Shown here in pieces: positions 1 through 32,667 of a stretch of DNA of 32,667 bases. The DNA lies in assembly GCA_017889265.1 (NCBI GenBank), contig JAGHEK010000068.1, positions 1 through 32,667 on the forward strand, in the 5' to 3' direction. This DNA comes from Romboutsia sp. GTDB lineage: Bacteria > Bacillota > Clostridia > Peptostreptococcales > Peptostreptococcaceae. A program made the position numbers and the translations under genes. The notes under the pieces were generated by a model. The model made no database searches. It was given only the letters and a program-made list of their open reading frames with translations, and had not been told where the DNA came from. Numbering within the stretch: the first letter of the stretch is position 1; the number at the start of each line of letters is the position of its first letter.

Positions 1-421
1 CATTTTTTTCGTCATATAAAATAGATTTGTTTTTTTCTATTTGCTTTACATAAAGTATTGATTTATAAGATATTTCTTTAGATTTGTTTTTCATATCATT
101 TAGGATATTTGAAATGTTTTTATATTTATTTATGTATTCTGAAAGTTCTTTTTCTAAAGAGTAGTAATTTATTGGTTTTAATATATATCTTAAATTTTTG
201 TTAATGTTCTTTGTTATATTAAAAACATCTGTTATTAGTATTTTGTGTACGTTAAAAAATTCTTTATCTGAGTCAGTTATTAGTATATCTATATCTTTAT
301 ATTCAGTTTTTATTTTTGATAATGTATATCCTAAATTCTTATTTATAAAAAATTTTTTAAGCAGGTCTTCTAGTTCATCAATTAAATTATTATCTTTAGT
401 TAAAATTCCTATATTTATCAA
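1..421 (-). CDS. LytTR-family response regulator, N-terminal part (cut by window start)
   Basis: About 140 codons are visible on the minus strand before the window ends; the gene is not in the ORF track. I place the start at TTG (421-419) because AAAGGAGA lies six bases upstream and an in-frame TAA sits two codons before it. Residues 1 to about 105 look like a degenerate receiver domain: beta-strand IGILT, a DILITDSD segment where the phospho-acceptor Asp usually is, and a LKPINYYSLE segment resembling the conserved Lys-Pro near the receiver end. The last visible residues (KSILYVKQIEKNKSILY) resemble the opening of a LytTR DNA-binding domain. Such proteins usually act as AgrA-like transcription activators. 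It is divergent from flgM, so control of motility is possible but is only an inference from position. The family call rests on pattern similarity, and the C-terminal half is not visible. Confidence 0.6.
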   Translation of the reverse strand, partial: MINIGILTKDNNLIDELEDLLKKFFINKNLGYTLSKIKTEYKDIDILITDSDKEFFNVHKILITDVFNITKNINKNLRYILKPINYYSLEKELSEYINKYKNISNILNDMKNKSKEISYKSILYVKQIEKNKSILYDEKN

Positions 422-588
422 AATTTATCTCCTTTAAATATTTTTTAGGATTATTAACAAAATATGAATTTAATATAACGATTTGGTTAAAACTTTATAA
501 TGATTTAAATTAGTTAAATATTGTTAAGTAAAAGTCTTGTTAGACGTATTATATTAATGCAAAGAATATAGATGAGGAGAGGGATGAG
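422..588. promoter_or_regulatory. Divergent intergenic region with repeated GTTA motifs and a possible flgM -10 box
   Basis: This 167-base AT-rich spacer separates the minus-strand LytTR gene from flgM. A TATAAT at 496-501 could be a plus-strand -10 box, but no good -35 accompanies it. The motif GTTAA occurs at 486, 513 and 523, with GTTAG at 539; the copies at 513 and 523 are exactly 10 bases apart, about one helical turn. LytTR proteins bind short GTT-containing direct repeats, although usually with wider spacing. I found no sigma-28 type promoter (TAAA with a CGATA-like -10). The region must hold promoters for both genes, but the exact boxes are uncertain. Confidence 0.3.
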
Positions 589-861
589 ATGAGCATAAAT
601 CCTATTAGATATAATTCTAATATAGAAAATGTATATAAAAGTAGTGCATCTAAAAAAGAAGAGGCTATCTCGCCTAAAAAAGATGTATTAGAAATTTCTT
701 CTCTAGGAAGAAGTTTGAGTAATATGAATCTATATAATGAAAATATAGATGTTGACAGAATAAAAAATATAAAACAAAAAATAGAAAATGGAACTTATAG
801 CATAGATTCTAATAAAATAGCTAATAAGATAATGAATAGTTTTGATGGGAAAATTTTTTAA
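589..861 (+). CDS. flgM: FlgM, anti-sigma-28 factor
   Basis: A 90-residue protein with the FlgM layout: a polar, probably disordered N-terminal half, a DVLEISSLGRSL segment, then a helical C-terminal block (VDRIKNIKQKIENGTYSID followed by KIANKIM) that matches the sigma-binding region of the family. FlgM holds the flagellar sigma factor FliA/SigD inactive until the hook is complete and is then exported through the flagellar export gate. The start follows a GAGGAGAGGGATGAG ribosome binding site. It stands alone, 351 bases before flgB, rather than with flgN/flgK as in many Firmicutes. Its target FliA is encoded in the operon downstream. The family call is confident; its regulation here is not clear. 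Confidence 0.85.
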   Translation: MSINPIRYNSNIENVYKSSASKKEEAISPKKDVLEISSLGRSLSNMNLYNENIDVDRIKNIKQKIENGTYSIDSNKIANKIMNSFDGKIF

Positions 862-993
862 TTTTCTCTTTTTTTTAATCTTTTTCATATTAATTATATA
901 TTGAAAATTTGATGTTTATTTATTATAATGAATTCACGGATAAATAATTTATAAAATAAAATTAAATGTTTTATAGATAAAAATAAAAATCTA

Positions 994-1002
994 TGATATA
1001 AT
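994..1002 (+). promoter_or_regulatory. Extended -10 promoter for the flgB operon leader
   Basis: TGATATAAT is a consensus extended -10 element (TGn plus TATAAT). No convincing -35 is present, which is usual for extended -10 promoters. Transcription would start near 1009, giving a leader of about 200 bases before flgB. It looks like a housekeeping sigma promoter, as expected for early flagellar genes. Confidence 0.5.
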
Positions 1003-1008
1003 ACTCTT

Positions 1009-1112
1009 ATTAAGGATATTGGGTTTTTAAATTTTATTCTTTATATAGTATTATTTTTTGATGAGATTTTAGAGCGGGTGAGGATAATCTTTTAAAGGAT
1101 ATTCTCTTTTTT
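1009..1112 (+). promoter_or_regulatory. Candidate attenuator leader of the flagellar operon
   Basis: The first 100 bases of the predicted leader contain AAGGATATT twice, at 1012-1020 and 1095-1103. The second copy forms the 3' arm of the terminator hairpin at 1080-1106. The first can pair with the same 5' arm (1083-1091) at eight of nine positions, with one A-A mismatch and two G-U pairs. The two folds exclude each other, which is the layout of an attenuator or riboswitch expression platform. I do not recognise a known aptamer; the GCAAA and GGGUGGACGCAAAGCC-like blocks of c-di-GMP-I riboswitches are missing. The region 862-1212 otherwise holds no gene. Confidence 0.4.
1080..1112 (+). terminator. 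Intrinsic terminator in the flgB leader
   Basis: The hairpin GAGGATAATC / GGATATTCTC has a TTTTAAA loop, one A-A mismatch and two G-U pairs, and is followed directly by six T residues. It lies about 70 bases after the predicted transcription start and about 100 before flgB. It could instead be a weak terminator for flgM read-through, but its position behind a promoter favours conditional termination. Confidence 0.5.
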
Positions 1113-1212
1113 ATTATAGATTTTAAAGATGAGAAGACATATAGTATAAAATATAGTGTAATTTGTATATAAATTATATTGTAAAGAAAATTTGAGTTTT
1201 GGAGGGAGTTAA

Positions 1213-1536
1213 ATGCAAACATATTTTTTGATGAAAATGGGGCTTAATGCTATGGATACAAGAAGTAGGGCCATAGCTCAAAATATTGCAAATATAAATG
1301 TTCCTAATTACAAAAGAAAGTATGTTGTTTTTGAAGATACATTAAAAGAAAATATGGATAATGCTAAAATAGAAGTTAAAGTTGATGAAGGCGGAACAAT
1401 GAGAAATGACGGAAATAACGTTGATATAGAATATGAAAAAGTAAATCAAGCTGCTACAAGCTTAGAATATAATGCACTTGTTACTTTAACTAATACTAAA
1501 ATTGCTATGACAAAAAGTGTAATAACGGGGAGGTAA
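1213..1536 (+). CDS. flgB: FlgB, proximal rod protein
   Basis: First gene of the flagellar operon, behind a GGAGGGAG ribosome binding site. At 107 residues it is somewhat shorter than typical FlgB (about 130). FlgB is a rod subunit exported through the flagellar type III apparatus and assembled on the MS ring. The N-terminal block (MGLNAMDTRSRAIAQNIAN, then NVPNYKRK) is the rod/hook family signature in which an amphipathic helix precedes a NxxNxxTxxYK-like motif. The C-terminal helix (AATSLEYNALVTLTNTKIAM) fits the coiled-coil end of axial proteins. flgC follows after four bases, which suggests translational coupling. Confidence 0.92.
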   Translation: MQTYFLMKMGLNAMDTRSRAIAQNIANINVPNYKRKYVVFEDTLKENMDNAKIEVKVDEGGTMRNDGNNVDIEYEKVNQAATSLEYNALVTLTNTKIAMTKSVITGR

Positions 1537-1540
1537 TTAA

Positions 1541-1945
1541 GTGAGTGTTTTTGGTGGAATGAGAATAAGTGCTAGTGCACTTACTGCAGAACGTTTAAGA
1601 TTAGATGTCATATCATCTAACGTAGCTAATGCAAGAACTACAAGAACAGAAGATGGGGGACCGTATAAAAGAAAGATTGCTGTTTTTGAAGAAAATTATG
1701 ATGAAAAACTAGGTATGCTTGGTATAAAAGCTACAGAGATAATAGATGATAAAACGCCGGTTAAAAAATTATATGAGCCTAATCATCCAGATGCAGACGA
1801 AGAAGGATATGTTGAGTATCCAAATGTAGACTTATTAGTTGAAATGTCGGATTTAATAGTAGCATCTAGAGCTTATGAATCTAACGTTGATACATTAAAT
1901 GCACAAAAAAATATGATATCTAAAGCATTAGAAATAGGTAGATAA
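1541..1945 (+). CDS. flgC: FlgC, proximal rod protein
   Basis: A 134-residue rod protein with a GTG start behind GGGGAGG. The N-terminal axial-family motif (LRLDVISSNVANARTT, then PYKRK) and the C-terminal block (YPNVDLLVEMSDLIVASRAY, then NVDTLNAQKNMISKALEIG) are diagnostic of FlgC. It polymerises with FlgB in the proximal rod in the periplasmic/cell-wall layer. The length is normal for the family. It lies between flgB and fliE, the ancestral order in Firmicutes. I see no anomaly. Confidence 0.95.
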   Translation: MSVFGGMRISASALTAERLRLDVISSNVANARTTRTEDGGPYKRKIAVFEENYDEKLGMLGIKATEIIDDKTPVKKLYEPNHPDADEEGYVEYPNVDLLVEMSDLIVASRAYESNVDTLNAQKNMISKALEIGR

Positions 1946-1959
1946 GAAAAGAGGGTTTT

Positions 1960-2274
1960 ATGGAAATTTTAAATATTAATTCAAATATATTTTCAAATGC
2001 AGTTGAGAATAATACGATACCAAAACCTATAACTGCTAAAAAAGATGATAATAAATTAATTTTTGAAGAATATATAGAAAAAGGGATAGCAAAAGTTAAC
2101 GAATCTCAAGTTACGGCAAATAATAAAATAGAATCACTTATAAAAGGTGAAGATGTTAGTATGCACGAAGTTATGTTATCTATTCAAGAATCTCAAATGT
2201 CTATGCAACTTATGTTAGAAGTTAGAAATAAGTTATATGATGCGTATCAAGAACTAAATAGAGTACAGTTGTAA
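1960..2274 (+). CDS. fliE: FliE, MS ring-rod junction protein
   Basis: A 104-residue small protein starting ATG after an AAGAGGG site. FliE links the FliF ring to the rod and is an early export substrate. The C-terminal half carries the family pattern: VNESQVTANNKIESLIKGED, then MHEVMLSIQESQMSMQLMLE and VRNKLYDAYQELNRVQL. The N-terminal 30 residues are variable, as is usual. Its position between flgC and fliF agrees with the call. Confidence 0.93.
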   Translation: MEILNINSNIFSNAVENNTIPKPITAKKDDNKLIFEEYIEKGIAKVNESQVTANNKIESLIKGEDVSMHEVMLSIQESQMSMQLMLEVRNKLYDAYQELNRVQL

Positions 2275-2297
2275 TCTATTTAAAAAGGAGAGATTAT

Positions 2298-3836
2298 ATG
2301 GACACAAAAGAAATAGCAAAAAAATCAAAAGAGTTTGTCAAGGATAAAACTGATAAATTTAAAGCACTAAAGACTACAAAGAAATTAGCACTAGGAGTTA
2401 TAGTACTGGCTTTAATTTCTGCTATTATATTTGGTGTTAAATATGCAAAAGATAGTAAATATGGAGTTCTTTTTTCTGGATTAGAATCAAAAGATGCCTT
2501 ATCTGTAACTCAAGAGTTAGAAGCTAAAGGCGTTGATATGAAAATAAAGGGTTCCACAATTTATGTACCAAAAGAACAAGTGGATAAGTTAAGAATAGAA
2601 ATGTCTCCTATGATAACTAGTGGTTCACAGGGGTTTGAACTTATGGATGAAGGATCATCTTTTGGTCTTACTGATGAAGAGTTTGAAATTAAGAAAAACA
2701 GAATGATACAAGGGGAAATAGAAAGAACTATAAAGACTTTCCCGCAGATAGAAAATGCTAGAGTTCACTTAACTCAAGGACAAGAGTCAGTTTTTGCAGA
2801 TGAAAGCATAGAAGGTAAAGCGGCTGTTTATATAACTATAAAAGATGGAGAAAAAATATCGGAAGAACAAGTAAGATCTATTATGTCTTTGGTTTCAGCT
2901 GCAGGACTTAATATTCCTAAGCAAGCTGTTGAAGTAATAGATCAAAATATGAACCTTTTATCAGAAGGTTTATTCGACGAAAATGGAAATGCAGTAGTAG
3001 CTCAAGGTGGAGGGCTTAATTTAGCAAGAAATGCAGAAAGAAGTTTAAATAAAGATTTAGAAAGATCGATAAAAGGTTTATTAGAACCAATATTCGGTGT
3101 TGGTAAAATAAGTGTAACTGTGAATTCAGATTTAAACTTTGATACTACTGAAACTACTCAAATAGTAGTTGATCCTAATAGAGTAGCTATACTTGAAGAA
3201 AGAAGTGAAAATACTTCAAAAGAGCCTAATCAATCAGGTGGAACTATTGACAATAATATGAGTGTTCAAGGTGTTGAAACTGAAAATGGCGAACAACAAA
3301 CAAAAGAAGAACATTTAGAATTTTCAACAGGACAAACAGAAACTAAAACTATAAAAGCTCAAGGTGAAATAAATAGAATAACAGCATCTATTGCAATAAA
3401 CTCAGAAATAGATGCAGGAACTATGAGAGATATAGAAGAAATGGTTGAAAATGCAGTAGGTATGGATGCTGAAAGAGGAGATAGCGTGTCTGTTGTTGCT
3501 ATGAACTTTACTCCGGTTGATCTAGAAGATGAACAATTAGCTAAAGCTGAAGCTGAAAAGAAAAAGAAAATGTTAGTAGCAGGTGTTGTTACATTAGTGT
3601 TAGTAGCTTTAGGTGTAGGGGCTATGTTTATGATGAAGAAAAAGAAAAAGCAAGAAGAGCTTAGTGAAGATGAGGAGTTGGATTATATTAATCAACAAAT
3701 TGAACAAATGGAAGGTAAGTTTGCAACAGGTGAAGATGATGCTGAAAGTATAAGTTTAGAGGATGAGGTAAAACAATTCTCTGCTGAAAATCCTGAGCAA
3801 GTTACAGAAATAATTAATAAATGGTTAAATGACTAA
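2298..3836 (+). CDS. fliF: FliF, flagellar MS ring protein
   Basis: 512 residues, a normal size. A transmembrane helix at about residues 28-47 (LALGVIVLALISAIIFGV) is followed by the YscJ/FliF ring-building region with RVHLTQGQESVF and the conserved NPNRVAILEE-like stretch (here DPNRVAILEE). A low-complexity polar linker comes next, then a second transmembrane helix near residue 425 (MLVAGVVTLVLVALGVGAMF) with a lysine-rich stop. The last 25 residues (ENPEQVTEIINKWLND) match the FliG-binding tail. FliF forms the membrane base on which rod, switch and export gate assemble. The AAGGAGAG site precedes ATG by a normal distance. Confidence 0.96.
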   Translation: MDTKEIAKKSKEFVKDKTDKFKALKTTKKLALGVIVLALISAIIFGVKYAKDSKYGVLFSGLESKDALSVTQELEAKGVDMKIKGSTIYVPKEQVDKLRIEMSPMITSGSQGFELMDEGSSFGLTDEEFEIKKNRMIQGEIERTIKTFPQIENARVHLTQGQESVFADESIEGKAAVYITIKDGEKISEEQVRSIMSLVSAAGLNIPKQAVEVIDQNMNLLSEGLFDENGNAVVAQGGGLNLARNAERSLNKDLERSIKGLLEPIFGVGKISVTVNSDLNFDTTETTQIVVDPNRVAILEERSENTSKEPNQSGGTIDNNMSVQGVETENGEQQTKEEHLEFSTGQTETKTIKAQGEINRITASIAINSEIDAGTMRDIEEMVENAVGMDAERGDSVSVVAMNFTPVDLEDEQLAKAEAEKKKKMLVAGVVTLVLVALGVGAMFMMKKKKKQEELSEDEELDYINQQIEQMEGKFATGEDDAESISLEDEVKQFSAENPEQVTEIINKWLND

Positions 3837-3849
3837 GGGAGGGGTTAAA

Positions 3850-4926
3850 TTGGAACAATTAAATCAAGATCTTAATACACAACCAAACTCAGTTAATGCA
3901 TTCGATTTAGGTAATATACCTAAATCGAGAAAAATATCAGGAGCAAGAAAAGCAGCTGTTTTATTACTTACTTTAGGAACGGATGTATCAGCTGGAATTC
4001 TTAAAAATTTATCTGATAAAAAAATTCAAAAAATAGGGGTTGAAATAGCTGGAATTGATGTTATAACAGCAAGAGAAAGAAGAGAAATACTACAAGAATT
4101 TATAGAGATAAATAAAGGAAAACAAGAAATTCTTGAAGGTGGTATGAAATCTGCTAAGACTTTATTAAGTGGTGCACTTGGTTCTCAAAGAGCATCTAAG
4201 TTATTAGAAGGTATAAAATATGATGCATATACAAGACTTTTTATGGCAGCAAGAAAAGCGGATGCATCACAAATACTTGCTTGTGTTCAAGGAGAAAGTC
4301 CACAAACTATTTCTATAATACTAGCACATATTCAACCTGAAAAAGCTGCAGCAGTTTTAAGTGAATTAAGTGATGAATTAAAGGCTGAAGTATCTCTTAA
4401 GTTAGGTACTCCATACTCTATATCTCCTTCAGTTATACAAACAATAGATAGGGCAGTTGAAGCTAAGTTATCTAAGCTTGGTCAAAGAGAAATGGAAAGC
4501 TCAGGAGGAATTAATAGCTTACTTGAAATACTTGCTAATGTTGATAGAAAAACTGAAAAGAGTATTCTTAAATACATTGAAGCTAGAAATAGTGAAATGG
4601 CAGAAGAAATTAAGGCTAATATGTTCGTATTTGATGATATTGTTAGACTTGATAATAGTGCTATACAAAAAGTTCTTAAAGAAGTTAATGTTAAGGATCT
4701 TGCATTTGCACTTAAAGGAGCTAATAAAGAAGTTGAAAAAGCTATACTTAAAAATCAATCTCAAAGAGCTGCACAAGCCCTTACAGAAGAAATATCTATG
4801 TTAGGTAAGGTTAAGATTTCTCAAGTTGAAGAATCTCAACAAAATATAGTAAATGTTGTTAGAAAACTTGAAGAAGCTGGGGAAATAAGTTTAGCTAAAC
4901 AATCAGAAGATGAATTTATAATGTAA
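3850..4926 (+). CDS. fliG: FliG, flagellar switch/torque protein
   Basis: I chose TTG at 3850 rather than the ATG at 3829: GGGAGGGG (3837-3844) sits five bases before the TTG, whereas the upstream ATG lies inside the end of fliF and its reading would run across that site. This gives 358 residues, close to the family length. The N-terminal FliF-binding domain (RKAAVLLLTLGTDVSAGIL) is followed by the middle domain, in which the FliM-contacting EHPQ motif reads ESPQ (GESPQTISIILAHIQPEKAA). The C-terminal domain carries the charged torque helix region (FVFDDIVRLD, then AIQKVLKEVNVKDLAFALKG). It couples the stator to rotation at the cytoplasmic face of the MS ring. Confidence 0.95.
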   Translation: MEQLNQDLNTQPNSVNAFDLGNIPKSRKISGARKAAVLLLTLGTDVSAGILKNLSDKKIQKIGVEIAGIDVITARERREILQEFIEINKGKQEILEGGMKSAKTLLSGALGSQRASKLLEGIKYDAYTRLFMAARKADASQILACVQGESPQTISIILAHIQPEKAAAVLSELSDELKAEVSLKLGTPYSISPSVIQTIDRAVEAKLSKLGQREMESSGGINSLLEILANVDRKTEKSILKYIEARNSEMAEEIKANMFVFDDIVRLDNSAIQKVLKEVNVKDLAFALKGANKEVEKAILKNQSQRAAQALTEEISMLGKVKISQVEESQQNIVNVVRKLEEAGEISLAKQSEDEFIM

Positions 4927-4948
4927 TTAACAATTAAAGAGGTATGAT

Positions 4949-5725
4949 ATGGAAAAAGCAAATGTAAAAAAAGTATCAGTTAATTTTGTTGTTAATAAAA
5001 ATGAAGATATAGAAAATCCTAAAAGAGATATTGAATCTGAGATAAATGAAAAATTAAAAAAAGCAGAAGAGGAAATAGAAAAAAAACTTGAAGAAGCTAA
5101 TCGGAAGTATGAAGAAATAATAGAGAGTTCTAAAAAAGAAATCGAAAATCTAAAAGAAAAGATAAAAGAAGAAGCTAAGCAAGAAGCTTTGTTAGAATCA
5201 GAAGAAATAAAAAAACAAGCTTATGAAGAAGGATATGAAGAAGGTCAAAAAAATGGATATGAAGACGGATATAAAGAAGCTTATGAAGAAAATATAGAAA
5301 AAGCTAAATTGGAAGCTACTAATATAATAGATTTAGCTAATGAAGAATTAAAACAATCGAAAGAAAAAGTAGTTTCATATCTAAAAGAAAATCAAAAAAA
5401 TATTGTTAATCTTATACTTGAAATAGCAGAAAAAGTACTAAGAGAAAGATTTGATAATCCTTCTTCTGTTAATAGTCTAGTTACAGAAGTTATAAACGAA
5501 TATGAATTAAAGCAAAACTTTGTAATAAGATTAAACCCTATATACAAAGAAAATATAGAAAATGAATTAGAAGCGCTTAGAAAAACTAAAAAAATAAATG
5601 ATGATGTATTTGTGTTAGTTGATGAAAATATCAAAGAAGGAAATTTAATTATAGATACTGAAAATGGAAAAATTACTACTGGAATAGACACTATATTAGA
5701 AAAAATAAAAGAGGAGTTACTATGA
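4949..5725 (+). CDS. fliH: FliH, export ATPase regulator
   Basis: 258 residues. The centre (residues about 25-140) is a long, highly charged Glu/Lys coiled coil with a glycine-containing EEGYEEGQKNGYEDGYKEAY stretch typical of FliH. The C-terminal domain (IVNLILEIAEKVLRERFD, then FVIRLNP) matches the V-ATPase E-subunit-like region that binds FliI. FliH links FliI to the C ring and restrains its ATPase. The stop codon overlaps the fliI start (ATGA), so the two are translationally coupled, as expected for partners. The repetitive lysine-rich coding is normal for this family at low GC. Confidence 0.9.
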   Translation: MEKANVKKVSVNFVVNKNEDIENPKRDIESEINEKLKKAEEEIEKKLEEANRKYEEIIESSKKEIENLKEKIKEEAKQEALLESEEIKKQAYEEGYEEGQKNGYEDGYKEAYEENIEKAKLEATNIIDLANEELKQSKEKVVSYLKENQKNIVNLILEIAEKVLRERFDNPSSVNSLVTEVINEYELKQNFVIRLNPIYKENIENELEALRKTKKINDDVFVLVDENIKEGNLIIDTENGKITTGIDTILEKIKEELL

Positions 5726-7023
5726 ATATAGACTTTGAAAAACTAACTAATAAAGTGAAAAATATACCAACTACTGTATGTGAAGGTAAAGTTAAAAAAA
5801 TAATTGGACTTACTGTTGAAGTTGAAGGTATAAAGGCTTTTGTTGGAGAGTTGTGTGAAGTATATAATAACTTTGGAAATCCAATAGAATGTGAAGTAGT
5901 TGGATTTAGAGATGGATACGTTATACTTATGCCACTTGGAGAATTAGCGGGTATAGGACCAGGGTGTAAAGTAATAGCAAAAGGTATACCTCTTAGTGTT
6001 AAATGTAGTGATGACCTTTTAGGTAAAATTTTAGACGGTATAGGAAATCCGATAGATAAAGATGTAATAATATCTGGTGAAAGATATAGTTTATTTAATG
6101 AGCCACCAGATCCTATGAGAAGACCTAGGATAACTAATATAATGCCTACAGGAATAAGAGCAATTGATGGATTTTTAACTTGTGGGGAAGGTCAAAGAAT
6201 AGGTATATTTGCAGGAAGTGGTGTTGGTAAAAGTACAACACTTGGGATGATGGCAAGAACTGCAAAAGCAGATGTTAACGTTATTGCACTTATTGGAGAA
6301 AGAGGTAGAGAAGTGCTTGATTTTATCGAAAGAGATTTAGGTGAAGAAGGTATGAAAAAATCTGTAGTAGTATGTGCTACTTCTGATAAATCTCCTCTTG
6401 TAAGATTAAAAGGTGCTTTAACTGGAACTGCAATAGCAGAATATTTTAGAGACCAAGGTAAAAAAGTTTTACTTATGATGGACTCTGTAACTAGATTTGC
6501 TATGGCACAAAGAGAAGTTGGTCTTGCAATAGGTGAACCACCTGCTCAAAAAGGATACACTCCTTCAGTTTTTGCTATGCTACCAAAACTTATGGAAAGA
6601 ACGGGAACTTCTGAAAAAGGTTCTATAACTGCATTTTATACTGTATTAGTTGATGGTGATGATTTTAATGAACCTATAGCAGATACTGTAAGAGGGATAC
6701 TTGATGGACATATAGTTTTATCAAGAAAATTAGCTCACAAAAATCATTATCCTGCAATAGATATATTAAATAGTGTTAGTAGACTTATGAAAGAAATAGC
6801 GACTGATGAACATAATAAAGCTGCATCAGATGCAAGAGATATACTTGCAACTTATAAAGAGGCAGAAGATTTAATTAATATAGGGGCATATGAAAAAGGT
6901 TCTAATAAAAATATAGATAAAGCAATAGACTATATAGATATTGTTAATGGATATTTAAAGCAGGGAGTAAATGAGAGTACTCCTTTTGATGTAAGTAAAG
7001 AAACTCTTATAAATATGTTTTGA
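5722..7023 (+). CDS. fliI: FliI, flagellar export ATPase
   Basis: 433 residues, the family length. Walker A (GSGVGKST, near residue 165), the GERGREV motif, Walker B (VLLMMDSVTRFA, near 250) and the F1-ATPase-like signature PSVFAMLPKLMERTG are all intact. FliI hydrolyses ATP at the cytoplasmic mouth of the type III export gate to help unfold and deliver rod, hook and filament substrates with FliH and FliJ. The ATG overlaps the fliH stop and has GAGGAG upstream. No missing catalytic residue is apparent. Confidence 0.97.
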   Translation: MNIDFEKLTNKVKNIPTTVCEGKVKKIIGLTVEVEGIKAFVGELCEVYNNFGNPIECEVVGFRDGYVILMPLGELAGIGPGCKVIAKGIPLSVKCSDDLLGKILDGIGNPIDKDVIISGERYSLFNEPPDPMRRPRITNIMPTGIRAIDGFLTCGEGQRIGIFAGSGVGKSTTLGMMARTAKADVNVIALIGERGREVLDFIERDLGEEGMKKSVVVCATSDKSPLVRLKGALTGTAIAEYFRDQGKKVLLMMDSVTRFAMAQREVGLAIGEPPAQKGYTPSVFAMLPKLMERTGTSEKGSITAFYTVLVDGDDFNEPIADTVRGILDGHIVLSRKLAHKNHYPAIDILNSVSRLMKEIATDEHNKAASDARDILATYKEAEDLINIGAYEKGSNKNIDKAIDYIDIVNGYLKQGVNESTPFDVSKETLINMF

Positions 7024-7032
7024 GGTGAATAG

Positions 7033-7470
7033 ATGAAATATAAATTCAAGCTACAAAAACTATTAGATATAAGAATAAAAGAAGAGGAAGAAGCAAAAAT
7101 AGCATATGGTAAAGAACAAAACAAAAAAAATATGCTAGAAAATAAATTAGATGATTTAAAATCAAAGTATAATGAATATAACAATATGAGTAATATAAAA
7201 GATATTGTTACTCAAAAAATAACGTTAAATTATTTGGAAGTTCTGATAAAAAATATAGAGGAAACTAATGAAGAACTTATAAAGCAGGAAGAAAATATAA
7301 AAAAAGCTAAAGAAGATTTTATACAAAAACAAATAAAAAGAAAATCTCTTGAAACTTTAAAAGAAAAACAAATAAATGAAATTAAAAAAGAGGAAGAAAG
7401 AATAGAGCAACTAAATAATGATGAGTTTGCTCTTTATGCTTATTTGAGAAAAAAAGAAAAGGTGTCGTGA
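7033..7470 (+). CDS. fliJ: FliJ, export chaperone/ATPase stalk
   Basis: 145 residues, almost entirely a charged coiled coil. The opening YKFKLQKLLDIRIKEEEEAK is the classical FliJ N-terminus (F-x-LQKLLDIR). FliJ is the gamma-like stalk in the FliI hexamer and recycles export chaperones. It sits nine bases after fliI with a TGAGGTGA site. The identity comes from the N-terminal motif plus position, because coiled coils alone are weakly diagnostic. Confidence 0.88.
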   Translation: MKYKFKLQKLLDIRIKEEEEAKIAYGKEQNKKNMLENKLDDLKSKYNEYNNMSNIKDIVTQKITLNYLEVLIKNIEETNEELIKQEENIKKAKEDFIQKQIKRKSLETLKEKQINEIKKEEERIEQLNNDEFALYAYLRKKEKVS

Positions 7471-7477
7471 TATTAAT

Positions 7478-8692
7478 ATGAGTTTAGATTTAATGTTTAT
7501 TAATAATTTAAAAAATCTTAATTTGCAAGATACTAAAGTTGATATAAAACCGACTAATAAAGTTCAAAATAATCAAGATAAAAATAACGTGGATAAATCT
7601 GAAGAGAAAGATTTTGATAAATATTTATCTGATGTAGATAAAGATACTAATGTTGATAAAAATAATAAAACTGAAAATGAAAAAGTAGATAATATAGATA
7701 AAGATAGTGAAACTAAAAAAGAAGATTCAGATGAAATTTTAAATAACTCTATTATACAAGGGTTAATTTTTTTACTACAAAATGTCGAAAAAAATAGTAA
7801 TTTGAATGATATTATAATGAATATTGATAAGTTAAAGCAAATCGATTTATCTAGTATAGAAAATTTATTTGTTGACTCTGATAAATTTGAATTTTTAAAA
7901 GAAATAATTTCTGATATAAGAAATAGCGAAAGTATAGACTTATCAAGCTTAGACATGGATATACTAGAAAAGGTTGAAAATTTAGAATTAAAGGATATGC
8001 AAAAACTTGATAATATACTACAAGAACTTGCAAAAAGCGACAAAAAAGAGTATAATATTAATGTAAATTTAAGTAATGATGATTATGAAGGGTTAGAAAA
8101 TAGTGCATCTATGTTTAGGAGCAATATTTTTGAAACTAAAAAAGATGATACAGAATTATCAACTTTAGAAAGTTTCTTAGATGTTAATTATAATAGTCAA
8201 GTTCAAAATATTACTAAAAATGATGCTAATTCTGATGTAGAGGTAGTTAAAGCTCCTACGGTTATAAATCAACAAACAATAAATGATGATGTAATACAAA
8301 CTATAAGATACGTAAGAGCTAACGGAATTGAAGAAATAAAAGTTAAAATAAGTCCGAGAGAACTTGGAGATATGGTAATAAAATTAACTAAAGATACAGA
8401 ATTAAATTCTAAAGTGGTTATAGAATTGACTAATAAGGATGCATATGAATTAGTAAATAGGAATTTAGCAGAGATAACAAAACATTTAAGTGATTCAAAT
8501 ATAGATATTAAAGATGTTGTTGTTACTATTAATGCAGATGATAAGAATCTAGAAAATGATAATTTTGGAAGTGAATTTGAAAGACATAATCAAGAAAATA
8601 AAAAGAATAAAAAGATACACATTGATGAAAATGATTTTTTAAATACACATGAAGAATTATTAAGTGATGATACTTTAAATATATTAGCTTAG
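7478..8692 (+). CDS. fliK: FliK, hook-length control protein
   Basis: 404 residues. The N-terminal ~260 residues are Asp/Asn/Lys/Ser-rich, low complexity and probably unstructured, as in FliK molecular rulers. The C-terminal region contains the Flg_hook pattern (VKISPRELGDMVIKL, an LxPxxLG-type motif), then VVIELTNKDAYELVNRNLAE. FliK is secreted during hook growth and contacts FlhB to switch export specificity. Its partner here is the FlhB half of the fusion protein downstream. The minus-strand 156-residue ORF in this gene is a shadow of its biased codons. Confidence 0.88.
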   Translation: MSLDLMFINNLKNLNLQDTKVDIKPTNKVQNNQDKNNVDKSEEKDFDKYLSDVDKDTNVDKNNKTENEKVDNIDKDSETKKEDSDEILNNSIIQGLIFLLQNVEKNSNLNDIIMNIDKLKQIDLSSIENLFVDSDKFEFLKEIISDIRNSESIDLSSLDMDILEKVENLELKDMQKLDNILQELAKSDKKEYNINVNLSNDDYEGLENSASMFRSNIFETKKDDTELSTLESFLDVNYNSQVQNITKNDANSDVEVVKAPTVINQQTINDDVIQTIRYVRANGIEEIKVKISPRELGDMVIKLTKDTELNSKVVIELTNKDAYELVNRNLAEITKHLSDSNIDIKDVVVTINADDKNLENDNFGSEFERHNQENKKNKKIHIDENDFLNTHEELLSDDTLNILA

Positions 8693-8700
8693 GAGGTATT

Positions 8701-9198
8701 ATGGATACTACAATAACTTCTACTAGAAGCATTTCTTCTAGTGTAACTGAAAATGGAACTCCGATTGTTCAGGCTGGAGAGGAAAGTAATAAGGATTTAT
8801 TTTTAAAGCTTTTAGTTGCACAAATGCAAAATCAAGACCCATTTAATCCTCAGGATCCAACACAGTATGTTACACAGTTATCTCAGTTTACTATGATGGA
8901 AGAAACTATGGACTTAAACGATAATATTGAATTGATGCTAGGAATTAACAATGGTTTATTAGTTAATTCGGCTATGAGTGGTGCAACAGCCATTATAGGA
9001 AAAGAAGTTGAAGCATATGCTCCAAAAACTAATGAAGAAAATACAGAAAGTGGAGAAACAACAGAAGGATCTACAACTATAAAGGGTAATGTGGAGAGTG
9101 TTGAGATAAAAGATGGTGTTGTTTATATGAATATTAGAAATAAAGAGAATGATGAGTTAGTTTCTATTGAATACGCAGCACTTATAAAAGTTAATTAA
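8701..9198 (+). CDS. flgD: FlgD, hook cap/scaffold protein
   Basis: 165 residues, short for the family, which often exceeds 200. The N-terminal signature is intact: NKDLFLKLLVAQMQNQDPFN, then PTQYVTQLSQFTMMEE. The C-terminal part (TTIKGNVESVEIKDGVVYMN) is a small beta-rich remnant of the Tudor/FnIII-like cap domain. A Glu/Thr/Ser-rich linker (residues about 115-130) separates the two. FlgD caps the growing hook so FlgE can polymerise. An AGGAGG site overlaps the fliK stop region. Short FlgD proteins are common in Firmicutes. Confidence 0.92.
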   Translation: MDTTITSTRSISSSVTENGTPIVQAGEESNKDLFLKLLVAQMQNQDPFNPQDPTQYVTQLSQFTMMEETMDLNDNIELMLGINNGLLVNSAMSGATAIIGKEVEAYAPKTNEENTESGETTEGSTTIKGNVESVEIKDGVVYMNIRNKENDELVSIEYAALIKVN

Positions 9199-9234
9199 CA
9201 GAAAAAGACATTTTTATTAAGGAGAGTTAAAAGT

Positions 9235-10329
9235 ATGTTAAGATCAATGTATTCAGGAATAAGTGGAATGAAATCTAATCAAACTAAGCTTGATGTTGTT
9301 GCAAATAACGTTGCTAACGTTGGAACTACTGCTTTTAAGAAATCTAGTGCTAGATTTACTGATGCACTTTATCAATCAGCTTTATATGCAAGTTCTCCAG
9401 GAGGAACAGCAGATAATGGATTAGTGCTAGGAGGAGTTAGTCCAGGTCAAGTAGGTATTGGTGTTAAGGTAAGTGGTATATTTAAAAATATGGTACAGGG
9501 TGCTATACAACCAACAGGAAGACCTACAGATTTAGCAATAGATGGAGATGGATTTTTTACAGTTTCTATGCCAGGGGGACAGGTTGCATATACAAGAGAT
9601 GGTTCATTTAGTTTAGATTTAAATGGTAACTTAGTAACTGCAGATGGTTATAAAGTTGTTAATAAAATAACTAATCCAGATGGAACTATAGTACCTCCAG
9701 GTAGCGATGCGTATGATGTTGATACTGATGGAGATGGTATAAATGATTCTTGTGCTGTTCAAATACCTAAAGAAGTTTACTATATAAAAGATGGTGTAAC
9801 TGGACTTGATAAGTATAAAGGTCAGACTATTATGAAAATAAAAGATAATAATGGTGATGATAAGTACACTCTTTTAGATGGAACAGATATTACAAATGAT
9901 ATAAATGGAGCCATAGGAGGAAATGGTACATTTAATGATATACTTAGAATAAAAAAGGTTGTAAACTTTAATATATCAAAAGAAGGTAAAGTATCTTATT
10001 TACTTGAAGATGGAAGTAGATCTCCTCAAACTGATACTGCAGGTCAACCTTTAGAATCACAACAACAATTAACTATATCTATATTCCAAAATGCAGAAGG
10101 ATTAGAGCAATTAGCAGGAAATCTTTACTCTGTTAGTGCAAACTCTGGTAATGCAATAACTGGAGCTGTAAGTGGTCAAATAAATCAAGGGGCAATAGAA
10201 ATGTCAAATGTTGATTTATCAGAGGAATTTACTGAGATGATAGTAACACAAAGAGCTTTCCAAGCATCTAGTAAAGTAATAACTACAAGTGATGAATTAT
10301 TACAAGAAATAATGAACCTAAAAAGATAA
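9235..10329 (+). CDS. flgE: FlgE, flagellar hook protein
   Basis: 364 residues. The axial-protein N-terminus (MLRSMYSGISGM, then LDVVANNVANVGTTAFKK) and C-terminus (MSNVDLSEEFTEMIVTQRAF, then ASSKVITTSDELLQEI) are canonical for hook proteins. The central surface domain carries DTDGDGIND at about residues 163-171, a DxDxDGxxD calcium-loop-like motif, followed by a cysteine. FlgE is exported and forms the flexible hook. A GGAGAG site precedes ATG. The gene follows flgD directly; the usual small flbD gene is not present between flgE and motA. Confidence 0.93.
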   Translation: MLRSMYSGISGMKSNQTKLDVVANNVANVGTTAFKKSSARFTDALYQSALYASSPGGTADNGLVLGGVSPGQVGIGVKVSGIFKNMVQGAIQPTGRPTDLAIDGDGFFTVSMPGGQVAYTRDGSFSLDLNGNLVTADGYKVVNKITNPDGTIVPPGSDAYDVDTDGDGINDSCAVQIPKEVYYIKDGVTGLDKYKGQTIMKIKDNNGDDKYTLLDGTDITNDINGAIGGNGTFNDILRIKKVVNFNISKEGKVSYLLEDGSRSPQTDTAGQPLESQQQLTISIFQNAEGLEQLAGNLYSVSANSGNAITGAVSGQINQGAIEMSNVDLSEEFTEMIVTQRAFQASSKVITTSDELLQEIMNLKR

Positions 10330-10345
10330 TAGGAGGAATTAATAG

Positions 10346-11143
10346 ATGAATAAAACGGATATTCTAACCCCTATTGGATTTGTTGTTGCATTTGGGCTTG
10401 TTATATTCGGTATAATGGTCGGAGATAAACTAGGTTTAGGTCTTAAACCATTTATAGATGTACCTTCTCTTGCAATAACTGTTGGAGGGTCTTTAGGAGC
10501 ACTTCTTGTAACTTTTACTATGGACGAGATAAAAGACATACCTAAAGCATTAAAGGCTTGTATGTTTTCTACTAATATAAATAAAATTGATTTAATAAAT
10601 CAGTTTAAAGATATATCAAAAAAAGTTAGATCAGAAGGTGTTTTAGCACTTGAATCTTCAATAGGTGAAATAGAAAATGATTTCTTAAGAAAAGGACTTG
10701 AGTATGTAGTTGATGGAATGGATGCAGAAGTCACTAAAACAATACTTGAAACAGAAATTTCTGCAGTTGAAACTACTTATGCAAGATATTCTAGATTATT
10801 TAAATTATGGGGGTCATTTACTCCAGCATTCGGGATGGTTGGTACTCTTATAGGTCTTATACAAATGCTTGCAGACTTAGGAGATGCTAGTGCCATAGCA
10901 GCAGGTATGGGTGCTGCCCTTATAACTACATTTTATGGTGCATTATTTGCAAATGGTATATTTAACCCATTAGGATTTAACGTTGAAGTTAAAGGTGAAA
11001 AAGAAGTTGAAATTCTTGAGATGATGATGGTTGGTATTTGTAGCATTCAAAATGAAGTTAGTTTACCAGTTTTAGAGGCTAATTTACTTTGTTATTTAAA
11101 TGCTACTGAAAAGAAAGCTTTTGAAGAGGCTGGAGGTGCTTAA
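10346..11143 (+). CDS. motA: MotA, flagellar stator ion-channel subunit
   Basis: 265 residues with four predicted transmembrane segments: about 9-27 and 34-55 near the N-terminus, and two in the second half. The cytoplasmic loop between the second and third has charged residues that contact FliG. The FTPAFGMVGTLIGLIQML segment contains the conserved prolines of the channel, followed by GMGAALITTFYGALFAN. MotA and MotB form the torque-generating stator. ATG follows TAGGAGGAATT. The sequence does not let me decide between proton and sodium coupling. Confidence 0.94.
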   Translation: MNKTDILTPIGFVVAFGLVIFGIMVGDKLGLGLKPFIDVPSLAITVGGSLGALLVTFTMDEIKDIPKALKACMFSTNINKIDLINQFKDISKKVRSEGVLALESSIGEIENDFLRKGLEYVVDGMDAEVTKTILETEISAVETTYARYSRLFKLWGSFTPAFGMVGTLIGLIQMLADLGDASAIAAGMGAALITTFYGALFANGIFNPLGFNVEVKGEKEVEILEMMMVGICSIQNEVSLPVLEANLLCYLNATEKKAFEEAGGA

Positions 11144-11145
11144 AA

Positions 11146-11913
11146 TTGGCACGTAAAAAGAAAAAAGGCGATGAGATTAATACAAACGCTTGGATGGATA
11201 CTTATGCTGATACAGTAACCTTGTTATTGACATTTTTTATATTACTTTATTCTATATCATCAGTCGATGCTCAAAAGCTAAAAGAATTAGCTTTAGCACT
11301 TCAACAAGCATTAGTTGGTAAAGATAGTGTATACGAATTAGGTAGCCTTGAGGAAATTAAAATAGAAAAAGGTGATAAAGAGGCGGAAAAACAGTCCGAA
11401 AAACCACCAGGAGAACAAGGGCAAAATCAAGCTCAAAACAATACTTCTCAAGAACCTTTAAATAAAGATGAATTAAAAGAGACTTTAGAGGAAATAATAG
11501 AACAGAAGAATTTAGCAGATTCGATAAAATTAGTTGAAGATGAAAAGGGGATTATCCTACAACTTCATGAATCATTACTATTTGATTCTGGTAAAGCTCA
11601 GCTTAAAGCTACTGATGATATATTAGATGCTTTAAATACTATAATAAATAGTGTTTCTAATAATGTTTTAATAGAAGGTAATACAGATAATACACCTATA
11701 CACACTTCGGAATTTCCTTCTAACTGGGAATTATCAACTGCTAGAGCTGTCAGTGTTGCAAGACATTTTATCGACTGTGGTGTTGAACCAAAAAGAATTA
11801 CAGTTAAAGGATTTGGAGAATACAATCCAATAGCAGAAAATGATACTCCTGAGAATAAATCGTTAAATAGAAGAGTCGATATACTTATTTTAGATGAAGA
11901 AGGAGCTAATTAA
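11146..11913 (+). CDS. motB: MotB, stator anchor subunit
   Basis: 255 residues from a TTG start with GGAGGTG inside the motA end. The short basic N-terminus is followed by one transmembrane helix (YADTVTLLLTFFILLYSIS), in which the Asp of YAD is the essential ion-carrying residue. A plug/linker region rich in Gln, Glu and Lys follows. The C-terminal OmpA-like peptidoglycan-binding domain has NVLIEGNTDN, WELSTARAVSVARHF and NRRVDILI. It anchors the stator to the cell wall. The gene overlaps fliO (TAATG). Confidence 0.94.
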   Translation: MARKKKKGDEINTNAWMDTYADTVTLLLTFFILLYSISSVDAQKLKELALALQQALVGKDSVYELGSLEEIKIEKGDKEAEKQSEKPPGEQGQNQAQNNTSQEPLNKDELKETLEEIIEQKNLADSIKLVEDEKGIILQLHESLLFDSGKAQLKATDDILDALNTIINSVSNNVLIEGNTDNTPIHTSEFPSNWELSTARAVSVARHFIDCGVEPKRITVKGFGEYNPIAENDTPENKSLNRRVDILILDEEGAN

Positions 11914-12263
11914 TGGGTGATACTTTTAAATATATAATAGATATGTTAGTAGCTTTACCTATAATATTAATACTTATAATAGTATCTATAAGACTTGCAA
12001 GATTTAACCTACTAAACATAGAGAATACTCGGTATACTAAAGTATTAGAAAAAATAATAATAAGTAAAGATACTCAAATATCTATATTAAAAATGGGTGA
12101 TGAAGGCTTAATTTTAGCATCATCACCCTATAAAATAGAAAAGATAAAAGAATTATCTAAAGAAGAAATAAATATAATCGAAGAAAAAATAAAACAAAAC
12201 AAAATAAATAAAGATAATTTTAAGTTTGATTTAAAAAATATAAAAAAGTATAGAGGTGATTAA
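11913..12263 (+). CDS. fliO: FliO, export-gate assembly protein
   Basis: A 116-residue protein with one N-terminal transmembrane helix (MLVALPIILILIIVSIRL) and a small cytoplasmic domain containing EKIIISKDTQISILKMGDEG and LILASSPYKIEKIKEL, which resembles the FliO/MopB pattern (an SH3-like fold with a late LxGxxxxG-type turn). FliO helps assemble FliP into the export gate. It sits directly before fliP, as in most flagellar operons, and overlaps motB by one base. fliL, which usually lies between motB and fliO in Clostridia, is missing. Confidence 0.8.
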   Translation: MGDTFKYIIDMLVALPIILILIIVSIRLARFNLLNIENTRYTKVLEKIIISKDTQISILKMGDEGLILASSPYKIEKIKELSKEEINIIEEKIKQNKINKDNFKFDLKNIKKYRGD

Positions 12264-12266
12264 AGG

Positions 12267-12935
12267 GTGGAGGAATTAGGTAATATTTTAAGTTATAGCC
12301 AACAAGATTTAACCCCTTTAATACAATTATTCTTAATTCTTACGCTACTTATGTTTTTACCGGTAGCTATATTTATGTTAACATCTTTTGTAAGAATAAT
12401 TGTCACATTTTCATTTATAAAATCAGCATTAGGAGCACAACAATCAATACCAAATCAAGTCTTAATTGGTGTTGCAATAGTTATGACTATATTTATAATG
12501 GCACCTACGATTGAAAAAATAAATGAAACTGCTATAAAACCTTATTTGGAAGAGGAAATTAAATTTCAAGATGCATTGCTTGAAGCAGAAAAGCCTATAA
12601 AAGCTTTTTTACTTGAACAAACTAGAGAAACAGATATTGAATTATTTTTAGAAAATGCTAAAATCGATAAAGAAAGCATAACAAGAGATAATATACCTTT
12701 ATATGTATTAGTTCCAGCATTTGCTATAAGTGAGTTGAAAACTGCATTTCAAATAGGATTTTTAATATATCTTCCATTTTTGCTCATAGATTTAGTTGTT
12801 GCAAGTACTCTTATGGCAATGGGGATGATGATGCTTCCACCAGTTATGGTCTCATTACCTTTTAAGTTATTACTTTTTATAATGGTAGACGGCTGGAATC
12901 TATTGATAAAATCTTTAATTTTAAGTTTTGGTTAA
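12267..12935 (+). CDS. fliP: FliP, type III export gate protein
   Basis: 222 residues from GTG, with AGAGGTGAT upstream. FliP signatures are clear: MLTSFVRIIVTFSFIKSALG, then QQSIPNQVLIGVAIVMTIFI, and YVLVPAFAISELKTAFQIGF followed by MMMLPPVMVSLPFKLLLFI. Four hydrophobic segments flank a charged periplasmic loop. FliP, FliQ and FliR form the helical export gate in the centre of the MS ring. No defect is visible. Confidence 0.96.
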   Translation: MEELGNILSYSQQDLTPLIQLFLILTLLMFLPVAIFMLTSFVRIIVTFSFIKSALGAQQSIPNQVLIGVAIVMTIFIMAPTIEKINETAIKPYLEEEIKFQDALLEAEKPIKAFLLEQTRETDIELFLENAKIDKESITRDNIPLYVLVPAFAISELKTAFQIGFLIYLPFLLIDLVVASTLMAMGMMMLPPVMVSLPFKLLLFIMVDGWNLLIKSLILSFG

Positions 12936-12947
12936 GGAGATAGTAAT

Positions 12948-13217
12948 ATGAGTGAAAATATGGTAATGAGTATAGTAAAGGAAGGTTTATATACTAGTAT
13001 GATAGTAGCTGGACCTATTCTTATTCTTACACTTTTAATAGGACTTATAATAAGTATAATTCAAGCAACAACACAAATTCAGGAGCAAACTTTAACATTC
13101 TTACCTAAACTTATAGTAGCAGGTCTAGTACTTGCAGTTGGAGGTAATTGGATGTTGAATGAATTAATTAAATTCACTAATAAAATTATGAATATGATAT
13201 CAGTTATAAATAGGTAA
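12948..13217 (+). CDS. fliQ: FliQ, type III export gate protein
   Basis: 89 residues with two transmembrane helices. The family pattern is present: VKEGLYTSMIVAGPILILTL, then GLIISIIQATTQIQEQTLTF and LPKLIVAGLVLAVGGNWML. FliQ packs around FliP and FliR in the export gate. It is 12 bases after fliP with AAGGAGA upstream. Confidence 0.96.
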   Translation: MSENMVMSIVKEGLYTSMIVAGPILILTLLIGLIISIIQATTQIQEQTLTFLPKLIVAGLVLAVGGNWMLNELIKFTNKIMNMISVINR

Positions 13218-13221
13218 AAGT

Positions 13222-15024
13222 ATGTTATTAGCATTTATTAGAGTATCAACATTCTTTTTTTCTATGAATATAATGTTTCCAGCAGGAACACCGGGACCAT
13301 TTAAAATAGCATTTTCTTTTATTATGTCATTAATAATATCTATAGGTATTGATTTAAATGTTGAAATTGCTAATATGTATATACTTATATATATGGTTAT
13401 AATGGAATTCTTGACAGGATTAGCATTAGGATATATGACGAGTTTATGTTTTAATGGATTAAAAATTGCAGGTTCAATGATGGATATGCAATTGGGTCTT
13501 ATGATGGCTAGTATGTATGATCCAAATTCTCAAAGTCAAACGACGTTGATATCGAATATAACCCATTGGATGGGTGTTGTGATTTTTTTTATAATAAATG
13601 GACATCACATATTAATTAAGGGGATTCAACATAGTTTTGAAATAATAAAAGTTGGTGAACCTATTTTTCTTAGTAATTTTGATTACATAGTAAATGTTTT
13701 TGTTGAAGTGTTTATCATAGGATTTAGAATATCAATTCCGATTATGCTAGCACTTTTTATGAAAGATTTAATACTTGGACTTATATCAAAAAGTGTACCT
13801 TCTTTAAATGTAATGATGATATCTATGCCACTTAAAATACTTGTAGGTATCCTATTTTTTATAATGGGATTACCTTTTATAGGCCAAGAAATAGCAGATC
13901 TTTTATCTAATATAAGAGAAATATTAGAAGGTACATTAAGTGTGGGAGCATTGCCACTTGGAATAATTTTATCTAATGATGATAAGACAGAAGAACCTAC
14001 TCCTAAAAAGTTAAGAGAAGCTAGGAAAAGTGGTAACATAGCTAAAAGTCCAGAAATTTCTACTGCGATTACTCTTATCGTAATGATAGTAGTAACATTA
14101 TCTATGTCTGATAAAATATTTGTTGCTTTAAAACAAAACTTAATACATTATCTTGATTATGGATTTAGTTTTGAACTAAATAAAGCAACACTATATGTAC
14201 TTGTAAAGGATTTTTTAATATCTTTTTCTAATATATTTTTCCCAATAGGTATTATGATATTAGTATCTGGATTAGTTGGTAATTTAATTCAAACCAAAAT
14301 GCTTTTTACTACTGAACCAATAAAACCTAAATTATCGAAATTAAATCCTTTAAACGGATTTAAAAATATGTTTTCAGGAAGAGCTTTTGGACAGTTGATA
14401 AAAAGTATAGCAATAATAGTTATACTTTTTTATATAGGTGAGTCTTATTTTAATGATAATTTTATAGGTATAATAAAAAGCTCTAATATAAGTATAGATT
14501 ACCTTTATCCAACTATAATAAAGCTTGTTGGAGATCTATTAAAAAAGATTGCTATGGCTATGGTAGTCATAGCCGTACTAGATTATGCTTATCAAAAATA
14601 TAATCATAAGAAAAGTCTTAAGATGACTAAACAAGAAATAAAAGAAGAATTCAAACAAGCAGAAGGAAATCCTGAAATAAAAGGTAAGATTAAACAAAAA
14701 CAAAAAGAAATGGCTAGAATGAGAATGATGCAAGCAGTACCTACTGCCACAGTAATTGTGACCAATCCTACTCATATATCTATTGCAATCAGATATGAAA
14801 GAGGTAGAGATGAAAGTCCTGTTGTTGTTGCAAAAGGTGCGGATAACGTTGCTTTTAAAATAAGAGAAATAGCAAAAGAACACAAAATACCAATTATTGA
14901 AAATAAGCCTCTTGCAAGACTTATGTACAAAGAGATTGAGATAGATGAACAAATACCAGAGAGTATGTATAAAGCAGTTGCTGAAGTCTTAGTGGCTGTT
15001 TATAAAATGAAAAATAAACTTTAG
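13222..15024 (+). CDS. fliR-flhB: FliR-FlhB fusion, export gate and specificity switch
   Basis: A single 600-residue reading frame combines two proteins that are separate in most bacteria. Residues 1 to about 250 are FliR (FPAGTPGPFKIAFSF, LKIAGSMMDMQLGLMM, then MSMPLKILVGILFFIMGLP in approximate form). Residues about 253-600 are FlhB, starting DDKTEEPTPKKLREARKSG, with four transmembrane segments and the cytoplasmic domain. The autocleavage motif NPTH is at residues 515-518. FlhB switches export from hook to filament substrates after FliK contact. The ribosome binding site is weak (ATAGGT), so coupling to the fliQ stop four bases upstream is likely. No stop or frameshift is seen at the junction. 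The same fusion is known in Clostridium species. Confidence 0.95.
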   Translation: MLLAFIRVSTFFFSMNIMFPAGTPGPFKIAFSFIMSLIISIGIDLNVEIANMYILIYMVIMEFLTGLALGYMTSLCFNGLKIAGSMMDMQLGLMMASMYDPNSQSQTTLISNITHWMGVVIFFIINGHHILIKGIQHSFEIIKVGEPIFLSNFDYIVNVFVEVFIIGFRISIPIMLALFMKDLILGLISKSVPSLNVMMISMPLKILVGILFFIMGLPFIGQEIADLLSNIREILEGTLSVGALPLGIILSNDDKTEEPTPKKLREARKSGNIAKSPEISTAITLIVMIVVTLSMSDKIFVALKQNLIHYLDYGFSFELNKATLYVLVKDFLISFSNIFFPIGIMILVSGLVGNLIQTKMLFTTEPIKPKLSKLNPLNGFKNMFSGRAFGQLIKSIAIIVILFYIGESYFNDNFIGIIKSSNISIDYLYPTIIKLVGDLLKKIAMAMVVIAVLDYAYQKYNHKKSLKMTKQEIKEEFKQAEGNPEIKGKIKQKQKEMARMRMMQAVPTATVIVTNPTHISIAIRYERGRDESPVVVAKGADNVAFKIREIAKEHKIPIIENKPLARLMYKEIEIDEQIPESMYKAVAEVLVAVYKMKNKL

Positions 15025-15047
15025 AAAGTTATAAAAGAGGTTATAAA

Positions 15048-17099
15048 ATGAATTCGAAAAAGAGATTAGATATAATAGTTGCTTTTGGTATTTTAGGTAT
15101 AGTACTTATGATAATAATACCTTTACCAACTTTTTTACTGGATACTCTTTTAGCTGTAAATATAGGGTTTTCAGTTCTTATATTACTAATGACTCTTTTA
15201 TCAACTAGTACACTTGAACTATCTATATTCCCGACAATATTACTTGTTACAACACTTTTTAGATTGGCACTTAATATATCTTCAACAAGGCTTATTTTAA
15301 GTCAAGGTACTGCTGGAAATGTAATTGAAGCATTTGGTAGTTTCGTTGTTGGTGGAAACTATGTTGTTGGGGTTGTAATATTTCTAATAATAATGATAGT
15401 ACAGTTTATGGTTATAACTAATGGTTCTGGAAGGGTTGCAGAGGTTGCAGCTAGATTTACGCTTGATGCTATGCCTGGTAAACAGATGAGTATAGATGCT
15501 GACTTAAACTCAGGTGTTATAGATGAAAAAACTGCCATTAGAAAAAGAAAAGAATTACAACAAGAAGCCGATTTTTATGGAGCTATGGACGGGGCATCTA
15601 AATTCGTTAAAGGAGATGCTACGGCTGGTATAATAGTAACACTTATAAACGTATTAGGTGGTATAATAATAGGTATAGTAATGCTTGATATGGACTTTAT
15701 GGAGGCTATTCAAACCTACGTTAGATTAACCATAGGTGATGGTCTTGTAAGTCAGATACCAGCACTATTAATATCTACATCAGCAGGTATATTAGTAACT
15801 AAAGTAAGTGGAGAAGAAAACTTTGGTAATCAGTTTGGTAAACAGTTAATATCAATACCTAAAGCAATAGCTATGACTGGTGCAGTATTATTAGTTTTAG
15901 GTCTTATGCCGGGACTTCCAACTTTATCATTCTGGTCTTTAGGAATTGGAGCCGTTGCTCTTGCATTTTTCCTTAATAAAGATGAAGCTAAAAAGAAAGA
16001 AGAGGAAAGTATCTCTCAAATAGAAGAAATAGAAACAAAACCTTCTACACCAGATATGGCAGAAGATGTTTCAAAACTTATTAGTGTTGAGCCAATAGAA
16101 GTAGAAATAGGTTACGGACTTATTCCTTTAGCTGATGAAAGTAGTGGTGGAGATTTATTACAAAGAATAGTTTCTGTAAGAAGACAATGTGCAATAGAAA
16201 TGGGTATAGTTGTTCATCCTATAAGAATTAGAGATAATTTACAATTAAATCCTAATCAGTATTGTATAAAAATAAAAGGAAATACTATGGCAATACACGA
16301 TTTGATGCCAACGATGTTACTTTGTATGAATCCTATGGGAGCTGATATAGATATAGAAGGTATAAAGACTAAAGAACCTACTTTTGGTCTTGATGCACTT
16401 TGGATAGATAAAGAAAAAGCTGAAGAAGCTGAACTTAGAGGATATACGGTTGTAGACCCAACTACTATACTTGTAACACATCTTTTAGAAATAATAAAAA
16501 ATAAATCTTATGAACTAGTTGGAAGACAAGAAGTTAAATCTATTGTTGATTCTATGAAAGAAAGATATAGTGCAGTAGTTGAAGAGCTTATACCAGATTT
16601 AATGACTATTGGAGAAGTTCAAGCGGTTTTACAAAATCTATTAAAAGAAAAAGTTGCTATAAAAGATAGAGTAACTATTTTTGAAACTTTAGCAGACCAT
16701 GCTAGAAATACAAAGGATATAGAGTTATTAACAGAATACGTTAGAATGGCTATGAGTAGAAGTATTTGTTCTGAACTTACAGATGAAAATAATTCTATTG
16801 TTGTTGCAACATTATCACCAGAAGTTGAAAATATAGTAAGTACTAATCTTCAACGTTCTGTAAATGGTACTTATCCTGCTATAACACCAGATATTACAAA
16901 TAGCATTTTTGCATCAATTCAAGGTATAATAGAAGAGGTAGATTTTAATAATAATAGACCGATAATATTAGTTTCACCAAAAATAAGGGCACCTTTTAGA
17001 AAATTAGTTGAAATGGTGTTTCCTCAGGTTACAATATTATCATTAAATGAAGTACCAAATGATATTCAGATAAAAGCACAAGGTGTTGTTAATATATAG
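15048..17099 (+). CDS. flhA: FlhA, export gate protein with cytoplasmic docking ring
   Basis: 683 residues, a normal size. The N-terminal half has about eight transmembrane segments. The FHIPEP family signature is visible near residues 136-160 (RFTLDAMPGKQMSIDADLN). An acidic linker (KKKEEESISQIEEIETK) leads to the cytoplasmic domain with PTTILVTHLLEIIKNKSYEL and the end QVTILSLNEVPNDIQIKAQG. FlhA forms the nonameric ring that receives export substrates and chaperones. In many Clostridia flhF and flhG follow; here the sigma factor gene comes immediately. Confidence 0.96.
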   Translation: MNSKKRLDIIVAFGILGIVLMIIIPLPTFLLDTLLAVNIGFSVLILLMTLLSTSTLELSIFPTILLVTTLFRLALNISSTRLILSQGTAGNVIEAFGSFVVGGNYVVGVVIFLIIMIVQFMVITNGSGRVAEVAARFTLDAMPGKQMSIDADLNSGVIDEKTAIRKRKELQQEADFYGAMDGASKFVKGDATAGIIVTLINVLGGIIIGIVMLDMDFMEAIQTYVRLTIGDGLVSQIPALLISTSAGILVTKVSGEENFGNQFGKQLISIPKAIAMTGAVLLVLGLMPGLPTLSFWSLGIGAVALAFFLNKDEAKKKEEESISQIEEIETKPSTPDMAEDVSKLISVEPIEVEIGYGLIPLADESSGGDLLQRIVSVRRQCAIEMGIVVHPIRIRDNLQLNPNQYCIKIKGNTMAIHDLMPTMLLCMNPMGADIDIEGIKTKEPTFGLDALWIDKEKAEEAELRGYTVVDPTTILVTHLLEIIKNKSYELVGRQEVKSIVDSMKERYSAVVEELIPDLMTIGEVQAVLQNLLKEKVAIKDRVTIFETLADHARNTKDIELLTEYVRMAMSRSICSELTDENNSIVVATLSPEVENIVSTNLQRSVNGTYPAITPDITNSIFASIQGIIEEVDFNNNRPIILVSPKIRAPFRKLVEMVFPQVTILSLNEVPNDIQIKAQGVVNI

Positions 17100-17114
17100 T
17101 AGGGGGTGTTGTTT

Positions 17115-17828
17115 ATGAGTATATACAACAAAGAAGAACTTATAGTTAATAATATGCCACTAGTAAGATATATAGCATCAAGGTATCATACTAAAAAAAT
17201 AGGTATAGATTATGAAGATTTAGTAGGATATGGAACTATAGGGCTGATAGATGCTACTGAAAAGTTTGATGAGAAAAAAGGTGTTAAATTCTCAACATTT
17301 GCATCTATGAAAATAACTTCTGCTATAATAGATGAAATAAGAAGATATATGCCAATATCAAGAAATTATATGGCTAAAACTAAGGAGTATAATAAAGCTG
17401 TTGATTTTTTACAAAATAAATTTTTAAGAGAACCTAGTAAAAAAGAAATAGCTGAATATATGGATATAAGTGAAGATGAACTTGAAGTAATAATTCTAAA
17501 AAATCAGACTTTATCAACAACTTCTTTAGATAATACTATATTTGAAGATGAAAAAGAAATAAAACTGATAGATACGATAGAAGATGAAAATGTTTTGTCT
17601 CCAAGTGAGTTAGTGGAAAAAGAAGAATTAACTAAAATAATGGCCAAGGCATTAGATACATTGAAAGAAAAAGATAAAATGGTGTTATCTCTTTATTATT
17701 ACGAAGAATTAACGTTAAAAGAGATAGGTCTTATACTTGGTATATCAGAATCTAGAGTTTCACAGTTAAATAGTAGAGCTTTAGGAAGATTAAAAGAGGC
17801 TATGAGAAAAATAAATTATATAGAATAG
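17115..17828 (+). CDS. fliA: FliA/SigD, flagellar sigma-28 factor
   Basis: I use ATG at 17115 (237 residues). The upstream GTG at 17106 offered by the ORF track overlaps the AGGGGG ribosome binding site itself. Region 2 is clear (NMPLVRYIASRYHTKKIGID, then YGTIGLIDATEKFD and GVKFSTFASMKITSAIIDEI). RRYMPISRN marks the boundary to region 3. Region 4 has the helix-turn-helix ELTLKEIGLILGISESRVSQ. The protein directs RNA polymerase to late flagellar, chemotaxis and filament genes and is inhibited by FlgM, encoded at the left of the window. Its location inside the early operon means it is made only when the operon is transcribed to this point. Confidence 0.95.
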   Translation: MSIYNKEELIVNNMPLVRYIASRYHTKKIGIDYEDLVGYGTIGLIDATEKFDEKKGVKFSTFASMKITSAIIDEIRRYMPISRNYMAKTKEYNKAVDFLQNKFLREPSKKEIAEYMDISEDELEVIILKNQTLSTTSLDNTIFEDEKEIKLIDTIEDENVLSPSELVEKEELTKIMAKALDTLKEKDKMVLSLYYYEELTLKEIGLILGISESRVSQLNSRALGRLKEAMRKINYIE

Positions 17829-17840
17829 GGAGGGAGTTTT

Positions 17841-18608
17841 ATGTTAAGAGGATTATATACATCTGTTTCGTCAATGATAACACTTGAGTCTAGACAAGCA
17901 GTGATAAATAATAATATAGCTAATATAAATACTACTGGTTATAAAGATGAAAAATTAATAACTAGAACTTTTGATGATGTTATGTTATCAAATTTCGAAA
18001 ATTATGAAGATGGTATAGCTTATAGACAAGATTTGGGTGAAATGTCTTTTGGTACTGCAATTGATCATACAAAAACTAATTTTAATCAAGGAACTCATTT
18101 TCAAACGGATAATAACACAGACTTTGCTTTAATGGGAGATGGATTTTTTGAAGTAAGAGATAATAATAACAATTCATACTACACAAGAGATGGTTCATTT
18201 GTAATAAGTAATGAAGGGTATCTTACAACATCTCAAGGACATCAAGTTATGGGTATTAATCCTCAAACAGGACAAAAAGAACCAATATTTGTAGGGAATG
18301 ATAGAATTTCTATAAATCAAGCAAATGAGATAACTGTAAATGATAGAAAATATAAGTTAAGCATAGTTAAATTTGAAGACAATCAAAAGCTAAAAAGAGC
18401 ATCTAATAACTTATATACAGGGGAAGGTGCTACACAAGCTCAAAACGTTCAGGCAAGACAAGGATATCTAGAAGGTTCAAATGTTGATTTTATAACAGAA
18501 ACAGTTTCTCTTATGGAAACTATAAAAGAATTTGAAGCAAATCAAAAAGTTATGCAAACTATAGATACAACTCTAGGTAAAATTGCTAGCGAGATAGGCA
18601 GAATATAA
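17841..18608 (+). CDS. flgF: FlgF/FlgG-like rod protein (first of two)
   Basis: 255 residues. It is an axial protein with N-terminal MLRGLYTSVSSMITLESRQA, then NNNIANINTTGYKDE, a central FALMGDGFFEVRD/YYTRDGSFVISNEGYL block shared by FlgE, FlgF and FlgG, and C-terminal GYLEGSNVDFITETVSLMET. In Clostridia this position is variously named flgF or flgG1, and the sequence does not separate them firmly. It forms part of the distal or proximal rod. GGGAGGGAG precedes ATG. Confidence 0.82.
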   Translation: MLRGLYTSVSSMITLESRQAVINNNIANINTTGYKDEKLITRTFDDVMLSNFENYEDGIAYRQDLGEMSFGTAIDHTKTNFNQGTHFQTDNNTDFALMGDGFFEVRDNNNNSYYTRDGSFVISNEGYLTTSQGHQVMGINPQTGQKEPIFVGNDRISINQANEITVNDRKYKLSIVKFEDNQKLKRASNNLYTGEGATQAQNVQARQGYLEGSNVDFITETVSLMETIKEFEANQKVMQTIDTTLGKIASEIGRI

Positions 18609-18622
18609 TTGGAGGTTTATGT

Positions 18623-19384
18623 ATGTATAATATAGCTCACATAAATACTACGGCAATGCATGCAACACAAAATAGGATAGATGTAATATCAAATAATATG
18701 GTTAATGCACAAACTACGGGATATAAAAAATTAGAAATAGGTTTTGCTGATTTATATACGGAAACTTTAAATAAGAGATATTATCCAACTATTGATAAAT
18801 CTTCGGATTTTGGAACGGGAATTAGGACAACTGAAGCCGTAAGGCGATATGATCAAGGTGGATTAAAAAATACTGGTGTAAATACTAATATTGCAATAGA
18901 AGGAGAAGGATTTTTTAGAGTTATTACTACAAGTGGAGAAATAGCATATACTAGAAACGGAGAATTTAAATTAGATGCACTTGGAAGAATTGTAGATGAT
19001 AGAGGAAATTTTTTAGATATAGAACTTAATAACAATTTAAATGTACAAGAACTTAATTTATCTAATGGAGATTTAACCATAAGTAAAGTAGGAGAAGTGT
19101 ACTTTAATGGAGAACAAATAGGTAAAATTAATTTATATAAGCCACAAGGAAGTACTGACTTAATATCTAGTGGTGACAGTTTATTTACTACAAAAGAGGA
19201 TGGAGTAATGGAAGTATCTAATAATTATAAAGTACACCAAGGTTATTTAGAAATGTCAAATGTTAGAATGGAACAAGAAATGACAAATCTTATATTAGCG
19301 CAAAGAGCATTTCAATTCAATGCAAAGGGGATTCAGGCTGCTGATGAAATGTGGGGAATGATAAATAATCTTCAAGGAAAATAG
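18623..19384 (+). CDS. flgG: FlgG, distal rod protein
   Basis: 253 residues. I keep ATG 18623, seven bases after GGAGG; an out-of-frame ATG lies four bases earlier. The axial-family motif RIDVISNNMVNAQTTGYKK, the central NIAIEGEGFFRV/AYTRNGEFKLDALG block and the end HQGYLEMSNVRMEQEMTNLI, then FNAKGIQAADEMWGMINN, agree best with FlgG. The N-terminal ten residues (MYNIAHINTT) differ from the usual MLRSLWTAASGM. It forms the distal rod that crosses the wall to the hook. Confidence 0.85.
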   Translation: MYNIAHINTTAMHATQNRIDVISNNMVNAQTTGYKKLEIGFADLYTETLNKRYYPTIDKSSDFGTGIRTTEAVRRYDQGGLKNTGVNTNIAIEGEGFFRVITTSGEIAYTRNGEFKLDALGRIVDDRGNFLDIELNNNLNVQELNLSNGDLTISKVGEVYFNGEQIGKINLYKPQGSTDLISSGDSLFTTKEDGVMEVSNNYKVHQGYLEMSNVRMEQEMTNLILAQRAFQFNAKGIQAADEMWGMINNLQGK

Positions 19385-19401
19385 TCTAGGAGGACGATTT
19401 A

Positions 19402-20286
19402 ATGAGTGAAGTAAAAGTATATGACTTTAAAAAACCACAGAGGTTTTCGACTGATAATTTAAGATTCGTATCTGTAATAACTGAGGAATATTGTAAAAGT
19501 TTGACAAGTTTTATGGCGTATGAATTAAAAAGACCAAAGTTTAATTGTAAATTAGATAAGGTTGAACAAACAAACTACGATGAATTTGTTAGTATGATAG
19601 ATGAAGATGCTGTAATAGTTGAATATGACATGAAACCTTTAGTTAAGAATGTCATATATCAAATAGATAAGGAAATAGCACTTATACTTATAGATTTAAT
19701 ATCAGGTGGAGACGGAATTATAACTAATTTTTCAAGAGAAATAACAGAAATTGATAAAGCACTCATAAATTATACTGCAAACCAATTTTTATCAAATCTT
19801 CATGTAATAGAAACTTGTACTAGTAATGAAGTTGCAAATGTTAATAAAAATATAGCTGCAAGTAGAAAATATCCTATAAGTGAATCTGTTATTGTTGCTC
19901 ATATGAGTATACACGAAGATGATAAAGAATTAGGCAAAACTTGTTTTTGTATGCCATATACTTGTATGGAACCTGTATTATCGCAGATGGAAACTAAAAA
20001 ATTATTTAGAGATAAGGATATAGAATACGATTCAGAATTCACTAATGCTATATATAAAAATGTTTGTGGTACAACATCAGAAGTATCTGTTCAGTTAGGT
20101 GAAACAGGGATCAACGTAAAAGATTTACTTAATTTAAGTGTTGATGATATAATAACATTGGATAATGATATTAATGATGAGATACCGATATTCGTTGAAA
20201 GATCTAAATCTTTTATGGGTAAACCAGGATTGATAAAAGATAAAAGAGCTGTAATAATAACAGATATTATAAGAAAGGAAGAATAG
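19402..20286 (+). CDS. fliM: FliM, switch protein lacking the CheY-binding N-terminus
   Basis: 294 residues, about 35-40 shorter than usual FliM. The family block that normally begins near residue 40 (VYDFKKPQRFS) begins here at residue 6. The N-terminal EIDxLL-type peptide that binds phosphorylated CheY is therefore absent. The start is well supported by AGGAGGA just upstream. The middle CheC-like domain has the FliG-contacting GGxG motif (LIDLISGGDG, near residue 95), and the C-terminal FliN-like domain includes FMGKPGLIKDKRAVIITDII. FliM bridges FliG and FliN in the C ring. The body looks functional; loss of the peptide would change chemotactic control. Confidence 0.92.
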   Translation: MSEVKVYDFKKPQRFSTDNLRFVSVITEEYCKSLTSFMAYELKRPKFNCKLDKVEQTNYDEFVSMIDEDAVIVEYDMKPLVKNVIYQIDKEIALILIDLISGGDGIITNFSREITEIDKALINYTANQFLSNLHVIETCTSNEVANVNKNIAASRKYPISESVIVAHMSIHEDDKELGKTCFCMPYTCMEPVLSQMETKKLFRDKDIEYDSEFTNAIYKNVCGTTSEVSVQLGETGINVKDLLNLSVDDIITLDNDINDEIPIFVERSKSFMGKPGLIKDKRAVIITDIIRKEE

Positions 20287-20289
20287 TTA

Positions 20290-20553
20290 ATGAGTGACAA
20301 TTTTGAAAGAGTCTTAAACATAGAACTTAAAGTTAACGTTGTTCTTGGAAGAACAAAGATGACACTGAAAGATATTTTTGAGTTATCTAAAGGTTCAGTT
20401 ATAGAGTTAGATAACTCTGAAGATCAAGAAGTAGAAATATATGTTAATAATAGAAAAATAGGATATGGACACGTAGTAATAGTAGGCCAAAAATTTGGTG
20501 TAAAGATAACGAGCATTTTAGGTGAAGATGAGTTAGTAAAGACTATAAGCTAA
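20290..20553 (+). CDS. fliN: FliN, C-ring switch protein
   Basis: 87 residues, a single SpoA/FliN domain: VLNIELKVNVVLGRTKMTLK, then SKGSVIELDNSEDQEVEIYV and IGYGHVVIVGQKFGVKIT. It lacks the long N-terminal CheC-like and CheY-binding parts of Bacillus FliY. FliN forms the base of the C ring and docks the FliH-FliI export complex. It follows fliM after three bases. Together with FliM it leaves no recognisable CheY-binding peptide in the encoded switch. Confidence 0.92.
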   Translation: MSDNFERVLNIELKVNVVLGRTKMTLKDIFELSKGSVIELDNSEDQEVEIYVNNRKIGYGHVVIVGQKFGVKITSILGEDELVKTIS

Positions 20554-20577
20554 TCTATATAGCAAAGGGTGAGTAAT

Positions 20578-21744
20578 ATGAGTACAGTGTTAAAAACAAA
20601 ATATAATAGCACAGGTATACGATGTGTAGATGCTTGTTTACAATATGGAGAATTAAGATTTATAAGTAATGACGGAACTCCGACGAAAATAGAACTACCC
20701 CTTGATAAGTATGATGATGCGATATTAGAATTTGAAGAAAGAATAAATGAAGGTTTAACAAGTAACAATATAAGACCAGAAGATATTCTAAGAAAGGGTA
20801 GTGTAACCTATAATCAAGCTAAAAAATTTGCAGAAGAAGGAAAGATAAGGGGAATAAATCACTACCCTATAGATGGAAGTATAGAATGTGATAATATACT
20901 AGGTATTAGTGGAGTTGTTGAATATGCACTTGCTAGATGGGAAGGTCTTGATAAAGCAGAAGCTGTTAAAAAAGGTGTATTAAGAGCTATAAAAGTAAAT
21001 GGAGAAGATTTTGTTAGATCTATGAACTTTGGAAATGACATTGATATAAATCAGTGTTATATGCTTGCAAAATCAGCAAAAAGCATAGACAATATAATGG
21101 ATATAAAGCTTTATCAACCTAAACATTTTAATATAGGTACTAAGATATATAATAGTGTAAATGAAAAAAACAGAAAATATAGTGGATTTGATATAAAAGA
21201 TTTGAGCAATCTTGAATCAAAGGATATAATAGTAGGTATTTTAGGTGCTTTATTATCATTTGCATTGATACAGATAGTAACTAATTTTGGGGCATTACTT
21301 GGAAATAATACGATTTATTTTATTATAAGTGCTATCTTGACAACTATTGGTGGTATTATTAGTATTGCTATATTCAAAAATGCCTCATCAAAAAATAATA
21401 ATTTTTCTGGTCAAGATATAATAAACATGTTCGATGAAGAACTGGATAAAGCTGTATATGAAAATTTACTTACTTATAAGGAAATGCAATTAATACTTGA
21501 GAATATTACTCAAGGTGATTTATCAAAAATTCTTGTAGATATGAGAGGAAGTGTAAATAAAAGGGCATCTGTTAATATAATTATGGAAAAGCAAACTAGA
21601 TTTATATTGGATGCTAGATCTACTATTTCACTTCCTAGCACAGATGAAATAAAGCAAATTTTTATAAATATGGTTAATCAATATCAAGGAAAATTAGATA
21701 TAAATTACGATATAAAAAAGGTAACAAAAGAAAGTGCTGAATAA
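20578..21744 (+). CDS. Unknown membrane protein, last gene of the flagellar operon
   Basis: 388 residues from ATG 20578; the GTG at 20569 in the track falls inside the AAAGGGTGAG ribosome binding site. I do not recognise a named domain. Residues 1 to about 210 are soluble and probably cytoplasmic, with SVTYNQAKKFAEEGKIRGIN and GISGVVEYALARWEGLDKAE as the most distinctive stretches. Two transmembrane helices follow (about 216-237, DIIVGILGALLSFALIQIV; and about 244-266, YFIISAILTTIGGIISIAIF), with a short outside loop, returning the C-terminus to the cytoplasm. The tail includes KAVYENLLTYKEMQLILENI and RFILDARSTISLPSTDE. The layout recalls, from memory only, a family of unnamed bacterial membrane proteins with a glycine-rich centre. 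Tight spacing after fliN (24 bases) and the hairpin just after its stop tie it to the operon; its role is unknown. Confidence 0.7.
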   Translation: MSTVLKTKYNSTGIRCVDACLQYGELRFISNDGTPTKIELPLDKYDDAILEFEERINEGLTSNNIRPEDILRKGSVTYNQAKKFAEEGKIRGINHYPIDGSIECDNILGISGVVEYALARWEGLDKAEAVKKGVLRAIKVNGEDFVRSMNFGNDIDINQCYMLAKSAKSIDNIMDIKLYQPKHFNIGTKIYNSVNEKNRKYSGFDIKDLSNLESKDIIVGILGALLSFALIQIVTNFGALLGNNTIYFIISAILTTIGGIISIAIFKNASSKNNNFSGQDIINMFDEELDKAVYENLLTYKEMQLILENITQGDLSKILVDMRGSVNKRASVNIIMEKQTRFILDARSTISLPSTDEIKQIFINMVNQYQGKLDINYDIKKVTKESAE

Positions 21745-21774
21745 GATAATTAGTTAAAAAAGCTAATTGTCTTT
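21745..21774 (+). terminator. Hairpin ending the flagellar operon
   Basis: GATAATTAG and CTAATTGTC form a nine-base-pair stem (one G-U) around a nine-base A-rich loop, starting at the base after the stop codon. The T-run is only three long, so termination may be partial. Only 27 bases then remain before the next gene, and I see no clear promoter there, so read-through into the oxidoreductase gene is possible. Confidence 0.5.
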
Positions 21775-21801
21775 AACATATAAATAAAAGGAGGGTTATA
21801 T

Positions 21802-23136
21802 ATGAGAGTTATAATAATTGGAGGAGTTGCAGCTGGAATGAGTGCTGCTGCTAAACTTAAAAGAATGAATAAAGATGCACAAGTTGTAGTTTATGAAAAA
21901 ACTGATATAGTTTCTTTTGGAGCTTGTGGATTACCTTATTTTGTTGGAGGATTTTTTGACAATCCAAATAATATGATAGCTAGAACTCCAGAAAAATTTA
22001 AAGAAAGTGGAATAGAGTTATTCATAAACCATGAAGTTTTATCAGTAGACTTTGATAATAAAAAAGTTATAGTAAAAGATATAGAAAATAATAAAGAAAT
22101 AGAAGATACATATGATAAGCTTATGATAGCGACTGGTGCAAGTGCTATAATACCACCTATAAAAAATGTTAAATTAAAAAATGTTCATACATTAAAGAAT
22201 ATGGAAGATGGAAAAATAATAAAAGAAATAATATCAAGCGATGAAATAAAAAAAGTAGCTATAATAGGTGCAGGATTTATAGGACTGGAAGCTGTTGAAG
22301 CTATGAAAAAACAAAATAAAGAAGTTTCTGTAATACAAATGGGAGAGAGAATACTTCAAGAAGTTTTTGATAAAGAAATAACTGATTTATTAGAAGCAGA
22401 ACTAAGAAAGCATAAAGTAGATTTATACTTAAAAACTACTGTAACTGAATTAAAAGGTGATGATAAAGTAAAAAAAGTTATAACTGATAAAGGTGAGATA
22501 GATGCAGATTTAGTTATAATAGCTACTGGTGTAAGGCCTAATACATCATTTTTAGATTCATCAAAAATCAATATGTTAAAAAATGGAGCTATAATAGTTG
22601 ATGAGTATGGAAAAACTTCTGTTAAAGATGTTTATTCAGCAGGAGATTGTGCTACTATAAAAAATATAGTGACAGGTAAAGATAGCTATATACCTCTTGC
22701 CACAGGTGCTAACAAATTAGGAAGAATAGTTGGAGAAAATTTAGCTGGTGAAAATAATAAATTCCAAGGTTCTTTAGCATCGAGTTGTATAAAGGTTATG
22801 GATATGGAAGCTGCAAGAGTAGGAATTGGGGAAAATGAAGCTAAAGACTTAGGGTTAAATTATAAAACAAAATTTATAGAAGATATGAATCAAACTAGTT
22901 ATTATCCAGGTAGAGAAAAAATATATGTTAAAGTTATTTATAATAGCGATACTAAAGTTATACTTGGTGGTCAAGTTTGTGGTTATAAAGATTGTGTTCA
23001 AAGAGCTAACGTTTTAGCTTGTTGTATATTTAATAAAATGACTACAAATGAACTAGGAATGCTTGATTTATGTTATGCACCACCATTTGCTAGAACTTGG
23101 GATGTTTTAAATGTTGTAGGGAATGTATGTAAATAA
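21802..23136 (+). CDS. FAD-dependent pyridine nucleotide-disulfide oxidoreductase (CoA-disulfide reductase/NADH oxidase type)
   Basis: 444 residues. The N-terminal FAD-binding motif (VIIIGGVAAGMSAAAKLKR) is followed by the single redox cysteine Cys42 in SFGACGLPYF, typical of CoA-disulfide reductases and NADH oxidases. The second nucleotide-binding motif is KVAIIGAGFIGLEAVEAM, followed by DVYSAGDCA and a dimerisation domain ending DLCYAPPFARTWDVLNVVGN. These flavoenzymes use NAD(P)H to reduce CoA disulfide, polysulfide/persulfide or oxygen; the sequence alone does not fix the substrate. There is no C-terminal rhodanese domain. An AAGGAGGG site precedes ATG. The next gene, 12 bases on, is a cystine-type symporter, which suggests thiol/disulfide metabolism. 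Confidence 0.85.
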   Translation: MRVIIIGGVAAGMSAAAKLKRMNKDAQVVVYEKTDIVSFGACGLPYFVGGFFDNPNNMIARTPEKFKESGIELFINHEVLSVDFDNKKVIVKDIENNKEIEDTYDKLMIATGASAIIPPIKNVKLKNVHTLKNMEDGKIIKEIISSDEIKKVAIIGAGFIGLEAVEAMKKQNKEVSVIQMGERILQEVFDKEITDLLEAELRKHKVDLYLKTTVTELKGDDKVKKVITDKGEIDADLVIIATGVRPNTSFLDSSKINMLKNGAIIVDEYGKTSVKDVYSAGDCATIKNIVTGKDSYIPLATGANKLGRIVGENLAGENNKFQGSLASSCIKVMDMEAARVGIGENEAKDLGLNYKTKFIEDMNQTSYYPGREKIYVKVIYNSDTKVILGGQVCGYKDCVQRANVLACCIFNKMTTNELGMLDLCYAPPFARTWDVLNVVGNVCK

Positions 23137-23148
23137 GGGGGATTTTAA

Positions 23149-24534
23149 GTGGGGGATAAATCTTTTTTATCAGATTTTATGATGATAACTGATATAAGAA
23201 CAGTTAGTTTTATATTTTTACTGTTTTTTACTTTCTTTATAGTTAAAAAAATGGAACAAAAGAAAGTAAAGTTTTCAACACGAACTATAATAGCTACTAT
23301 AATAGGGTTAATTTTAGGTGTTATTATTCAGTTGGTAGCAGGACTTCCTAAAAATCCATCAGAAATAACTTGGATAAATGAAGTTACTAAGTGGTATGGA
23401 TTGTTTGGTTATGGATTTATGGATTTACTAAAAATGTTAGTAGTTCCAATGATATTTTTTGCTATAACTAGAGTTATCATAAATATGAATGATGATAACT
23501 TAGGTACTTTAACTGGTAAAACAATAGGTATGTTACTTTTAACTACCGCTATTTCTTCTATTGTTGGTATTTTAGTTGCTAATTTATTTAGTTTAGGTGT
23601 TGGAGTAGATGTTTCAAATATACAAATTGATACAACTATGAAAGAAATAGTTCCTATAGTAGATACTATAAGAGATTTATTACCTTCGAATCCTGTAATG
23701 GCTATGGCAGAAGGGAAAGTGGTTGCAATAGTAATATTTGCTACATTTTTAGGAATGGCAGTTAGAAGGCAAAGAAAAAAATATCTTGAAACTATAAAGC
23801 CGTTTATTGATTTAGTAGAAGCTTGTTATAAAATTATAGTAAGTGTATCTATGACTATTATAAAGTTCATGCCTTATGCAGTAGTTGCATTACTTGCAAA
23901 TACTATTGCAAGTAGGGGATTATCATCAATAATATCAGTTATGCAATTTATAGGGGCTTTATATATAAGTGTATTTATTGTATTTGTAATTCATTTAATA
24001 CTAGTTTTATTAAGTGGAATAAATCCTTTAAGATACCTAAAAAAAGTTACAGAAGTTCTTTTATTAGCTTTTACATCTCGTTCTAGTTTAGGAACTTTAC
24101 CTGTAACAATAGATAAACTTACAAATAGCATTGGAATAGAAGAGGGTACTTCTAGTTTTGTTGCTAGTTTGGCTGCAAATATGGGGATGAATGGTTGTGC
24201 AGGTATTTATCCAGCACTTATGGCTGTTACAGTAGCTAATATGGCAGGTATTGACTTGAATATGAGTTTTTACTTTATGTTAGTTTTTGTTATAACTATA
24301 AGTTCATTAGGCATAGCAGGATTACCAGGTACTGCAACAATGTCTGTTTCTGTGGTTTTATCAGGAGTAGGACTAGGGGCATATTTTCCACTTGCAGGAG
24401 GAATACTTGCAATAGATCCTATACTTGATATGGGGCGCACTATGCTTAATGTTAATGGGGCTATGAGTATAGCTATTTTTGTTGGAAAATCTGAGAATAA
24501 ATTTAATAAAGAAATATTTGAAAAAAATCATTAA
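23149..24534 (+). CDS. TcyP-like L-cystine/dicarboxylate-family symporter
   Basis: 461 residues from GTG behind AAGGGGGAT. It is a polytopic membrane protein of the sodium:dicarboxylate symporter (SDF/DAACS) family. Where glutamate carriers have SSAATLP, it has TSRSSLGTLPVT, followed by NMGMNGCAGIYPALMAV and the end GILAIDPILDMGRTMLNVNG. These resemble the TcyP/YdjN cystine transporters as I know them, rather than glutamate or C4-dicarboxylate carriers. The N-terminus has extra helices, also usual for that subgroup. It shares an operon with the disulfide reductase upstream and is closed by a strong terminator. The family is sure; cystine as substrate is an inference. Confidence 0.8.
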   Translation: MGDKSFLSDFMMITDIRTVSFIFLLFFTFFIVKKMEQKKVKFSTRTIIATIIGLILGVIIQLVAGLPKNPSEITWINEVTKWYGLFGYGFMDLLKMLVVPMIFFAITRVIINMNDDNLGTLTGKTIGMLLLTTAISSIVGILVANLFSLGVGVDVSNIQIDTTMKEIVPIVDTIRDLLPSNPVMAMAEGKVVAIVIFATFLGMAVRRQRKKYLETIKPFIDLVEACYKIIVSVSMTIIKFMPYAVVALLANTIASRGLSSIISVMQFIGALYISVFIVFVIHLILVLLSGINPLRYLKKVTEVLLLAFTSRSSLGTLPVTIDKLTNSIGIEEGTSSFVASLAANMGMNGCAGIYPALMAVTVANMAGIDLNMSFYFMLVFVITISSLGIAGLPGTATMSVSVVLSGVGLGAYFPLAGGILAIDPILDMGRTMLNVNGAMSIAIFVGKSENKFNKEIFEKNH

Positions 24535-24563
24535 AAGATAAGGAATTATTTCCTTATCTTTTT
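24533..24563 (+). terminator. Strong intrinsic terminator after the symporter gene
   Basis: A perfect stem of about 13 base pairs (AAAAGATAAGGAA against TTCCTTATCTTTT, a small TTAT-type loop) includes the stop codon region of the transporter and continues into a T-run. It ends the oxidoreductase-transporter unit. Confidence 0.9.
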
Positions 24564-24575
24564 ATAATAATTATA

Positions 24576-24603
24576 TTGACTAAATATATATAAATATTAT
24601 AAT
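24576..24603 (+). promoter_or_regulatory. Promoter for sdaAB-sdaAA
   Basis: TTGACT and TATAAT are separated by 16 bases, a near-consensus housekeeping promoter, just after the previous terminator and 35 bases before sdaAB. Transcription should start near 24610. Confidence 0.75.
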
Positions 24604-24638
24604 TATAAAGTATTATAATATGAAAAGAGGAAAATATT

Positions 24639-25313
24639 ATGGCAAAAGATTATAGTGTATTTGATATTGTAGGTCCTAATATGATAGGTCCATCTAGTTC
24701 ACATACTGCAGGAGCTGCTAGAATTGGGAAAATGGCTTTTAAGATAGCCGAAGAAAAAATAGTAGATGTAAAATTTTATCTTCATGGTTCTTTTGCAGAA
24801 ACTTATAGAGGACATGGAACAGATAGAGCATTACTTGGGGGAATATTAGGGTTTGAACCAGACGACGTTAGAATAAGAAATTCATTCGATATAGCAAAGG
24901 AAAATGGAATTAATTTTGAGTTTATAAAGTTTGATTTAGGAGAAGATGCACATCCTAATACAGTTAGAATAGATATGACTTTAGAAAGTGGCAAAACTTG
25001 TAGTGTTATGGGGGCATCAATCGGTGGTGGAAACATAAAGTTGACTGAAATGGACGGATTAAAACTTGATTTTAATGGTTCTAAATTCGGTTGTGTTGTA
25101 GAAATCATGGACAAGCCAGGTTCTATTTCAAAGGTTGTAAAAATATTAGGTGAAGCAAATAAAAATATTTCAAGTGTATATACTGATAAAAGTGATAGAT
25201 TAGATTATATATTCATTACAATAGAAACTGATGAAGTTATTGAAAAAGAAATAATACAAAGCATAAGAGAATGTAATGTTGTTGAAAAAATAATCGTTTT
25301 AAACAAATTCTAA
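24639..25313 (+). CDS. sdaAB: L-serine dehydratase, iron-sulfur dependent, beta subunit
   Basis: 224 residues, the usual length. The N-terminal MIGPSSSHTAGAARIGKMAF motif and HGSFAETYRGHGTDRALLGG are diagnostic. The C-terminal ACT domain (about residues 150-224: VVEIMDKPGSISKVVKILGE, then DYIFITIETDE) is probably a serine-binding regulatory domain. With the alpha subunit it converts L-serine to pyruvate and ammonia, an energy-yielding reaction in amino-acid-fermenting anaerobes. AAGAGGAAA precedes ATG. sdaAA follows after 15 bases. Confidence 0.95.
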   Translation: MAKDYSVFDIVGPNMIGPSSSHTAGAARIGKMAFKIAEEKIVDVKFYLHGSFAETYRGHGTDRALLGGILGFEPDDVRIRNSFDIAKENGINFEFIKFDLGEDAHPNTVRIDMTLESGKTCSVMGASIGGGNIKLTEMDGLKLDFNGSKFGCVVEIMDKPGSISKVVKILGEANKNISSVYTDKSDRLDYIFITIETDEVIEKEIIQSIRECNVVEKIIVLNKF

Positions 25314-25328
25314 TTACGGAGGGTTCTA

Positions 25329-26210
25329 ATGACTTATAATTTTACTAGTGGAGAAGACTTAATAAGAAAATGTAAAGAATTAAACTTAAAAATATATGAA
25401 ATATGTATAGAAAGAGAAGTTGAGTTAACAGGTTTATCAAAAGAAGAAGTATTTGAAAAAATGAGAGTAAGTCTAAATATAATGAAAGATGCTATAAAAA
25501 AAGCACAAGTAGAGGATATAAAATCTATGGGTGGTCTTATAGGTGGAGAAGCTAAAAAGTTATCTATATTTAGAAACTCTGATAAAAGAACTGTTTGTGG
25601 TTCTTTAATGAATAAAGCTATGACCGCTGCTATGGGAACTATGGAAGTTAATGCATCTATGGGGCTTGTTGTTGCTGCTCCTACTGCTGGTTCTTGTGGG
25701 ATACTTCCAGCGGCTATAGTTACTATTGGAAATGAATATGGATTTAGCGATGAAGAAATGATAAATGCTATGTTTACTGCATCTGCAATAGGTGCCATAA
25801 TAACTAGAAATGCTACTGTTTCTGGAGCAGAAGGTGGTTGTCAAGCAGAAACAGGTGCTGCTGCTGCCATGGCATCTGCTGGTGTAGTTGAGATGATGGG
25901 AGGAAGTGTTGAAGAAGCACTACATTCTGCATCATACTGTTTACAAAATGTTATGGGGCTTGTATGTGACCCAATAGCAGGACTTGTTGAAGCTCCTTGC
26001 CAAGGTAGAAATGCAATAGGAGTTGCTAATGCTTTAATATCGGCAGAACTTTCACTTGCTGGAATAATAAATATAATACCATTTGATGAAACTGTTGAAG
26101 CTATGTATAAAGTAGGTAAAACTTTACCTATGGAACTTAGAGAAACTGCACTTGGTGGAGTAGCAGCTACTTGCACAGGTTGTAATTTAACTAAGAAAAT
26201 ATTTGGATAA
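25329..26210 (+). CDS. sdaAA: L-serine dehydratase, iron-sulfur dependent, alpha subunit
   Basis: 293 residues, the family length. It is the catalytic, 4Fe-4S-binding subunit. Glycine/alanine-rich signatures AAPTAGSCGILPAAIVTIG and SGAEGGCQAETGAAAAMASA are followed by VCDPIAGLVEAPCQGRN and the C-terminal ATCTGCNL; the cysteines in these segments include the cluster ligands. It is oxygen sensitive in known members. An ACGGAGGG site lies before ATG. Both subunits share the promoter upstream, and a bidirectional hairpin ends the unit. Confidence 0.96.
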   Translation: MTYNFTSGEDLIRKCKELNLKIYEICIEREVELTGLSKEEVFEKMRVSLNIMKDAIKKAQVEDIKSMGGLIGGEAKKLSIFRNSDKRTVCGSLMNKAMTAAMGTMEVNASMGLVVAAPTAGSCGILPAAIVTIGNEYGFSDEEMINAMFTASAIGAIITRNATVSGAEGGCQAETGAAAAMASAGVVEMMGGSVEEALHSASYCLQNVMGLVCDPIAGLVEAPCQGRNAIGVANALISAELSLAGIINIIPFDETVEAMYKVGKTLPMELRETALGGVAATCTGCNLTKKIFG

Positions 26211-26232
26211 AAAGCACTTTATAGTGCTTTTT
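26209..26232. terminator. Bidirectional terminator between convergent genes
   Basis: AAAAAGCACT TTAT AGTGCTTTTT is a perfect ten-base-pair stem with A- and T-runs on both sides, so it can end transcription from either strand. The sdaAA stop codon (26208-26210) enters one arm, and the stop of the minus-strand metalloprotease (26219-26221) lies in the loop. Confidence 0.9.
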
Positions 26233-26836
26233 CTAGTTTAAATCTTTTCTTGAAATTAAACATATTTTCTATATTATGGTCTTTTATTATATTTTTATAA
26301 TTTCCATAATTATAAGTAGCTAAGGCATATTCTTTCATTTTATTAAATAAAATAATTTCATTTTCATTGCTAAAATTTAATATGTTTTTTCCGATTTCCC
26401 AAGCATTAGTTTCTCTTTCTATAATATTTTTTTTGAGTTCTAAAAGATTAATTTCTATTTCATAAGGTAGATTATTTAAATTATTAAAATCAAAGTTATA
26501 ATTTAGCATAGTTTCTATTAACTTTGAGATTATTAGGGAATATTGAGCTTTATTTTTGTATATTTTTTTATCTAGTATATGTCCTATTTCATGAGCTATT
26601 ACTATTTTGGATATTAAGTTTATATTTTCATTATTAAGTTGTATTTTTTTATTATAGAAATTATTAAAGCTATAACAAAAATTTAAAAAAGATTTATTAG
26701 ATGCCATTATTAAATTTAAGTTTGGCATAGCACATATTGGAATATGTCTTTTTTTAGAATAGTATAAAAAAATTTTTCTATCTATGTTTAATTCCTTTAT
26801 ATTTTTTTTGAATAGCTTTTTTAGGTTTAAATTCAC
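26219..26836 (-). CDS. ImmA/IrrE-type zinc metalloprotease, orphan
   Basis: 205 residues from GTG, with GAGGTGAT six bases upstream. The zinc motif HExxH is seen in IVIAHEIGHILDKKIY (about residues 85-100), and the downstream ERETNAWEIG supplies the likely third zinc ligand, the arrangement of ImmA/IrrE peptidases. Such proteins usually cleave a repressor encoded next door; no helix-turn-helix repressor gene lies beside this one. There is no signal peptide, so it is probably cytoplasmic. Very high Asn/Lys/Ile content fits the genome's AT richness but also fits relaxed constraint. It is monocistronic and convergent with sdaAA. The catalytic class is well supported; the substrate is unknown. 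Confidence 0.7.
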   Translation of the reverse strand: MNLNLKKLFKKNIKELNIDRKIFLYYSKKRHIPICAMPNLNLIMASNKSFLNFCYSFNNFYNKKIQLNNENINLISKIVIAHEIGHILDKKIYKNKAQYSLIISKLIETMLNYNFDFNNLNNLPYEIEINLLELKKNIIERETNAWEIGKNILNFSNENEIILFNKMKEYALATYNYGNYKNIIKDHNIENMFNFKKRFKLEKAL

Positions 26837-26909
26837 GGATAAATCACCTCAAAATATTTATTATTTTATAGTATTATAAAAAATCATTTTTGATATAATC
26901 TTTAATAAA

Positions 26910-26938
26910 TTGACTAAAAAAAATTAGAGTGATAGAAT
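26910..26938 (+). promoter_or_regulatory. Promoter of polC
   Basis: TTGACT and TAGAAT are separated by 17 bases, placing the transcription start near 26945 and the ATG about 20 bases later. A second -10-like TGATATAAT lies at 26891-26899. The promoter covers the GTG that the ORF track uses for polC, so that start cannot be used from this transcript. Confidence 0.65.
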
Positions 26939-26964
26939 ATAAAATAATATTTTGTGGAGGTGTT

Positions 26965-29900
26965 ATGGAAAGTTTAAAAGATTATTTGGAAAAGTTAGAA
27001 ATAGAAAATGATACATTAAAAAATCAACTTAAAGATGTTTACATAAAAAAAGTAGTTTATTTTAAACAAGATAAAATAGTATATTTTTATACTACATCGA
27101 AAAATATAATAAATAACGAAATTATTGAGGAGTGTAGAGATGATTTGTTTAAAAAACTAGGTATTTTTAAGGACATAAAAATTAAAATTACTTATTTAGG
27201 ACTAAATAAAAAAGAAAATAAAGATATTATAAAAATGTATTGGAACAATATTTTTTATGTGCTTAAAAGTATTTGTCCGTCGATTTCAGGGTGGTATAAA
27301 AAAGTCGAATATATGTGTATCGAAGATATTCTTAAAATAAAAATACCAAAAAAAATATTTTATGACAAACTTATTCAAAATAATATACAACAAACTTTAA
27401 AGAATATTATAAATGAAGAACTACAAATAGATTTGAATATAATATTTGAAAAAGCAATAGATGAAGAAATAAATATACAAAAATCTATATTAAAAAATGA
27501 ACAAGAAACCATAAAAAAAGTAAAAGATTTAGAAATATCAAATGAAGATGAAGAAGAAAGCTACATAGTAAATTTTGATGAAGACGAGAAGTTTATATAC
27601 GGAGATAATATAAACGGAATGGACTATAAAATAAAAGACCTGCAAGATTCTTGTAGCAATGTTTGTATAACTGGTGATGTTTTTGACATAGAAATAAAAG
27701 AATTGAAAAACGGCAAAATACTCTTTATTATGGCTATAACTGATTATACTAGTTCAATATATTGTAAACTATTCTTAGATGACATGAATAAAGATAGAGT
27801 ACTAAATAATATATCAAAAGGACAATATCTAAAGGTAAAAGGTGATATAATTTTTGATAATTACCAAAAAGAACTAAGCTTGACCATAACGAGTATAAAA
27901 AAAGATGAAAAAATAAAAAGAGTAGATAAAAGTGATGTAAAAAGAGTAGAACTACATGCACATACTCAAATGTCTTCTATGGATGCTCTTTGCTCACCTA
28001 AAAACTTAATTAAACAAGCATCTAATTGGGGGCATAAAGCTATTGCTATAACTGACCACGGAGTAGTACAAGCATTTCCAGATGCTATGAGTGCAGGAGC
28101 ATCTAATGGAATAAAAGTTATTTATGGTGTAGAAGGATATTTAGTAGATGATGATACGGATCTAATAGTAAATGCTAATGATTTGGATTTTTCTCAGGAG
28201 TTTGTAGTTTTTGATATAGAAACTACTGGATTTTCTAATGTAAATGATAAAATAACTGAAATAGGTGCAGTAAAGATTAAGGATTTTAAGGTAGTTGAAA
28301 GATTTAGTGAACTTATAAATCCACAAAAAGATATATCTTATAAAATTCAAGAATTAACTGGTATAACTAATGATATGGTTAAAGATAAACCAACAATAGA
28401 AGAAGTATTACCGAAATTTTTGGATTTTTGTAAAGGGAGTGTACTGGTTGCGCATAACTCAGAATTCGATATAAGCTTTATAAAAGAAAAATCAAGACAA
28501 CAAGGTTTGGAATTTAAAAATGAAAGTATAGATACACTATCATTAGCAAGAGTATTGCTTCCAGATTTGAAAAGATTTAGATTAGATGTAATATGTAAAA
28601 AGTTAGGTATAGAACTTTTAAATCATCATAGAGCAGTAGATGATGCAGAGGCTACATCATTGATGTTTTTAAAATTCTTAGAGATGCTACAAAAAAAGGG
28701 AGCGAATACTTTAAAGCAAGTTAATGAAATTATGGGAAAAGTTGAATACACTAAACTAACTACTAATCATATAGTAATACTTGCTAAAAATAGTGAAGGT
28801 CTTAAAAATTTATATAAGATAATTTCTGATTCTCACATTAATCATTTTTATAGACAACCTAGAATTTTAAAAAGTTTTCTAAAAAAGCATAGAGAAGGTC
28901 TTATTATAGGTTCAGCTTGTGAAGCGGGTGAAATATTTAAGGCAGTCAAAAAGAATATGTCTTATGAAGAATTAAAAAATATAATAGAACTCTATGATTA
29001 TATAGAGGTTATGCCTATTGATAATAATAGATTTATGATAGAAAATGGTGAAGTATTAGATGAGTATGAACTAAAAGAGTTGAATAAAAAAATAATTCAA
29101 GTGGCTAAAGATTTTAATAAAATACCAGTAGCCACAGGAGATGTTCATTTTCTAGAAAAACATGAAGCTGTACTTAGAAGTATACTTAAATATTCTTTAG
29201 GTTTTAAAAATGATGAAGAAGAAACTTATCTTTATTTTAGAACAACAGATGAGATGTTAGATGAATTTAGTTATCTAGGAGAAGAATTAGCTTATGAAGT
29301 AGTAGTAACTAATACTAATAAAATTGCTGATATGATAGAAGATATAAAACCTATTCCTTCTGGAACTTATCCGCCTGAAATAGAAGGTTCTGATGTTGAG
29401 CTTAGAAATATGTGTTATAAAAAAGCTAAAAGAATTTATGGTGACCCTTTACCTGAAATCGTAGAAAAAAGGCTAGAAAGAGAACTTAACTCTATAATAG
29501 GGAATGGTTATGCAGTTATGTATATAATTTCTCAAAAGCTAGTTACAAAGTCTTTAAAAGACGGATATTTAGTTGGTTCTAGAGGTTCTGTTGGTTCATC
29601 TTTTGCCGCTACTATGAGTGATATAACAGAGGTTAATCCACTTCCTGCTCATTATATTTGTGAAAATGAAAATTGTAAGTATTCATATTTTTATGAAATA
29701 GGTGAATGGGGTTCTGGAGTAGATCTACCAAGAAAAAATTGTCCGAAATGTGGAAGAGAGCTAAAAAAAGACGGTCATGATATACCTTTTGAGGTATTTT
29801 TAGGTTTTGAAGGGGATAAAGAACCTGACATAGACCTTAATTTCTCAGGTGAATATCAACCTATAATACATAAATATACAGAAGAATTATTCGGAGAAGG

Positions 29901-31248
29901 ATACGTTTATAGAGCAGGTACAATAGGAACAGTTGCAGAAAAAACTGCATTTGGTTATGCAAAAAAATATATAGAAGAAAATAATATAAATACTTCTAGT
30001 GCAGAAATTTTAAGGCTTGCAAATGGATGTACAGGAGTTAAAAAAACTTCTGGACAACATCCAGGAGGGGTTATGGTAGTTCCTAATTATAAAGATATTT
30101 ATGATTTCACGCCTATTCAGTATCCTGCTAATGATTCATCATCTGGAGTTATAACCACTCACTTTGATTATCATTCAATAAGTGGTAGAATACTTAAATT
30201 AGATATTTTAGGGCACGACGTTCCGACTATTATTAGAATGATAGAAGATATAACAGGAATTGATAGTACGAAAATACCTCTTGATGATAAAGAGACTATG
30301 TCTTTGTTTACATCAACTAAAGCTTTAGGAGTTACTCCAGAGGAAATAAATTGTCCTATCGGGTCTTTGGCGATACCGGAGTTTGGGACTAAATTTGTAA
30401 GGCAGATGTTACTTGATACCAAACCTACTACTTTTGCAGAGTTAGTTAGAATATCTGGATTATCTCATGGTACAGATGTTTGGTTAAATAATGCTCAAGA
30501 GCTTGTAAAACAAGGAACTACTAGTTTAAAAGAAGTTATATCTACTCGTGACGATATAATGAACTATCTCATATTTAAGGGATTACCTCCTAAAATGGCA
30601 TTTACTATAATGGAAAATGTAAGAAAAGGTAAAGGATTAAAAGATGAACACGTTGAGATTATGAAAGAAAATGATGTTCCAGATTGGTATATATGGTCTT
30701 GTAAACAAATAAAGTATATGTTTCCTAAAGCTCATGCAGTAGCATACGTTATGATGTCTTATAGACTTGCTTATTGTAAAGTTCATTATCCAGAAGCTTT
30801 TTATGCTACATACTTTACAACAAAAGCAGAAGATTTTGATGCTAACTTGATAGTAAAAGGAATTGATAAAATAAAAGAAAGAATAGATTATATAGAAAGT
30901 TTAGGAAATAGTGCAACAGCTAAAGAAAAAAATACATTAACAGTGCTTGAAGTAGCACTTGAAATGTATGCAAGAAAAATAAAGATTCTTCCTGTTGATA
31001 TTTATAAATCTGATGCTAAAAAATTTAAGGTAGTAGGTGAAAAAACATTACTACCACCTATGATAGCTCTTGAAGGAATGGGAGAAAATGCATCTATAAA
31101 TGTTCAAATAGAAAGAGAAAAGGGCGAATTTATTTCTAAAGAGGATTTAAGGAAGAGAACTAAAGTATCGAAAACTGTAATTCAAATTTTAACAGAACAC
31201 GGGGCGCTTGATAATATGAGCGACGAAAATCAATTGTCGTTGTTTTAA
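26965..31248 (+). CDS. polC: PolC, Gram-positive DNA polymerase III alpha subunit
   Basis: I use ATG 26965 with TGGAGGTG just upstream, giving 1427 residues, typical of PolC (about 1430-1440). The domain order is classical. An N-terminal domain and OB fold lead to a PHP domain interrupted by an exonuclease: PHP starts near residue 327 (RVELHAHTQMSSMDAL, then AITDHGV), and the DnaQ-like 3'-5' exonuclease starts near 412 (VVFDIETTGFS, LVAHNSEFDISFI, HHRAVDDAEAT). The polymerase core follows, with a Cys4 zinc site (CENENCKYSYF, then CPKCGRE, near 900) and the catalytic DIDLNFSGEYQ near 953. It is the main replicative polymerase of low-GC Gram-positives. All proofreading and catalytic acids seem present. 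Confidence 0.97.
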   Translation: MESLKDYLEKLEIENDTLKNQLKDVYIKKVVYFKQDKIVYFYTTSKNIINNEIIEECRDDLFKKLGIFKDIKIKITYLGLNKKENKDIIKMYWNNIFYVLKSICPSISGWYKKVEYMCIEDILKIKIPKKIFYDKLIQNNIQQTLKNIINEELQIDLNIIFEKAIDEEINIQKSILKNEQETIKKVKDLEISNEDEEESYIVNFDEDEKFIYGDNINGMDYKIKDLQDSCSNVCITGDVFDIEIKELKNGKILFIMAITDYTSSIYCKLFLDDMNKDRVLNNISKGQYLKVKGDIIFDNYQKELSLTITSIKKDEKIKRVDKSDVKRVELHAHTQMSSMDALCSPKNLIKQASNWGHKAIAITDHGVVQAFPDAMSAGASNGIKVIYGVEGYLVDDDTDLIVNANDLDFSQEFVVFDIETTGFSNVNDKITEIGAVKIKDFKVVERFSELINPQKDISYKIQELTGITNDMVKDKPTIEEVLPKFLDFCKGSVLVAHNSEFDISFIKEKSRQQGLEFKNESIDTLSLARVLLPDLKRFRLDVICKKLGIELLNHHRAVDDAEATSLMFLKFLEMLQKKGANTLKQVNEIMGKVEYTKLTTNHIVILAKNSEGLKNLYKIISDSHINHFYRQPRILKSFLKKHREGLIIGSACEAGEIFKAVKKNMSYEELKNIIELYDYIEVMPIDNNRFMIENGEVLDEYELKELNKKIIQVAKDFNKIPVATGDVHFLEKHEAVLRSILKYSLGFKNDEEETYLYFRTTDEMLDEFSYLGEELAYEVVVTNTNKIADMIEDIKPIPSGTYPPEIEGSDVELRNMCYKKAKRIYGDPLPEIVEKRLERELNSIIGNGYAVMYIISQKLVTKSLKDGYLVGSRGSVGSSFAATMSDITEVNPLPAHYICENENCKYSYFYEIGEWGSGVDLPRKNCPKCGRELKKDGHDIPFEVFLGFEGDKEPDIDLNFSGEYQPIIHKYTEELFGEGYVYRAGTIGTVAEKTAFGYAKKYIEENNINTSSAEILRLANGCTGVKKTSGQHPGGVMVVPNYKDIYDFTPIQYPANDSSSGVITTHFDYHSISGRILKLDILGHDVPTIIRMIEDITGIDSTKIPLDDKETMSLFTSTKALGVTPEEINCPIGSLAIPEFGTKFVRQMLLDTKPTTFAELVRISGLSHGTDVWLNNAQELVKQGTTSLKEVISTRDDIMNYLIFKGLPPKMAFTIMENVRKGKGLKDEHVEIMKENDVPDWYIWSCKQIKYMFPKAHAVAYVMMSYRLAYCKVHYPEAFYATYFTTKAEDFDANLIVKGIDKIKERIDYIESLGNSATAKEKNTLTVLEVALEMYARKIKILPVDIYKSDAKKFKVVGEKTLLPPMIALEGMGENASINVQIEREKGEFISKEDLRKRTKVSKTVIQILTEHGALDNMSDENQLSLF

Positions 31249-31254
31249 TTAAAT

Positions 31255-31285
31255 TTGTTTATTATAAAAAATAAAATGCTATAAT
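31255..31285 (+). promoter_or_regulatory. Possible promoter of the thrE-like pair
   Basis: TATAAT at 31280-31285 is clear; the best -35 is TTGTTT at 31255-31260, with a 19-base spacer that is longer than ideal. I see no terminator after polC, so read-through from polC is also possible. Confidence 0.4.
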
Positions 31286-31302
31286 TATTTGGAGATGATT
31301 TT

Positions 31303-32082
31303 ATGGACAATCATAAAGAAAAGAAAGAAGTTTTAAGACTTGCAACTTTTGTAGGTGAGCTTATGTTAAGTAGTGGTGCAGAAACTTGCAGAATAGAAGA
31401 TACGGTAAAAAGAATTTGTGCATCACGAGGTTTTAATCATGTAAATGTTTTTGTAGCACCTGCAACTATAATAGTTTCAGATGATAGATTCGATGGTTAT
31501 ACATTTATGAAAGTTATAAAGCAAAGAGGTATAAATCTAAATAAGGTAGATATGCTTAATGATTTTAGTAGAAAATTTGTAGCAAATAAAGATATAAGTG
31601 TTGAAGAAGCAATAGAAGAAATAAAAGCAATAGGAGATGCATCACAGTATAGCTCTTTAGCTGTTAATTTAGCTACTGCAATAGGTTCATCGAGTTTTGC
31701 TGTTTTAGCAGGTGGAGATGACCCATTAACTTTTGTACTAACACTTATAACATCTATTTTAGCTATGATGGTATATGATAAAGTTTTAGCAATTAGTAAA
31801 ATTCCGATATTTGCGATACTAGTATCTTCGATAATGATTGCAATAAGTGGAGTGTTTTTAACTGAAATAAACGTACTTAAAACCCCTAAAATGCTAATAG
31901 TAGGTTCTATAATGCCACTACTTCCAGGAGTTCCATTTATAAAGGCAGTCAGAGATTTGATATCTGGAGAATTGATGTCTGGTCTTGGAAGGTTTTTTGA
32001 TGCTGGTATTATAGCTACAGCTATTGCATCTGGTATAGGAATGATAATTAATATTTATGTTAAAATGGGAGGAACTTTATAA
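31303..32082 (+). CDS. ThrE-type threonine/serine exporter, subunit 1
   Basis: 259 residues. The N-terminal cytoplasmic domain (about 1-125) has the family pattern VGELMLSSGAETCRIEDTVK and VFVAPATIIVSD. About five transmembrane segments follow (starting near YSSLAVNLATAIGSSSFAVL). This is the first half of ThrE, which in Corynebacterium is one longer protein exporting threonine and serine; in Firmicutes it is commonly split into two adjacent genes as here. A TTGGAGATGA site precedes ATG. It overlaps the second gene by one base (TAATG), so the two halves are co-translated. The substrate is inferred from the family. Confidence 0.85.
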   Translation: MDNHKEKKEVLRLATFVGELMLSSGAETCRIEDTVKRICASRGFNHVNVFVAPATIIVSDDRFDGYTFMKVIKQRGINLNKVDMLNDFSRKFVANKDISVEEAIEEIKAIGDASQYSSLAVNLATAIGSSSFAVLAGGDDPLTFVLTLITSILAMMVYDKVLAISKIPIFAILVSSIMIAISGVFLTEINVLKTPKMLIVGSIMPLLPGVPFIKAVRDLISGELMSGLGRFFDAGIIATAIASGIGMIINIYVKMGGTL

Positions 32083-32555
32083 TGATTGAACAGATGCCAC
32101 TTTATATACATATGATATTTTCATTTTTAGCAGCTGCAGGATTTGCATTTTTCCAAAATGCACCTAGAAAAACTATTTTTATAGCAGCAGGTGTAGGTAT
32201 GGTTTGTTGGATAGTTTATATTTTACTTATGAGAATGCATGCAGATGTTATGTTTTCTAATTTTATAGCTGCTGCAATGGCATCTTTTATAAGTGAGAAT
32301 TTATCTATAAAACTTAAAAAACCCACTATACTTTTTGTAATACCAGGAATAATAAATCTAATACCAGGACTTGGGCTTTATAACACTATGTTTTATATGC
32401 TTGAAGGCAAATTTGATCAGTCATTAGCTACAGGAGCTAAAGTTATTTTTGCAAGTGGATCCATATCTTTAGGGGTTATAGTAGCATCATCTTTATTTAG
32501 AACTTATCATTCTTGGAAATATAATAAATATAAAAATGATGCTTGCCAAAAATAA
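32082..32555 (+). CDS. ThrE-type threonine/serine exporter, subunit 2
   Basis: 157 residues, about five hydrophobic segments, matching the ThrE_2/DUF3815 half of the exporter: FFQNAPRKTIFIAAGVGMVC, then NFIAAAMASFISENLSIKLK and FVIPGIINLIPGLGLYNTMF. It begins within the stop of subunit 1. With sdaAAB nearby, it suggests that serine and threonine are handled by several genes of this region, although the two units have separate promoters. Confidence 0.85.
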   Translation: MIEQMPLYIHMIFSFLAAAGFAFFQNAPRKTIFIAAGVGMVCWIVYILLMRMHADVMFSNFIAAAMASFISENLSIKLKKPTILFVIPGIINLIPGLGLYNTMFYMLEGKFDQSLATGAKVIFASGSISLGVIVASSLFRTYHSWKYNKYKNDACQK

Positions 32556-32560
32556 AAAGT

Positions 32561-32589
32561 TTGCAAATTAATTTAATATATGTTATCAT
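32561..32589 (+). promoter_or_regulatory. Promoter for the gene beyond the right edge
   Basis: TTGCAA and TATCAT are exactly 17 bases apart, beginning six bases after the exporter stop codon. Transcription would start near 32596, leaving a leader of about 70 bases up to the window end. Confidence 0.5.
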
Positions 32590-32620
32590 AGTATACAAAA
32601 TAAAATCTTTTGAGCAAATT

Positions 32621-32654
32621 AAGAGTGAGGAAAAATTCTCACTCTTTTGTTTTA
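32621..32654 (+). terminator. Strong hairpin with T-run near the right edge
   Basis: AAGAGTGAG and CTCACTCTT form a perfect nine-base-pair stem around GAAAAATT, followed by TTGTTTT. It either ends the thrE unit or, because a promoter lies before it and an RBS after it, acts as an attenuator in the leader of the next gene. Confidence 0.8.
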
Positions 32655-32661
32655 AAAATTT

Positions 32662-32667
32662 TAGGAG
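32662..32667 (+). promoter_or_regulatory. Ribosome binding site of an off-window gene
   Basis: TAGGAG at the last bases of the window is a good Shine-Dalgarno sequence. The start codon should lie within about ten bases beyond the edge. rimP is a common neighbour of polC in Firmicutes and is one candidate, but nothing of it is visible. Confidence 0.45.

Follow-up and report, generated by a model that had tools for sequence, protein, structure and literature searches.

The gene content of flagellar operons is generally regarded as well catalogued. Among their accessory products is FliL, a stator-supporting membrane protein whose globular domain lies outside the cytoplasm. In Bacillus subtilis, according to one report (PMC12327844), FlhG aids flagellar assembly by way of the C-ring protein FliY, and FlhF and FlhG set the peritrichous pattern of flagella. 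In Escherichia coli, yeeR is truncated in K-12, forms part of the flu-yeeR-irmA cluster in other strains (PMC6480617, PMC9431211) and is full length in pathogenic strains (PMC6480617). Its product carries the annotation "inner membrane protein", and a literature search found no reported function for it.

The locus considered here lies in a 32,667-nucleotide stretch of Romboutsia sp. DNA (contig JAGHEK010000068.1), hereafter the window, where the gene order motA-motB-fliO-fliP-fliQ-fliR/flhB(fused)-flhA-sigD-flgF-flgG-fliM-fliN ends in a gene that we call X (Table 1). X is conserved in the flagellar operon and yet has neither a name nor a family model. Judged by its sequence, the product is a new flagellar-operon protein that is confined to one lineage of gut and soil clostridia and derives from the YeeR-type family. 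Our preferred reading, to which we assign a probability of roughly 0.55, is that X, anchored in the membrane, serves the flagellar base as an accessory protein in the Romboutsia/Paraclostridium/Terrisporobacter branch and was recruited from a mobile-element family; it would then probably be an addition to the swimming motor that is peculiar to this lineage. Such a protein would open a way to learn how one flagellated lineage manages without FlhF, FlhG and FliL, would be a case of a phage and island protein family joining core cell machinery, and may offer a first functional lead for YeeR.

Table 1. Features of X and of its flagellar operon (window coordinates)
Feature	Position	Strand	Basis
X, YeeR-like flagellar-operon membrane protein, 388 aa	20578..21744	+	ORF, orthologue alignment
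Purine-rich ribosome binding site of X, AAAGGGTGAG	20564..20573	+	precedes ATG
Conserved N-terminal soluble core of X, residues 5-149	20590..21024	+	region most like YeeR family
Transmembrane helix 1, residues 217-235	21226..21282	+	hydropathy, model
Transmembrane helix 2, residues 248-266	21319..21375	+	hydropathy, model
C-terminal cytoplasmic helical domain (predicted) with conserved LT..E/GSVNK region	21376..21741	+	alignment, model
Inverted repeat 3' of X, 13-bp stem, without U-tract	21743..21773	+	fold scan
fliN	20290..20553	+	TIGR02480, 2.4e-25, above cut-off
fliM	19402..20286	+	TIGR01397, 8e-45, under its curated cut-off
sigD/fliA (sigma-28)	17106..17828	+	TIGR02479, 1.9e-66
flhA; sigD directly after, flhF and flhG missing between	15048..17099	+	region comparison, searches
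motB; fliO directly after, fliL missing between	11146..11913	+	searches, region comparison

The last gene of the operon

X is a real gene of 388 codons. Its ATG was taken as the start because every orthologue begins at a methionine aligned there, and the GTG at 20569 proposed by the ORF caller was rejected on the same alignment. The gene begins 24 nt beyond the fliN stop, and purine runs resembling its ribosome binding site precede the ATG in most orthologues. The original prediction, a two-helix membrane protein closing the flagellar operon, packed tightly behind fliN with its own ribosome binding site and ending at the operon's hairpin, was borne out. The inverted repeat at the 3' end (-12.3 kcal/mol, z -2.6) has no U-tract and was not flagged by the terminator scan, so that "hairpin" is a fair description and "terminator" too strong a one. 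No Rfam families were found in the window. Upstream, fliR and flhB are fused into a single gene encoding 600 aa (13222-15024), an arrangement seen also in C. difficile-type and other carrier genomes, with separate genes in the FliY-type branch (L034, L035).

The protein is laid out as an N-terminal domain of about 216 residues, a transmembrane hairpin with an uncharged inter-helix loop of 12 residues, and a C-terminal domain of about 122 residues, close to the ~210 and ~115 residues first proposed. Hydropathy placed two or more hydrophobic segments at this position in 18 of the 18 sequences tested (the window's X and 17 others), with two segments in 16 and three overlapping windows in the other 2. 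The hairpin itself is clear, and the charge pattern weakly favours an N-in/C-in topology. An AlphaFold model built from 19 sequences (pLDDT 76.7) predicts an N-terminal core of alpha/beta type, followed by the hairpin and then by a C-terminal domain of helices.

As predicted, no named flagellar part emerged: searches of Pfam, NCBIfam, PHROGs, PADLOC and PDB sequences produced nothing credible for X, and Foldseek of the model against PDB and BFVD returned nothing at E < 0.5. Weak Pfam matches (CRPA, IL22, DUF3319, Cas6b_C and others) were rejected, being under cut-off and inconsistent across orthologues. The family searches also bear on whether X, rather than being a structural or assembly factor, might regulate flagellar gene expression or secretion switching from the membrane. 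X does share its operon with sigD, and in C. difficile-type genomes the operon-end slot is likewise taken by an accessory gene whose product has a hydrophobic segment, but no DNA-binding, kinase or nucleotidyl-cyclase domain was found in X, and this is the least probable of the explanations weighed here.

Kinship with the YeeR family

Two Peptostreptococcaceae genomes hold long proteins, 654 and 626 aa in length, with cores that match X in HMM searches (E 1e-38 and 1e-36), at about 25% identity. HHalign of 19 X sequences against seven long ones gave a probability of 99.9% (E 2.3e-35, residues 5-359), and BLASTP reached 2e-29 in a small set. With the long proteins as queries, tblastn pointed to two plasmids, a conjugative one of Lactococcus and one of Selenomonas, to an Oscillospirales phage and to Ag43-type islands of E. 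coli; a viral scan with a single long relative as query found nothing. The relative on the Lactococcus plasmid pNCDO184A is annotated as a "glycine zipper family protein", and the E. coli relative sits at the K-12 yeeR position. A YeeR-type megablast match occurs in about half of the complete E. coli genomes (2,569/5,426).

Like X, the YeeR of CP4-44/Ag43-type islands and the pNCDO184A protein comprise a soluble core, a hydrophobic middle and a C-terminal helical domain, in that order. The differences lie mainly in what X lacks. Of the N-terminal block GHGFAAE..N..D...NGADR.V.G..IQ(T/S)KY, which the long relatives carry, X keeps only the end, LK(S/T)KY; where the YeeR family has a long, glycine-rich, multi-helix hydrophobic stretch, X has one transmembrane hairpin; and X carries no further N-terminal domain, unlike some of the long proteins. 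The long proteins are encoded on phages, plasmids or islands, whereas X lies in a flagellar operon. On this homology X is a shortened relative of the YeeR/glycine-zipper family. It descends from that family, and the flagellar branch has lost the N-terminal motif block and most of the glycine-rich hydrophobic stretch. A clear match to an unrelated family, which the original prediction had named as counting against it, was thus found in part: the YeeR-type match is there, remote as it is, but the YeeR-type family is itself uncharacterised.

The long YeeR-type loci (L029 4205-6169, L030 4210-6090, L044 2963-5479, L045 3926-5923, L098-L104 and L106-L108) have among their neighbours WYL regulators (often), TerB-like genes (once) and serine recombinases. 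The N-terminal 150 residues of the L030 protein match the PADLOC model of BnzA from the Bunzi anti-phage system (E 7e-25), and L098 has a similar N-terminal stretch; this domain is absent from X. It is possible that the long proteins with the shared N-terminal block make up an uncharacterised defence or mobile-element family. An AlphaFold model of L099, a minimal long relative of 473 aa, was of low confidence (pLDDT 59.3, with the N-terminal block below 50) and had no Foldseek match, so that the idea of a PD-(D/E)XK nuclease-like fold in the block gained nothing from it.

Distribution and linkage to flagella

Orthologues of X were found in 21 of 71 Peptostreptococcaceae genomes, spread over 10 genera. 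Taking the presence of fliN to define a flagellated genome (45/71, including every carrier) and its absence an aflagellate one, X occurs in 21/45 flagellated and 0/26 aflagellate genomes. Across 84,980 species genomes that were scanned, the orthologues were confined to Peptostreptococcaceae, where they occur in Romboutsia, Paraclostridium, Terrisporobacter, Asaccharospora, Faecalimicrobium, "Eubacterium" tenue and relatives; none was found in 16 genomes from the order's other families, and a class-wide search turned up only long-type relatives. Even inside mixed genera X tracks flagella, being found in the flagellated G074 and not in the aflagellate G002, G024 and G073 of genus g2, and in G082-G084 and not in G085, G086 and G015 of genus g15. 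In the rpoB tree G074 (locus L026) is nested among its three aflagellate relatives, a placement that suggests either that the flagellar locus was lost several times or that it was regained.

X is the final gene of the flagellar operon in 21/21 carriers (18 loci read directly, 3 judged from hit coordinates), and its neighbourhood next to fliN and fliM is conserved among them. It was found only with flagellar genes and inside their operon, as would be expected of an accessory protein, and the scattering among non-motile genomes that had been named as grounds for doubt was not seen. The link could still be partly passive, with X simply deleted along with the operon.

The mobile settings of the long relatives, on phages, plasmids and islands and often near WYL regulators, together with the BnzA-like domain of L030, would suit a passenger or defence gene that merely uses the flagellar operon for its expression, for example in flagellum-dependent phage exclusion, and that has no part in motility. 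This is disfavoured because X is strictly linked to flagella, occupying the same slot in all 10 genera; moreover, the family's N-terminal motif block has been lost and no mobility genes adjoin X. We hold such a role to be very unlikely, and favour the accessory protein of the flagellar base.

Selection on X is purifying, with dN/dS of 0.07-0.20 in seven close pairs. The protein nonetheless diverges faster than its neighbours, the window and L011 sharing 53% identity in X as against 80% in FliM, 95% in FliN and 88% in FlhA. In several genomes an intact X lies beside remnants of its neighbours at the main locus: of fliM and fliN in "Eubacterium" tenue (L024 7266-8000), of fliM in genus g9 (L023 7457-7700) and of fliN in G060 (L036 6149-6384).

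Copies of fliM, or of fliM and fliN, stand behind cheY in the chemotaxis operon of three genera (L037, L038, L040, L041, L043, L166), and the main-locus copies have decayed in several genomes. The che-operon FliM copies form one clade (support 92/94). Genus g13 also has X a second time, in another chemotaxis operon and again behind cheY (L019 8001-9116, L022 8001-9116, L042 4122-5237); this is a younger, genus-specific copy (100/99). Copying of a whole fliM-fliN-X block into the che operon was considered and dropped, the che FliM clade being old and the second X younger. A further FliN-domain protein of about 103-113 aa (L164 6237-6548) occurs in many flagellated genomes, in a late flagellar cluster near filament and hook genes.

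The missing FlhF, FlhG and FliL and a possible role for X

The window's operon lacks fliL between motB and fliO (region 11146-12263) and flhF and flhG between flhA and sigD (region 15048-17828). As the original prediction had noted for the immediate surroundings, flhF and flhG are missing here, and neither was found elsewhere in the genome, a draft of 88.67% completeness. FlhF, FlhG and FliL are in fact absent genome-wide from all X carriers, and flagellated non-carriers mostly have all three. Among the 45 flagellated genomes, 21 have X only, 22 have FlhF only (20 over cut-off and two short ones in genus g11), none has both and two, G003 and G011, have neither. FlhG is present only in C. difficile-type and deep FliY-type genomes and in no carrier, and is likewise missing from G003 and G011. 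For FliL the split is slightly cleaner, with X only in 21, FliL only in 23, both in none and neither in one (G003). A small CD0267-type gene in the sigD-flgF gap, found only in g11 and in g18 (the C. difficile genus, as inferred from gene content), is absent from carriers as well.

Considering these counts, X might be supposed to have taken over the work of FlhF and FlhG, guiding C-ring assembly or flagellar placement and number once the NTPases were lost. In relatives flhF and flhG are themselves accessory genes of the flagellar operon, with a possible overlap of roles, and since the B. subtilis report (PMC12327844) has FlhG working with FliY, a C-ring helper in a lineage devoid of FlhF and FlhG is plausible by analogy. 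FlhF and FlhG are, however, NTPases with no sequence relation to X, in which family searches found no GTPase or ATPase domain, be it the SRP-type GTPase of FlhF (TIGR03499) or the MinD-type ATPase of FlhG. Loss of FlhF and FlhG also does not require X, given that G011 has none of the three; G003 lacks them too. The parallel exclusion of FliL is identical in kind, so that the pattern is not specific, and because FliL and the CD0267-type gene behave similarly we downgraded this takeover from the main explanation to an unlikely one.

The same counts would suit a takeover from FliL, which like X is a small, membrane-anchored accessory encoded in the flagellar operon. A search for the FliL domain (PF03748) found it neither in X nor in genome G000, and the two proteins show no detectable homology. 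Phyletic support is equally good for a FliL substitute and for a C-ring helper of the FlhF/FlhG type, but the topological fit is worse for FliL, whose domain is extracytoplasmic, as against the two predicted cytoplasmic domains and 12-residue outer loop of X. A substitute for FliL therefore seems quite improbable.

Both takeovers share a further weakness. In the FlhA tree a single branch (95/93) splits the X carriers from G003, g11 and g18, so that the exclusions amount to about one evolutionary contrast and not to dozens, and replacement of FlhF, FlhG or FliL by X stays hypothetical. As carriers also lack FliL and the CD0267-type gene, the absences look like a single clade-wide remodelling of the flagellar operon. 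A very long outgroup branch makes the rooting of the FlhA tree unsafe, and in the rpoB tree the X-bearing group has no firmly placed root, while g5 and g15 fall in positions at odds with the FlhA tree. It is doubtful, but conceivable, that a mobile-element membrane protein recruited as a cytoplasmic-side motor part made FlhF, FlhG and/or FliL dispensable by assembling, placing or anchoring flagella in a manner that needs no NTPase.

For the accessory protein of the flagellar base that we prefer, the following arrangement can be proposed. X would be made together with FliM and FliN, and its one transmembrane hairpin would keep both cytoplasmic domains on the inner side of the membrane, possibly beside the MS ring and C ring or the export gate. 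These domains could then hold or steer parts of the switch complex or other basal-body parts, in assembly, anchoring or motor control, in a lineage where FliL, FlhF and FlhG have gone from the flagellar operon. X would work at the cytoplasmic side of the basal body, most probably by helping to assemble, anchor or control components of the switch complex; its location at the motor, its topology, its partners and the step that it serves are what we infer. The data do not favour a link of X to FliM and FliN over one to the export apparatus, the stators or regulation. What the original prediction had observed was thus confirmed, and its interpretation was supported in part: a role in place of FlhF and FlhG agrees with their absence from carriers and is weakened by G003 and G011 and by the parallel loss of FliL and the CD0267-type gene.

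X is not a universal motor part, as C. difficile-type relatives and G003 have the flagellar operon without it. No match to X was found in the eight genomes of genus g18; there and in g11 the slot behind fliN holds a TPR protein of the CD0272 type (L031 6029-7399). Like X, CD0272 of C. difficile lies directly behind fliN and has, by eye, a hydrophobic segment, but it carries TPR repeats and is unrelated in sequence, and equating the two would be wrong. The published sigD complementation in C. difficile, which used genes up to CD0272 (PMC3865298), concerns the TPR-type last gene and not X. Paralogues of the CD0272 type also occur elsewhere in most Peptostreptococcaceae genomes.
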